DNA from: Balneolaceae bacterium
Lineage (GTDB): Bacteria; Bacteroidota; Rhodothermia; Balneolales; Balneolaceae
Direction of reading: 5' to 3'
Length of the DNA stretch: 64,000 nt
Assembly: GCA_020832415.1 (NCBI GenBank)
Contig: JAFIES010000048.1
Span: 80,197-144,196, forward strand
The notes below the pieces were generated by a model. That model saw nothing but the letters and a program-made list of their open reading frames with translations. It had not been told where the DNA came from and did no database searches. A program made the translations under genes and the position numbers. Every line of letters starts with the position of its first letter. The stretch's first letter is position 1. Of this stretch, positions 1-64,000 are shown one piece after another.

Positions 1-1941
1 TTAAAAGCAGCCGATGAGGGCGATTTACCTGATGACAGCTGCCTTATTTGGAACCGTCATGTGATCAAAGCAGATCAACTCTCTTTTAACCCATTTATGG
101 ATCTGCTGCATGGAGCAGAGCTTGCCTTTCGTCTCGCCAAAGAGAATGTGTGGTACAAAACCGATCCGTTTTTTGTGATTGCAGATGATCAGTCGAGGCA
201 TGCAAACTTGCCCGACCTCCAGGAGCTGCACTTTACCGCTCTGAGAATCACAGAGGAAGAAGAAGAGCGCAGGGTTATCATTAACGATCTGGCGGAGAGT
301 CAGGCGAGAATGAACAGCCGGGTTACCGATGATGAGCTCCTGTTTCAGGCTCGGAGGGAATTACAGGGGGGTGATGCAAACAAATCCCTGGAGCTGATTA
401 ACAAATTTTTGAAACGAAATCCCAATCATCATGAAGGGATACGTATTAAGATTACATCACTTGAGAAGCTGCGCCGCCATGTTGAGGCAGCTGAACTGAA
501 GCATGTTCTTCAGAAACAGAGTGAAAAGCCTGAGGAAGTAAACACACAGGATCAAGAGATTGAAGAGGAGCATTTGCCGAAAAGTGATCCAATGGAAGAG
601 ATTCCCGAAAAGCCTTTGGCCGCTGAACCAGAGAATATTCCTGCGGCTGATAGTAGCCCGGCAATTTCTGTGGTGATTCCAACAACAGGCCATGGAAAAA
701 CACTGCTTGAAGCTGCGCTCGTTCACTTGGAAGAGGCAGTTGATGCCGCCACTACCGAACTGATTATTGTAGATAATGCCAGTATTGATGACACTTTCGA
801 TTATCTCGGCCAACTGAAGAACAGCGGGTTTTTGAATATCAACATCATAACCAATCCGGCAAACCGCGGATTCTCAGCTTCTGTAAACCAGGGGATTGAA
901 GCCGCTTCGGGAGAATTTATACTGGTGATGCACAACGACGTATTAGTAGAAAAAGATAGTGTTGATGCACTCATCCGGGCGTTTGACTATTCTGAAAATA
1001 CCGCGGTTACTGCACCGGTTGTATCGGCAACAAATGTGCAGGCTCAGAGAAAAGATTCTGAGATTGCCACGGATGAAAAATTGATACCCACAGACAGGGT
1101 AGATAGTTGCTGTTTTATGCTGAAAGCAGAATATGGACTGGCGTTTGATGAAGGATACAGGCTCTGTTACTTCGATATGGAAGATTTTTGCCGCCAAATT
1201 ATGGATAAAGATCTCTCCATAGTGGTAACACGCCATTCTGAGGTTGATCACAACAGAGGGGGTACCACAAAAATGATGGGCCTCGATCTGAGCCCTGAAC
1301 TGAAGTGGGTCAACCGGGCACGATTTTATGAAAAATGGAACAACGACCGGGAGTTGAGCATGCCTGTTCAGGGAAGCCATCCGGAGCGATTTCGTGGTCT
1401 TGGCGCACCCGATAATCCCATGGAACCCGATGCCGATTGGCTTGCCATCGTTCGAAATTATCTGACGAGTGAAGTGCGAACAGAGATTTTGCGTGGCAAA
1501 TGGACCGATGATGAAATGACAACCATTGTACTCACATTGCTCTTTGCGGATGAACGTGAGCTGCTGCGAACACTCGAAGACCGGATTGAAAAAATCACTC
1601 CCGATATATCACTTCTGATATTGTTTGTGAACTACTACTACAGAAAAAATATCTATTCCCGCTGCAAGCATTACATCGAGAAGGCAGAAAAGCCGCACGC
1701 AATTTTCGAGATGTATAAATTGAAAATAAAAGTGGCCGAGAAGGAGTTTGATGATGCGATTCCGCTTCTGAATAAACTGCTTGAGATGTATCCCACAAAT
1801 CCGGACCTGTTCTATCTTGCCGGCGAACTCTACAAAAACAGTGACGATCAGGGGGAGGCAAAATCGTTTTTTGCCATGGCCAATCAGCTGGATCCGTTCA
1901 GGTTTCAGTCAGAAAGCTCTGCATTTGAGATCAAACTTTAA
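1..1941 (+). CDS. Glycosyltransferase family 2 protein with C-terminal TPR-like region; 5'-partial, since the frame is open to the window start
   Basis: Frame is open from base 1 (LKAADEGDLPDDSCLIWNRHVIKADQ...). GT-A motifs: ISVVIPTTGHGKTLLEAAL, TELIIVDNASIDDT, NRGFSASVNQGIEAASGEFILVMHNDV. The listed start at 61 is an internal GTG. Confidence 0.85.
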   Translation, partial: LKAADEGDLPDDSCLIWNRHVIKADQLSFNPFMDLLHGAELAFRLAKENVWYKTDPFFVIADDQSRHANLPDLQELHFTALRITEEEEERRVIINDLAESQARMNSRVTDDELLFQARRELQGGDANKSLELINKFLKRNPNHHEGIRIKITSLEKLRRHVEAAELKHVLQKQSEKPEEVNTQDQEIEEEHLPKSDPMEEIPEKPLAAEPENIPAADSSPAISVVIPTTGHGKTLLEAALVHLEEAVDAATTELIIVDNASIDDTFDYLGQLKNSGFLNINIITNPANRGFSASVNQGIEAASGEFILVMHNDVLVEKDSVDALIRAFDYSENTAVTAPVVSATNVQAQRKDSEIATDEKLIPTDRVDSCCFMLKAEYGLAFDEGYRLCYFDMEDFCRQIMDKDLSIVVTRHSEVDHNRGGTTKMMGLDLSPELKWVNRARFYEKWNNDRELSMPVQGSHPERFRGLGAPDNPMEPDADWLAIVRNYLTSEVRTEILRGKWTDDEMTTIVLTLLFADERELLRTLEDRIEKITPDISLLILFVNYYYRKNIYSRCKHYIEKAEKPHAIFEMYKLKIKVAEKEFDDAIPLLNKLLEMYPTNPDLFYLAGELYKNSDDQGEAKSFFAMANQLDPFRFQSESSAFEIKL

Positions 1942-3302
1942 TCGGTTTCAACTGAAAATATTCGTTCGGACAGTTCGTCAATAAACGGTTCGTGTTCCTC
2001 CTTCATGAACACACTTCGGAGAATTACAGCCCGGGTATTATCTGCTGTGTATTCGGGATACTTTTGCAGAAAATGATCTGCACCAATGGTGAATAAGCTG
2101 AGGTGAAAACCGGTTTGTTGATTCTTCATACCCGCCTCGAATATTTGCCGGCTGATTCGGTTCATCTCTTTTATGGATTTGATTTTTGGCTCTTTAAAGT
2201 ATCCGGTGATGTCGAGATCAGGAGTGTTGTAGAGTTTCCATCCTGCCTGACGCGATAACAATTCTGCAAATTTGGTTGCGGCTGACCGGGTTTTGCGAAG
2301 CACACTTCCAAGACCGGATGAAGTAAGCGGCAGGAGCTGCAGTGTTGTCCAGAGAGCTGCAGCAGAAGCTCCCGCCCTTGAGCATTCAATACTGATTTCA
2401 CCGAGATGAAGATCATCAGAGGTGAAATAAGTGTAAGGAGAGTCGTGTTTGAAGTACTTACCAGCTGATGCATCCCGAAAGAAAATACTGCCACAACCAT
2501 ACGGCTGCAAACCGTGTTTGTGAGGATCAATCACCACACTATCACACAGATGAAGTTGCTGCCACTGTTTTTTCGATGGTAACTCGTTTTCAATAATTTT
2601 GAAAAAACCGCCATAGGCAGCATCGGCATGTACCCGGAATCCAAACCGGTCAGCCATTTTAAGGATATCATCCAGTGGTTCCACAACTCCAAGGCCGGTG
2701 GTGCCCATGGTTACTACGAGGGTGCCAATTTTCGCTGCATTGGATTCAATGAAATCCAGATCAGGGCTGCCATTCAGATCAACAGGAATTTCGATATAAT
2801 CACTTCGGAGCAGGTGGCACATTCTGCTGTGAGTGTAGTGCGCATTTGATGTGGCTGCGATGGCTTTTTCCGGATGAATCTCACGTGCAACAAAAAGCGC
2901 CTCAAGGTTGGCAACCGTCCCTCCGGATGTAAGATGCCCCAGGTGGTTTGAATCATACCCGATCATGTTTGCGAGCAGCTTCACCACCTCTTTCTCCATT
3001 TCAGAAGTAGGCGGGCCGCCATCAAGTGCATGATTGTTGGGATTGATAGTCATCGCAAGAGAGTAGGCCAGCCAAGCTGCAGGATGTGGCGGCTTAAGCA
3101 TTTGGCCTGCATATTGGGGATGATGAAATGGGTAATTGCCTCTCAGTTTCTTTTCAAGCTCCGAAAGCACGCTTTCAATAGCATGGCTGCTGAGATGTGC
3201 CGGCAAATCACCGGATGAATCATCACCGTAAAGAGTCCGCCACTCGTCAATCTTTTTCAGGGCGCCACGGAGCAGCGGGAGATATTCAGAGAAATTGTTC
3301 AA
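1938..3302 (-). CDS. PLP-dependent group II decarboxylase / aminotransferase class V-like protein
   Basis: Motifs HLTSGGTVANLEALFVARE, VHADAAYGGFF, DSVVIDPHKHGLQPYGCG (PLP lysine context). Confidence 0.85.
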   Translation of the reverse strand: MNNFSEYLPLLRGALKKIDEWRTLYGDDSSGDLPAHLSSHAIESVLSELEKKLRGNYPFHHPQYAGQMLKPPHPAAWLAYSLAMTINPNNHALDGGPPTSEMEKEVVKLLANMIGYDSNHLGHLTSGGTVANLEALFVAREIHPEKAIAATSNAHYTHSRMCHLLRSDYIEIPVDLNGSPDLDFIESNAAKIGTLVVTMGTTGLGVVEPLDDILKMADRFGFRVHADAAYGGFFKIIENELPSKKQWQQLHLCDSVVIDPHKHGLQPYGCGSIFFRDASAGKYFKHDSPYTYFTSDDLHLGEISIECSRAGASAAALWTTLQLLPLTSSGLGSVLRKTRSAATKFAELLSRQAGWKLYNTPDLDITGYFKEPKIKSIKEMNRISRQIFEAGMKNQQTGFHLSLFTIGADHFLQKYPEYTADNTRAVILRSVFMKEEHEPFIDELSERIFSVETD

Positions 3303-3306
3303 AGAG

Positions 3307-4179
3307 TTACCGCAAGGTGAATGAGATTCCCATTGAGAGAACCTGGGCTACCTGCACTTCTTTTGAGAAATCATCGTCGTAAACCAGGTCGAGATTGAGC
3401 GATGCATTCATAAAGTTGTTAATGCGTCCAACCAGTTTGTTGGAAAAGTAGACATCGGTACTCCTGACCGATTTGCCAAAGGTGGTAAATGTATTGATAC
3501 TTGTAGAAAACTGAACATTCGTTGCGAGTTCTGCATTAAAACTGGAACCAATGGTAAAACCGGCTTCATTCTTAAAGCGATCGCCCTCATCCAGGCCATA
3601 TGTAGTGGATAGATTCTCATCTCTCACAAATGTTTGCTGCAAACCAAGACCGGCTTCAAATGTGAAATTATCAGATGGAATATAAGCCACACCAGCATCC
3701 TGACTGAAATAACCGGGTGCCATAAAATTTGAAATCAGAACATTCTCGCCTTCAGGACCGGCGCCATAGTTAAACCCTTTGTCGAACTGTGTTCGAATCC
3801 GAATATTTGCATAGGCTTTAAAATCAGATTCAACATCACCAAGATCGTACATAAACCGGTTTTTTATATAGAGGCGATCATCAATTTTACGGTTGCCTTC
3901 ATCCTGAATTTGTGTTTTTCCGTAACGTGTATCAAACAGAAAGCCGTAAGAGAACCGATCTTGTTTGTAAGCAATGGTAAGTGTGGATCGCCCGGTTGCG
4001 GCTACATTATTCACACCGCCCTGAGACCAGTTTGAATAGGAGGCTTGAGATCCGTTTATGCCTACAGTCCAGGATGTGCTGCGCCCCTGTAGTGTATCAG
4101 GTATGGCGATGGAATCCTGGCCCAATAAGATTTCTGAAGAGATGAACAGAAAAGCAAAAAGCAAAAAGTATTTCTTCAT
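3307..4179 (-). CDS. DUF3078-like outer-membrane protein with signal peptide
   Basis: N-terminal signal peptide; WTVGINGSQASYSNWSQGGVNNVAATG is typical of the family; beta-strand-rich. Confidence 0.75.
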   Translation of the reverse strand: MKKYFLLFAFLFISSEILLGQDSIAIPDTLQGRSTSWTVGINGSQASYSNWSQGGVNNVAATGRSTLTIAYKQDRFSYGFLFDTRYGKTQIQDEGNRKIDDRLYIKNRFMYDLGDVESDFKAYANIRIRTQFDKGFNYGAGPEGENVLISNFMAPGYFSQDAGVAYIPSDNFTFEAGLGLQQTFVRDENLSTTYGLDEGDRFKNEAGFTIGSSFNAELATNVQFSTSINTFTTFGKSVRSTDVYFSNKLVGRINNFMNASLNLDLVYDDDFSKEVQVAQVLSMGISFTLR

Positions 4180-4192
4180 GATTAGTCTGAAA

Positions 4193-4675
4193 TTATTTTT
4201 TAATCAAAATTACGTTTTTGGGTTCGTTGTTCTCAAGCGTAAGTTCTACATGCTCGTTTAATTTTGTGGGAGCGTGCACACCCACAAATCCTGCCAGAAG
4301 CGGATATTTTCGATGTCCCCGGTCAACAAGTACAGCAAGAAGGATTTTATTGAAAACAGATAGTTGCGATATCTTAAGGATGGACTTAAACATCGTGCCA
4401 CCACTAAATATCACGTCATCAATAATGACAAGTATATTATTTTCGTTCGGTGGCTCCGGAAAATTGAAAGGTGTTTCGTTGTCTGCATCTACCTGGTGGA
4501 GAGGGAGATCAGACCCCTGAATGTCGTCAAGATACTGTTTCAGCCGGCCGGCAATTGCAAATCCGCGCTTGTTTAAACCCACAAGAACTACCGGATTGCT
4601 TTTTGCCTCTTCCAGAATCTGGTAGGCCATTCTTTTTAAGGTGCGTTCAACCCTGTTCTTATCGAGGAGTATCAT
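4193..4675 (-). CDS. Phosphoribosyltransferase family protein (PyrR-like)
   Basis: PRPP-binding loop VIIDDVIFSGGTMFKSI; VGLNKRGFAIAGRL. Confidence 0.8.
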   Translation of the reverse strand: MILLDKNRVERTLKRMAYQILEEAKSNPVVLVGLNKRGFAIAGRLKQYLDDIQGSDLPLHQVDADNETPFNFPEPPNENNILVIIDDVIFSGGTMFKSILKISQLSVFNKILLAVLVDRGHRKYPLLAGFVGVHAPTKLNEHVELTLENNEPKNVILIKK

Positions 4676-4831
4676 TGTATAGTAGAGTTAGTTGTTAATA
4701 TCGCCAAAAATACAAAAAATGTGACCCGTTATTTAAATTGATGCATCGGGATTTTATCAGAAACTTCCTGAAAGGTAAAACAGAAAACATTGTAAATCGT
4801 TATATTACAGTGATAATTAAGAGGAGTTTTT

Positions 4832-5137
4832 ATGAATAACAGAACAAAAGATATCGTACTTGCGGGAACAGCTTTTGCTGCCGGTATAGCTGCCGGTTTT
4901 GCACTTGCCCCCATCAATAGGAAAGAAAATCTCAAAGCGCTGCTTTCACAGCTCGAAGAGGTACAGGCTAAAACCCGGAGGCTGAACCGCATCATGAAGC
5001 TGCAAAGCAGCAAAAGCCTCCGGAACGTATCAGGCAGAGTAGAACGGGTGAGAAGAGAACTGAAAGAGCCAATACCGGATCTCTACAAAGCCACCGAAGG
5101 TTTGATGATGAGCCAGGATGATCTGATGCATGGCTGA
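4832..5137 (+). CDS. YtxH-like small membrane-anchored protein
   Basis: N-terminal glycine/alanine-rich TM (IVLAGTAFAAGIAAGFALAP) followed by a charged coiled-coil tail. Confidence 0.55.
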   Translation: MNNRTKDIVLAGTAFAAGIAAGFALAPINRKENLKALLSQLEEVQAKTRRLNRIMKLQSSKSLRNVSGRVERVRRELKEPIPDLYKATEGLMMSQDDLMHG

Positions 5138-6296
5138 AGCTTTCTCTGCATATCACGAGAATCTATTCCAGTGGATTTGGGAGCAGGTTGAGTTCGATTG
5201 CGGAGGGCTCCAAACAGATTGCGGGAAATCAATTGCAATCGGTGATGTTGGAAAACTAAACCACGGTGCCGGCCCCGATTTTTTACAGGCAAGGGTTTTT
5301 ATTGATGGTTTGGAGTGGTTTGGTGCTGTTGAGATTCATAAATCATCCGATGATTGGTTTCGGCACAATCATCATCTTGACCCTAACTTCAACAATGTAA
5401 TTCTGCATGTGGTATACTCTGATGAGGAAAAGCGCCGCGCAGTAACAGAGGCAGGTTCTGCCATATATACGCTTACCCTGAAACACCGCTTGCACAAAAG
5501 CTTGCAAAATCTGCTTGAAATTAAACAATCGAAGCAGCTGCCTTGCGGAGGGCACGTCTCATTTATTAATCAGAATGCTTTTGAGAAGCAGATCAGGATT
5601 GCTCACAATCACTATTTTGAGTACAAAGTAAAAGAGCTGTTAAACGGTTACCCCGCAGAAAAGCCTTTATCAGTAGCGTGGAAGTGGTGTCTGTTAACAC
5701 AGATATTCAGCACACTCGGAATACCCGGGAACAGAGAGCCGATGCAGCAACTTTGCAAGCTTCTGCCGAAAAGTGGTGTGGCTGTGCTCTCATTCGCAGA
5801 GTGTATAAAAGAGGCGGGAGCTTTGGCTTTCGAAGGGTCTACCCTCAATTGGGTTTATGCCGGTATGCGCCCTGCAAGCAGGCCGGAAAAACGGGTGCAG
5901 CAGGCAGCTGCAATCTGTCACTCTCTGTTGAACCTTCCTCTCGGGGAATTTTTTCAATCGCCCGAAGAGAGTTGGGGTAAAATTGTGCAGGGTATTCCAA
6001 AGCAATACAGAGCGGGAAAGGGGAGAGAGCAATTGCTTTTCACCACAAATTTTTTACCGGCACTCTATCTGTTGGGTGATCTTCTTCACCATGATGCTTT
6101 AAGCAAATCCGCGAAGCAATACTGGATGGAAGGCCGCCAGTTTGTTCCTCATGAGATAAAAAAACCTTTTCAGCAGGCCGGTTTCAGGCTTGGAGCCAAT
6201 GCTGGGAAGCTGGGGTTGGCGCATCAATTTAAGCGGTTTTGCAGTGAAAGAAATTGCCATCGGTGCGAGGTGTTCAAAAGTGCAATTCGTTCTTGA
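5130..6296 (+). CDS. DUF2851 family protein
   Basis: LFQWIWEQVEFDCGGLQTDCGKSIAIGDVGKLNHGAGPDFLQARVFIDGLEWFGAVEIH...SSDW. Confidence 0.75.
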   Translation: MAEAFSAYHENLFQWIWEQVEFDCGGLQTDCGKSIAIGDVGKLNHGAGPDFLQARVFIDGLEWFGAVEIHKSSDDWFRHNHHLDPNFNNVILHVVYSDEEKRRAVTEAGSAIYTLTLKHRLHKSLQNLLEIKQSKQLPCGGHVSFINQNAFEKQIRIAHNHYFEYKVKELLNGYPAEKPLSVAWKWCLLTQIFSTLGIPGNREPMQQLCKLLPKSGVAVLSFAECIKEAGALAFEGSTLNWVYAGMRPASRPEKRVQQAAAICHSLLNLPLGEFFQSPEESWGKIVQGIPKQYRAGKGREQLLFTTNFLPALYLLGDLLHHDALSKSAKQYWMEGRQFVPHEIKKPFQQAGFRLGANAGKLGLAHQFKRFCSERNCHRCEVFKSAIRS

Positions 6297-6346
6297 TTGA
6301 TTTCATATCTCTCTCTATCTTTGGTGTCTGTCAATATTCCGAAGAT

Positions 6347-6417
6347 TGCCCGGTCGTCTAATGGCAGGACAGCTGGTTTTGGTCCAGTCAGTGGGGGTTC
6401 GAATCCTCCCCGGGCAA
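6347..6417 (+). tRNA. tRNA-Gln (anticodon TTG)
   Basis: tgcccgg/ccgggca acceptor stem, anticodon loop TTTTGGT, T-arm gggggTTCGAATcctcc; encoded CA follows the discriminator. Confidence 0.95.
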
Positions 6418-6428
6418 CATCTACAAAT

Positions 6429-6460
6429 AAAAGGATGCCAAAGCAGGTACTCCTTTTTTC
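6429..6460 (+). terminator. Putative intrinsic terminator after tRNA-Gln
   Basis: aaaaggatgcc-aaagca-ggtactcctttttt: stem followed by a T-run. Confidence 0.5.
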
Positions 6461-6484
6461 TTTTTAACGAGACTACTCAGTTAG

Positions 6485-7417
6485 TTGGATACGCCATTAG
6501 CCATATTTGCGGGAAGAAGTAACCTGGCACTTTCCCGTGCCATTGCTGAAAGTTATGGCACCGAACTTGGAGAGGTGACTATAAAATCATTCTCTGATGG
6601 CGAGCTGTATGTAAAGTATGAGCAGAGTATCCGTGGAGAGGATATTTTCCTGATCCAGTCAACCCCGCCGCCCGGTGATAACATCATGGAGCTTCTGCTT
6701 CTGCTGGATGCCGCCAAAAGGGCGTCAGTGAAACGGGTTACTGCGGTTATTCCATATTTTGGTTATGCCCGGCAGGACAGAAAAGACCAGCCGCGCGTAT
6801 CGATTGCATCCAAACTGATGGCGAATGTGCTAGTGGAGGCCGGTGCCGACAGAATTTTGACTATGGATCTGCATGCATCGCAGATTCAGGGCTTTTTTGA
6901 TATTCCGCTGGATCATCTGTACGCCAGCCGGATTTTTATTGAGTATTTCAAGAAAAACCCGATTGAAAATCTGGTGGTTGTAGCGCCGGATGTGGGAAGT
7001 TTAAAAATGTCGAGAGCTTACTCAAAAAAACTGGGTGCAGGCCTGGCATTTATAGACAAGCGAAGGCCCAAGCAGAATGTGGCCGAAGTAATGAATATTA
7101 TTGGTGAGGTTGAAGGAAAACACGTATTGATTGTTGATGATCTGATCGATACTGCCGGAACCATAACCAATGCAGCAGTTGCTCTTAAAGAGCGAGGTGC
7201 ATTAAGCGTAATTGCAACAAGTACACACCCGATATTGTCGGGCCCTGCATATCAGCGGATTGAAGACTCACCCATTGATATGCTTTTGGTAACAGATACG
7301 GTTCCGCTCAGAAAGCCATCCGATAAAATTCAGGTGCTGAGCGTTGCCGGTATTTTTGCCGAAGCAATACAACGAATTCATACAAATGATACGATAAGTG
7401 CTCTATTTGATGATTAA
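6485..7417 (+). CDS. prs: Ribose-phosphate pyrophosphokinase (TTG start)
   Basis: DLHASQIQGFFDIPLDHLYA, VVAPDVGSLKMSRAYSKKL, VLIVDDLIDTAGTI. Confidence 0.97.
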   Translation: MDTPLAIFAGRSNLALSRAIAESYGTELGEVTIKSFSDGELYVKYEQSIRGEDIFLIQSTPPPGDNIMELLLLLDAAKRASVKRVTAVIPYFGYARQDRKDQPRVSIASKLMANVLVEAGADRILTMDLHASQIQGFFDIPLDHLYASRIFIEYFKKNPIENLVVVAPDVGSLKMSRAYSKKLGAGLAFIDKRRPKQNVAEVMNIIGEVEGKHVLIVDDLIDTAGTITNAAVALKERGALSVIATSTHPILSGPAYQRIEDSPIDMLLVTDTVPLRKPSDKIQVLSVAGIFAEAIQRIHTNDTISALFDD

Positions 7418-7434
7418 TCAATAATTGAAAACAA

Positions 7435-8121
7435 ATGAATCAACCAGAACTATATAAACTTGAAGGCGAGAGCAGAGATTTAGGCAAGAGGTCTTCTGAT
7501 CAGTTAAGGGAAACTCTCAAAGTTCCTGCTGTACTCTACGGCCCGAAAATTGAAGAAAACATCCATTTTGCAGTAAGCGAAATTGATCTTGAGAAAATTT
7601 TATCATCAAGTCAGACCAAGCTTCAGCTTCTTAATGTTAATGGCAAAGAGTACAAAACACTTCTCAAAAATGTTGAGTTTGATCCGGTAACAGATCGCGC
7701 ACTTCACGCAGATTTTTACGTGCTTGATGCCGATACTCCGGTTAAACTGAAAATACCTATTCGATTGAAAGGTATTGCAAAAGGTGTGCGAGATGGTGGT
7801 GGCCGTGTATTCCAGCCGCTGCGTATTGTACGCATTAAAGTACTTCCCGATCGTATCCCGGCGCAGTTCGAACTGGATATTACCGCACTCAATATTGGGG
7901 ATTCGCTGCATGTAAGCGAGCTGGATATGGAAGGTATCGATCCGCTTGATGATCCGAAAAGAACCATTGTAACCATTGCTCCGCCGAAATCTGAGAAACT
8001 CTTTACATCAGCTCTTGAAGATGATGATGAAGATCTCGAAGAATCCGCAGAAGGTGAAGAGGCAGTAGCGGAAGGTGAAGAAGCCGCTGAAGGTGAAGAA
8101 ACTGAAGAGACAAAGGAATAA
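7435..8121 (+). CDS. rplY: 50S ribosomal protein L25/general stress protein Ctc, acidic C-terminal tail
   Basis: L25 signature VPAVLYGPKIEENIHFAVSEIDLEKIL and VEFDPVTDRALHADFYVLD; position before pth. Confidence 0.92.
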   Translation: MNQPELYKLEGESRDLGKRSSDQLRETLKVPAVLYGPKIEENIHFAVSEIDLEKILSSSQTKLQLLNVNGKEYKTLLKNVEFDPVTDRALHADFYVLDADTPVKLKIPIRLKGIAKGVRDGGGRVFQPLRIVRIKVLPDRIPAQFELDITALNIGDSLHVSELDMEGIDPLDDPKRTIVTIAPPKSEKLFTSALEDDDEDLEESAEGEEAVAEGEEAAEGEETEETKE

Positions 8122-8139
8122 CAACGTGATCTTTTGTTT

Positions 8140-8697
8140 ATGGCACTGATAGTTGGCCTGGGAAATCCCGGAGTTGAATACAAAGGTACGCGCCATAACG
8201 TTGGTTTCGATCTTATTGATAAACTATCTGATAAATTGGCCATTACTCTGGAACAGGGTAATGGTCTTTTCTTTATTGGGGAGGGGCACTTTAAGAGTAA
8301 AAAAGTTACCCTGCTCAAACCCACCACATATATGAACCGCAGCGGGAAAGCTGTTTCAAAAGCACTTGCCCAGACCGGAGACCCCATCTCCGATTGCATG
8401 GTTTGCCACGATGATATACACCTTGATGCCGGGAAAATCAGGCTGCGTCCCGGGGGCAGCTCAGGAGGCCACAATGGTATTACAGATATCATTGATTCTC
8501 TCCAGACAAAAAATTTCCCGCGCCTTCGAATTGGTATCGGGAACGACTTTTCGAGGGGCCGCCAATCAGACTATGTACTATCTCCGTTCACAGATTCACA
8601 ACAAATAGTGATTGATGAAGCACTTGAGGTTGCATCCGATGCAATTTTGCTGTTTCTTCGTGGTGGCATAGATCTGGCTATGAACAAGTTTAATTAA
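8140..8697 (+). CDS. pth: Peptidyl-tRNA hydrolase
   Basis: [52 protein letters not shown]. Confidence 0.96.
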
Positions 8698-8738
8698 ATG
8701 AAGACACATCGTTAACTGAAAAATCAATAACCATAATC

Positions 8739-10928
8739 ATGTTAAACACAATTATATACTTAATACCGGCGGCTGGCCTTGTGGCACTCGCTTTTACTTA
8801 TTTTAAATCGGCATGGGTATCTAAACAGGATGTTGGCACCGATAAAATGGCCCGAATTAGCAAGAGCATCTCAGATGGTGCTATGGCGTTTCTCAAGGCT
8901 GAATATCGGGTTCTGAGCATCTTTGTACTGTTTGTTGCCGTACTTCTCGGTATTCAGGGTTCCCTGCAGGTGGACTCTTCACCGTTAATGGCCTTCTCAT
9001 TTATTATTGGTGCTTTATGTTCCGGTGCAGCGGGTTTTATCGGGATGAAAGTTGCCACAAAAGCTAATGTTCGTACCACTAACGCTGCACGCACAAGCCT
9101 GGGTGAAGGGCTGAATGTTGCATTTAATGGTGGCTCTGTGATGGGTATGGGCGTAGTTGGCCTCGGTGTTCTTGGAATTGGTCTCCTTTTCTTACTATAC
9201 ACAAATATGTTTGGTGTTGAGAATATTCAGCAGGTTCTTACAGTAATTACCAGTTACTCATTTGGAGCATCTTCTATTGCACTCTTTGCTCGTGTGGGCG
9301 GTGGTATCTATACTAAGGCAGCTGATGTGGGCGCCGATCTTGTTGGTAAAGTAGAGGCTGGTATCCCTGAAGATCACCCGTTAAACCCTGCAACCATCGC
9401 AGATAACGTAGGTGATAATGTTGGTGATGTGGCCGGTATGGGTGCCGACCTTTTTGAATCCTACGTAGGTTCAATTATTGGTACAATGGTACTTGGTGCA
9501 GCATTTATGGGGCTTGGCGGTTTTGAAACAAGCAACGAATTTGGCGGATTAAATGCCGTTCTTCTTCCGCTTGTTCTTGCCGGAGTTGGTATTTTTACCT
9601 CTATACTGGGAACATTCTTCGTGAAGGTTAAAGATGGTGGAAATCCACAGAAAGCACTGAATACAGGTGAATTTGTATCAGCAGGTATTATGTTAGTTGC
9701 TTCATTCCTGATCATCAACTGGATGCTGCCTGATCAGTGGGAATTTGCAGGGCAAACTCTCAGCGCGATGGGTGTTTTCTGGGCCACAATTTTTGGATTG
9801 GCAGCCGGTCTGCTGATAGGCCTTATCACTGAGTACTACACAGGAACCGGAACAAAACCGGTTTGGGGAATTGTGAAGCAGTCTGTAACAGGGTCTGCAA
9901 CAAACATAATTGCCGGTGTTGGTGTGGGTATGATCTCCACAGCCATCCCTATCATTATTATTGCCACTGCCATTCTTGGAGCATACCACTTTGCAGGGCT
10001 TTATGGTATTGCCATTGCTGCCGTGGGTATGCTTTCAAATACAGGTATTCAGCTGGCTGTTGATGCATATGGCCCAATTTCTGATAACGCAGGCGGTATT
10101 GCCGAGATGTCTGAGCTGCCACCGGAAGTGCGTCAGCGTACGGATAAGCTTGATGCTGTTGGTAACACCACAGCTGCTATCGGTAAAGGTTTTGCGATTG
10201 GATCTGCTGCTCTTACTGCACTGGCACTTTTTGCTGCGTTCATCACTTCATACAACGTTGCCAATCCCGAAAACCTGCTGACCGGTATCGATATTACCAT
10301 GCCGAAAGTAATGGCAGCACTATTTGTTGGAGCTATGCTCCCATTCCTCTTCTCTGCACTTTCGATGCAGGCTGTGGGACGTGCCGCTATGAAAATGATT
10401 GAAGAAGTTCGACGCCAGTTTAAGGATATTCCGGAACTGCGTGCTGCTCTCGATGTGATGACCAAGAACGAAGGCAAAGATCAAAAAGATTGGTCTAAAG
10501 CAGATCAAGCTACATTTGAAGCTGCCGATGGCAAAGCTGAGTATGCAAAGTGTGTTGAGATTTCAACAACAGCATCCCTCCGTGAAATGGTTGCTCCGGG
10601 ACTTCTGGCCGTTATTGTGCCCGTCCTCTTTGGTTTTATTGGCGGCCCTGAAATGCTTGGTGGCCTTCTTGCAGGTGTAACCGCATCCGGTGTGTTGCTG
10701 GCTCTGTTCCAATCGAATGCAGGCGGTGCATGGGATAACGCCAAGAAGATGATTGAAGAAGGTGTTGAGATAGACGGTGTGAAGTACGGAAAAGGCTCAG
10801 AACCTCACAAGGCAGCTGTTGTGGGTGATACTGTAGGTGATCCGTTCAAAGACACTTCAGGCCCGTCTCTGAACATTCTTATCAAGCTCATGGCTGTTGT
10901 TGCTCTCGTGATTGCAACCATGATTTAA
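8739..10928 (+). CDS. hppA: Membrane-bound, K(+)-stimulated pyrophosphate-energized ion pump
   Basis: [85 protein letters not shown]. Confidence 0.97.
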
Positions 10929-10950
10929 AACCGAGCTTTTTACACATTCG

Positions 10951-10985
10951 AAAAACCCCGGTGAGCGATCATTCGGGGTTTTTTG
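10951..10985 (+). terminator. Intrinsic terminator of hppA
   Basis: aaaaaccccg-gtgagcgatcatt-cggggttttttgtt. Confidence 0.8.
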
Positions 10986-11051
10986 TTATGGGTGATATCT
11001 TATAATTCGAACCATCGAACTGCCCACTATACGATAAGTAAATTTAAAACA

Positions 11052-11711
11052 ATGGATATTTTTAAACTGATATTTGAACACGACCTTCGCCTCGATCAGC
11101 TTCGGGATCGCCACCTCGACAGGGAGAATCAGGAAGTTTCACTGAGTATTGAAGATTTCATGAAGCCCGATCCCACCTACTCCAAATTTTACATAACGGG
11201 CACTGTACTGGATCAGCAGAAATTTGGATTGAACTGCCTGGCGAATTATAATTCCATTATTGATACACTTTCTGAAGCACTTAAGGAGTACAATCTCTTT
11301 TATGAGAATAAAAAAAGAAGCCTTAAGCATGTGTTGGAGAGTGCAGAAATTGGTGATGCAATTCTTTTGTCAAAAGGAGAAAAAATTGAATGGGATGCCG
11401 AGTCACTTAAGATTGACTCAGAGAGCAACATAGGCCATAAAAAAGCTGAGCTTGCAGAAGTTCTCGAAGCCGGCGATTTGGTACTTTATAAAGAACATGC
11501 ACATCAGGGGTTTGATCTGCATCTTTTTTCACGGAAAAATATCTACCCTAAAATGTTCTATCGGTTGCAGAAACTTGTTGATCCGGAATTCAGGTTCTTC
11601 AGCATCAATGGAAAGAGAATCCGGTCGGAAAAACATTTCTATTTTGAAACATGGACACTGCATCGCCCACCGCACGGTGCCGAAGAGGTATTCCAGGAGA
11701 CAGTACTCTGA
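11052..11711 (+). CDS. Hypothetical protein (likely start ATG at 11052, MDIFKLIFEHDLRLDQL)
   Basis: Long uninterrupted ORF with normal codon character; no family recognised. Confidence 0.65.
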   Translation: MDIFKLIFEHDLRLDQLRDRHLDRENQEVSLSIEDFMKPDPTYSKFYITGTVLDQQKFGLNCLANYNSIIDTLSEALKEYNLFYENKKRSLKHVLESAEIGDAILLSKGEKIEWDAESLKIDSESNIGHKKAELAEVLEAGDLVLYKEHAHQGFDLHLFSRKNIYPKMFYRLQKLVDPEFRFFSINGKRIRSEKHFYFETWTLHRPPHGAEEVFQETVL

Positions 11712-12001
11712 TTTATATTCATCCAATAATGTCCAAAATAATTTGCGAGCCTCAGCGAATTCATCTGCACACATTTACGAGAACCAATAGTTTGCCCAAA
11801 TAGGCTTCTCGCTGACGGGCGCAGACGAACGCTGATGATTATCTCACATACCACCGTCTGCTTACCTCCGCGCAATCTTCTGAGAACCTCAGCGAGAAAT
11901 AAGTAGGAAGGATGCATTTTCGGTTTGCTATAAAATCTATTCTAAAAGAACTGAAACGATGATTTTTTTGAACCTTGAAACGTTTTGGGCAGTGGTGATC
12001 T

Positions 12002-12742
12002 TCACCCTTTTTTCGAGCTGATCATGATTAGTCTGGGGCTGTTTTCCACTTCGAAATGCCCGCCGGTATAATCACCATAGACTCGTTCGAGGTTTAATCC
12101 GGAATCGAAAAGTACTTTCTTAAACCAGTTCAGATCGTATAACTTCACACGTTCCAGATATTCAACCTCTTTAGAAAGAGTTGGGCCGGAGAAATTAATT
12201 TTCTTAAAAACCATGCCATCCTCAATCTTTCGCTCAATTTTGAAGTTCAACTCTTTGAATGAACCGCTCTCTTCTTTTATTAAAGTCTTTTCGACCAGAT
12301 GAGCATTAAAAAAGTCAATCAGAACAATACCATTGGGTTTTAGCATGCCTGAAATATTTTCAATGACTCTTGCGTTCTCTTCATCTTCAAGAAAGTATCC
12401 GAAGGTGGTAAAAAGGTTTAGAATGGCATCAAATTTCTTTTCAAGGGGATCCCTCATATCTCCCGAAATGAAGTCTATAGGAAGCTTCTTTTCAGAAGCA
12501 ATTCGATTAGCCTTGGCGATTGCTTCTTCGGAAAGGTCTACACCGGTAACCCGGTAACCACGTTCCGCAAGGGTGATGGAGTGCCTGCCCCTGCCGCAAC
12601 CAAGGTCCAGCAGTGATGGATTTGAGTTTTTTGGAATCTCCTTTTCAATGAGGTCTGCAAGTTGTTCAGCCTCATCCATGTTCCTGTTTGCGTACAATTT
12701 TTCGTATAAAGGGCTGTCAAACCAATCTTCAAACCAGCTCAT
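12002..12742 (-). CDS. Class I SAM-dependent methyltransferase
   Basis: LLDLGCGRGRHSITLAERGYRVTGVDLSEEAI; FDAILNLFTTFGYF. Confidence 0.9.
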   Translation of the reverse strand: MSWFEDWFDSPLYEKLYANRNMDEAEQLADLIEKEIPKNSNPSLLDLGCGRGRHSITLAERGYRVTGVDLSEEAIAKANRIASEKKLPIDFISGDMRDPLEKKFDAILNLFTTFGYFLEDEENARVIENISGMLKPNGIVLIDFFNAHLVEKTLIKEESGSFKELNFKIERKIEDGMVFKKINFSGPTLSKEVEYLERVKLYDLNWFKKVLFDSGLNLERVYGDYTGGHFEVENSPRLIMISSKKG

Positions 12743-12847
12743 AAATATGTGTCATCATTCAATTCAGATAAATAGATGTACGGCAGTTCCGAACGCCTTA
12801 TCTTAGGCTTTTAATAATTATCTTGCAAAGAAAGCAGCTCAAATTTT

Positions 12848-13687
12848 ATGAATTTTACTGACAAACTGCGCAAAGCCATTGCATCGGCAGAATCTTGCTT
12901 GTGTGTTGGGCTCGATCCTGATCCTGAGCGAATACCACTACCTCTGAAAGAAGCTTTCCCTGATGAGGACAAACAGATTCTTGAATTTTGCAGGCGGGTG
13001 ATTGAAGCCACAAAACCACATGCGTGTGCATTTAAACCAAACACCGCATTTTTTGAAGCTCTCGGCAGCAAGGGGTGGGCCGTGCTGGAGGAAGTGGCTG
13101 ACATGGTTCCGTCAAACCGTGTGCTGATTATGGACGCCAAACGCGGAGACATTGGGAACACAGCAGCCCGTTATAAGCACGCTTTTTTTGACAGGATGCA
13201 GGCCGATGCTATCACGTTAAATCCTCTGATGGGAATGGAAACCCTGGATCCGTTTCTGGATGACCCCCAAAAAGCGGTATTTGTTCTGGCGATGACATCC
13301 AACAGGGGGGCAGCCGATCTGCTTCAACGGAGATTTGAAGGGCGCCTGTCGCTTGGTGAGTATATCGCCGAAGAGCTTGCAAAAAAGATGAGTAAAAGTT
13401 CATCGCACCTTGGCCTGGTTACAGGTGCCACACAAACGGAGTGGATAAAACCGGTACTCAATGCATTCCCCGAAGCTCATCTCTTGATTCCGGGGATCGG
13501 GAAGCAGGGAGGTGATATTAAAGAGCTTGCCGGAGTATTGAAAAATCATAAAGGATTGCCGGTAGTTAACTCTTCGAGATCTGTGATTTATGCAGGTGAA
13601 AGTTCGCCGGAATGGATGGAGCTGGTCTCTGAAAAAGCGCTGGAACTGAAACGATCACTGCAGGAAATTACACGCAGATATGTCTGA
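12848..13687 (+). CDS. pyrF: Orotidine 5'-phosphate decarboxylase (type 2)
   Basis: CLCVGLDPDPERIP; HACAFKPNTAFFE; VLIMDAKRGDIGNTAARYKHAFF. Confidence 0.93.
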   Translation: MNFTDKLRKAIASAESCLCVGLDPDPERIPLPLKEAFPDEDKQILEFCRRVIEATKPHACAFKPNTAFFEALGSKGWAVLEEVADMVPSNRVLIMDAKRGDIGNTAARYKHAFFDRMQADAITLNPLMGMETLDPFLDDPQKAVFVLAMTSNRGAADLLQRRFEGRLSLGEYIAEELAKKMSKSSSHLGLVTGATQTEWIKPVLNAFPEAHLLIPGIGKQGGDIKELAGVLKNHKGLPVVNSSRSVIYAGESSPEWMELVSEKALELKRSLQEITRRYV

Positions 13688-14129
13688 GAAAAGATCTACA
13701 GTTATACTTTATACGGATGGAGCATGCAGCGGGAATCCCGGTCCGGGTGGCTGGGGGGCACTGCTGATTTTTAATGGTATCGAAAAAGAGATGAGTGGTG
13801 GCGAACCGCATACCACCAACAACCGAATGGAGATGCAGGCTGTTATTGAGGGGCTAAAAGCTCTCACCCGGCCGTGCCATGTGAAAATTCATAGTGATAG
13901 CGCACTGATTATCAATGCATTTACCAAAGGGTGGATTGAAAACTGGCTGAAAAAAGGGTGGAAAAAATCAGATAAAAAACCTGTAGAGAATAAGGAGTTG
14001 TGGCAGGCGATGATCAAAGAGGCAGAACCCCACACCGTGGAGTGGATAAAAGTGAAAGGGCACTCTACAGACCAGCTGAATAATCGCGTGGATCAGCTGG
14101 CTGTTGAGGCTTCAAAAAAGTACCAGTAG
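13680..14129 (+). CDS. rnhA: Ribonuclease HI
   Basis: LYTDGACSGNPGPGGWGALL; NNRMEMQAVIEGL; HSDSALIINAFTKGW; VKGHS. Confidence 0.96.
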   Translation: MSEKRSTVILYTDGACSGNPGPGGWGALLIFNGIEKEMSGGEPHTTNNRMEMQAVIEGLKALTRPCHVKIHSDSALIINAFTKGWIENWLKKGWKKSDKKPVENKELWQAMIKEAEPHTVEWIKVKGHSTDQLNNRVDQLAVEASKKYQ

Positions 14130-14136
14130 GTGGTGC

Positions 14137-15048
14137 TTATTCTGCGAACAGTTTTTTCAGGAACTTCTGGTATCTCTCCTTATTACGCAGAACAAGCAGA
14201 GGTATTCCAAATGCATAATTTACCATTCTGTCGGTAAAATCCTGCCGCATGATGCCGGGTATTTTTTTGACTTTGGAGGCCACGATAATTACATCGGCGT
14301 GGCTGTTTAACACCTCATCATAAACTGTATCAGCAATTTTCCCCTTATTGTGCTTGCTCAGTTTTACGTTCACGCTTTCAGGTACATTGTAATCCCGGAT
14401 AAATTTTTCTCTGTTCTCTTTTGTCTCGTTATCCACTCTATCTTTCTCCTTTTCCGACAACATATAGGGGAAAAATTGAGCACGATATTCATAAATGTGC
14501 TGTGCGGTTACTTTGGCACCTGTGCGTTCTGATAGTTCCTGCCCGGTTTTTAGCGCCTTTGCAGATTGCTCTGAAAAATCAACAGCTACCAGGATGTTTT
14601 CGAGTGCATGCCGGCTGTTTTCCGGAACAAATAGTATGGATGTAGCCACATACTTCAGGATTCGCTTTGGAATGATACCCTCTCCGGCATAACCTACTTT
14701 TTTTCCTACAACAAGAAGATCGGGTTCCAGTGAGTTTACCAGGTCGATTATTGCAGCGGTAGGCTTACCCTCCTTTATAACAACCCTTACTTCAGGTTCA
14801 CCTTGTGTGAAATGAGCCTCAATTTTTTCATTGATTTCATTGCGTAGAAGATCAAAAAATTTCTCTTTTGTGTTGATCTCGGGAAACTGATCAATAATCT
14901 CGAGTGTGTCAGGACCCGATTCTACAACATGTAAAAAGGTAACTGTTTTAGGTTTTGAGACGGATGCAAGAAAGGATGTGTATCCCATCAGAATGTTGTC
15001 CATTTTTGTAAGGTCTACACATACCATCCAGTGTTTTGAATTTATCAT
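14137..15048 (-). CDS. Universal stress protein (tandem UspA domains)
   Basis: ILVAVDFSEQSAKALKTGQELSERTGAKVTAQHIYE; PDLLVVGKK. Confidence 0.88.
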   Translation of the reverse strand: MINSKHWMVCVDLTKMDNILMGYTSFLASVSKPKTVTFLHVVESGPDTLEIIDQFPEINTKEKFFDLLRNEINEKIEAHFTQGEPEVRVVIKEGKPTAAIIDLVNSLEPDLLVVGKKVGYAGEGIIPKRILKYVATSILFVPENSRHALENILVAVDFSEQSAKALKTGQELSERTGAKVTAQHIYEYRAQFFPYMLSEKEKDRVDNETKENREKFIRDYNVPESVNVKLSKHNKGKIADTVYDEVLNSHADVIIVASKVKKIPGIMRQDFTDRMVNYAFGIPLLVLRNKERYQKFLKKLFAE

Positions 15049-15059
15049 AGTCGTTATCC

Positions 15060-16679
15060 TCAGTTATCTTTGTTTTGTTTTGACAGTAAGCGCTGAACAA
15101 GCTCTCTGTACGATTCCCGCTCTTCCTCTTTCGATGATGACAGATGTTCTCTGTATTCACGATTCATCCCTTGGTGCAAGCTGTAACACATAAACAGAAG
15201 CACTAATACGAATGGCAAACCGGTGCTTATGGCACCCGCCTGCAGTGCACCAAGCCCTCCGCCAACCAGCAATATCGCTGCGACACCTCCTTCAGCAGAT
15301 GCCCAGAAAACCCGCTGCCCAACCGGAGAGTGCATTTTTCCACCGCTCGTAAGGCCATCAATAACCAGTGAGCCCGAATCAGAAGATGTTACAAAAAAGC
15401 TCAGCACAAGAATAATCGCCAGAATCGACATAAAAATGGAGAATGGAAATTGATCGAGTAGTATAAATAGTGATGTGGTTTGATCGGCTTCTACAGCAGC
15501 TGCAATTTCTGCAATTCCGCCCGTTTCAAGGTAGAGAGCACTGCCGCCAAATCCGCTCATCCAGAGGAAAGTAACCATTGTCGGTACAATCAAAACTCCC
15601 AGTACAAACTGTTTAACGGTACGGCCTTTTGAAATTCTCGCGATAAACATTCCTACATAGGGCGACCATGAGATCCACCAGGCCCAGTAAAATACGGTCC
15701 AGTCAGTCATAAAGCTGCCCTCTTCAAACGCCTGCGTCCATGTAGCGTAGGATGCAAAATTTTGAAGATAGTGCCCGGTGCTTTGTACAAAATTTCCAAG
15801 AATGTAGAGCGTGGGGCCAAATACCAGGATGAATAACAGAAAGAGAGCGGCAATCCGGATATTAAACTCACTCAGAACTTTCACACCTTTATCGATCCCC
15901 AGAACAACGGAAACAACCGCAATTGCTGTAACTACTACAATAATGATAACCTGCAGGGCTACCGTGTTCTCGAGTCCAAACACGTATTCCATTCCTGCAC
16001 CAGCTTGTGAGGCACCCAGCCCCAGTGATGTTGCAAGTCCAAAGAGTGTTGCTAAAACGGCAAGAATATCGATAACATCTCCCATCCATCCATTTATTCG
16101 CTCTCCTAAAAGAGGGTAAAACACTGATCTGAATGATAATGGCAGCTTTCTGTTAAAGGCAAAAAATGCCAGTGCCAAACCTACAATTGCATACACAGCC
16201 CAAGCGTGCAATCCCCAGTGCAGAAATGTAACGCCCATTGCGTCGCGTACTGCTCCGGTTGATCCCGGTTCGGAATGCGGGGGATAGAGCAGGTGCCACA
16301 TCGGTTCAGCCACGGCGAAGAACATCAACCCGATTCCCATACCGGCACTGAAAAGCATGGCAAACCACGCCATAGTACTAAACTCCGGTTCAGAATCCTG
16401 CCCGCCAAGGCGGATGGACCCAAATTTGCTGAAGGCAAAATAGAGAGAGAAGCCAATGAAAACATTAACTCCAATTACAAAAAGCCAGCTTGCCCACTCT
16501 GTAATGCCAACTCTTGCTGCATTAAATGCGCTTTCGGCGGCATCACCGGCGATAATTGTACCAACTATAAGCGCTGTTATCAGAATAACAGAGGGCCAGA
16601 AAACCGGGCCATGAATTAAAAATAGTTTTTTCTTTTTAGGTGATCCGGTACCTGATGATTTGTCCTTTTCGGTTGCCAT
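15060..16679 (-). CDS. BCCT family (betaine/carnitine/choline) transporter
   Basis: SAGMGIGLMFFAVAEPMWH; FYWAWWISWSPYVGMFIARISKGRTVKQFV; SDSGSLVIDGLTSGG. Confidence 0.95.
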   Translation of the reverse strand: MATEKDKSSGTGSPKKKKLFLIHGPVFWPSVILITALIVGTIIAGDAAESAFNAARVGITEWASWLFVIGVNVFIGFSLYFAFSKFGSIRLGGQDSEPEFSTMAWFAMLFSAGMGIGLMFFAVAEPMWHLLYPPHSEPGSTGAVRDAMGVTFLHWGLHAWAVYAIVGLALAFFAFNRKLPLSFRSVFYPLLGERINGWMGDVIDILAVLATLFGLATSLGLGASQAGAGMEYVFGLENTVALQVIIIVVVTAIAVVSVVLGIDKGVKVLSEFNIRIAALFLLFILVFGPTLYILGNFVQSTGHYLQNFASYATWTQAFEEGSFMTDWTVFYWAWWISWSPYVGMFIARISKGRTVKQFVLGVLIVPTMVTFLWMSGFGGSALYLETGGIAEIAAAVEADQTTSLFILLDQFPFSIFMSILAIILVLSFFVTSSDSGSLVIDGLTSGGKMHSPVGQRVFWASAEGGVAAILLVGGGLGALQAGAISTGLPFVLVLLFMCYSLHQGMNREYREHLSSSKEEERESYRELVQRLLSKQNKDN

Positions 16680-16726
16680 AGATTATAGTTGATTAAAAAT
16701 TAGATGTTACGATGTGTAACAAGTCA

Positions 16727-18025
16727 TCAGAAGTAAAAACCAATGTTGATGTTAAAGCGGATGTTATATTTCGATTCGCCGATACCCAGGTCTTCATGTC
16801 CGGGGCCCACTCCGGTACCAAATGATTCGGTTAACCAGGGTTGATTTATGCCCTGTGCAATATCAAAATAGGTGAACACCGGCCCGGCAGATACCAATAT
16901 GCCTGTGATATTCTGAATGGTTGATTCAAAATTGTTATCCAGTGTAAGCTCTGAACCATCAGCCAGCAAGGTAGTGCCTTGCCCCACACTGTTCTGCATG
17001 TAGCTGAAATCGTTGTAGAAAAGCAGATTTGTGATGGGCCCCCAGTCAACATCATAGGAATACGCAAGCCCAAGTGTGGCTATCCATGCCTCCGTTGAAA
17101 CCTGATAAGGTATGGCGTAAGCACCCATAAATACAGTACTGAGCTCTTGTCCGTCATCATCAAAAGCATTCATTCCGTAATAGAGAAATTGCGGCTTGAT
17201 GTTAAAATTACCTGAATTAAAATCAGCATGAACTGCAAAAGCGTAGCGGCTGTCAAATTGATCCAGCGCTGTATTGTAGAGCTGCCCATACTGCAGTGAT
17301 GCACCGAACTCACCCGTATCAAACTGATACGCTCCGCGGATGTTGAACTGATTTCGCTCTGTTAGAGATGCATTCCCTTCCGGAATTACATCATACGAGT
17401 AACGACCGGGTCCGCCTGTGCCAAAAGCTTCGGGCGGACCCTCCGGTTCAGGCTGAAAAAAGTAGGCGAAATCCCATCGGAAATTGTCTGTGTAATGGGT
17501 GAGTTTCAGGCCCATATCGTGGTCATCTTCCAGGCCAACATAGTACGGAAGGCTGAACCACCAATTATTTGAGTTGTACTGGATGTTACCAAACGGAACC
17601 TGCGTAACCCCCAATTGCAGTTCAGTTCGCTCGCTGAAGTGATAATCGAGCCAGCCCTGTTTAATGAAATGGGTGCCAAAAGTGGGATAGAACCGATATT
17701 CAAAATTTAACCCGATACCTCCCGGATTATCGTACAGCACGTTGATTCTCCATGTATCCATTGTAAATGCCGAGCTGTTTGCATCGATATCGCTCTCGTA
17801 ACTTTCGAGGATAATGTTATAACGAAGGGCACCGCCAACATGTAGCGATGGTTCATCATCAGACTCTTGCGCAAGCAGGTAATAAGGCAGAAGAGAAATA
17901 AAAATTGAAGAGAAAAAAATGATTAAAAGGTGAAAAGTATCTTTTTTATTAATCACATTAAGATAGTTAGTTAGCTTTTCAATTGAACTGAAAACACAAG
18001 GCGTATTTCGGGTTATTCCCGACAT
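16727..18025 (-). CDS. Outer-membrane porin-like protein
   Basis: Signal-like N-terminus (FHLLIIFFSSIFISLLPYYLLAQ), repeated amphipathic beta strands and terminal aromatic residue (FNINIGFYF). Confidence 0.65.
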   Translation of the reverse strand: MSGITRNTPCVFSSIEKLTNYLNVINKKDTFHLLIIFFSSIFISLLPYYLLAQESDDEPSLHVGGALRYNIILESYESDIDANSSAFTMDTWRINVLYDNPGGIGLNFEYRFYPTFGTHFIKQGWLDYHFSERTELQLGVTQVPFGNIQYNSNNWWFSLPYYVGLEDDHDMGLKLTHYTDNFRWDFAYFFQPEPEGPPEAFGTGGPGRYSYDVIPEGNASLTERNQFNIRGAYQFDTGEFGASLQYGQLYNTALDQFDSRYAFAVHADFNSGNFNIKPQFLYYGMNAFDDDGQELSTVFMGAYAIPYQVSTEAWIATLGLAYSYDVDWGPITNLLFYNDFSYMQNSVGQGTTLLADGSELTLDNNFESTIQNITGILVSAGPVFTYFDIAQGINQPWLTESFGTGVGPGHEDLGIGESKYNIRFNINIGFYF

Positions 18026-18340
18026 AAAAAATGAACGTAACTATATATTTTTTGCCTAAAGTATTTCAGAAAATATCCCAATAAGAATGAGCAATAGCAA
18101 AAAGAATTATCTTCTGAAATCAACACAACTCATTTATCTATAATTATTTAAGAAATATGCCCTGTCTGTAACAACAACTAAGGGTGTACAATTTTTAAAT
18201 AAAATTAGAAAATTATGTATATGATTTTACGCTACCATAAAGTGCTCATTATATAGGATTGGAAGCTCATTTCACTCAAAAATTCAGTTGTAAATAGCGG
18301 GAATTATTCATCTGATATTAGAATTAGAATCATTAAAAAG

Positions 18341-19756
18341 ATGAATCTTGTCTGGTTTAGAAACGATCTGAGAACAAAGGATAATCCGGTTCTCAACAAT
18401 GCAATTAACTCGGGTAATACGGTATGTATTTACTGTTTTGACCCCCGTCATTTTGAGTCAATTCCCTGCGGTTTTCCTAGAACAGATACTCACAGAGCCC
18501 GCTTTTTGATTGAGAGTGTGGAAAATCTTAGGAAAAATCTTGATGGAAGCTTAATTGTCCGGATTGGGAAGCCCGAGGATATAATTCCTGAATTAATCGA
18601 AAAGCATGGATTTACATCTTTATGGTATCAGAAGGAGCATACATCAGAAGAGATACATGCAGAGGAGCAGCTTAAAAATAAGATCAGCCGGCCAATCCAT
18701 CGGTTTACGGATCAGCTGCTCTATCACCCGGATGACCTGCCATTTTCATTTGATGAAATACCGGATGTATTTACTCAGTTTCGAAAAAAACTCGAAAAAT
18801 TCGCAGAGGTAAGAGAACCGGTTGAGAAGCCGGTACAATTACCGGTAGAAATTATTGGTTTAGAACCCGGAGAGATACCATCTATACAGGATTTAGGATT
18901 AAAAGAACAGCAAACTGACCATCGGTCTGTGATTGCGTTCAAAGGTGGTGAAGATGAGGCATGGAAGAGATTAGAGCACTATCTTTTCGAATCAGATTCG
19001 CTTAGGGACTATAAGTATACCCGAAACGGCCTTCTTGGTGCAAATTACTCATCAAAATTTTCACCGTGGCTGGCACACGGCTGCATTTCGGCGAGATCGA
19101 TCAATAAACAGGTAGAATTGTATGAGAAAAAGGTTCACAAAAACGACTCTACCTACTGGATGAAATTTGAACTGATCTGGCGTGACTATTTCAGGTACTC
19201 TGCAATGAAGTATGGCAACAAAATTTTTCAGCTTGGTGGTATTCAGCAAAAAGAGCTTAAGAAGTCAACCGATCCTGAAATTTTTCAAAAATGGGCTGAA
19301 GGCAGTACCGGAATCCCGTTTATCGATGCCAATATGCATGAGCTTAATCAAACCGGATTTATGAGCAATCGCGGGCGCCAGAATGTTGCAAGTTTTCTGG
19401 CTCAAAACCTCAATTTCGACTGGCGATGGGGCGCGGCATATTTCGAATCAAAACTGATTGATTACGATGTGTGCAGCAACTGGGGAAACTGGGCTTATAA
19501 TGCCACGGTGGGACACGATCCGCGAAACCGATATTTCAATATTTTGAATCAGGCCGATCGGTACGACAAAAAAGGGGAATATGTAAGGCATTGGCTGCCT
19601 GAGCTTAAAAATGTACCCGCTGAATTTATCCATGAACCGCACCGGATAGGGCCGGATCAGCAGAAACTATTTGAAGTAATCATCGGCCGCGACTATCCCG
19701 AACCGATGATAGATCTTGAAGAGAGTTATGAGGAGATAAAAAATCAGCAGGATTGA
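18341..19756 (+). CDS. DASH-family cryptochrome / DNA photolyase
   Basis: LVWFRNDLRTKDNPVLNNAI; LIWRDYFRYSAMKYG; TGFMSNRGRQNVASFLAQNLNFDWRWGAAYFESKLIDYDVCSNWGNWAYNATVGHDPRNRYFN. Confidence 0.9.
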   Translation: MNLVWFRNDLRTKDNPVLNNAINSGNTVCIYCFDPRHFESIPCGFPRTDTHRARFLIESVENLRKNLDGSLIVRIGKPEDIIPELIEKHGFTSLWYQKEHTSEEIHAEEQLKNKISRPIHRFTDQLLYHPDDLPFSFDEIPDVFTQFRKKLEKFAEVREPVEKPVQLPVEIIGLEPGEIPSIQDLGLKEQQTDHRSVIAFKGGEDEAWKRLEHYLFESDSLRDYKYTRNGLLGANYSSKFSPWLAHGCISARSINKQVELYEKKVHKNDSTYWMKFELIWRDYFRYSAMKYGNKIFQLGGIQQKELKKSTDPEIFQKWAEGSTGIPFIDANMHELNQTGFMSNRGRQNVASFLAQNLNFDWRWGAAYFESKLIDYDVCSNWGNWAYNATVGHDPRNRYFNILNQADRYDKKGEYVRHWLPELKNVPAEFIHEPHRIGPDQQKLFEVIIGRDYPEPMIDLEESYEEIKNQQD

Positions 19757-19798
19757 CGGGTTCAGTCATATGGTTCATTTTTATATGGAACCCATCTT
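19755..19798. repeat. Degenerate partial copy of the foldback element found at 57162-57333
   Basis: gacgggttcagtcatatggttcatttttatatggaacccatctta compared with gacggattcagtcatattgttcattttatatcgaactcacgataa. Confidence 0.55.
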
Positions 19799-19848
19799 AT
19801 ACAGGCTGAATTTAACATAATTATAAAATCGTACCTCTGATATGGCCT

Positions 19849-19870
19849 GGCGCAAGCATCCGCTTGTGCC
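19849..19870. repeat. REP-like palindrome
   Basis: GGCGCAAGC-atcc-GCTTGTGCC, 9-bp stem with one G.U. Confidence 0.6.
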
Positions 19871-19942
19871 CCGTGCCACTGGCTATCAACACCTTTTTAG
19901 TAAAATCTGTAATGATGGTAATGGTGATACAGGGCGTTTCAT

Positions 19943-20731
19943 TTACAATGCAGAAGTTAATCTGGCGATGATCTCAGCATTGGTTCCATTGAGCAACAGG
20001 ACACGACTCTCTTCGATGGTATAACTTTCAACCTTTTCGAGCAAGCGAAGGAATTTGGTTTCAGTGTCAAGTTCATCACAAGCCATTTTTGTAGATGCAA
20101 TGGGGCTAAATGAAATCCGGTTATCTTCCTCAGCTGTAAATGTGCCAAAAAAATTGTTACAGCTGCCATTACCGGTCACCCGATTTTCTCCTGAATGAAA
20201 AACAATGTGCGGCTCTCTATAGTTTTCAACATGGATCTCTTCACCTTCTAACTCGATCAGTTTCCAGTAGATGTTCAGCAAATCATTGTCACTTTTATGC
20301 AGTATGTAATGGTCCGCTAAATCACCGGTGATTCTGTTCCCATCCATATCAAGCTGAAACAACCTGTTTTCCCCCACATGATAGAAGGCAGGCTGTTCAT
20401 CCCCATCCAGACCGGACAAGCGGATGGTATTGCCATCTTCAAGCCAGCTGTAGGTATCCTCAATGGTGAAAACTTCGGAAGATCTGCCGGTGTAAACGGT
20501 TCGTTTCACAAAGTTCATCTCACTATCCAGAGTAATTTCAGTTTGAATTCCGGCACAATCTGCACAGGGAAGAATGCCCCGGTAGGTGCCGTCTACATCA
20601 AGAGCCAGCTGTGATGTGTGCATGTCGGGCGGAGTATCGGAAGAGGGTGATTCTGCCGGCTGCTCACCGGAAGTGCAGCCCAAAACTATACATATGAATA
20701 AGGTAGTAAGTGAAAAGATGGTGGTTTTCAT
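19943..20731 (-). CDS. META-domain lipoprotein with NlpE-like N-terminal region
   Basis: Lipobox CIVLGC; YRGILPCADCAGIQTEITLDSEMNFVKRTVYTG (NlpE-like); NRVTGNGSCNNFFGTFTAEEDNRISFSPIASTKMACDE (META). Confidence 0.8.
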   Translation of the reverse strand: MKTTIFSLTTLFICIVLGCTSGEQPAESPSSDTPPDMHTSQLALDVDGTYRGILPCADCAGIQTEITLDSEMNFVKRTVYTGRSSEVFTIEDTYSWLEDGNTIRLSGLDGDEQPAFYHVGENRLFQLDMDGNRITGDLADHYILHKSDNDLLNIYWKLIELEGEEIHVENYREPHIVFHSGENRVTGNGSCNNFFGTFTAEEDNRISFSPIASTKMACDELDTETKFLRLLEKVESYTIEESRVLLLNGTNAEIIARLTSAL

Positions 20732-20825
20732 TGATTGCCCTCAAGGTTTTTTAAGTCCGTTTATTCATTAAAAGAAATAATAAGATATTCGCAAATAAGA
20801 ACACAGTTTCTTGAAAATGTTCCCA

Positions 20826-20858
20826 TAAAAAAACCCGGCAAGAACCGGGCTTTTAATT
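20826..20858 (-). terminator. Intrinsic terminator of the pruA-like gene
   Basis: Minus strand: agCCCGGttcttgCCGGGttttttta. Confidence 0.75.
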
Positions 20859-20881
20859 GTTTTGCTATGATTGATACCTGA

Positions 20882-22513
20882 TCACTCCTCATCCATATAC
20901 GGATATCTCCACTCAGTAGGGGCAACGGTAACCTCTTTGATTGCCCGTGCAGAGAGCCAGCGCAGCATGTTCATCACGCTTCCGGCTTTATCGTTGGTGC
21001 CCGATTTTCGGGATCCGCCAAACGGCTGCTGGTTCACGATAGCACCGGTCGGTTTTTCGTTGATGTAAAAGTTGCCGGCACTCTGCCTGAAGCGATCGGC
21101 CATCATCTTCACAACAAAGCGATCTCTCGCAAAAATTGCACCGGTAAGGGCATAGGGTGAGGTCTCATCACAAAGATCCATTGTTTTTTCGAAATCGCCA
21201 TCTTTATAGACATAAATTGTGATGACCGGACCGAAAATCTCCTCCTGCATCGTCTTGAACTTCGGGTTGGAGGTGAGGATCACAGTAGGTTCAATGAAAA
21301 ATCCTTTGGAATCATCATATCCGCCACCTGCTATGATTTCGGCATCATCGGCCTCTTTCGCATAGTCGATGTAACCTGAAATCTTGTCGAATGCTTTCCG
21401 GCTGATGACAGCACCCATAAAGTTCGAAAAATCTTCAACATCACCCACTTTAATCTGAGCCACTTCTGCGAGGAATTTTTCCCCGAACTCTCCCCAGATC
21501 GATTCCGGAACATACATACGGGATGCGGCTGAACATTTTTGCCCCTGGTATTCAAATGCCGCTCTCAGTGCAGCCACCACAAGCTGATCAACATTGGCGC
21601 TGTTGTGAGCAAAGATAAAATCCTTGCCGCCCGTTTCTCCCACAATGCGCGGGTAGGTTTTGTAGTTGCCGATGTTATTGCCGATGGTTTTCCAAAGATG
21701 GTTGAATGTGCCTTCCGAGCCGGTAAAATGGAGTCCGGCAAGATTGGGATTTGCAAGTACGGGATCGCCCACATCGGGCCCATCGCCCGGCAGGAAGTTG
21801 ATCACGCCGTCCGGCAATCCTGCTTCTTTTAGTATCTGCATGAAAAACCAGTTTGAAAAAACCGACTCTGTTGATGGCTTCCAAAGCGCCACATTCCCGC
21901 ACATAGCCGGGGCCGATGGCAGGTTACCCGCAATCGCTGTAAAGTTGAACGGGCTCACGGCAAAAATAAATCCTTCAAGGGCGCGGTACTCCACACGGTT
22001 CCAGGTGCTATCGGGCGAAAACGGCTGCTCTTCCATGATTTTTGCAAGATACCAGGCACCAAATCTCAAAAAGTCAGCCAGCTCACCGGCAGCTTCAATC
22101 TCGGCCTGATAAGGTGTTTTCGACTGGCCCAGCATGGTGGATGCATTCATGGTATCGCGCCACGGACCGGTTACCAGGTCAGCGGCTTTCAGAAATACAG
22201 CTACGCGCTCTTCCCATGGCAATTCTGCCCACTCTTTCTGTGCTTCAAGGGCTGCATCAACAGCCATTTTTACCTCTTTTTCACCGCAGAGATGAACCGT
22301 GGCCAGTTTATGGTCGTGATTGTGCGGCATGATTACATCAGCTGTTCGGCCGGTTTTTACCTCTTTTCCATTGATGATGGCCGGAATTTCGATCACTTCA
22401 GACCGAAGCTCTTTCAGGCGTTTTTTGAGCGACTCTCGCTGCGGTGTTCCCGGGGCAAATGAAAAATAGGGTTCGTTTTTCGGTTCCTGGACATTGAAAT
22501 AGGCGTTTGGCAT
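20882..22513 (-). CDS. pruA: L-glutamate gamma-semialdehyde (1-pyrroline-5-carboxylate) dehydrogenase
   Basis: FTGSEGTFNHLWKTIG; RIVGETGGKDFIFAHNSANVD; EYQGQKCSAASRMYVP; QPFGGSRKSGTNDKAG. Confidence 0.93.
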   Translation of the reverse strand: MPNAYFNVQEPKNEPYFSFAPGTPQRESLKKRLKELRSEVIEIPAIINGKEVKTGRTADVIMPHNHDHKLATVHLCGEKEVKMAVDAALEAQKEWAELPWEERVAVFLKAADLVTGPWRDTMNASTMLGQSKTPYQAEIEAAGELADFLRFGAWYLAKIMEEQPFSPDSTWNRVEYRALEGFIFAVSPFNFTAIAGNLPSAPAMCGNVALWKPSTESVFSNWFFMQILKEAGLPDGVINFLPGDGPDVGDPVLANPNLAGLHFTGSEGTFNHLWKTIGNNIGNYKTYPRIVGETGGKDFIFAHNSANVDQLVVAALRAAFEYQGQKCSAASRMYVPESIWGEFGEKFLAEVAQIKVGDVEDFSNFMGAVISRKAFDKISGYIDYAKEADDAEIIAGGGYDDSKGFFIEPTVILTSNPKFKTMQEEIFGPVITIYVYKDGDFEKTMDLCDETSPYALTGAIFARDRFVVKMMADRFRQSAGNFYINEKPTGAIVNQQPFGGSRKSGTNDKAGSVMNMLRWLSARAIKEVTVAPTEWRYPYMDEE

Positions 22514-22706
22514 TGCTTCTCCTCAGTTCGTTCTTTTCTTAGTAATTTTCTTTGGCACAAAGATAACGGTTTTGATTCGAAATTGAATGGTCAATCGAAC
22601 CCATCACAGTGCTGAACAGAAAACCACTGATCGTTGCTCAGGGTTTGGTTCCGTTTTTCGGGGTTCGTATCATTCCGCATCAACACACTCAAAACAACAG
22701 ATACTC

Positions 22707-24452
22707 ATGGTCAAGTTACTGCTCATTTTCGCGTTACTATCATCAACCGTTCAAACAGCCGATGAACGCCTGCAACTGCTGTTTGATGATCACTGGGAAT
22801 ATTCACTGCAGACAAATCCGCTTTTTGCTACCGGCCAGGGCGACCATCGTTTTAACGACCGCCTGCCCGAAACAAGTCTCGAGGCACTTGACGTACGCCA
22901 TCATGATACGCTCCGTTTTTTGAGCCTGATGGATAATATTGCGAGAGAAGAGTTAAGCGAAGAGAACCGCATTCATTACGATATTTTTAAGATTCAGCTC
23001 GAAAACTCTCTTCGGGCGTATGAGAATAACGATCATCTGCTGCCGCTGAACGGATGGTGGGATTACCATGCCACCTTTGCCGACCTGGGCAATCGCGTAC
23101 CGCTGAATAACCACAGGGATTATGAGAATTACCTGGCCCGCCTGGAGGCTTTTCCGGAGTATAACAGTGGTTATCTGGAGAGAATGCAAAAAGGTATAGA
23201 GCTTGGATTTGTTAGGCCAAAAGCTGTTTTTGATGACTACCTTGCATCCGTAGCGGCACACGTGGTTGATGATGCATCGGATAGCCGTCTGTTTGAACCG
23301 TTTAAGAATTTCCCCGCTTCGATTGATGATGAGCAAAGAGAGAAATTACGGGAACGGGCTCAATCCGTAATTGGCAGCATTGTGATTCCGGAGTTTGAGA
23401 AACTGCACAATTTCCTGCGCGATGAGTACATTCCCGCCGCCACAGAAACCATCGGCATAACAGAGGTTCCGGGCGGTGATAAGTACTACCAATATCTGGT
23501 TGAAATGTACACCACGATGGAGATCACTCCGGAGGAAATCCATCAGACCGGCCTTGATGAAGTGGCCCGCATCCTTGCTGAAATGATGGAAATTGTGGAG
23601 GAGTCCGGCTTTGGTGAAGACTTTGACAGTTTTGTGGAGTTTCTTCGAACCGATCCCCAATTCTATGCCGAAACGCCCGAAGAGCTGATGAAAGAGACCG
23701 CCTATGTGCTGAAAATGATGGATGGCAAGCTGCCGCAGCTCTTTAAAACCCTGCCGAGGCTGCCGTATGGCATTATGGAGATTCCCGATTACCTGGCTCC
23801 GCGAACAGCCACGGCCTACTACAGCCGGGGTTCGGCCGATGGAACCCGCGCCGGCTTCTACGCCGTAAACACCTACGATCTGCCCAGCCGTCCGCTTTAC
23901 GAAGTGGTGGCTCTTTAACTGCACGAAGACGTACCCGGCCACCATCTGCAGATTGCCCTGCAGCAGGAATTGGAAGATTTGCCCATGTTCAGAACGGTTG
24001 CCGGATTTACAGCATATACAGAAGGGTGGGCACTTTACTCCGAAATGCTTGGAGTGGAAGTTGGCATGTACGACGACCCGCTGGTAAATGCTCAGAGCAA
24101 CTTTGGCCGGCTGAGTTATGAGATGTGGCGTGCCCTGCGCCTGGTTGTGGATACCGGCATGCACGCCAAAGGGTGGAGCCGCGACGAGGCGATCGACTAT
24201 ATGGCGGCAAACTCCGCGCTTTCACTGCACAACATCCGCTCGGAAGTAAACCGCTACATCTTCTGGCCCGGACAGGCACTGGCCTACAAAATGGGTGAGA
24301 TCAAAATCCGCGAACTTCGTTCAAAAGCTGAAGAAGCACTCGGTGAAGATTTTGACCTGCGCGAATTCCACGATGTGGTACTGCTGAGCGGAGCCGTTCC
24401 GCTGAGTGTTCTGGAAGCGAATGTTGTACATTGGATGAATAATCAAAAATAG
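22707..24452 (+). pseudogene. DUF885 family metallopeptidase-like protein interrupted by one in-frame TAA at 23916-23918
   Basis: ORFs 22587-23918 and 23919-24452 share one reading frame. Translation across the stop: ...[37 protein letters not shown]...; the stop is just before the HExxPGHH motif. Confidence 0.85.
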
Positions 24453-24463
24453 CAGGCAGTGAG

Positions 24464-24682
24464 ATGTCAAAAAAAGATGCGAAGGAGTTTCGGGTAGAAG
24501 GAAAGAAAATTATCTGCCCGGTCTGCAGCCACGACTAATTTTGGACGCGCAGAACACTGATGAACACCCGAGGCGCCAGCTTTTTCAGTTTCGACTGGCT
24601 GAATCGTGATGCCCTCAACAAAATTTGTGACAAATGCGGGTATGTGTTTTGGTTCTACCGGCAGCACCTTGATGAGAAGTAA
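24464..24682 (+). pseudogene. Small zinc-ribbon protein (72 codons) interrupted by one in-frame TAA at 24536-24538
   Basis: MSKKDAKEFRVEGKKIICPVCSHD*FWTRRTLMNTRGASFFSFDWLNRDALNKICDKCGYVFWFYRQHLDEK*; both CxxC knuckles lie on either side of the stop. Confidence 0.8.
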
Positions 24683-24715
24683 AATTATTGAACAAACAAT
24701 TTAAAAAATGAGAAT

Positions 24716-25627
24716 ATGAAGAGAGAGATAAAACGAGTACTGCTGTTTACATCTGTTACGGTTTCGGTACTGCTGCTCATCGTAATAACCAATCAACTAA
24801 TCCAGTTTTCGAATTTACTTGGCGGTATACATCCTCTGCTTGGGCAAGCCTCCCTAATACTCTTTCTGATAATGATTCTGGCGGCTGTGCTTGCACCTGT
24901 CTGGCTTTATATTAAACTGCCGGGCCGGTTAATTCCACCCGATTCGGATGAGGGGCCTGAGTTTAATAGATATATCGAAAAGCAATCAAAACGGTTGAAC
25001 AGAAATCCAATCGTAAAAATGGATAAGGTGAGTGGCCTGGATGATGTAAGAGAAGCGATAAATCAGCTCAATAAAGAGTCCGACAAATCGATCAAACGGA
25101 CAGCGAATCGGGCATTTATCACCACTGCGATTTCTCAGAACGGCGCGCTGGACGCACTTTTTATTTTGGGACTTCAATTCCGCCTGATCTGGGAAATTGC
25201 CCATATCTATGCTCAACGCCCAACAATCAAAGATCTGGGATATCTCTATACCAATGTGATGGTAACTGCATTTATCGCCAGCAGTATCGACGAGGCGGAG
25301 TATTATGAAATTGTGGAGGGATCCATGTCACAGGGTATCGGCTCGTTTGCATCGCTTGTTCCCGGCACTTCCATGGTGATTAACTCTGTAATAACCGGCA
25401 GCTCCAATGCATTTCTTACGTTGAGAGTGGGTAAAGTTGCACAGCAGTATTGCGGAACGCTAGTGAAGAAACGGCGGCAGTCCATCCGGAACTCAGCCAC
25501 CGCTGAAGCTGCCAAAATGCTTGCCGGAATTGTATATGACGGAACCAAGATTGTGGTAAGCCATATTGGTAAAGCTCCGCTCCGGCTCGCTTCCAGGCCA
25601 TTCCGAAGAGGGAAGAAAGAGGAGTGA
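24716..25627 (+). CDS. DUF697 / YcjF-like membrane protein
   Basis: Two N-terminal TM segments; TANRAFITTAISQNGALDALFILGLQFRLIWEIAHIYAQRPTIKDLGYLYTNV. Confidence 0.7.
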   Translation: MKREIKRVLLFTSVTVSVLLLIVITNQLIQFSNLLGGIHPLLGQASLILFLIMILAAVLAPVWLYIKLPGRLIPPDSDEGPEFNRYIEKQSKRLNRNPIVKMDKVSGLDDVREAINQLNKESDKSIKRTANRAFITTAISQNGALDALFILGLQFRLIWEIAHIYAQRPTIKDLGYLYTNVMVTAFIASSIDEAEYYEIVEGSMSQGIGSFASLVPGTSMVINSVITGSSNAFLTLRVGKVAQQYCGTLVKKRRQSIRNSATAEAAKMLAGIVYDGTKIVVSHIGKAPLRLASRPFRRGKKEE

Positions 25628-25648
25628 GAAAAAGCCTGATTCGTAGTG

Positions 25649-25721
25649 TGACCCCGCCGGGACTTGAACCCAGATCTAAAGCTTAGGAGGCTATTGTTCT
25701 ATCCGGTTGAACTACAGGGTC
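25649..25721 (-). tRNA. tRNA-Arg (anticodon CCT)
   Basis: Minus strand GACCCTG...CGGGGTC acceptor, anticodon loop CTCCTAA, T-arm TGGGTTCAAGTCCCG. Confidence 0.93.
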
Positions 25722-25874
25722 TTTTTCGCGGATCTGCAGAGAGTAAAAATATAACTCATTGCAGTCATCAATAACTATGGTAAGTGCTTATTCCCAAAAA
25801 AGAAACCGCTGTTTGTTTTTGGATTATTATATCAATTATTCAATATTAGAATAGAACGAAATACATACATCAAT

Positions 25875-27350
25875 ATGAGAGCTTTTTGTTTTAATATATC
25901 CATCATTTTATCACTATTACTTTTTCTCTCCTGCGGTACAGACAGCAATGATGATGATTCGGACCGCAATGATAATGATTCTGACCGTATTGGAAATATT
26001 TTAGAATTTGAACTGGCCCCTAATGGTATCACCGTACTATGTGATCATGCCGAACCCGGAGATCTGGGTGTTGTGGAGGGAGTAAAGTATGAGGCTGTGG
26101 ATAATGATTTGTTACGACGAAGGATAGATGAAGGAAGTGATCTATCAAAGGTATGTGTCTCCCTGGTAACGGATATGAGTGAATTGTTCTATGATAACCG
26201 GGATTTCAACCAGCCTATTGGAAATTGGGATGTTAGTAATGTAACAGATATGAACCGGATGTTTTTTGGATTTTCTATCAGAACATATCCGTTTAACCAA
26301 CCCATTGGTGAGTGGGATGTTAGCTCCGTTACAGATATGAGTGAAATGTTTTCAGGCTCTTCATTCAATCAACCGATTGGGGATTGGGATGTAAGTTCCG
26401 TTACAGATATGAGTTGGATGTTTAGATTTTCTCAATTCAACCAGCCCATTGGTGAGTGGAATGTACGTTCTGTAACAGATATGAGGTCGATGTTTTCGGT
26501 TTCTGAATTCAATCAACCTATCGGGGAATGGGATGTGAGTTCCGTTATTGATATGAATAGTATGTTTGCTTTGTCACAATTCAACCAATTCATTGGAAAT
26601 TGGGATGTGAGTAATGTAACAGATATGGGCAGGATGTTTAACCGTTCAGCATTCAATCAACCAATTGGAGATTGGGATGTGGGGAGTGTAACAAATATGG
26701 AGTCTATGTTTAGCAGTACTCAGTTTAATCATCCAATTGGAGATTGGGATGTGAGTAATGTAACTAATATGAGCCGGATGTTTCTCGGTACAGGGTTCAA
26801 CCAACCCATTGGTGAGTGGAATGTAAGTTCCGTTACGGATATGAGTTGGATGTTTAGAAGGTCTCAATTCAACCAACCTATTGGTAACTGGGATGTAAGT
26901 TCCGTTACCAATATGGGAATTATGTTTACAGACTCGCAATTTAATCAACCCATCGGAGATTGGGATGTGAGCTCAGTAACCAGTATGTATGTTATGTTTC
27001 AACAAGCTGCATTCAATCAGCCTATCGGAAATTGGGATGTGAGCAGTGTTACAACTATGTACGGTATGTTTTATGAAAATCTTGTCTTTAACCAACCCCT
27101 TGGCAATTGGGATGTGAGCTCTGTAACAACAATGTATCATATGTTTTGGCACTCAAATTTCCACCAACCCATCGGGGATTGGGATGTAAGCAACGTAACC
27201 GATATGAGAGGCATGTTTAGAGATACCCGTTTTAATCATAACATTTCAGGGTGGTGTGTTGAGAGAATTGAAACGGAACCTGAAAATTTCTCGCATAACA
27301 GCCCGCTTGCACCGCAAAACAAGCCTGTCTGGGGAACCTGCCCGGATTAA
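25875..27350 (+). CDS. BspA-family (DUF285) repeat surface lipoprotein
   Basis: Lipobox LLFLSCG; 14 repeats of FNQPIG(N/D/E)WDVSSVTDMxxMFxxSx. Confidence 0.92.
   Translation: MRAFCFNISIILSLLLFLSCGTDSNDDDSDRNDNDSDRIGNILEFELAPNGITVLCDHAEPGDLGVVEGVKYEAVDNDLLRRRIDEGSDLSKVCVSLVTDMSELFYDNRDFNQPIGNWDVSNVTDMNRMFFGFSIRTYPFNQPIGEWDVSSVTDMSEMFSGSSFNQPIGDWDVSSVTDMSWMFRFSQFNQPIGEWNVRSVTDMRSMFSVSEFNQPIGEWDVSSVIDMNSMFALSQFNQFIGNWDVSNVTDMGRMFNRSAFNQPIGDWDVGSVTNMESMFSSTQFNHPIGDWDVSNVTNMSRMFLGTGFNQPIGEWNVSSVTDMSWMFRRSQFNQPIGNWDVSSVTNMGIMFTDSQFNQPIGDWDVSSVTSMYVMFQQAAFNQPIGNWDVSSVTTMYGMFYENLVFNQPLGNWDVSSVTTMYHMFWHSNFHQPIGDWDVSNVTDMRGMFRDTRFNHNISGWCVERIETEPENFSHNSPLAPQNKPVWGTCPD
26205..27230 (+). repeat. 14 tandem coding repeats of 72 bp (24 aa); unit 1 is 15 bp longer and unit 12 is 3 bp longer
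   Basis: Direct count of FNQPIGxWDVSSVTDM units. Confidence 0.95.
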
Positions 27351-27492
27351 CCTCATCTCAATCGTAAAGAGTTAGGAAGCTCCATTTAATTCTATATTTG
27401 TATGCGACTTTTTCAGAATTGGTTCGTCAATATTTCAATACATTTGTGGATGAAAACCTACACAAAAAGTAGCATGTAATGCAGAGATCCCG

Positions 27493-27624
27493 ATGAAAAA
27501 GAAATATCTGCCCGAAAAAATCTGCCCGGTTTGCAACCGTCCGTTTACCTGGCGCAAAAAGTGGGAGCGCGACTGGGAGAATGTGAAATATTGCAGCGAA
27601 CGGTGCCGCAGAAATAAAAAATAG
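27493..27624 (+). CDS. DUF2256-type small protein (43 aa), not in the supplied ORF track
   Basis: [43 protein letters not shown]. Confidence 0.88.
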
Positions 27625-27683
27625 GGGTAGTTTGATTGATGATTCTGTGCATAAGCAGGATTTCAATTCGTTATCTTTCAACC

Positions 27684-28709
27684 ATGAAACCACTTTTTTT
27701 ACAGATAGTATTTTTTGCCCTACTGTTTGCCGGAAATACAACAGATTTTCAGGCGCAGGATTTGGATCGGTACACATTCCAGTCGCGCCATATGGGTACG
27801 CAGATCAGCATCATTCTCTATGCAGAGAACGATTCCATCGCAAAAGAAGCGTCCGATGCAGCATTTGCCCGGATTGAAGAGCTCAACCAGATCATGAGTG
27901 ACTACATTGAGGAGAGTGAACTGAACCGGCTTTCACGAAAATCGGGCAGTGGTGAGTGGATGCCGATCAGCAGCGATCTGTTTGAGGTTTTGGAAGAATC
28001 GATCCGGATATCGGAGAAAACAGACGGACTATTTGATGTAACCATCGGCCCGTTGACCCACCACTGGCGTTACGTTCGCATGCATCCGGAACCGGTCTAT
28101 CCGGATGAAGCCACCCTCGATTCATTAAGAAATCTGGTAGATTATCAAGCCATTGAATTGAACGAAGGGCTGCAGAGCGCCCGGCTCAACTCGAAAAATA
28201 TGCAGCTCGATTTTGGCGGGATTGCAAAAGGGTACGCCGCACAAGAGGCTATTAATATTTTGAAAGAGTTTGGAATTGCATCCGCTCTGGTTGATGCAGG
28301 CGGAGATATCACCACGGGCAGCACACCACCCGGGCGGGCCAGCTGGGATGTGGCCATTCCCAAAGGGAGGGTGGACGGTGACATGAAATTCAGTACCGTA
28401 CAGTTTTCCGGAAAAACGCTCACCACATCGGGCGATATGTATCAGTTTGCCATCATTGACGGGCAGCGATATTCCCACATCGTAAACCCGAAAACCGGTT
28501 TGGGATCCACCGATCAGATCCAGGCAACGGTTCTCTCATCAAACGGAATGTATGCAGATGCATTTGCATCAGCCCTAACACTGATGGACCCCGAAGAGGG
28601 AATTCGGCTCATAGAAAAGATAGAGGAGGCCGAAGCACTCATTTTCCGGGAAGTAGATGGCGAAGTAAAGCAGTGGATGACACCGGGAATGGAAGTTCTT
28701 TTAAAATAG
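27684..28709 (+). CDS. apbE: FAD:protein FMN transferase
   Basis: LDFGGIAKGYAAQEAINILKEFGIASALVDAGGDI; YSHIVNPKTGLG; likely start ATG at 27684 with signal peptide. Confidence 0.92.
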   Translation: MKPLFLQIVFFALLFAGNTTDFQAQDLDRYTFQSRHMGTQISIILYAENDSIAKEASDAAFARIEELNQIMSDYIEESELNRLSRKSGSGEWMPISSDLFEVLEESIRISEKTDGLFDVTIGPLTHHWRYVRMHPEPVYPDEATLDSLRNLVDYQAIELNEGLQSARLNSKNMQLDFGGIAKGYAAQEAINILKEFGIASALVDAGGDITTGSTPPGRASWDVAIPKGRVDGDMKFSTVQFSGKTLTTSGDMYQFAIIDGQRYSHIVNPKTGLGSTDQIQATVLSSNGMYADAFASALTLMDPEEGIRLIEKIEEAEALIFREVDGEVKQWMTPGMEVLLK

Positions 28710-28764
28710 AGATCTATTTATTATATAGTTAGTAAGAACTTCAACTGAAATCCAATCTAATAGT

Positions 28765-29790
28765 ATGCTACTGTCAAAGAGATTGTTTCTACTTATTCTG
28801 CTAAGCTCCATCTTTTTTCATTCAACACTGCTTGCCCAAACAAATGAGGAAGGTGGTGTTGAGGATATTGAAGAATTTATTCGAATGGCGTGGGATGAAA
28901 TTCGGGAAGCAGAATTTTCTGACAGCCTGCAGATCGAATACTCGAATCAGATTTTCAGCTATTTTAAAGAGAACAAGGGACATGAAAATGAAGAGTTCAT
29001 CTTTTCATCGTTTGTGATGATGTGGGGAAATACAGGGCATGCAGAACATCTGGATGATTTATATGAGATGCTTGATGACGACTCACCCCTCTGGAACCAC
29101 GCCATCAACTCTTTGGGAAATCTGTATCACAGAAATGAAGATCTGGAAGCAGAAGTGTTTATTGAGAAATTACACGAGCTCGAACATAGACTTACCGACC
29201 CAATAAGCCTTTCACAGCTTATGACCTACCTCACTCGCCATTACAAAAGAGAAGGTGATAATGAGATGGTGCTTGATTATGCCCGAAAGATGATCGAGCT
29301 GAATGCAAGTGATTGGTTTGTGGATTTTGGGCTGGGTGAAATTTATGAGCTGGAATCCCTTCAAATCGGTCAGTACGCACCTGAACTTATTGCTGAAACC
29401 ATTCGTGGTGAGCCTGTTTCACTGGAGGATTACAGCGGACGATTTGTACTGCTCGAATTCTGGGGAAGCTGGTGCGGTCCCTGTATCCCTGAAATACCCT
29501 ATCTGAAAACCGTCCATGAAAGCTTTGAAGATGACCAGCTCGTAGTGATCGGGATAGCTCTGGATCGTGATACAGAAACGGTTGAAGCATTTATGGAAGA
29601 GCACGAAATGACCTGGCCGCAAATTCTTCAGGCAGACATGTTCAATGGCGAACTGGTGAACGCTTTCAACATTGGAGGTGTGCCTGCTATGTACCTCGTT
29701 GGTCCCGATGGGACAATTGTTACCCGCAACCTGCGTGGTGAGGAGATGGTTGAAGAAGTTTCTAAACTGGTGTTAGACTATTTTGATTAA
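28765..29790 (+). CDS. TlpA-family thioredoxin-like protein with signal peptide
   Basis: LLEFWGSWCGPCIPEIPYLKTVHE; NAFNIGGVPAMYLVGPDG. Confidence 0.88.
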   Translation: MLLSKRLFLLILLSSIFFHSTLLAQTNEEGGVEDIEEFIRMAWDEIREAEFSDSLQIEYSNQIFSYFKENKGHENEEFIFSSFVMMWGNTGHAEHLDDLYEMLDDDSPLWNHAINSLGNLYHRNEDLEAEVFIEKLHELEHRLTDPISLSQLMTYLTRHYKREGDNEMVLDYARKMIELNASDWFVDFGLGEIYELESLQIGQYAPELIAETIRGEPVSLEDYSGRFVLLEFWGSWCGPCIPEIPYLKTVHESFEDDQLVVIGIALDRDTETVEAFMEEHEMTWPQILQADMFNGELVNAFNIGGVPAMYLVGPDGTIVTRNLRGEEMVEEVSKLVLDYFD

Positions 29791-29928
29791 TACACTTCGG
29801 GGATGCATTTCAACTGCTGCCTCGATTCATTACCAAACCAATACAGATTCAGGCCTCGACATGCGCTCAATGTGAGGTTTAGTGTAAAGTAGATATCGTA
29901 ATCTGAATTTTCTGAGATTTAAATCAAA

Positions 29929-30870
29929 TCAAACCTCAAAATCATCGGCTTTAAGATACGCCTCAATTAATTTAAGCTCGCCTTCAATTCCTTCTTCCGA
30001 TTTACCGTGCTCCATACCAACAATACCATCGAACCCCTTTTCATACACAAATTTAAAGATGTTACGGTAGTTCACCTCTCCGGTGTAAGGTTCATGGCGT
30101 CCGGGATGGTCGGCAACCTGCAGATACGGGATCTCATCCCAGGCGCGTTCCATATTGGGAATCATATTTCCTTCTGTAATGGCTTGGTGATACGCATCAT
30201 AAAGCACCTTGCAGGATGGGCTTCCCACATGTTTGCAAATTCTGTACGCCTGTGAGGTTTTTGTGAGAACCATTCCGGGATGGTCTCTTAAAGTGTTTAG
30301 AGGCTCAATTACCATCACAAGATTATGAGGTTCCAGAATTTCGGCTGCCCGCTTCAGGGCGTCAATCACCAGAAGCTCCTGGTAATCCATATCGAGCTGA
30401 AGATTTACAAAACCGGGCACAACGGTCATCCATTTGGCGCCAACTCTCTTTGCTACATCAACAGATTCGCGGATCTCATCTAAAAACTGGTTCAATTTTT
30501 CATCATCACCGCTTGTGAGGCTTGGCTCGTGCCAGTAGATGGTGTGGGCTACAAATACACCCATCGTCATGCCGGAATCTTCGAGCTGTCGCCCGATTCG
30601 CTCCTGCATATCAATTGTGCGGCCCTTCATACCGTTATCCTCAAGTCCGCCAAAACCAAGATCGGCCATAAATTTCAGCTGATCGATCGGATCATTCCCT
30701 GCATGTGCCCTGAATGTGTTAAAGTTAGGGGCATATTTCAGTTTAAAATCGTGTTTTTGGAGCAGATCCTGCGGATTCAATTCTGTTGATCTATTGGTTG
30801 AGAGTCCGGATCCTGTTGCGAATGCAGTGCCGGCCATAAGGCTGTTTTTAAGAAAGTTTTTTCTGTCCAT
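29929..30870 (-). CDS. TIM-barrel sugar phosphate isomerase/epimerase (hydroxypyruvate isomerase-like), Tat-type leader
   Basis: DLGFGGLEDNGMKGR; VIEPLNTLRDHPGMVLTKTSQAYRICKHVGSPSCKVLYDAYHQAITEGN. Confidence 0.85.
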   Translation of the reverse strand: MDRKNFLKNSLMAGTAFATGSGLSTNRSTELNPQDLLQKHDFKLKYAPNFNTFRAHAGNDPIDQLKFMADLGFGGLEDNGMKGRTIDMQERIGRQLEDSGMTMGVFVAHTIYWHEPSLTSGDDEKLNQFLDEIRESVDVAKRVGAKWMTVVPGFVNLQLDMDYQELLVIDALKRAAEILEPHNLVMVIEPLNTLRDHPGMVLTKTSQAYRICKHVGSPSCKVLYDAYHQAITEGNMIPNMERAWDEIPYLQVADHPGRHEPYTGEVNYRNIFKFVYEKGFDGIVGMEHGKSEEGIEGELKLIEAYLKADDFEV

Positions 30871-30988
30871 AAGTTTGAGCTTTTACGAATTGGATGTTCA
30901 ATTTATTCTGTGTTCAGACGTACGAATCATTTTGATATCGGGCATATCTCCAAGATATATAAAATATTGAGAGTCGGTAGTTTAGATC

Positions 30989-31025
30989 AAAAAAAATCCG
31001 CAGAGGATCTCTCCACCTGCGGATT
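30989..31025 (-). terminator. Intrinsic terminator of the Gfo/Idh/MocA gene
   Basis: Minus strand: AATCCGCAG gtggagagatcct CTGCGGATT tttttt. Confidence 0.8.
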
Positions 31026-31053
31026 ATAAATGAGGCAAGAACCAAAACAAAAA

Positions 31054-32391
31054 TTAATGAGGCCTCGATACACCCGGAACCGGTACAGGGTAGTATCCGT
31101 TTTCGTCGGGAAGAACCGGGGGTTCCATATCCCAGCCTGTATAATCCGGCATCAGCTGTGCATCAGAATTGAGTGCCTGATCCCAGGTAATCATTTGGCC
31201 GGAGTAGGTTGCCATTCGTCCCATCACAGCTGTGAGGGTGGTTTTTGCTCCGTAATCGATATCATCAATCACTTCACCCTTGCGGATAGCAGCAAACAGT
31301 TCATCGTGCTCCTGCTGGTATGGGTTGGGATTGTCGGTGCCATCATGGTCATATCGGATAATTCCATTTCTGTCGCGAATAATTGCGTTGTGAGATGAAT
31401 CGGTATTTACATTACCGCGGGTTCCCTGGAAGGCTTCTGCCACTCGAGAGAATGTATTCTGCTGATGGCGGCACTGTGCAGAGATAACGGCACCGCTCGG
31501 GTAGGTGTACTCCACAAAGTGATGGTCAAAAATCTGTCCATATTTTTTGTCGATTCTCACTTCACGGCCGCCCATTCCCTGTGCCGTTTCGGGATATTCT
31601 CCGATAAACCAGTTGGCCACATCGATGTTGTGAATATTCTGTTCCAGAATGTGATCTCCGGCAAGCCATGTAAAATAGAACCAGTTTCTTATCTGGTATT
31701 CCACTTCGCTCATGTCCGGTTCACGCTCGCGTACCCAAACGCCGCCATCATTCCAGTAAACCTGTCCCGAAATAATATCACCAATCTCTCCGTCGAGAAT
31801 TCGCTTATAGGTTTCGCGGTAGTTGTTCTGATATCTTCTCTGAAGCCCTAGTACCATATTCAGTTTTTTCTCGCGGGCTTCGCGGGCGGCATCAAGCACA
31901 CGGCGAACCCCGGGAGCATCGGTAGCCACAGGTTTTTCGATAAACATGTGCACACCGGCTTTTACAGCTTCTTCAAAGTGATCGGGCCGGAATCCCGGGG
32001 GGGCAGTCAGAATTACCACATCAGCCAGTGCTGTTGCGTGCTTGTATGCATCAAATCCCACAAATTTATGCTCTTCGGGTACATCAAGCCTGCCGGTTTC
32101 AAGATGGCGCTGTGAAAGGGCGTTGTAGCTGGAGTCGATCCTGTCGCGAAACAGATCGGCCATGGCAACTATCTTCACGCCGGGATCAGCAGCCAGTGCC
32201 TGGTTTGCAGCACCGGTTCCCCGGCCTCCGCAGCCAATTATGGCAACTTTTAGTGTATCACCACCGCCTGCATAGGCTGAAGCCCCAACAGGAAGGCTGC
32301 TCAGAAAGAGTCCTCCACCGGCCGCGAGTGTCGTTTTTTTCATAAAGTCCCTTCTTGTAATACCTTGCTGCAACATATTTTTCTTATTCAT
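31054..32391 (-). CDS. Gfo/Idh/MocA family oxidoreductase with Tat signal
   Basis: TRRDFMKKTTLAAGGGLFLSSLPVGASA; VAIIGCGGRGTGAANQAL; VHMFIEKPVATD. Confidence 0.9.
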   Translation of the reverse strand: MNKKNMLQQGITRRDFMKKTTLAAGGGLFLSSLPVGASAYAGGGDTLKVAIIGCGGRGTGAANQALAADPGVKIVAMADLFRDRIDSSYNALSQRHLETGRLDVPEEHKFVGFDAYKHATALADVVILTAPPGFRPDHFEEAVKAGVHMFIEKPVATDAPGVRRVLDAAREAREKKLNMVLGLQRRYQNNYRETYKRILDGEIGDIISGQVYWNDGGVWVREREPDMSEVEYQIRNWFYFTWLAGDHILEQNIHNIDVANWFIGEYPETAQGMGGREVRIDKKYGQIFDHHFVEYTYPSGAVISAQCRHQQNTFSRVAEAFQGTRGNVNTDSSHNAIIRDRNGIIRYDHDGTDNPNPYQQEHDELFAAIRKGEVIDDIDYGAKTTLTAVMGRMATYSGQMITWDQALNSDAQLMPDYTGWDMEPPVLPDENGYYPVPVPGVSRPH

Positions 32392-32436
32392 GAGTGTATT
32401 TATTTGGTTGATGTAATTCCGATGTTATGGTTCGTT

Positions 32437-33573
32437 TTAGAAGTAGTCTTGAATGGCTTCAATCCAATATTTCTCCATCTCTTCAACGGTCTCAGGCTGA
32501 TCTTTTGGCATCACAACCCGAAAACCAACGAAAGGTGCATTGGTATGCCACCACATGCTTTTTGGCAGCTGCGGATCGTTCATTTTCCATGCAGGACTTG
32601 AGCCTCTTCGATTCAGGCAGCTTGCTGCTTCTGCTCCATCCATCCAGGAGCCGCCTCTGGTTGCACGGGGGTAGAGCTGATCGGGTGCGAACATGGGGTT
32701 CACGGCCGGCTCATTACCAAGCTGAGCAAAATAATCCTCGTGATACTGGTCGAAGGTCCATTCGGTAACATTTCCGAGCATATCATACAACCCGAATGCG
32801 TTTGGTTCTTTTGTTCCAACACGTGCATAACTTCGGTCGCTGTTTCCTCTGTGCCATGCGTATCGATCGGGATTTCTTGGTGGCGTGTACTGTTCATTGG
32901 CACCGGCACGGCAGGCGTACTCCCATTCGGCTTCGGTAGGCAAGCGGTAGAAATTTCCGGTTTTTACGGTAAGCCACTTTGTAAACATAAAGGCTGCGTA
33001 GTGTGTCATGTTGATGGCGGGATATCCATCAGACCCCATTCCAAGACTGAGGTCTCCATACGCAGGTGATGGTGTTGAAATCACATCGGCAGGAATTTCG
33101 GCTTCCCGGAGCACTTCAAGAACTTCATCGGTTAATGTTGGTGATGAGGTGGCATCGGCATCAATATCCACATCATAAAATACCTGCCACAGCTGCCGGC
33201 GGATATTCTCAATCGATTCGTTGGCGAAAAGATTGTATTGATTCCAGGTAATTTCGTACTTGCCCATCCAGAAATCGTCCACAACCACTTCATGTTCATT
33301 CCCCATCATAAAGCTTCCGCCGGGAACGGGCACCATCTCGATCACTTGGGGTGTTCCTGAGATCTCTTCAGTGAACGGAGCAAAATCGCTGCTGTATTCA
33401 ATTACTGCTGTTGCTGCAGATTCAGCGGGAGTTGCGGCATCATCAGGTGTTGAGGCGGTTTCGGTGGAGGTGCATCCAAACAGTAAAACTACAATCAAAA
33501 AAGGTGATAAAATGGCCGTTACTTTTAAGGGAGACATACGTCGGGCGGTTTTGAATGGCTTAAATCGTTTCAT
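32437..33573 (-). CDS. SUMF1/FGE-fold lipoprotein
   Basis: PGGSFMMGNEHEVVVDDFWMGKYEITWNQYNLF; RLPTEAEWEYACRAG; NAFGLYDMLGNVTEWTFDQY; lipobox LLFGC. Confidence 0.85.
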   Translation of the reverse strand: MKRFKPFKTARRMSPLKVTAILSPFLIVVLLFGCTSTETASTPDDAATPAESAATAVIEYSSDFAPFTEEISGTPQVIEMVPVPGGSFMMGNEHEVVVDDFWMGKYEITWNQYNLFANESIENIRRQLWQVFYDVDIDADATSSPTLTDEVLEVLREAEIPADVISTPSPAYGDLSLGMGSDGYPAINMTHYAAFMFTKWLTVKTGNFYRLPTEAEWEYACRAGANEQYTPPRNPDRYAWHRGNSDRSYARVGTKEPNAFGLYDMLGNVTEWTFDQYHEDYFAQLGNEPAVNPMFAPDQLYPRATRGGSWMDGAEAASCLNRRGSSPAWKMNDPQLPKSMWWHTNAPFVGFRVVMPKDQPETVEEMEKYWIEAIQDYF

Positions 33574-33967
33574 TGCATTACTTCAGGTCATTTTCGGTTA
33601 ACAAAAGGTGTTTCAGAATGTACTGATTACTCTTGTTCTATAACTGTTTGATCTTGTAAAATAACATACATAATCAATTAATGAATTAAGGTTTTCCCTG
33701 AAATAATTCAAATCAAATGATGCTTTTTTACACTATATCAACGCCCGTATTTGTAAATTCTTGGATGATCTGAGTATTAAAATCCTCTCTCAAATATTGA
33801 ATCGACTCTAAGTCGATGATTATAGTGCTATAAATCTATTTTAAAGATCAATTAAGAAGACGATTATTTGTTCGTTGATGGATGAAAAAGGTTCTTGCTG
33901 TTTTTAATCAGAACGGGATTTACTCGGCTCCTGTTAAATAAAGAAAGGCTAATTACATTGGAAAATT

Positions 33968-34966
33968 ATGGAATATCGATTTTTAGGACGATCGGGTTTA
34001 AAAGTATCAGCACTATCATTTGGTTCGTGGGTTACATTCGGGGATCAGGTTGATGAGAGTATTGCTTACAACTGTATGGTTGAAGCGTACGATGCAGGCG
34101 TAAATTTTTTCGATAATGCAGAGGCGTATGCAGGCGGAGAATCCGAAGTAATGATGGGAAACATCATTAAGAAAGCCGGCTGGAAACGGACTGACCTTGT
34201 GCTGTCCACAAAAATATTCTGGGGAGGTGAAGGCCCAAACAATACAGGCTTATCATATAAGCACATTATTGAAGGAACCGATTCTGCATTAAAACGAATG
34301 CAGACCGAATATGTGGACCTGATATTTTGCCATCGCCCGGATATTCATACACCCATCGAAGAGACCGTATGGGCGATGAATCAGGTAATTCAACAAGGTA
34401 AAGCGTTTTACTGGGGTACCAGTGAGTGGCCCGCTGAGATGATCAGAGAAGCATACCACTTCGCAAAACGTGAACACCTTCGTCCGCCTCTGATGGAGCA
34501 GCCTCAGTACCATATGTTTCATCGCGACAGGGTTGAGCAGGAGTACGCCTCACTCTACGATGATATCGGCTTGGGCACCACCATTTGGAGCCCTCTTGCA
34601 AGCGGACTGCTTACCGGGAAATACAACGATGGGATCCCTGACGACAGCCGCCTGGCCCTCGAACAGTACGACTGGCTCAGAGAAACTATACTTGAGAGCG
34701 AACAGGGACGGGAGAATCTGAAAAAAGTGGAAAAACTCGCCAAACTGGCAGATGATGCCGGGCTTAAATTACCGGAGCTGGCACTGCTTTGGTGCCTGAA
34801 AAATCCCAATGTAAGCACGGTTATTACCGGTGCATCCAAGCCGGAACAAGTTCGCCAGAACATGAAATCTCTCGAAAAAGAACACATCCTTACGGTTGAT
34901 CTGATGGAGCGAGTTGAAGAGATCCTAGACAACCGCCCAAAACCCCCGCAAGATTTCAGGCCATAA
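33968..34966 (+). CDS. Aldo/keto reductase (potassium-channel beta-subunit-like)
   Basis: [64 protein letters not shown]. Confidence 0.9.
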
Positions 34967-35151
34967 GTCAATTAACGTTATTGAATTTGGCAAACAGGAA
35001 GTTCCCCTCTTTTTCAAGTCTCTTTTGATCCCGAGACTTCGGGAGAGGGCTCATCTTTTTACCCGCGAAGCGATCTAGGGGTTGTTGAATCAGGCAGAGG
35101 AGCTAATTTTACAAATTGTAGTCCATCTCTGAGTGCTGTAACCACCCCTAA

Positions 35152-35172
35152 CCCCTCCTTACGAAGGAGGGG
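35152..35172. repeat. REP-like palindrome CCCCTCCTT-acg-AAGGAGGGG
   Basis: 9-bp perfect inverted repeat. Confidence 0.75.
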
Positions 35173-35211
35173 AGACTCTTTTCATAATTCTTGTGTAGAA
35201 CTCATATCTGT

Positions 35212-36312
35212 TTATAGGGATACCATATCCTTCTCCATAACAGCTTTCAATAGCAGATCAGCGATTTCGCGGGTGTTGGAAAGAGTGGTGCCGGGCTCTT
35301 CCGTGTAGAGATCGGCGGTGCGTAATCCGTTTTTCAATACGGTCTGGATGGCATTTTCAATATTTTGAGCTGCATTCTCCAGGTTCAGGGAGTATCTGCA
35401 CAGCAGAGCTGCTGAAGCCACGGCTGCAAGCGGATTGGCAATCCCCTGACCTGCAATGTCGGGAGCTGAGCCGTGTACCGGTTCATAGAGCGCATTCTCA
35501 CCACCAAGACTGGCAGAGGGAAGCATTCCAAGAGATCCTGTAAGCATGGAAGCGGCATCACTTAATATATCACCAAACAGATTTCCTGTTACCATTACAT
35601 CAAACTGCTTGGGGTCTCGGATGATCTGCATCGCGCAGTTATCCACCAGCATGTGAGAGAGCTCCACATCAGGGTACTCGTCAGCAATTTCGAGAATCGA
35701 TTTTCTCCACATTCGTGAACTTTCAAGTACATTGGCTTTATCTACAGAGCAGACACGCCCGTCTCGTTTTTTGGCGGCTTCAAAGGCAACACGGGCAACA
35801 CGCTGCACTTCTGAACGGCTGTATTTCATGGTATCTACAGAGTAGGGATCACCATTTTCTTCGGAGGTGTATCTCGGCTCCCCAAAATAGACTCCGCCCG
35901 TCAGCTCCCGGACAATGAGAATGTCGGTTCCTTCTATCACTTCCTCTTTGAGGGTAGAGGCACCTGCAAGAGCCGGGTAAACCTGAATAGGTCTGAGATT
36001 GGCATATACTCCAAGCTCTTTTCTGAGTTTTAACAATCCGGCTTCCGGGCGCTTGTCGGCGCTGAGGTTATCCCATTTAGGGCCGCCGACGGCGCCCAGA
36101 AGCACAATTTTTGTCTGCTTGCAACTTTCTAAAATCTCATCGGTTACCGGCATGCCATGCTGTTCGTAGCATGTACCCCCGAAAGGATGTTCCGTGACGT
36201 CAATGGCTACATCAGCCTGGCGGCAGGCCTCTTTCAAAACGTTAACAGCCACTGCTGTTACTTCGGGGCCAATGCCATCACCCGGCAGGGTAACAATATT
36301 CACTTTTTTCAT
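35212..36312 (-). CDS. leuB: 3-isopropylmalate dehydrogenase
   Basis: [60 protein letters not shown]. Confidence 0.96.
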
Positions 36313-36884
36313 TTAGCAGGTACCATTCCATTTTGTCGTGCATATTCAAAAATTCCGCCGGCATGCACAATGTCTGCCACACTTCCCAGCGGTTTGATGT
36401 TGTACAATTTATCCTGCGTAACATTTTTCAGGGTATGATTTACCTGGTCTATTTCCAGTTCATCACCTGTTTTTACCTCCTTGCTGAGGTCTTCGAAACT
36501 TTCGAAAGGGATCAGAAAACCGCCATCCACAGAATTTCTGTAAAAGATACGTGCATACGTTGGAGATACAATCGCCTCAATACCTGCTATTTCAAGGCAT
36601 GCAGGAGCATGCTCTCGCGATGATCCGCATCCAAAATTATCGCTTGCAACGATGATCTTGAATTGACTTTCTGTTTCACCATCTTTGGTGAGCGGAATAT
36701 TCCCTTCCGGAAGGCCCGATTCGGCAGAGGGTACACCGGAAAGTGCATATTTTCCGTACAATTTTCGTTCTTCGGGATCTTCAAGGCTATATACAAGATG
36801 TGCTGCCGGGATGATCTGATCTGTGTCGATATTTTTTCCCAATACAAAGGCTCTTCCTTTGATGGGTGCAGAGTTTTTACTCAT
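36309..36884 (-). CDS. leuD: 3-isopropylmalate dehydratase small subunit
   Basis: [39 protein letters not shown]. Confidence 0.94.
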
Positions 36885-37010
36885 GTTATTTTTTAGATTC
36901 TATCGTAATTAAAAATTTGGTTAATCTCCTTTAGAGAGGTGAAATGTTCGTTTTAGCTACTTGCCGGTTCAACACACTCCTGATGATTTCGCTTATCGCT
37001 TAATCATTTG

Positions 37011-37028
37011 TCCCCTCTCAAGAGGGGA
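37011..37028. repeat. REP-like palindrome TCCCCTCT-ca-AGAGGGGA between leuC and leuD
   Basis: 8-bp perfect inverted repeat. Confidence 0.75.
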
Positions 37029-37034
37029 GTTTTC

Positions 37035-38348
37035 TCAAATCACCGTTTCCTGGATAAAAACCCTTGGATCAGTAATCACACCGGTTACTGCGGATGCAGC
37101 CACGGTATAGGGTGAAGCCAGATAAACCTGAGACTGTTTTGAACCCATTCTGCCCGGATAATTCCGGTTGGTTGAAGAGATACATACCTCTTCATTGTTC
37201 AGCCGCCCGAAGGTATCGGATGGCCCGCCGAGACAGGCCGCACAAGATGCATTTCCAATCTTACAGCCGGCTTCACGGAAAATATCGATTAGTGGCGTGC
37301 CGAAGATGGTTTCGGTTTCCAGTGCGCGTGCAATTTCCGTTGTGGCAGGAACAATGTATGTATCCAGTTTTACCTTATTACCGCGGATAATTTCAGCTGC
37401 TGCACGAAAATCAGAAAGTTTCCCGCCGGTGCATGAACCAATATAGGCGCGGTCAAGATATCCGCCCTCAACTTCCTCAACCGTTGCTTTATTATCGGGG
37501 CTGTGGGGTTTGGCCACCATCGGCACCATATCTTCAAGATTATAGTGATGGATACTGTGATATTTTGCATCGGGATCGCTGTACACTTTCTCATAAGGAT
37601 GATCGGTACGGGCTTTCACATAAGCTTCGGTTACTTCATCAGGTTCAACCACACCATTTTTCCCGCCGGCTTCAATAGCCATGTTGGTGAGGGTCATACG
37701 ATCTTCCATGGTAAGGGCTTTGATGCCCTCTCCTGCAAATTCCATCGTACGGTAGGTTGCGCCATCTACTCCAATATCACCAATAATTTGAAGAATAATG
37801 TCTTTAGCCATCAGGTAGGGTGGGAGTGAGGTTCCTTCAAAAACAAACCGCATGGTCTCGGGTACTTTTACCCAAAGTTTGCCGGTGCCCATAATAAAGG
37901 CAGCATCGGTATTGCCGATTCCCGTAGCAAACTGGCCAAATGCGCCGGCTGTACAGGTGTGCGAATCGGTTCCGAAAAGCACTTCGCCGGGCCGGGTAAA
38001 GCCCTCTTCGGGAAGTGCAACGTGACAAACACCCTTATAGGAATCTGTGCCCACATCGTAAAAGTAGGGGAGATCTTGTTCAGCGGCAAAAGCGCGCAGT
38101 ACATCTACATTTCGGTTAGCATATTTATCGTTTGTGAAAATGTAGTGATCGGGGATAATTACCAGTTTGTTTTTATCCCATACTTTGGCATTCTCACCAA
38201 ATTGTTTGTGAAAAATACCGATTGCCGGTGGTCCGCATACATCGTGAGTCATCAGTACATCTACATCAACCCACACATTGTCGCCGGGGGATACCCGGTC
38301 TCTGCCACTGTGTTTTGCAAGAATCTTTTCAGTTAGCGTCATTCCCAT
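37035..38348 (-). CDS. leuC: 3-isopropylmalate dehydratase large subunit
   Basis: GTDSHTCTAGAFGQFATGIGNTDAAF; IGSCTGGKLSDFRAAA; SCAACLGGPSDTFG; STNRNYPGRMGS. Confidence 0.94.
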   Translation of the reverse strand: MGMTLTEKILAKHSGRDRVSPGDNVWVDVDVLMTHDVCGPPAIGIFHKQFGENAKVWDKNKLVIIPDHYIFTNDKYANRNVDVLRAFAAEQDLPYFYDVGTDSYKGVCHVALPEEGFTRPGEVLFGTDSHTCTAGAFGQFATGIGNTDAAFIMGTGKLWVKVPETMRFVFEGTSLPPYLMAKDIILQIIGDIGVDGATYRTMEFAGEGIKALTMEDRMTLTNMAIEAGGKNGVVEPDEVTEAYVKARTDHPYEKVYSDPDAKYHSIHHYNLEDMVPMVAKPHSPDNKATVEEVEGGYLDRAYIGSCTGGKLSDFRAAAEIIRGNKVKLDTYIVPATTEIARALETETIFGTPLIDIFREAGCKIGNASCAACLGGPSDTFGRLNNEEVCISSTNRNYPGRMGSKQSQVYLASPYTVAASAVTGVITDPRVFIQETVI

Positions 38349-38409
38349 AATTTATGGTGTTGTTTTGATTTGTCGGTTTTTATTTAAGTTCTTTTGCACA
38401 CCCGCGCAG

Positions 38410-39603
38410 TTAACTGCCGGAGGCCATTTTTTGTGATGGAGTTTTAGAAATGTTGTTCATAATCGAGATGATCGACACCAGGTCGTGATCTTCCACTACC
38501 TTTTTCTCATCAGCCAGTTTGGTTACTTTTACATAAACACTGTTCAGATCTTCTTTGCTGAGGTAATAGCCAAGCTCTTCCAGTTTTTTACAGAGAGCAA
38601 ACCGGCCTGAATGCTTTCCTATCACAATTTTATTGCAGGTTAATCCTACCGATTCGGGTGTCATAATTTCATATGTGAGCGGATTTTTCAGAACACCATG
38701 CTGATGAATTCCCGCCTCGTGAGCGAAGGCATTGTCGCCTACAATCGCTTTATTTGGCTGTACACCTTTGCCGGTAATCTGTGCCAGCATCTGGCTGGAG
38801 GGGTAGATCTCCTTTGTATTTACCGATGTGGTGTAATTCATAATATTTTTTCTCGTTTCGATGGCCATTACCACCTCTTCGAGTGAGGCATTTCCGGCAC
38901 GCTCGCCGATTCCATTTACGGTGCACTCAATTTGCCTTGCACCGTTTTGAACTGCCATCAGTGAATTGGCTACTGCAAGGCCCAAATCGTTGTGGCAGTG
39001 CACACTGATTACGGCTTTGTCGATATTCGGGATCGTTTCATTCAATGTTTTGATCAGCTCTGCATATTCCCAGGGAAGCGCGTAACCAACGGTATCGGGT
39101 ACGTTAATGGTTGTTGCACCCGCGTCAATCACAGCTGTGAATATTTCAGTCAAAAATTCAGGATCACTTCGTGATGCATCCTCAGCGGAAAACTCCACAT
39201 CATCACAATGGGTTTTTGCATATTCAACTGCTTTAACGGCCGATTCAAGCACCTGCTCACGTGTTTGCTGAAGTTTGTACTTCAGGTGGATATCACTTGT
39301 GGCTATGAATGTATGGATGCGCGGTTTTGCTGCATGCTGCACTGCAGATACAGCTCGCTCAAGATCAACCTGCCGGGTTCGGCAAAGAGCTGCCACAGTG
39401 CTTTTTTTGATGATTTTTCCAATCTCTTTAACAGTTTCATAATCGCCATCTGATGCAATCGGAAAACCGGCTTCAATCACATCAACACCCAGTTTTTCGA
39501 GCTGTAGGGCAAGACGAAGCTTTTCAGGCTTATTCATGCTGTAACCCGGTGACTGCTCACCGTCTCGAAGGGTGGTGTCGAATATTTTAATGTGATTGTC
39601 CAT
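38410..39603 (-). CDS. leuA: 2-isopropylmalate synthase
   Basis: [68 protein letters not shown]. Confidence 0.94.
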
Positions 39604-39657
39604 GACGTTGTGTTTTGTTGGTTTGTATTAAAGCTCTGTTGGTTTGGCGTTTCCGTT

Positions 39658-41265
39658 TCAGGTTTTTGATTCGGCCAGTTTAGGTTTCTGTTTCGGTTTG
39701 CTGTTTTGATTCATCAGAAAGTAGATTACTCCTTCAGAGAGTGCCTTCCAGCTTGCATCGATAATATTTTCTGATACTCCCACAGTACCCCAGCTGATGC
39801 CATCTTTGGCGGAGTCGATCAGCACCCGCACTTTTGCACCGGTGCCATCTTTTTCGTTGAGCACACGAACTTTATAATCCTGCAGATGCATCGATGAAAT
39901 TTCTGGATAGAATTCACAAAGTGCCCTGCGCAAAGCTGCATCAAGAGCGTGTACGGGGCCATTTCCTTCAGCCGCACTGAGTTCAATCTGGTCGTTTACG
40001 CGAACTTTAATGGTAGCTTCAGAACGCGACTCTCCATTGGCATTTCGCTCCATAATCACTCGAAATCCTTCCAGCTTAAAATAGTCAGGTGCATTATTGG
40101 TGAACTGTTTCACCAGCAATTCGAACGAAGCTTCTGCAGCTTCAAACTGATACCCTTCATTCTCAAGCTTTTTGAGCTCCTGTACAATTTCTGAACTCTC
40201 TTTTGAATTTTTGTCGAAATCGAAACCGAGCTCTTCAGATTTGTACGTAACATTGCTTTTTCCGGAGAGATCCGACACTAAAACACGCCTGCTGTTACCC
40301 ACTTGTTCCGGTTTTATGTGCTCGTACGTCTGCTCGTTTTTAATAACAGCACTCACATGAATGCCGCCTTTGTGTGCAAACGCACTCTTCCCTACATAGG
40401 GCTGTTTGTTATCGGGCGTGAGATTTCCGAGCTCACTCACAAATTTGGAAAGTGTAGAGAGCCCGGCCATCTGTTCATCGGGAATACATTGATAACCCAG
40501 TTTGAGCTGCAGGTTAGGTATTACCGAACAGAGGTTTGCATTGCCGCATCGCTCTCCATACCCGTTGATGGTTCCCTGTACGTGAACAGCACCGGCTACA
40601 ACCGCGGCAATGGCGTTGGCTACAGCAAGTTCGCTGTCGTTATGGGAGTGAATGCCGATTGGTGAAGTAACTTTTTCTGCCACTTCATTTACAATGGCAG
40701 AAACTTCATGCGTTAATGTGCCGCCATTTGTATCGCAAAGCACCAAAACATCAGCGCCTGCAGCCTCAGCTGCCTGTAACGTTTTGATGGCATACTCCGG
40801 ACTGTCTTTGTATCCGTCGAAAAAATGCTCCGCATCATAAATCACCTCTTTTCCGTGATTTTTCAGGAATTGAACAGAACCTTTAATAATGTTGAGATTT
40901 TCTTCAGGTGTGATTTTTAATGCTTCGGTTACATGAAGCAGCCACGATTTTCCAAAGAGAGAGACGGCCGGTGTTTCTGCTTCAATCAGTGCTGCAAGGT
41001 TTGGATCATTATCCGGTGTATTACACGCCCGGCAGGTGCTTCCAAATGCAACAATTTTTGCATTTTTGAATGTGTGTTTCTTTGCTTTATCAAAAAATGC
41101 CATGTCTTTCGGGTTGGAGCCCGGCCATCCGCCTTCTATGTAGTGGACTCCAAACTCATCAAGCCGTTTGGCAATCCGGAATTTATCTTCCGCCGAAAAA
41201 GATACCTTCTCACCCTGCGTGCCGTCACGAAGGGTGGTGTCGAATATGTGGATGGTTTTTGGCAT
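39658..41265 (-). CDS. cimA: Citramalate synthase (LeuA2/CimA type)
   Basis: [61 protein letters not shown]. Confidence 0.92.
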   Translation of the reverse strand: MPKTIHIFDTTLRDGTQGEKVSFSAEDKFRIAKRLDEFGVHYIEGGWPGSNPKDMAFFDKAKKHTFKNAKIVAFGSTCRACNTPDNDPNLAALIEAETPAVSLFGKSWLLHVTEALKITPEENLNIIKGSVQFLKNHGKEVIYDAEHFFDGYKDSPEYAIKTLQAAEAAGADVLVLCDTNGGTLTHEVSAIVNEVAEKVTSPIGIHSHNDSELAVANAIAAVVAGAVHVQGTINGYGERCGNANLCSVIPNLQLKLGYQCIPDEQMAGLSTLSKFVSELGNLTPDNKQPYVGKSAFAHKGGIHVSAVIKNEQTYEHIKPEQVGNSRRVLVSDLSGKSNVTYKSEELGFDFDKNSKESSEIVQELKKLENEGYQFEAAEASFELLVKQFTNNAPDYFKLEGFRVIMERNANGESRSEATIKVRVNDQIELSAAEGNGPVHALDAALRRALCEFYPEISSMHLQDYKVRVLNEKDGTGAKVRVLIDSAKDGISWGTVGVSENIIDASWKALSEGVIYFLMNQNSKPKQKPKLAESKT

Positions 41266-41382
41266 TTTTGAGTATTTAATTTTTAGAGTGAAGAGGAGGT
41301 TTTGGGAAAATATTTTCTAAACTCCCCTGTCCCCTCTTTTATTGGCGGGGAACTCCTTACTTGCTTTGGATAATCATCACGA

Positions 41383-42405
41383 CTATTCAGCAGGTTCGGC
41401 CTCTTTTTTGTTTCCTGGAATCCAGTCCATCATGGAGCGCAGCTCTTTTCCGATGGTCTCAATTTTATGGTCGCCGAGTTCAGCACGCATGTTGCTGAGA
41501 TTTGGCAATCCTTCATCATTTTCATCGAGCCACTCTTTGGCGAAAGCACCACTCTGTACCTCTTCGAGGATGGTTTTCATTCGCTTTTTGGTGTCTTTAT
41601 CAATCACCCGCGTTCCCCGGGTCAATCCGCCATACTCTGCAGTGTCGCTCACGGAGTAGTACATTCTTTCGATACCGCCTTCGTACATCAGATCAACAAT
41701 AAGCTTCAGTTCGTGGAGGCATTCGAAGTAGGCAATCTCAGGCTGATATCCGGCTTCCACTAAAACTTCAAAGCCAACTTTTACCAGTTCTGACGCCCCG
41801 CCGCAGAGAACGGCTTGCTCGCCAAAAAGATCGGTTTCGGTCTCTTCTTTAAATGTGGTTTCCAAAACACCTGCACGGGTTCCACCAATCGCTTTTGCGT
41901 AGGCGAGTGCTGTATCTTTAGCCGTTCCTGAAGCATCCTGGTAGACAGCAAAGAGACATGGAACGCCGGAGCCTTCCGTGTAAACCCTCCTTACCAAATG
42001 GCCGGGGCCTTTTGGTGCAACCATAAAAACGTCCACATTTTCAGGTGGCACAATTGCATCAAAATGGATATTGAACCCATGAGCAAACATTAATGTGTTA
42101 CCGGCTTCAAGATTCGGCTCGATGCTCTCTTTGTAAACCCGGCCCTGGTGCTGATCCGGAATTAATACCATTACGATATCACCTTTTGCAGCAGCTTCTG
42201 CAGTTTCATATACATCTAATCCCGATTCTTCGGCCTCTTTCCATGATGAGCTCTCTTTTCTGAGCCCCACCACTACATCAATTCCGCTGTCTTTAAGGTT
42301 CAGTGCGTGGGCGTGGCCCTGGCTTCCGTAACCAATTATGGCGACGGTTTTTCCTGATAAGAGATCGAGGTTTGCATCTCCGTTATAATATGTTTTCGCT
42401 TTCAT
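41383..42405 (-). CDS. ilvC: Ketol-acid reductoisomerase
   Basis: [58 protein letters not shown]. Confidence 0.96.
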
Positions 42406-42447
42406 TCTTTATTTGTTGAGTTAGGTATTTTCTAAAATTGTATTCTG

Positions 42448-42981
42448 TTAATTGATATTCACAGCGCCCTGAAACTCCCGTTTAAGGGCCACACTGCCGC
42501 TTCTCGACATTTCTGCAATTCCATAAGGTTTCAATACTTCAATCATGGCATCCACTTTGTCGGTATTGCCGGTAACTTCGAGGGCAAGTTTATCGGTGGT
42601 GATGTCGATCACCTTTGCCTTAAATGCCTGTGCAATTAGCATAATTTCGGGCCGGCCTACTTTCGCAGTAGATACTTTTATGATAGCAAGCTCCCGTTCA
42701 ATGCACTTTTTATGGGTTAGATCGGTCACTTTCAGCACGTCCACAACATTGTGAAGATGTTTGTTGATCTGTTCAACCGTTTTCTCATCTCCATATGTGG
42801 TAATGGTGATTCGGGCCATGCCGGGTTCCGCTTCTGATGCAAAAGTTACGCTCTCCAGCTCAAATCCCTTCCCGCTGAAAATGCCAATGATTCGTGAAAA
42901 GGTGTTCAGGTTGTGTTTCACCAAAACCGAAAGAGTGTGCCGATAGTCTTTTGTCATTACTGTAGTACTCATCGTTTGCAC
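42448..42981 (-). CDS. ilvN: Acetolactate synthase small subunit
   Basis: TLSVLVKHNLNTFSRIIGIFSGKGFELESVTFASE; overlaps ilvB. Confidence 0.93.
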   Translation of the reverse strand: MQTMSTTVMTKDYRHTLSVLVKHNLNTFSRIIGIFSGKGFELESVTFASEAEPGMARITITTYGDEKTVEQINKHLHNVVDVLKVTDLTHKKCIERELAIIKVSTAKVGRPEIMLIAQAFKAKVIDITTDKLALEVTGNTDKVDAMIEVLKPYGIAEMSRSGSVALKREFQGAVNIN

Positions 42982-44750
42982 TCCTCATCAGATTCAACCA
43001 TTTCAAAAAGTGCCGCACCGGATGGGACCATCGGGTAGCAATTTTCCTCTTTCACCACGCTAAAATCCATCAAAACCGGAGCGTCTTTTATGGCCATAGC
43101 TTTTTGTAACACTTCTTTCATCTCTTTGGGATTGGTAGCCCTCATTCCAATCATACCATAAGCATCGGCCATTTTTACGAAATCGGGATTGTTTGAACCA
43201 AAAACAGAGTAGCTGGTTCTGTTATCGAAGAAGAGCTGCTGCCACTGCCGAACCATGCCAAGGCAGGCATTATTCATGATGGCAATTTTTACGGGTACTT
43301 TATATTCAACGGCGGTGGCAAGTTCACAAGTAAGCATCTGGAATCCCCCATCGCCCGTAATACATACCACATCGCGATCGGGACATGCCATAGCAGCGCC
43401 AATCGCTGCGGGGAAGCCGAATCCCATGGTTCCAAGACCACCCGAGGTAATCCAGGAACGTGGGTGATTATACTGATAATGTTGTGCTGCCCACATCTGG
43501 TGCTGGCCCACATCCGTAACAACAATGGCATTGCCATCTGTAATTTCAGAGATCATTTTGATCATATGTTGTGGGTAGATCTGGTCATCTGCCTCAGGAA
43601 CAACAAGCGGATGCTCTTTTTGCCAGGAGTGAATTGTATCCCACCATTCAGAAATTTCTGGAGGATTGGCAAGTTTATCGATTGCGGGGATTACACGTTT
43701 AACATCTCCTACGATGGGCACTTCCACATCCACATTTTTCCCGATACAAGATGGATCAATATCGATGTGAATTTTTCTGGAATTTTGTGAAAAACCGTTC
43801 AATCGCCCGGTCACCCTGTCATCAAAACGGGCGCCTACTGCAAGCAGTACATCACATTCGGTCATGGCCATATTTGCATACCATGTGCCATGCATTCCAA
43901 GCATTCCAAGCGATTGCGGTTTTGATTCCGGAAAAGCACCAAGACCCATCAGAGTAGTGGTAACCGGGATATTAAGCCGTTCTGCAAATTCGGTTACCTC
44001 TTTCCACGCTTCGCCTAAAATGGCTCCGCCACCTACATAAATAAGAGGTTTTTTTGCTTCACTGAGCATTCGTGCCGCTTTGGCTATCTGAGGCTGATGG
44101 CCATGAATGGTTGGTTTAAAGCTGGGTATATCAACATGTTTGGTTCCTTTAAAACGAGCCTTGGTATTGAGCATATCTTTTGGAAGGTCAACCAAAACCG
44201 GACCCGGGCGCCCGTTTGTGGCAATATGGAATGCTTCACGCAGTACGCTTTCCAGATTGTTTACATCGCGAACCAGATAATTTTGTTTGGTGATTGGCCG
44301 GGTAATTCCCACGATATCAGCTTCCTGGAAGGCATCATTCCCGATTACACTTGTTGGTACCTGTCCGGTTAAAACAACCAGGGGGATGGAATCCATCATA
44401 GCTGTTGCAATACCCGTTACTGTATTTGTACCGCCGGGCCCGGAGGTCGCGAGTACCACGCCGGGTTTGCCTGTTGCCCTTGAATAACCATCAGCAGCGT
44501 GGGTGCCGGCTTGCTCATGGCGAACAAGCACATGCTTGAGGTCGTGGTTATCGAACAATGCATCATATACAGGCAGTACAGCCCCTCCGGGATATCCAAA
44601 GATGGTGTCAACACCAAGATCAGCAAGTGTTTTAATTAAAATTTCCGCACCACTATGACTTTGGGCATCGGATGTGGGTTTCTCTACAGGTTTAAGCGTA
44701 GCAGGTACATCCATTTTTTTTGCTGAAGAAGTTTGACCGTTTGATTTCAT
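42969..44750 (-). CDS. ilvB: Acetolactate synthase large subunit (likely ATG start at 44750)
   Basis: DTIFGYPGGAVLPVYDAL; RHEQAGTHAADGYSRATGKPGVVLATSGPG; GDGGFQMLTCELATAVEYKVPVKIAIMNN. Confidence 0.96.
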   Translation of the reverse strand: MKSNGQTSSAKKMDVPATLKPVEKPTSDAQSHSGAEILIKTLADLGVDTIFGYPGGAVLPVYDALFDNHDLKHVLVRHEQAGTHAADGYSRATGKPGVVLATSGPGGTNTVTGIATAMMDSIPLVVLTGQVPTSVIGNDAFQEADIVGITRPITKQNYLVRDVNNLESVLREAFHIATNGRPGPVLVDLPKDMLNTKARFKGTKHVDIPSFKPTIHGHQPQIAKAARMLSEAKKPLIYVGGGAILGEAWKEVTEFAERLNIPVTTTLMGLGAFPESKPQSLGMLGMHGTWYANMAMTECDVLLAVGARFDDRVTGRLNGFSQNSRKIHIDIDPSCIGKNVDVEVPIVGDVKRVIPAIDKLANPPEISEWWDTIHSWQKEHPLVVPEADDQIYPQHMIKMISEITDGNAIVVTDVGQHQMWAAQHYQYNHPRSWITSGGLGTMGFGFPAAIGAAMACPDRDVVCITGDGGFQMLTCELATAVEYKVPVKIAIMNNACLGMVRQWQQLFFDNRTSYSVFGSNNPDFVKMADAYGMIGMRATNPKEMKEVLQKAMAIKDAPVLMDFSVVKEENCYPMVPSGAALFEMVESDEECKR

Positions 44751-44775
44751 ATTGACTCGCAAGTATAGTTTACCC

Positions 44776-44825
44776 GCCAGAGGTCAAAGTAAAATCTAAA
44801 ATGGATTTGGCTTCTAACCTCTGGC
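44776..44825 (-). promoter_or_regulatory. Hairpin in the ilvB 5' leader
   Basis: GCCAGAGGT (44776-44784) and ACCTCTGGC (44817-44825), a 9-bp perfect inverted repeat; nested aaatc/gattt. Confidence 0.6.
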
Positions 44826-44832
44826 TGTTCGT

Positions 44833-45066
44833 TTAGCTAATAATTAGGTTTAGTAGAATAATGCCAGAAATTAGAATAGAGATAATAATAAGCGACAGAA
44901 GAATGCTTGTGATCTCTAAAGAAGGAACTGCAGGTGATGTTATAATTTGGTAAGAAACTGTAATTACAAGAAGTGTCGCAATAGATATCAGAGTAGCCGC
45001 AAAATTTGCCTGCTCAGACTGGCTGAACACGCTGCGAAAATTAGTATATGATATTGCGGTAGACAA
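44833..45066 (-). CDS. Small Ile/Leu-rich ORF upstream of ilvB: candidate leader peptide, or alternatively a small 2-TM protein (TTG start at 45066 or internal GTG)
   Basis: C-terminus ITSILLSLIIISILISGIILLNLIIS*: 18 of 26 residues are Ile/Leu; ends 8 nt before the 9-bp hairpin. Confidence 0.45.
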   Translation of the reverse strand: MSTAISYTNFRSVFSQSEQANFAATLISIATLLVITVSYQIITSPAVPSLEITSILLSLIIISILISGIILLNLIIS

Positions 45067-45246
45067 TTGTAATTAGTTATGTGAACATCACTTGCAAAAA
45101 CTTAGACAATGAGACGTAATGTGTCAATATTTTCTTTTATAATTAATGAAAACTTTTTTTGATAATAGAATTGATTTTTTAAAAGCGCTTCCATTGAAAT
45201 TAAAATGGAGACGTAACGTATTGTATAGCAACAACTAAAAGGTGTA

Positions 45247-46932
45247 GTGATAAAGATGGTGAAATTAAACAAATTCAGTGCAAGATTAACACAGGAACAA
45301 GCACAGGTAGGCTCAAAGGCAATGCTTTATGCCACAGGTTTGAGCGAGGATGACATGAAAAAGGCCCAGGTGGGCATTGCAAGTACCGGCTGGGATGGCA
45401 ATCCATGCAACATGCATTTGAACGATCTTGCGGCAATAGTGAAGAAAGGAGTTTGGGACAGCGGACTGGTTGGATTTGTATTTCACTCCATCGGGGTAAG
45501 TGATGGAATTTCGATGGGAACCCAGGGGATGAAGTTCTCTCTGCCATCAAGAGATATTATAGCAGACTCAATTGAAATTGTGATGAGTGCACAATGGTAC
45601 GATGCCAACATTTCGGTGGTTGGATGCGACAAAAATATGCCCGGTGCAGTGATGGCAATGGCACGCGTAAACAGACCGTCTATTATGGTGTATGGCGGTA
45701 CCATTCGTCCCGGAAATCTAAATGGGGAAAAACTCGATATCGTCTCTGCATTTGAATCATACGGACAGTTTCTGTCAAAAGAGATTGATGAAGAGCAGAT
45801 GAACAAGGTATTGAAGCATGCTTGTCCCGGTGCAGGTGCATGTGGTGGTATGTACACAGCCAATACAATGGCATCGGCAATAGAAACACTGGGGATGAGC
45901 CTTCCTTACAGCTCTTCAATTCCGGCAACACACAGCGAAAAACGTAAAGAGTGTGAAAAAGCAGGAGAGGCCATTCTGAACTTACTCGAACAGGATATTA
46001 AGCCGAAGGATATTATTACGAAGAGATCACTTGAAAATGCTGTGGCAATGATTATAGCTCTCGGTGGCTCAACAAATGCGGTTATGCACATGTTAGCCAT
46101 CGCAAAAGCAGCCGAAGTAGATTTTACAATTGATGACTTTCAGGCAGTGAGCGATCGCACACCATTTTTAGCTGATCTGAAACCGAGCGGTAAATACGTT
46201 ATGGAAGATCTTTATAATGCAGGTGGTGTTCCTGCGGTACAAAAATTACTTCTTGAGGAGGGATATCTCCATGGTGATTGTGTCACTGTTACCGGAAAAA
46301 CACTTGAGGAGAACGTGGCGAAACTTCCAGGGCTGCTCGAAGAACAAAATGTGATCAGGCCGGTTTCGAATCCTGTTAAAAAAACGGGACACCTCCAGAT
46401 TCTGTATGGAAACCTCTCACCAGAAGGCAGCGTGGCAAAAATTACCGGAAAGGAAGGTACTCAGTTTTCAGGAACAGCCAAAGTGTTTGAATCGGAAGAG
46501 GATTGCCTTACAGGAATTCGTGCCGGTAAAGTGGAGAAAGGGGATGTGGTTGTGATCAGATACGAGGGGCCAAAAGGAGGCCCCGGTATGCGGGAAATGC
46601 TCTCTATCACAGCGGCAATAATGGGTGCAGGGCTTGGAAACGACGTTGCCCTCATTACCGATGGCCGCTTCTCAGGAGGTACACACGGATTTGTGATTGG
46701 ACACATCACACCCGAGGCACAGCTTGGTGGAACCATTGCATTGCTTAAAGATGGCGACACGATCACAATAGATGCTGATAAACGGGTATTGAAGGTAGAA
46801 TTGACTGATGAAGAGATTGTAGAGCGCCGAAAAAACTGGCAAGCTCCTGACCTGAAATACAAGAGTGGTATACTTTACAAGTATGCCAAAAATGTATCCA
46901 CGGCGAGCGAGGGGTGTGTTACAGATCTTTGA
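45247..46932 (+). CDS. ilvD: Dihydroxy-acid dehydratase
   Basis: [67 protein letters not shown]. Confidence 0.96.
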
Positions 46933-46979
46933 TATCTGAGATGTTTTTTATTTATTGAAAAACACTCAATCGGAGCCCT

Positions 46980-48686
46980 ATGAATCTCAACATCACATCA
47001 CGCCGGCAACGCACCTTTGATGCCATTGTAGTAGGCACCGGAATCAGCGGCGGATGGGCTGCCAAGGAGCTAACCGAAAAAGGGCTCAAAACCCTGGTAC
47101 TGGAACGCGGCAGAATGGTTCGCCACATTGAGGATTACCCCTCCATGATGAAACACCCGTGGGAACTGCCCTACGGAAACCGGCTCACACACGAAGAAAG
47201 AACGGAGATCTATCCCATCCAAAGCAGAACAGCCTATGCAGTTACCCAGGATACCAAACACTTTTTCGTTAAAGATTCTGAGCACCCCTACATCCAGAAA
47301 AAACCGTTTCTCTGGACCCGGGGCTACCAGGTTGGGGGGCGCTCACTTATCTGGGGGCGATGGTCTTACCGCCGCGGCGATACCGATTTTGCCGTTTACG
47401 AACGGGATAACATCGGTATCGACTGGCCAATCCGCTACGCCGACATCAAACCGTGGTACGATCATGTGGAGTCGTTTATCGGGGTGAGCGGTAACCGGGA
47501 TGGCCTCCCTCAAATTCCCGATGGTAATTTTTTGCCTCCCTGGGAAATGAACTGCATTGAAAACCATGTAAAAGAGAAAATTTCTGAGCACTACACAGAT
47601 CGCAAACTGACCATCGGGCGAACGGCAAATATCACTCGTGCACATAACGGGCGCGGACAGTGTATGGCCAGAAACCTCTGCCGCAGAGGATGCCCGTATG
47701 GAGCCTACTTCAGCAGCAATTCATCCACACTGCCGGCCGCCGAAGCTACCGGCAACATGACCCTCCGTCCACACTCAATCGTACACACCATTCTGTTTGA
47801 TAAGGAGACGAAAAAAGCCACGGGTGTGAGAATTGTGGATGCAGAAACCAAAGAGAGCATCGAATACTTTGCTGATGTGATTTTTCTCTGTGCATCGGCC
47901 CTGGGCTCAACCAGTATTTTACTGAATTCGCTGAAGCATACATTCCCTGATGGGCTTGGCAATTCGAGCGGAGAGCTTGGCCACAACCTGATGGATAACC
48001 ATTTTGAGATTGGAGCCTCCGGCGTGCACGATGGCTACAAAGACCGCTATTTTTATGGTCGCCGTCCCGTAGATGTATTGGTGCCACAGTTCCAAAACAT
48101 CAGCCGTGAAACGGAGCGGTCAAATTACAGGCGCGGATTTTCCACGTACGGCTGGGGCGGCAGGCAGGGAACCAGCCAAGGCGGCCCGCTCGGTTTTGGC
48201 GCGGATTTCAAAGACAATCTTGCAACACCCGGCAACTGGACCATGACTTTTCTCGCTTTTGGTGAATCTCTGCCAAGGCACGAAAACCGGGTTTTCCTCG
48301 ATCACGAAAACACCGATCAGTGGGGCCTGCCTAAACTGGTTCTTGATATGGAGTGGGGCGAGAATGAGAAGGAGATGCGAAAAGAGATGGAATCATCAAG
48401 TGCCGAGATGCTGGAGATCTCCGGGTTCAGAAATATCAGTACATTCAATAATGAAAGCCCTCCGGGATTCAGCATTCACGAAATGGGCACCGCCAGAATG
48501 GGTCGCGATCCTGCCACATCGGTCCTGAACCGTTGGAACCAGATGCACGATATACCCAACATTTTTGTGACCGACGGGGCCTGCATGACCTCGAACGGAT
48601 GGGGGAATCCATCCCTCACGTATATGGCCCTCACCGCCCGGGCATGTGATTTTGCCGTAAACGAACTCAAAAAAGGGAATTTGTAA
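46980..48686 (+). CDS. GMC-family oxidoreductase
   Basis: DAIVVGTGISGGWAAKELTEKGLKTLVLERG; GGRSLIWGRWSYR; EMGTARMGRDPATSVLNRWNQMHDIPNIFVTDGA. Confidence 0.93.
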   Translation: MNLNITSRRQRTFDAIVVGTGISGGWAAKELTEKGLKTLVLERGRMVRHIEDYPSMMKHPWELPYGNRLTHEERTEIYPIQSRTAYAVTQDTKHFFVKDSEHPYIQKKPFLWTRGYQVGGRSLIWGRWSYRRGDTDFAVYERDNIGIDWPIRYADIKPWYDHVESFIGVSGNRDGLPQIPDGNFLPPWEMNCIENHVKEKISEHYTDRKLTIGRTANITRAHNGRGQCMARNLCRRGCPYGAYFSSNSSTLPAAEATGNMTLRPHSIVHTILFDKETKKATGVRIVDAETKESIEYFADVIFLCASALGSTSILLNSLKHTFPDGLGNSSGELGHNLMDNHFEIGASGVHDGYKDRYFYGRRPVDVLVPQFQNISRETERSNYRRGFSTYGWGGRQGTSQGGPLGFGADFKDNLATPGNWTMTFLAFGESLPRHENRVFLDHENTDQWGLPKLVLDMEWGENEKEMRKEMESSSAEMLEISGFRNISTFNNESPPGFSIHEMGTARMGRDPATSVLNRWNQMHDIPNIFVTDGACMTSNGWGNPSLTYMALTARACDFAVNELKKGNL

Positions 48687-48687
48687 G

Positions 48688-49230
48688 ATGGAACCGGATA
48701 AAATTGACCGCCGTGAAGCCCTGAAACGAACCGCACTTCTGCTGGGATGCACATTGAGCAGCTCGCTTGTTACTGCCGTGATGAAAGGCTGCAGCGCTGA
48801 TTTATCTGAAGACTGGAAGTCATCGGCTCTAAACAGTGAACAATTAAAAGCCGCAGCCGATCTGGCTGAAATCATACTCCCCCGAACAGAAACTCCCGGC
48901 GCCAAAGATGCGCACGTTGAACGATTCATCGATAGCCTTGCCTATGGATTTTTATCACCACAGGAAAAACAGTTCCTCTTAGACGGGTTGGATAAACTTA
49001 TTGACAACAATTTTACAGGCCTCTCAATCGACGAACAAAACCGTTATGTGGAAGAGATGATTCAGGATCCCGATGGAGAATCTTTTTTCCGGTTTTACAG
49101 GCAGTATGCAATGCTTGGTTTTTTTACATCGGAAGTTGGAGCCACACAGGTTTTGCAATACCATGCCATTCCGGGCTATTACTCCGGCTGTGAACCACTG
49201 GATGCCGTTGGCGGGCGAACGTGGGCTTAA
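48688..49230 (+). CDS. Gluconate 2-dehydrogenase subunit 3 family protein
   Basis: DRREALKRTALLLG leader; AADLAEIILPRTETPGAKDAHVERFIDSLAYGFLSPQEKQFLLDGLDKLI; adjacent to the GMC oxidoreductase. Confidence 0.85.
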   Translation: MEPDKIDRREALKRTALLLGCTLSSSLVTAVMKGCSADLSEDWKSSALNSEQLKAAADLAEIILPRTETPGAKDAHVERFIDSLAYGFLSPQEKQFLLDGLDKLIDNNFTGLSIDEQNRYVEEMIQDPDGESFFRFYRQYAMLGFFTSEVGATQVLQYHAIPGYYSGCEPLDAVGGRTWA

Positions 49231-49330
49231 GGTAACCGCGGAGGCCGCCATGCTCGCAGAGGTATTGGTGGAATGCCTGACCAAAAACCCAACCGTTCTT
49301 AGCGCTCTTTGCGCCCTTTGCGGTTAAAAA
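49231..49330. repeat. Intergenic foldback repeat (accgcgg.../...tttgcggtta)
   Basis: taaccgc (49233-49239) paired with gcggtta (49320-49326) plus adjoining imperfect complementarity. Confidence 0.5.
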
Positions 49331-49373
49331 AGCAGGTTGTTGATTAATTGAAAATACTTTCATTGATTTTTTT

Positions 49374-50132
49374 ATGCCCAACTTTCTCAAATCCAGCGAT
49401 AACCACAATATTGCTTATGAGCACCTTCCGGGCTCATTACCAACGATTATCTTTTTCCCGGGCTTTTTCTCCAACATGGAAGGTGCAAAAGCACGTTTTT
49501 TTGAGGACAAATGCCGAAATCGCGGCCAAGCCTATATACGGTTCGACTACCGCGGACATGGTGCCTCAGATGGCCGGTTTGAAGATGGCACCATTACCGA
49601 TTGGCTGAATGATGCCCTGCTTGTAATTGATAAAGTGGCTGAAGCACCTGTATTGGCTGTAGGGTCTTCGATGGGCGGTTGGCTGGCACTTCTTGCAGCT
49701 CTGAAACGTCCCGGGAAAATAGGCGGTCTTGTGGGAATTGCATCCTCACCTGATTTCACGAAGTCGATTTATGAAGAACGCATGAGTGATGAACAGAGAG
49801 CACTGATGGACCAGCAGGGATTCATCTTATCACCGTCGGAATACCGCGAGAAACCGGTAAAAATTACCCGGCGTTTGCTCGATGACGGAAACAGGCATCT
49901 TTTGCTAAATCGCCAATCTCTTGACATCGGGATTCCGGTTTGCCTGGTTCACGGCAAAAAGGATGCAGATGTGCCCTGGCAAAAATCACAAAAACTTTAT
50001 GATTTGATCGGGAAAGATCAATGTGAATTGATTTTTATACCAGACGGCGAGCACAGGCTTTCCCGTCTTCAGGATCTTGAACTTCTTGACAAGTGTATTC
50101 AAAAGGTACGATCAGAAATATTGGCTGAATGA
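49374..50132 (+). CDS. Alpha/beta hydrolase
   Basis: TIIFFPGFFSNMEGAKA; FDYRGHGASDG; AVGSSMGGWLALLAAL; VHGKKDADVPWQKSQ. Confidence 0.9.
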   Translation: MPNFLKSSDNHNIAYEHLPGSLPTIIFFPGFFSNMEGAKARFFEDKCRNRGQAYIRFDYRGHGASDGRFEDGTITDWLNDALLVIDKVAEAPVLAVGSSMGGWLALLAALKRPGKIGGLVGIASSPDFTKSIYEERMSDEQRALMDQQGFILSPSEYREKPVKITRRLLDDGNRHLLLNRQSLDIGIPVCLVHGKKDADVPWQKSQKLYDLIGKDQCELIFIPDGEHRLSRLQDLELLDKCIQKVRSEILAE

Positions 50133-50156
50133 AGAACTTCTCATTTTTTAAAGTAA

Positions 50157-51026
50157 TCACGGCAGCAGATTACTCAGCGGATGCTCAAGAGAATAGATCG
50201 TGTAGATCTCATCTTCATTCAGTGGCTTACTGAATATAGCCAGTTCATCCATGTAGCCTCTGTAGTTATAGCCGAGCCAGATGGCAACATTTTCCGGATT
50301 CCATGTTATAGTTTGTTCCCGTTCATCCAGGGAACCCACATATTCTCCATTGATGTAGCAGTCCGCCACACCGGTTGAGTCTCCGGTGTTAAAATTTCGA
50401 AATGTAAATGCAACATGTGTCCATTCATCCCGGTTAAATACAGGTTCTTTCACTTCAACCATTGGTCTTTCATCGAATGGTACATCGTCCCAATCGCGTA
50501 ATTCGGGATCCCATACATCCCGATCAGCAAAGAATGCAAACCTGAAAATTCGCTCCTCATCATCAGTAAAATCAACAAACAGAGCCCCGTCATTCCAGCC
50601 GGAGTCAGTTAGCTGAACAGGGTCGGAGAATCCATCAGGCAGGTCCTCGTCTGGAGTAAGTTTTAACCAAAAAGATACAGTTCCGCTCCAGTCTATATCG
50701 CTATATGTAATGTTGTCGGCAGCTTTATAGAAATAGACAGGTGTCCATGAATTGTCAACCCAGAGGGCGTGTGAATATCGGCCTTCATTTTTATGAATGG
50801 CAAAATGTTCGTTATCTGAAGAAAAGATTTCCGGGTTATTCCGGGCCGACCATGTAGGGGCCACATAAAAATTTGGGTCACCGTTAGCGAAATCGGCCTC
50901 AAAGCCGTCGTCAAAAGATGCGTAGAAAGTGAGTGAGTTGATGAATGAATATTCAGATTCACCATTTCCGGCGCAGTTGATCAATAAAAAACATGACGAG
51001 ATAAATAATATGAATGTTATTTTCAT
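50157..51026 (-). CDS. LamG/concanavalin A-like domain lipoprotein
   Basis: Lipobox FLLINCAG; LTFYASFDDGFEADFANG; GTVSFWLKLTPDEDLPDG; WTHVAFTFRNFN; YRGYMDELAIFSKPLNEDEI. Confidence 0.8.
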   Translation of the reverse strand: MKITFILFISSCFLLINCAGNGESEYSFINSLTFYASFDDGFEADFANGDPNFYVAPTWSARNNPEIFSSDNEHFAIHKNEGRYSHALWVDNSWTPVYFYKAADNITYSDIDWSGTVSFWLKLTPDEDLPDGFSDPVQLTDSGWNDGALFVDFTDDEERIFRFAFFADRDVWDPELRDWDDVPFDERPMVEVKEPVFNRDEWTHVAFTFRNFNTGDSTGVADCYINGEYVGSLDEREQTITWNPENVAIWLGYNYRGYMDELAIFSKPLNEDEIYTIYSLEHPLSNLLP

Positions 51027-51217
51027 GTGGCAGATTTTGAGTATTGATAAACCTCGGCGAATAATTTGTGTGGGTCTTATCTAAGGAAATCTATTATGGT
51101 TGAACACGGCAATATTAAGCTTTTCGCCAGAAACTATAGCCCATGCAGGATCAAGCCGATGATTTTTAATAATACATAGCCAAATTATTCAAGTAGCAAA
51201 CCATCCTATCATTGAAA

Positions 51218-51328
51218 TCATCTGCTCTTAAAAAAAAGTGCATGTAATAAAAGCATGGCGATAATGCCTGTAACTTTTAAGATACTTGAGTTGCGTTGAT
51301 TTGGTTCGTTTTCTGTAGTTAAATCCAT
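51218..51328 (-). CDS. Candidate 36-aa single-TM small protein, not in the supplied ORF track
   Basis: MDLTTENEPNQRNSSILKVTGIIAMLLLHALFFKSR*; polar N-terminus, one hydrophobic helix, basic C-terminus. Confidence 0.35.
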   Translation of the reverse strand: MDLTTENEPNQRNSSILKVTGIIAMLLLHALFFKSR

Positions 51329-51418
51329 TTTTAGCAGTTGGTTGTGTCTGATATCAATAGAAAAATTTGAGTATCGTATCAGGCATTCATTTTATGTTAT
51401 GCACTACTCTATCAGGAT

Positions 51419-51877
51419 TTAAAAAAACCAAAAAAATGTAATTAAGACAAGCAGTATCAGAAGGCAAACCCAAATAAATGTAAACCAGGGGAAGCGCCAT
51501 TCAGGCACTTCACCCAGCTCATTGAAAAGATAATTTCGCAGTAGCTCGGTGTTTTTTGTATTGGCCTTATACACTACATCAAAAGCATCACCAAATACTG
51601 GTACAAGGCCCACAATAAATTCAATCAACATATTGCGAATTATTTTACGCTGAACTTTTTTGTCTGCATTGATTTTTCTGGCTTCATACAGAACGTACAA
51701 AGACAAAATTAACCCGGCAAAATCACCGATTACAGGCATCAAGCCAATGAGCGGGCTGAGACCAAATCGAACATTTGTGAAGGGAATTCGGAAATTACTG
51801 TCGGTATAATAGCTAAAGGTATCCAGCCGGCTTAAAACCGCATGAATTTCTTTATCATTTTTGATTGAATTCATCAT
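51419..51877 (-). CDS. DUF4112 family membrane protein
   Basis: FRIPFTNVRFGLSPLIGLMPVIGDFAGLILSLYVLYEARK; GLVPVFGDAFDVVYKANTKNTELL. Confidence 0.8.
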   Translation of the reverse strand: MMNSIKNDKEIHAVLSRLDTFSYYTDSNFRIPFTNVRFGLSPLIGLMPVIGDFAGLILSLYVLYEARKINADKKVQRKIIRNMLIEFIVGLVPVFGDAFDVVYKANTKNTELLRNYLFNELGEVPEWRFPWFTFIWVCLLILLVLITFFWFF

Positions 51878-52223
51878 ATTTCGGACTTTGCTATTGAACC
51901 AAAAAGGTAAGAGTTATTCATGGCATTGATTACATATGACTTTCATCAGCGACCGCTGTAAATCTGATGGATTTACGAAAATAATATCCCTTATTGAAGC
52001 ACGAGTGATTTGTAATTGGTTAATGTGAAACATATAAATAATAATTGTCGCGTTTATATTTCGACTCACTGGCCCCGGATAAGCAAACAGAACGTAGTGT
52101 TGGTAGGCTCTCTTTCTTACTTTCTTCATAATATAATTGTGCCGTAAATTTTTCTTGCAAACAGGTTCAAATACCTTATTTTCTGCAATCACACGTTTAT
52201 AACCTAAACTAATCTGATATAAA

Positions 52224-53819
52224 GTGGCAGAAGAGACCAAAGAAACGGATAATGAAATACCCGAAAGCCAGGGCAGGGGAACACTTTTCGATAAATTTCT
52301 CAATGTAATTGAAAAGGCAGGTAATAAATTACCTGACCCGGCAATGCTATTCTTCTTTTTAATGATATTTGTCTGGGTGTTGTCGGCAGTTTTAGCTCCA
52401 TTCAGTTTTACGGAAATTGATCCGCGAACAGGTGAGCAGCTTGTTGTGGAAAGCCAGCTGACGGGAGAAAGTATGGCCGATTTTTTGGCCGGGATGATCA
52501 GAACGTTTGTTCTCTTTGCTCCATTGGGGATTGTTTTGGTAGCTATGCTCGGGGTTGGAGTAGCAGAACACTCCGGCTGGATTGATGCAGGGTTAAAGAA
52601 ACTACTTAATTTCACCCCAGCTTCCTTTTTAACACCAATGTTAATTTTTATAGCGATTGTTAGCCATACGGCTGCAGATGCAGGTTATGTTCTTGTAATA
52701 CCACTTGGAGGGGTGATATTTTATGCTGCCGGGAGGCATCCTCTTGCCGGTATTGCGGCTGCATTTGCCGGGGTGAGCGGTGGATTCTCGGCGAACTTTA
52801 TCCCCTCTGCGATTGATCCGCTTTTATCAAGCATTACCCTTGAAGCCGCAAGAATATTCGATCCGGCTTATACCATAAACCCTATCAATAACTGGTACTT
52901 TACCTCAGCTTCCTGTTTGCTTATTGTTGCAGTAGGTTGGTATATCACAGATAAAATTGTTGAACCTCGCCTGCAAGGCATTGAGGTTGATGGTGATGAA
53001 GATCAAATGCCTCAAATGGAGAAGGTAACAGATAAAGAGAGCCGTGCATTCTGGTATGGTTTCACCGCTATGATTGCAGGGATTATTGGCTTAATTGTCT
53101 GGGCCTGGCCGGAATCATCCGGATTAAGAGATCCAAACTGGACAAACCCCGAAGTAAGTTCATTGTTTTCACCCAATGCAGCTTTGATGCAGGCTATTGT
53201 TCCCCTGATATTTGTGTTACTTCTGATTCCCGGAGTTGTGTATGGTTATGCTTCAGGGAAGTATAAAAGCTCGAAAGATATGATCAACAATATGACCAAA
53301 TCGATGGAGAGTATGGGTTATTATATTGTAATGGCTTTCTTTTGCGCACTTTTTATTGATGCATTTAACCAATCAAACGTAGGTCTGTTGATCGCGGTAA
53401 AAGGAGCAAATGCTCTTGAGGCACTGGCTCTGCCCGGTCAGGTTACCATTGTGGGGATCATCTTCTTAAGTGCATTTGTGAATCTATTAGTGGGGTCAGC
53501 ATCAGCGAAGTGGTTATTGATTGCCCCAATCTTTGTGCCAATGCTTATGCAGCTGGGTATCTCGCCTGATTTAACCCAGGCCGCGTACCGAGTGGGTGAC
53601 TCTGTATCGAATATCATTACCCCGTTACTGCCTTATTTCCCACTTGTAGTGGTATTCTGTCAGCGCTATGTGAAGAATACAGGTATTGGAACTTTGATTT
53701 CGATGATGCTTCCTTACTCCATCATTTTCATGATAACATGGACAATATTCCTGCTGATCTACTGGGCTATAGGTATACCACTAAGTTTTGAAGCACCTTA
53801 TGTATATCCGGCACCGTAA
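52224..53819 (+). CDS. AbgT family transporter (GTG start)
   Basis: FLNVIEKAGNKLPDPAMLFFFLMIFVWVLSAVLAPF; SHTAADAGYVLVIPLGGVIFYAAGRHPLAGIAAAFAGVSGGFSANF; FVNLLVGSASAKWLLIAPIFVPMLMQLG. Confidence 0.92.
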   Translation: MAEETKETDNEIPESQGRGTLFDKFLNVIEKAGNKLPDPAMLFFFLMIFVWVLSAVLAPFSFTEIDPRTGEQLVVESQLTGESMADFLAGMIRTFVLFAPLGIVLVAMLGVGVAEHSGWIDAGLKKLLNFTPASFLTPMLIFIAIVSHTAADAGYVLVIPLGGVIFYAAGRHPLAGIAAAFAGVSGGFSANFIPSAIDPLLSSITLEAARIFDPAYTINPINNWYFTSASCLLIVAVGWYITDKIVEPRLQGIEVDGDEDQMPQMEKVTDKESRAFWYGFTAMIAGIIGLIVWAWPESSGLRDPNWTNPEVSSLFSPNAALMQAIVPLIFVLLLIPGVVYGYASGKYKSSKDMINNMTKSMESMGYYIVMAFFCALFIDAFNQSNVGLLIAVKGANALEALALPGQVTIVGIIFLSAFVNLLVGSASAKWLLIAPIFVPMLMQLGISPDLTQAAYRVGDSVSNIITPLLPYFPLVVVFCQRYVKNTGIGTLISMMLPYSIIFMITWTIFLLIYWAIGIPLSFEAPYVYPAP

Positions 53820-53847
53820 TAGTCTTGAGATTTGAGTATCGAGTATT

Positions 53848-53875
53848 AAGTATTGAGTAGTAACTCTCAATACTT
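53848..53875. repeat. Palindrome between convergent genes
   Basis: AAGTATTGAG (53848-53857) and CTCAATACTT (53866-53875), flanked by further aagtattaag/tacttgata-type units. Confidence 0.65.
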
Positions 53876-53899
53876 GATACTTAATGCTTACTACTACTC

Positions 53900-54199
53900 T
53901 TACTTCTTACTCCTCAACATCATCTCCTGAATAACTGTATCCAGAGGGATGTCTTTTTCAACAAGAAGTACCAGCAGATGGTAGATAAGATCAGCAGACT
54001 CATTCACCACTTCTGAGTCTTTTTTATTCTTGGAAGCTATGATCGTTTCTACAGCTTCTTCACCCAGTTTTTGAGCTATTTTATCGATTCCCTTTTTAAA
54101 GAGACGGGTTGAGTACGATCCTTTCGGCAAATCTTTTTTTCGCTGTATGAGCAGCCGTTCGAGATCGTATAAAAATTCAATTTCTTCTTTGGTAGCCAT
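53900..54199 (-). CDS. hisE: Phosphoribosyl-ATP pyrophosphatase, HisE only (no HisI domain)
   Basis: LGEEAVETIIASKNKKDSEVVNESADLIYHLLVLL. Confidence 0.92.
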   Translation of the reverse strand: MATKEEIEFLYDLERLLIQRKKDLPKGSYSTRLFKKGIDKIAQKLGEEAVETIIASKNKKDSEVVNESADLIYHLLVLLVEKDIPLDTVIQEMMLRSKK

Positions 54200-54209
54200 A
54201 AATGATTTA

Positions 54210-54983
54210 TTAATCTAAAATTTCAGTGACAAAGCGAACGGGAATACCCGCATCCGCCATCCTTTTTTTCAATGTTTGAATTTCAATTTCTCTGAAATGG
54301 AATATACTTGCAGCCAGTACGGCATCAGCTTTGCCTTTTTGTATTGCATCGCAACAGTGCTGTATGGTTCCGGCACCGCCACTTGCAATTACCGGTATAG
54401 TGATCAGTTTGTTTACCTCTGCCAGTAATTCGAGATCAAAACCCGATTTGGTTCCGTCGCGATCCATACTGGTGAGCAGAATTTCGCCTGCGCCCAGCTC
54501 TTGCGTTCTTTTAATCCATTCGAGTGCGTTAAGGCCGGTAGGCTCTGAACCTCCTTTCACAAATACTTCCCAATGGCTGCCTGTTTTTTTTGCATCAACG
54601 GCAGCTACTACAGCCTGCGACCCAAATGCATCGGATGCACGGGTTATCAAATCAGGATTGCGAACAATGGCGCTGTTCAGGGAGACTTTATCTGCCCCGG
54701 CTTTTAAGATCTCTTCGATTTCATCAACCGACTTAATACCGCCGCCCACGGTAAACGGTATACTGATTTCCCTCGCAATATCTTCCACAAGCTTTACCAA
54801 AGTTCTTCGTTTCTCTTTTGTAGCGGTGATATCGAGAAATACGAGTTCATCGGCACCTTCATTGGTGTAGCGACGGGCAAGTTCGATGGGATCGCCCGCA
54901 TCACGAAGGCCGATAAAGTTCACCCCTTTAACGGTTCGTCCGTCTTTAATGTCGAGGCAAGGTATAATTCGTTTTGTGAGCAT
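54210..54983 (-). CDS. hisF: Imidazole glycerol phosphate synthase subunit HisF
   Basis: [64 protein letters not shown]. Confidence 0.96.
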
Positions 54984-55120
54984 ATTTTTAATCAGCATCA
55001 AAGATAAAAAGAATAATCAGAAAGATTACATATAGTTTGCTCAGAGATATAGGTATATGCAACTTCTTATGTGTATATAGTATAAATCAATGGGATTCAT
55101 CCACATTAAACAGAGATTAG

Positions 55121-56389
55121 GTGAAACAGATGCTAACAGCAAAAAAATGGTCTTTAATTGTTACAATTTTAATTTTCATACTGGCCATAGCCTGCAATAA
55201 CAGCGTAGTTGGCCCCGACGGCCCTTCCGGGGAGTTACCGCGTGATTTAACACCACAGGAGAAGCTGCTGATTGAAGCAGATCAGCAATTCAGCTACGAT
55301 ATTTTTAAAAGAACGGTAGCGTTCGATAGCGATGAAGAGAACCTGATGATCTCTCCCTTAAGTATCTCTATGGCCCTTGCGATGACACTGAACGGTGCGC
55401 AGGGCGATACATATGATGAAATGCGGGAAGCTCTTTATCTGAACGGACTGGAGACAGATGAGATTAACAGGGCTTTTCAGTCACTTACTGAGCTGCTTAC
55501 AACAGCCGATCGCAGTGTGACAATAAAAATTGCCAACTCCATCTGGCACAGAAACGGGCTGCCCGTCGAAGAGGAATTTCTTGACAGAATGAGGGAATTC
55601 TTTGATGCGCGCATTGAAGGCCTCGATTTCAGTGATCCTTCAGCACCCGATGTGATTAATGCATGGGTAAAAGAAAATACAGAAGGGTTGATTGAGGAAA
55701 TTGTTGAAGAGATTGAACCACACATTGTTATGTATCTCATCAATGCGCTCTATTTTAAGGGAGACTGGCTACGGCCGTTCGATACCGATGATACCCGAAG
55801 AGCAGAGTTCAAATTAGAAACCGGCGGAACCGTACAGACAGACATGATGCACCAGGAGGGTAAATTTGCGCTCTATTTCTCAGAGGATGTACAAATGGTT
55901 GAAATTCCTTATGGCGACAGCCTTTTTTCAATGACTGTTTTGATGCCGGCAGACGCTGATATGCCGATTAACCAATTTATTGATGAGCACATTACAGCCG
56001 GTAACCTTACATCATGGAGGGCAAATATGTCTGTGGATTCCAGGGATATTACGCTTCAGTTGCCAAAATTTGAATTTGAGTACGAAATCGAATACAACGA
56101 CATCCTGAAATCCATGGGAATTGTGAAGGCATTTAGTGAGTGGGAAGCCAATCTTAAAGGTATTGCCGATGTGTCACCACAAAATCTCTTCATTGACCAT
56201 GTTAAACACAAAACATTTATCCGGGTTGATGAGGAGGGGACAGAGGCAGCCGCTGTAACGAGTGTAGGTGTTGGTATTACCTCAATGCCGCCACAAATGA
56301 TTGTTGACAGGCCGTTTGTCTTTATCATCCATGAAAGAGAGAGCGGTACAAACTTGTTTATGGGTAAAGTGTCAAATCCGGCACTGTAA
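55121..56389 (+). CDS. Serpin family protease-inhibitor lipoprotein (GTG at 55121 or ATG at 55130)
   Basis: Lipobox ILAIACN; NLMISPLSISMALAMTLNGAQGDTYDEM; VMYLINALYFKGDWLRPFD; hinge DEEGTEAAAVTS; DRPFVFIIHERESGTNLFMGKVSNP. Confidence 0.95.
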   Translation: MKQMLTAKKWSLIVTILIFILAIACNNSVVGPDGPSGELPRDLTPQEKLLIEADQQFSYDIFKRTVAFDSDEENLMISPLSISMALAMTLNGAQGDTYDEMREALYLNGLETDEINRAFQSLTELLTTADRSVTIKIANSIWHRNGLPVEEEFLDRMREFFDARIEGLDFSDPSAPDVINAWVKENTEGLIEEIVEEIEPHIVMYLINALYFKGDWLRPFDTDDTRRAEFKLETGGTVQTDMMHQEGKFALYFSEDVQMVEIPYGDSLFSMTVLMPADADMPINQFIDEHITAGNLTSWRANMSVDSRDITLQLPKFEFEYEIEYNDILKSMGIVKAFSEWEANLKGIADVSPQNLFIDHVKHKTFIRVDEEGTEAAAVTSVGVGITSMPPQMIVDRPFVFIIHERESGTNLFMGKVSNPAL

Positions 56390-56404
56390 CCGGCCAGCCG
56401 GTCA

Positions 56405-57121
56405 CTATCTGTTCAGGTTCATCATCTCATCAAGGCGTATGTGTCCTTCGTAATACGCCTTGCCAACTACTACACCGTACATACCAATTGCATTTACGCG
56501 AACAAGATCATCAAGCTTTGACACGCCACCGGAAGCGATCCAGTTAACATCGGGAAAGCGATTTTGAAGGTCTTTGTACATCTCAAAGTTGGGTCCGCTC
56601 AGCATGCCATCCCGGGCAATATCCGTACTTAAAACTGTTTGAAGCCCGGCTTCAATCATAGGATTCAGAAAATCTTCTATCGGTTTATCTGATGTCTCCA
56701 GCCAGCCGCCAAAAGCGAGCTTTCCATCTTTCAGATCAAGACCGAGAATCATTTGATCGGGGTGATCACTGATTGCCTGCAACCAATCATCGGGCTTTTT
56801 CACAACCATGGATGAGCAGATGATACCGCTTAAGCCAGCATCAAGAAGAGTGTCAATATCTTCACGCGAACGCACTCCGCCACCTGTTTGCACCGATAGC
56901 CCAATCTCATTAATGATACTTTTTATGATGGGCAGGTTTTCAAACTTCCCGCTTTTTGCGCCATTCAGATCCACTACGTGAATATGGGAAAACCCGGCTG
57001 CTTTAAACTTCGCAGCTTCATCAAGAGCGTTGTGGTTGTAAACAGTTTTCTTTGAATAGTCACCTTTCTGCAGGCGCACAACCTGTCCGTCAAGCAGGTC
57101 GATGGCGGGTATTATTTTCAT
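56405..57121 (-). CDS. hisA: Phosphoribosylformimino-5-aminoimidazole carboxamide ribotide isomerase
   Basis: MKIIPAIDLLDGQVVRLQKGDY; VQTGGGVRSREDIDTLLDAGL; IASGGVSKLDDL. Confidence 0.95.
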   Translation of the reverse strand: MKIIPAIDLLDGQVVRLQKGDYSKKTVYNHNALDEAAKFKAAGFSHIHVVDLNGAKSGKFENLPIIKSIINEIGLSVQTGGGVRSREDIDTLLDAGLSGIICSSMVVKKPDDWLQAISDHPDQMILGLDLKDGKLAFGGWLETSDKPIEDFLNPMIEAGLQTVLSTDIARDGMLSGPNFEMYKDLQNRFPDVNWIASGGVSKLDDLVRVNAIGMYGVVVGKAYYEGHIRLDEMMNLNR

Positions 57122-57161
57122 CAGATTTGTAATTGAAGCCGGGGTTTAAACTCTAACAAAA

Positions 57162-57333
57162 CGTGAGTTCGATATAACATATAGAAAGAATCGTCAGTTA
57201 GAGCGCAGTCCCGACGTTTTTCAGGAGGGACGAAGTCGAAAACTCATATTTCGACTTCTCCCGATTGAACTGCATCGGGATGCGCTCAATATGACGGATT
57301 CAGTCATATTGTTCATTTTATATCGAACTCACG
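57162..57333. mobile_element. 172-bp MITE-like foldback element with 15-bp perfect terminal inverted repeats
   Basis: CGTGAGTTCGATATA (57162-57176) / TATATCGAACTCACG (57319-57333), plus internal near-perfect complementarity (gtcagttagagcgcagtcccga / tcgggatgcgctcaatatgac; gggacgaagtcgaaa / tttcgacttctccc). Confidence 0.7.
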
Positions 57334-57416
57334 ATAACAAAAGTACAAAAACGATCAGCTAATAACTGATGAAAATAAAAAAAAGAAGCAAAGCGTACAT
57401 TAACAGAACGTAGCTT

Positions 57417-58040
57417 TCAAACAGTGCCTGAAGCCTTTTTCTCGCTTTCTTGGTAGACAAGATTCAGAAAATTCTGAAGAAGCAGTGAGCCAACCTGACC
57501 CGATTTTTCGGGATGAAACTGCACGCCCATAAAGTTGTCTTTGGCAACAACGGCTGCAAAATCCTTAATATAATTGCAGGATGCGAGTGTAAATTCGTTT
57601 GTAGGCGCATAGTAGCCATGCACGTAGTACAAAAACTGCTTGTTACCAATGCCGGTTATCAGGGGATGGTCTATAAGAGGATTGAATTGGTTCCAGCCCA
57701 TATGGGGAACTTTAGCCTGTGAAGAGTCAAACTTTTTAAGCCTTCCGGGAATAATTCCAAGTGTTTTACAATCGCCCTCTTCTGATGACTCAAACAGTAA
57801 CTGCATTCCAAGGCAGATACCCAAGACAGGTTTTTTGGTGTTTTTGATCCAAACATCAAGATCTTTTGCACGCAGATCATCCATCGCAGCGGCAGCGTGC
57901 CCCACACCGGGAAAAATAATAGCATCTGCTTTATCCAGCTCTTCAGAGTTGTTGGATACAAAATACTCTGCACCAAGCCTTGCCAGTGCATTTTCAACAG
58001 ATGCCAGATTTCCGGCTTTATATTTAATAATTCCTATCAT
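57417..58040 (-). CDS. hisH: Imidazole glycerol phosphate synthase subunit HisH (likely ATG at 58040)
   Basis: MIGIIKYKAGNLASVENAL; IIFPGVGHAAAAM; VLGICLGMQLLFESSEEG; GVQFHPEKSGQVG. Confidence 0.95.
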   Translation of the reverse strand: MIGIIKYKAGNLASVENALARLGAEYFVSNNSEELDKADAIIFPGVGHAAAAMDDLRAKDLDVWIKNTKKPVLGICLGMQLLFESSEEGDCKTLGIIPGRLKKFDSSQAKVPHMGWNQFNPLIDHPLITGIGNKQFLYYVHGYYAPTNEFTLASCNYIKDFAAVVAKDNFMGVQFHPEKSGQVGSLLLQNFLNLVYQESEKKASGTV

Positions 58041-58090
58041 TGTTGTATTTAGTGAAAGGTGAGAAGGCAAACGTGAAAAGTTACCCAATG

Positions 58091-58161
58091 TCATTCTGAA
58101 TCTGATTCATAATTCCCCAACCGATTTGTTGTCAAGAGATTTTTCTATGTATTCAGAATGA
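58091..58161. repeat. Foldback repeat between hisB and hisH
   Basis: TCATTCTGAAT (58091-58101) / ATTCAGAATGA (58151-58161), 11-bp perfect inverted repeat. Confidence 0.6.
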
Positions 58162-58180
58162 TCGAGTCAACTACTTTTTC

Positions 58181-58205
58181 TTTTGCCTTTTGCCTTTTGC
58201 CTTTT
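58181..58205. repeat. Heptameric short tandem repeat (TTTTGCC)x3.5
   Basis: ttttgccttttgccttttgcctttt. Confidence 0.85.
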
Positions 58206-58208
58206 CAC

Positions 58209-59087
58209 TCAAATTGTTCCTTTTGTTGAGGGGAGAATGCCCATAATTCGTTCATTTCGGCTGATTGAAAATCGTAATGCTTTCGCAAAACCTTTGAACA
58301 CAGCTTCTATAACATGATGTTCATTTTTTCCATCCGCTTTAACATGCAACGTAGCTTTGGCGTTCATTGCTAATGTATAAAAAAAGTGTTCGAGCATTTC
58401 GGTTGGGAAATCTCCCACATATTCCCGTTTAAGAGGTACATCCCAGACAAGGTAGGGTCGGTCGGAAAGGTCGATAGCAACCGTGGCTTGCGCCTCATCC
58501 ATGGGGAGAACAAATCCGTATCGCTGGATTCCGGCTTTATTATCAGATATTGCCTGCCGAATGGCCTGGCCGAGCGCAATTGCAGTATCCTCAATGGTAT
58601 GGTGCTCATCCACTTCCAAATCACCAATACAGGTCAGAACTATGTCTATAAGGCCATGCCGTGCAATTTGATCGAGCATGTGATCGAAGAAATGTATCCC
58701 GGTTTTGATGGTACTTTTACCGGTTCCATCAAGGTTGATGGAAATATCAATTTTCGTCTCCTTGGTATCACGTTTGATTGACGCTTTTCGAACAGGGAAT
58801 AAAATATTTTGAGCAAGCTCTTTCCATGAGTTACCAGATGCAAGCAGGTTCCCCTCAGAAACAAACGAGTAGTCTCCGTTTTTTTGAATGATCGCTTCCT
58901 CTTTGCCATCGGTGCTAATGATACCCTCATTTTCGAGTAGATTTTTCTGCTCGGGTGATAGCGCTGAAACATCAAATTTCAGTTTGTAATTGTGCCGAAT
59001 CAGATAGCCCATGCCAAAAAGAGCAGTTGGGGGGAGCAAGTTTGGATTTTCACTATTAAGTGCGCTCTGTTCGATTAAAATTATCAT
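58209..59087 (-). CDS. hisB: Imidazoleglycerol-phosphate dehydratase with atypical N-terminal extension of about 97 aa
   Basis: RDTKETKIDISINLDGTGKSTIKTGIHFFDHMLDQIARHG; DEHHTIEDTAIALGQA; start codon overlaps the hisC stop (ATGA). Confidence 0.94.
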   Translation of the reverse strand: MIILIEQSALNSENPNLLPPTALFGMGYLIRHNYKLKFDVSALSPEQKNLLENEGIISTDGKEEAIIQKNGDYSFVSEGNLLASGNSWKELAQNILFPVRKASIKRDTKETKIDISINLDGTGKSTIKTGIHFFDHMLDQIARHGLIDIVLTCIGDLEVDEHHTIEDTAIALGQAIRQAISDNKAGIQRYGFVLPMDEAQATVAIDLSDRPYLVWDVPLKREYVGDFPTEMLEHFFYTLAMNAKATLHVKADGKNEHHVIEAVFKGFAKALRFSISRNERIMGILPSTKGTI

Positions 59088-60142
59088 GCAAGAACCTCTT
59101 TTAGGGTTTTTAAAAATCGGATGTTTTCATCGGGCATGCCAATGGTTACGCGAAGGCAGTTTTCGCAGAGAGGCTCGTTGCCACGATAGCGAACAATGAT
59201 GCCTTTTTCTGCAAGCTTTCTATACACTTCCTCTGCATTTTTGATTTTAAAAAGCAGAAAGTTTGAATCGGATGGATATACTTTTTCAACATCTTCTGCA
59301 TGCCTTAGCTGCTCAGCAACATATTGCCGATCTTCTCTGATTTTATTCAGGTTGAATTTCATAAGATCCATAGCATCAAATGCCTGTAAGGCAACATCTG
59401 CAGTAAGCTTGTTGATATTATACGGAGCTTTAACCTTCAGCATATATTGAATGATCTCCGGGTTGGCAATGGCTATCCCTAACCGGATGCCGGCCAGGCC
59501 GAATGATTTTGAGAACGTTTGAAGCACAACAAGATTGGGATATTGCTGAACCAATGCAGCCATCGACTCCTGCCTGCTAAAATCGATGTAGGCTTCATCT
59601 ACTACAACGATTCCGGGAAATGCAGCGATCAGCTTAAGCATATCGGTGCGCTTTAGATCGTTGGATGTCGGATTGTTTGGAGAACAGAGGAAAAGCAATT
59701 TTACAGATTCATCAGCAGCGGCCAGTACATCTTCGGTTCGAAGCTGAAATTTCTCATCGAGTAAAACTTCCTTCACCTTCACATCATTTATGGATGCAGA
59801 AACTTTGTACATGCCATATGTTGGCGGGGTGGTGATGACAGAATCACTTCCCGGATTGCAGAAAATTCTCATCAGCAAATCAATCGGCTCATCACTGCCA
59901 ACACCAAGGAATATGTTTTCAAAATCCACACCACGCCAGGCTGCAATCTTTTTACGAAGCTCATTTTGCACAGGGCTTGGATATCTGTGCAGATGGAGAG
60001 AATTTCTAACCGGAGCCCCGAGGCTGTTTTCATTCGCATCGAGAAGAAGTCCCGAGTCGAAATCATCGCGCGCGCTTCGGTACGGTTTTAATTTTCGGAT
60101 ATTTTCCCGGACAAGGGATTCAATATTGATGGATTTGGGCAT
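59084..60142 (-). CDS. hisC: Histidinol-phosphate aminotransferase
   Basis: NPTSNDLKRTDMLKLIAAFPGIVVVDEAYIDFS; LQTFSKSFGLAGIRLG. Confidence 0.95.
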   Translation of the reverse strand: MPKSINIESLVRENIRKLKPYRSARDDFDSGLLLDANENSLGAPVRNSLHLHRYPSPVQNELRKKIAAWRGVDFENIFLGVGSDEPIDLLMRIFCNPGSDSVITTPPTYGMYKVSASINDVKVKEVLLDEKFQLRTEDVLAAADESVKLLFLCSPNNPTSNDLKRTDMLKLIAAFPGIVVVDEAYIDFSRQESMAALVQQYPNLVVLQTFSKSFGLAGIRLGIAIANPEIIQYMLKVKAPYNINKLTADVALQAFDAMDLMKFNLNKIREDRQYVAEQLRHAEDVEKVYPSDSNFLLFKIKNAEEVYRKLAEKGIIVRYRGNEPLCENCLRVTIGMPDENIRFLKTLKEVLA

Positions 60143-60205
60143 TAGATAAATCGTTTAAATAATTCAGGTAATTAATACCAAGTTCTACCCCTTTTCAATG
60201 AGGGG

Positions 60206-61525
60206 TTATTCTTCAGCTGCATGTAACTTTTTCAACCTAACACTAACTGCATTCTTGTGGGCATCCAGCCCTTCAATTTCAGCGAGTGTTTCAACGGTTG
60301 GGCCTAAATTTTTGAGACCCGTTTTACTGATTTTTTGCATGGTAATATATTTCTGAAAACTTTGCAGTGAAACCCCGCTGTACATTCGTGCATAGCCATA
60401 TGTTGGCAGTGTATGGTTGGTTCCTGAAGCGTAATCTCCCATGCTTTCAGGTGTCCATTGGCCAATAAAAACAGACCCGGCATTTTCAACATGCTCAGCA
60501 AGTTTGTCAGCATTTTTTGTATTGATAATGAGATGCTCAGGCGCGTATCTGTTCGAAAATTCCATTGCTTCACCGGTGGATTGAACCACTACTGTAAAGC
60601 TGTTTTTCAGGGCATCTTTCGCGAACTCTTTTCTCGGTAGTTTTTCAAGCTGAATTTCAACAGCCGAATTGATTGCATCGAAATCTGCTTTTTTTGTGAT
60701 TACCAAAACCACCTGGCTATCCGATCCATGTTCTGCCTGGGATAGCAAATCGGCTGCGATAAAGTCTGGATCTGCGGTTTCATCAGCAATAACCAAAACT
60801 TCAGACGGGCCTGCGGGCATATCAATCGAAACCATCGCTTCACTATTTTGGAGGATCATTTTCGCGGCCGTTACATATTGGTTTCCCGGGCCAAAGAGTT
60901 TATCAACCTTTGGGATTGATTCTGTTCCAAATGCCATGCCCGCTATAGCTTGCGCACCTCCCGCTTTTACAACCGCGGCGGCACCAATTTTTTGCGCAAT
61001 GTAGAGTATTGATTCGGGGATATTTCCGGAACTGTCGGGCGGAGTTGCAATCACGATGGTTTTGCAGCCAGCAACAAGTGCCGGCACTCCAAGCATCATG
61101 GTGGTAGAGGGCAGGGGTGCTGTCCCTCCGGGAATGTAGAGGCCAACCCGTTCTATCGGTTTGGCTACCCTATGGCAAATAACGCCCTTCATCGTCTGTA
61201 CCCTTAAATCGGCCGAAAACTGCTCCCTGTGAAACTTGAATATGTTGCTTAATGCCCGGTCAATAGCATCTTTAATTTTTGGCGATAATGTAACCGATAC
61301 AGCAGAAGGGTCTATTGTAAGCGGATCCGGATCAATTCCGTCAAATTTCTTCGTGTATTTCCGGATTGCAGAATCGCCGTTTTTTTCCACATCATCCAGA
61401 ATTGGCTGAACCTGGCCAAACACTGCAGAAAAGTCCATTTTAGGACGTTTGATCAAATCATCAATTTGCGATGGTGTGAGAGATGAGTAGTTGTATATTT
61501 TCATTTTTGGCAGACTAATCCTCAA
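60206..61525 (-). CDS. hisD: Histidinol dehydrogenase
   Basis: [80 protein letters not shown]. Confidence 0.96.
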
Positions 61526-61528
61526 ATA

Positions 61529-62407
61529 TTAAACAATCATCGATTCAATTGGCAGCATCACAATACCTGTGGCACCGGCTTCTTTTAACTGCTCCATCAC
61601 ATCCCAAAAAGTAGACAGGGGTATAACTGTATGGATTGCAACCATGCCGTTATCGGCCAGAGGCATAACAGTAGGACTCTTAAGTGATGGAATAATCGAT
61701 TTGATTTTAGGAACCGACTCCTGCGGGGCGTTCATCATGATATAGCGGCTTTCCGCAGCTTTTTTGTACCCTTCTATTCGCTGTAAAATCTTTTCAATTA
61801 AGTGCTTTTTACCATCTGAAAGAGGTTTGTTGGTTTGAATGAGCTGTGTTTCTGAATCGAAAATTGTTTCAATTTCCTGGAGCCCGTTTGCTTTCAATGT
61901 GCCTCCTGTTGAAACGAGATCGGTAATGGCATCGGCAATCTCAAGGCGTGGAGCTATTTCTACTGAACCCGAAAGTGTGATGATATCAACATCAATATTT
62001 TTTGAACTGAAATACTTTCGCGTTAATACCGGATAACTTGTAGCGATTTTTTTCCCGGCAAAATCTTCAGCTGTACGGATATCACCATTTTTTGGAACAG
62101 CAATTGAGAGCCGGCAAACGCCATAACCAAGTCCGCGAAGTACGGTAACATCTGCTTCATCTTCGGCAACGGTGTTTGCGCCAACAAACCCGAGATCGCA
62201 AACACCATCTTCTACATATTCAGGAATATCATCATCACGGATGAGGAGAAGTTCTACATCAAAATTCAGGCATTTGATGAGCAGACTTCGTTTGTAATCG
62301 TCAAATTTCAGCCCGATTCCATCGAGCAGGTTTAATGTTTTGTCGGTAAGGCGTCCGCTTTTTTGTACGGCGATTCGCAGCGAAGTGGTTGAATCGAGAG
62401 TTCTCAT
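61529..62407 (-). CDS. hisG: ATP phosphoribosyltransferase, long form
   Basis: LRIAVQKSGRLTDKTLNLLDGIGL; DLGFVGANTVAED; ITDLVSTGGTLKANGL; C-terminal regulatory-type region. Confidence 0.95.
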   Translation of the reverse strand: MRTLDSTTSLRIAVQKSGRLTDKTLNLLDGIGLKFDDYKRSLLIKCLNFDVELLLIRDDDIPEYVEDGVCDLGFVGANTVAEDEADVTVLRGLGYGVCRLSIAVPKNGDIRTAEDFAGKKIATSYPVLTRKYFSSKNIDVDIITLSGSVEIAPRLEIADAITDLVSTGGTLKANGLQEIETIFDSETQLIQTNKPLSDGKKHLIEKILQRIEGYKKAAESRYIMMNAPQESVPKIKSIIPSLKSPTVMPLADNGMVAIHTVIPLSTFWDVMEQLKEAGATGIVMLPIESMIV

Positions 62408-62475
62408 AATAATAATAAAATTAGGTTGTTAGAAAAATTTCAGACGGGGATAAATGGCAGGTGCAAGAGCAGAGA

Positions 62476-62550
62476 TTAATGCACAAAATGGCCATGACTG
62501 CTGTGATGGCAGTGAAAATGATGAGCGGTATGGATAATTCTCAATATCAC
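62476..62550 (-). CDS. Candidate his operon leader peptide (24 aa, GTG start), not in the supplied ORF track
   Basis: MILRIIHTAHHFHCHHSSHGHFVH*: 9 His in the last 18 residues; stop codon 68 nt before the hisG ATG. Confidence 0.8.
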   Translation of the reverse strand: MILRIIHTAHHFHCHHSSHGHFVH

Positions 62551-62623
62551 GTAACAAAGTTATGAATTCAGTTTAGTAAAAACCAATGGAATCTAAGAAA
62601 GGCAATCCTGAAGAAAATAATTC

Positions 62624-62659
62624 CAAAAAAAAGCCGGCACTGTAAACAGTACCGGCTTA
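62624..62659 (-). terminator. Intrinsic terminator of the DUF4382 lipoprotein gene
   Basis: Minus strand: AAGCCGG t ACTG ttta CAGT g CCGGCTTTTTTTTT. Confidence 0.85.
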
Positions 62660-62686
62660 AATAGCGTAATAAAAATTGCAGAGACT

Positions 62687-63481
62687 TTACTCTAATGTGA
62701 CGGTTCCAACATTTGTGGTGTCAGGGGCACTAACCTGAACATTGGAAAGAATTGTCATACTGTTTTCACCATTGGTCGGTACAATAGAAACCTGATAAGT
62801 TCCGGAGAGTAATCCAATCATCAGGAAATCGCCATTGGCTTCTGCACGGGTACCTGCAAGGGTATCTTCACCGGCGATTGCGTAAACCCAGGGTTCAATG
62901 CCTGCAGGTTCAATTGTACCCTCAATTGCGCCGGACTGTTCAAGCCAAGCTGTACGGATAACAGGTTTCAAAATGTACATACCCGAATTACCGGCTCGTA
63001 CAATGGATCTTGAAGCGTCAAAATCCAAGATAAGTGTGTGCATTTGACCACCTTCAATGTCAGCATTTAGCTGAAGTTTGAGGCCTGATTGCTGAGCACT
63101 CGGTGTGGTTAAATTGTGGGTTTCACCATCAATAACAACCTCGTTATTTTCTCCCAGTATCAGTCGTAACTGGTTGTATCGGCCTGGTTCAAGATCAGTT
63201 TCGCCGAGAATTTCAAATTTTCCATTGGTAAGCTGAAGAAGGTCAACAATCATAGGCTCTGTGTTGATATCAATCCAGCCACTCTCTCCATCCTCAGCAT
63301 CGCTGCTTCGGTGAATGCGTACAGCTTGTATATCTACATAGACAGCTTCGTAATTACCGGGGGCATCTGTAAGAAATACACGCAATGTTCCATGATCTGA
63401 ATCGCTCGATGCATTATCACTGCAGCTAACAGCTACCAATGCACCAAGTAAAAGTATTAGTAGCGTTTGTAAGAATTTCAT
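62687..63481 (-). CDS. DUF4382-type lipoprotein (likely ATG at 63481)
   Basis: MKFLQTLLILLLGALVAVSCSDN lipobox; GTLRVFLTDAPGNYEAVYVDIQAVRIH; GRYNQLRLILGENNEV. Confidence 0.85.
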   Translation of the reverse strand: MKFLQTLLILLLGALVAVSCSDNASSDSDHGTLRVFLTDAPGNYEAVYVDIQAVRIHRSSDAEDGESGWIDINTEPMIVDLLQLTNGKFEILGETDLEPGRYNQLRLILGENNEVVIDGETHNLTTPSAQQSGLKLQLNADIEGGQMHTLILDFDASRSIVRAGNSGMYILKPVIRTAWLEQSGAIEGTIEPAGIEPWVYAIAGEDTLAGTRAEANGDFLMIGLLSGTYQVSIVPTNGENSMTILSNVQVSAPDTTNVGTVTLE

Positions 63482-63593
63482 ATCGAAAGAATTTTGATTT
63501 AGTATTTTAGGCAATACATTTTTATCGGAATAGGTATAAATTGTTCCACACTATTAAAAATATAACAAAGAGCAACTCAGAGAACTATTTAAA

Positions 63594-63839
63594 ATGAAAA
63601 CCATAGCTCAGCTTACATACATACCCCTCTATACAGATCATCCAAAAGAACAAGTACAGGACATTATAGAATTCGTTGCCCAGCACGATGTTGAAGTGGA
63701 TGTGAACTATCTCTCTACAACGGTTATCGGAGAGACAAATATTGTGTTCGATCTGATCCGTGAAATTTATGACGAAATGATGATTGAAGGCCAGAAATTC
63801 CGCCTTCATGTTGAGCTTCTGAGCCCAACTGAAGATTAA
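63594..63839 (+). CDS. MTH1187/YkoF-like small (thiamine-binding-type) protein
   Basis: 81-aa ORF; AQLTYIPLYTDHPKEQVQDIIEFVAQHDVEVDVNYLSTTVIGETNIVFDLIREIYDEMM. Confidence 0.5.
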   Translation: MKTIAQLTYIPLYTDHPKEQVQDIIEFVAQHDVEVDVNYLSTTVIGETNIVFDLIREIYDEMMIEGQKFRLHVELLSPTED

Positions 63840-63935
63840 CGGAGAAGGAGAGCAGAAAAGTTTTATTACTCACCTTTCTACTCTGCAACATACAGCCCTG
63901 GTTTGATTCGTTCTGATGCCTGATACTAAATCTAA

Positions 63936-64000
63936 CGTGAGTTCGAAATAAAAATGAACAATATGACTAAATCCGTCATATTGAGCGCATCCCGATGCAG
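63936..64000. mobile_element. Second copy, in inverted orientation, of the 57162-57333 foldback element; truncated by the window end
   Basis: cgtgagttcgaaataaaaatgaacaatatgactaaatccgtcatattgagcgcatcccgatgcag is nearly the reverse complement of the 3' half of 57162-57333. Confidence 0.75.

Follow-up and report, generated by a model that had tools for sequence, protein, structure and literature searches.

A histidine-rich leader peptide upstream of hisG in Balneolaceae, with a predicted leaderless start and a possibly Rho-dependent output

The his Locus and Its Leader ORF

The window, defined here as the whole 64-kb stretch of DNA that was analysed, is part of the 3.94 Mb genome of an uncultured, Rhodohalobacter-like member of the Balneolaceae. 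By HisG comparison, the closest named relatives are Balneolaceae MAGs and Rhodohalobacter species; Rhodohalobacter is a member of the Balneolaceae, Balneolales. The features at the head of the his cluster are as follows.

57417-61525, minus strand: hisD, hisC, hisB, and hisH, located 3' of hisG (ORFs and NCBIfam)
61529-62407, minus strand: hisG (ATP phosphoribosyltransferase), the first gene of the his cluster (TIGR00070, TIGR03455)
62475-62408, minus strand: post-leader stretch, C-rich, G-poor, and without an intrinsic terminator; possible Rho loading site
62550-62476, minus strand: His-rich leader peptide ORF with a GTG start and a TAA stop, 24 amino acids with 9 His

The product of the leader ORF is VILRIIHTAHHFHCHHSSHGHFVH. 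The His codons are dispersed, with HxH and HxxH spacing, and none of 20,000 base shuffles of the ORF contained at least nine His. The TAA at 62476 lies 68 nucleotides upstream of the hisG ATG at 62407. The ORF was first reported in a preliminary description of this DNA, and on re-reading its ends, its start and stop codons, its nine His, and its distance from hisG match exactly.

The HisB of this cluster (58209-59087, minus strand) has approximately 97 N-terminal residues beyond most HisB models. Balneolota HisB is described as having a short domain at its N terminus whose function is unclear (PMC8305728).

Conservation of the Leader

Regions upstream of hisG were sampled from approximately 100 relatives and another 40 genomes in the phylum. 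The core comparison set is composed of 55 non-identical Balneolaceae upstream regions, which are related sequences whose counts are not independent. All 55 contain a His-rich ORF, 19 to 29 codons in length, which ends 56-127 nucleotides before hisG and begins with GTG in 45 cases and ATG in 10. The mean number of His per leader is 8.7, against 1.2 expected from shuffled bases. The leader frame contains 478 His codons and no stops, while the other two frames contain 26 and 24 His codons and 58 and 33 stops. The peptide sequence itself drifts (HHFHCHHSSHGHFVH, HHDVHHPHQGHHHIHVH, HHHGGFDRQ) and only the His content is constant, a pattern that points to a codon sensor rather than a functional peptide.

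A short ORF that is rich in the codons of the operon's product and lies directly before the operon is the general mark of an amino-acid attenuator, and this is the arrangement found here. The preliminary description had read the ORF as a counterpart of the enterobacterial hisL and had proposed a comparison with related genomes. That comparison bears the reading out as far as a conserved, in-frame, His-specific ORF before hisG is concerned, and it suggests hisL-like working. Given the conservation of the ORF in all 55 upstream regions and its constant His content, control of the his operon by a His leader peptide is judged very probable from these comparisons.

The leaders of five Fodinibius/Aliifodinibius upstream regions have a different 3' end, with GGFDRQ or GGWPRQ preceding the stop. 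They also carry an extra hairpin after the stop, whose stem sequence varies (TGTAGCCGAGGCTACA, GTAGCTGAAGCTAC). No clear His-rich leader is present upstream of hisG in 12 of the Balneolales sampled, where the attenuator seems to have been lost.

Promoter and Predicted Start

Three features upstream of the leader bear on where its transcription begins.

62562-62555, minus strand: -7 box TAACTTTG (TAnnTTTG), 4 nucleotides before the leader GTG
62586-62583, minus strand: -33 element TTGG, 21 nucleotides before the -7 box (62583-62563, counting from the final base of TTG)
62658-62631: intrinsic terminator of the preceding gene

An ATTGG-like motif occurs at the corresponding position in most upstream regions of the Rhodohalobacter group. 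A box matching at least five of the six fixed positions, at a spacing of 4-5 nucleotides, is present before 40 of the 55 leaders and before 2.1% of 623 controls, which are the other start triplets in the same upstream regions. Mapped start sites in Flavobacterium psychrophilum place the sigma-A box at -12 to -5 (PMC9723704). Applied to the window, this position puts +1 at G62550, the leader GTG. From the conserved spacing and the published box position, the leader mRNA is likely to be leaderless, with a predicted transcription start at the start codon or within 1 nucleotide of it.

The preliminary description missed this spacing. It had raised a hisG transcription start downstream of 62476 as an objection to the leader; no conserved promoter lies there, as a full -7 box occurs between the leader and hisG in 1 of the 55 upstream regions and 1.8 are expected by shuffling. 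A second promoter at that site was rejected because the boxes are not conserved. With the terminator of the preceding gene on one side and no conserved box behind the leader on the other, the box before the GTG is the likely promoter.

Terminators and Post-Leader Composition

A strict terminator finder accepting only perfect stems failed to detect 6 of 10 obvious trp terminators, and a mismatch-tolerant finder was used in its place. The tolerant finder detects terminators in 23 of 30 his leaders of other Bacteroidota and in 9 of 10 Balneolales trp leaders, but behind none of the 55 Balneolaceae his leaders. Among 18 other Balneolales his upstream regions, one has a terminator-like site, which is weak. 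With the strict finder there was a single hit, a weak one in L086. The four clear Ignavibacteria-type his leaders all have a terminator. The preliminary description had remarked that no clean U-run follows the lower of its two hairpins, and the window indeed has no terminator; what it missed is that terminator absence is a speciality of the Balneolales. Since his leaders of other Bacteroidota and of Ignavibacteria carry terminators, the ancestral leader probably had one. As judged from this distribution, the terminator was probably lost from the his leader in Balneolales and kept for trp in the same order.

The RNA between the leader and hisG is biased in composition. It is 26% C and 7% G in the window, and 26% C and 6% G across the 55 relatives. 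The 31 other upstream regions of the window are 18% C and 17% G, and the post-leader sequence of other Bacteroidota his leaders is 17% C and 16% G. The post-leader RNA is also U-rich (43% T). A RhoTermPredict-like (rut-like) pattern is present in 47 of the 55 Balneolaceae and in 10 of 30 other Bacteroidota, and the genome contains a rho gene. C-rich, G-poor, and largely unstructured RNA behind the leader is characteristic of a Rho attenuator and is what is seen here, although the C bias could have a cause other than Rho loading.

A search of Rfam with cmscan up to E = 1 gave no match to RF00514 (His_leader). The Rfam hits at 62620-62748 were rejected; they score far below the gathering scores and overlap the terminator of the upstream gene.

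Hairpin Structures

Two hairpins were identified in the leader region of the window.

62513-62497, minus strand: H1, a hairpin within the His codons, with arms ACTGC (62513-62509) and GCAGT (62501-62497), from the centroid fold
62495-62454, minus strand: H2, a hairpin spanning the stop codon, from the centroid fold and from relatives

H2 has an inner pair of arms, GTGCA and TGCAC (62484-62480 and 62465-62461), and an outer pair, ATGGC and GCCAT (62495-62491 and 62458-62454). In the centroid fold of the window H1 and H2 adjoin and can coexist. Overall fold stability in the window is ordinary (z of -0.46).

At H2, 52 of the 55 relatives fold better than versions shuffled after the stop (mean z of -1.26), with a per-species significance that is modest (median p of 0.2). 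The hairpin is short and has long loops in Rhodohalobacter. Its stems differ in sequence between relatives (for example, ACGCGTAAATAGCGT and ACGCATAAATTGCGT), and its 5' arm frequently ends 1-2 nucleotides upstream of the stop. The helix equivalent to H1 covaries in the Gracilimonas/Balneola group, with 99.2% of cells paired and a score reached by none of 500 shuffles. In the Rhodohalobacter group, to which the window belongs, H1 pair counts do not exceed those of shuffles. Shuffling the ORF among synonymous codons gives H1 weak support (mean z of -0.27), and neither the covariation nor the shuffle controls for H1 and H2 are strict, the sequences being related. For the Rhodohalobacter group, RNAalifold found no consensus structure in a MAFFT alignment, as indels misalign the 3' arms, and helix-wise tests replaced it.

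The preliminary description had proposed a two-way switch in which one ATGGC pairs either with a GCCAT inside the His codons or with a second GCCAT downstream. Its positions for both GCCAT segments (62510-62506 and 62458-62454) and for GTGCA and TGCAC are correct, but ATGGC lies at 62495-62491 and not at 62492-62488. The upstream pairing does appear as an alternative in the closest species when the ORF is folded alone; it is not kept across the genus. The conserved hairpins are instead H1 and H2; the either/or arrangement applies at best to the closest species.

Pairing over the hisG start is not conserved: of the 15 nucleotides in the start region, relatives have a mean of 1.4 paired to the leader ORF and 1.5 paired to the post-leader RNA, and sequestration of the start was discarded as a shared trait. 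This bears on translational control, in which the position of the leader ribosome would alter RNA structure or ribosome delivery and thereby regulate translation of hisG. The window by itself would suit such control, having no terminator behind the leader, a possible pairing of the first His codons to the start of hisG (CUCAU/AUGAG, minimum-energy fold), and 4.4 of 15 start-region nucleotides paired with the leader. Translational control, the main rival to a Rho output, is nevertheless unlikely, given that relatives do not keep the pairing, that the gap between leader stop and hisG exceeds ordinary coupling, and that the excess of C over G would be left unexplained.

H2 could also be imagined as an unusual intrinsic terminator, acting alone or extended by the U-rich stretch and working without a clean U-run. 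On stalling, however, such an H2 would shut the operon off during starvation, which reverses the expected logic, and in the window H2 is weak with large loops. The U-richness of the post-leader RNA, a possible AAGGACA...TGTTTTT pairing around H2 in two relatives (L083, L084), and the weak strict hit in L086 speak for it, against the absence of hits in all 55 by a finder that detects most trp and other his terminators. An H2 terminator is considered quite improbable.

Other Amino-Acid Leaders

The trpE gene of the same genome is preceded by a leader, MKNEIVHNTWWWHSLTYLAVESL, which is followed by a textbook intrinsic terminator. In relatives, clear terminators again follow the trpE leader, and in many species a TAnnTTTG-like box lies 4-6 nucleotides before its ATG.

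Upstream of ilvB in the window (45030-44833, minus strand) is an ORF of 65 amino acids that is rich in Ile, Leu, and Val. It begins with a GTG located 5 nucleotides after TAATTTTC, ends in SILLSLIIISILISGIILLNLIIS approximately 80 nucleotides before ilvB, and has a C-terminal part that is conserved in relatives (SILISGILNLILIIS). From its content and location it is likely an ilv leader peptide. Leaderless leaders may be common in Balneolales, and the loss of terminators may not be general there.

Short His-rich ORFs followed by intrinsic terminators are widespread before hisG in other Bacteroidota, in Ignavibacteria, and in similar genomes.

That the Balneolaceae ORF is a chance or non-regulatory one, either encoding a small peptide with a function of its own (metal binding, for example, which the HxH and HxxH spacing of its dispersed His might suggest) or being a by-product of CAT/CAC-rich RNA, is very improbable given the frame bias of its His codons and stops, its constant location directly upstream of hisG, its freedom of sequence apart from His content, the plain His runs and terminators at the corresponding site in other Bacteroidota, and the Trp-rich and Ile/Leu/Val-rich ORFs before trpE and ilvB in Balneolales.

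Proposed Mechanism

It is reasonably likely that a His-sensing leader peptide with a leaderless start controls the operon, whatever the output step. Transcription would begin at or within 1 nucleotide of the GTG, and the leader would be translated from a leaderless mRNA. When histidyl-tRNA is ample, the ribosome would reach the stop codon and cover the 5' arm of H2, blocking the hairpin. The C-rich, G-poor RNA after the stop would then be exposed, allowing Rho to load and to end the transcript either ahead of hisG or inside it. Under a shortage of histidyl-tRNA, the ribosome would stall at the upstream His codons, H2 would form and mask the Rho stretch, and transcription would proceed into hisG.

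Rho is favored as the output step on the basis of the missing terminator, the excess of C over G, the rut-like pattern, the rho gene, and the position of H2 over the stop codon. Its participation has somewhat under an even chance of being correct. The complete reading is that an older, terminator-type his attenuator was converted in Balneolales to a leaderless, Rho-dependent form in which H2, governed by the stalled ribosome, masks or uncovers the Rho site, with the trp leader keeping its terminator. This reading is given a probability of about 0.4.

Leader-peptide control of hisG very probably extends through Bacteroidota and Ignavibacteria. The gene and the sensor are unchanged, yet the output terminator is gone in one order that retains it for trp, and this contrast opens to direct testing whether the terminator gave way to a Rho-dependent device or to a translational one. 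The conserved spacing of 4-5 nucleotides between promoter and start codon suggests that leaderless leader peptides are a style of regulation in a group reported to have few leaderless mRNAs: 3.7% of 5' UTRs in Bacteroides thetaiotaomicron are under 10 nucleotides, and the figure for F. psychrophilum is 5.5% (PMC9723704).

Comparison with Known Systems

The classical His leader peptides are those of enterobacteria, where hisL forms the his attenuator (Rfam RF00514, His_leader). Like hisL, the window leader is a short His-rich ORF that stands at the start of the his operon, immediately before hisG. It differs in its dispersed His codons, lack of an intrinsic terminator, predicted leaderless start, and lack of a match to RF00514.

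In Flavobacteriaceae, a conserved 5' element of hisG and leader-peptide attenuation of amino-acid operons have been proposed (PMC9723704), and the F. psychrophilum element shares its gene and broad lineage with the window leader. In the flavobacteria-like and other Bacteroidota loci compared, the his leader mostly follows a longer 5' UTR and is itself followed by a textbook terminator; in Balneolaceae both are missing. The word "leader" does not occur in a study of his genes in the superphylum (PMC8305728). A literature search that had most subscription-journal papers outside its reach found no earlier description of such an arrangement for Balneolales.

LeuL1, TrpL1, and IlvL of Streptomyces lividans are leaderless leader peptides, and LeuL1 is without a typical Rho-independent terminator (PMC8079986). 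These are actinobacterial, serve other amino acids, and were mapped experimentally, whereas the Balneolaceae leaderless start is predicted. Mycobacterial cys leader peptides have no obvious terminator, and a polypyrimidine stretch that is not conserved has been proposed as their Rho site (PMC1262725). The Balneolaceae leader is instead His-specific, and its excess of C over G is common to all 55 upstream regions.

Rho-dependent leader-peptide systems form the remaining comparison. The mgtL leader of the E. coli/Salmonella group is one such system. Another, tnaC, senses free tryptophan through nascent-chain arrest and directly blocks Rho (PMC8429421, PMC3902921). In tnaC-like systems, as proposed here, the leader ribosome decides the access of Rho to the RNA behind the ORF; unlike in tnaC, starvation stalling together with a hairpin would control Rho in the Balneolaceae.
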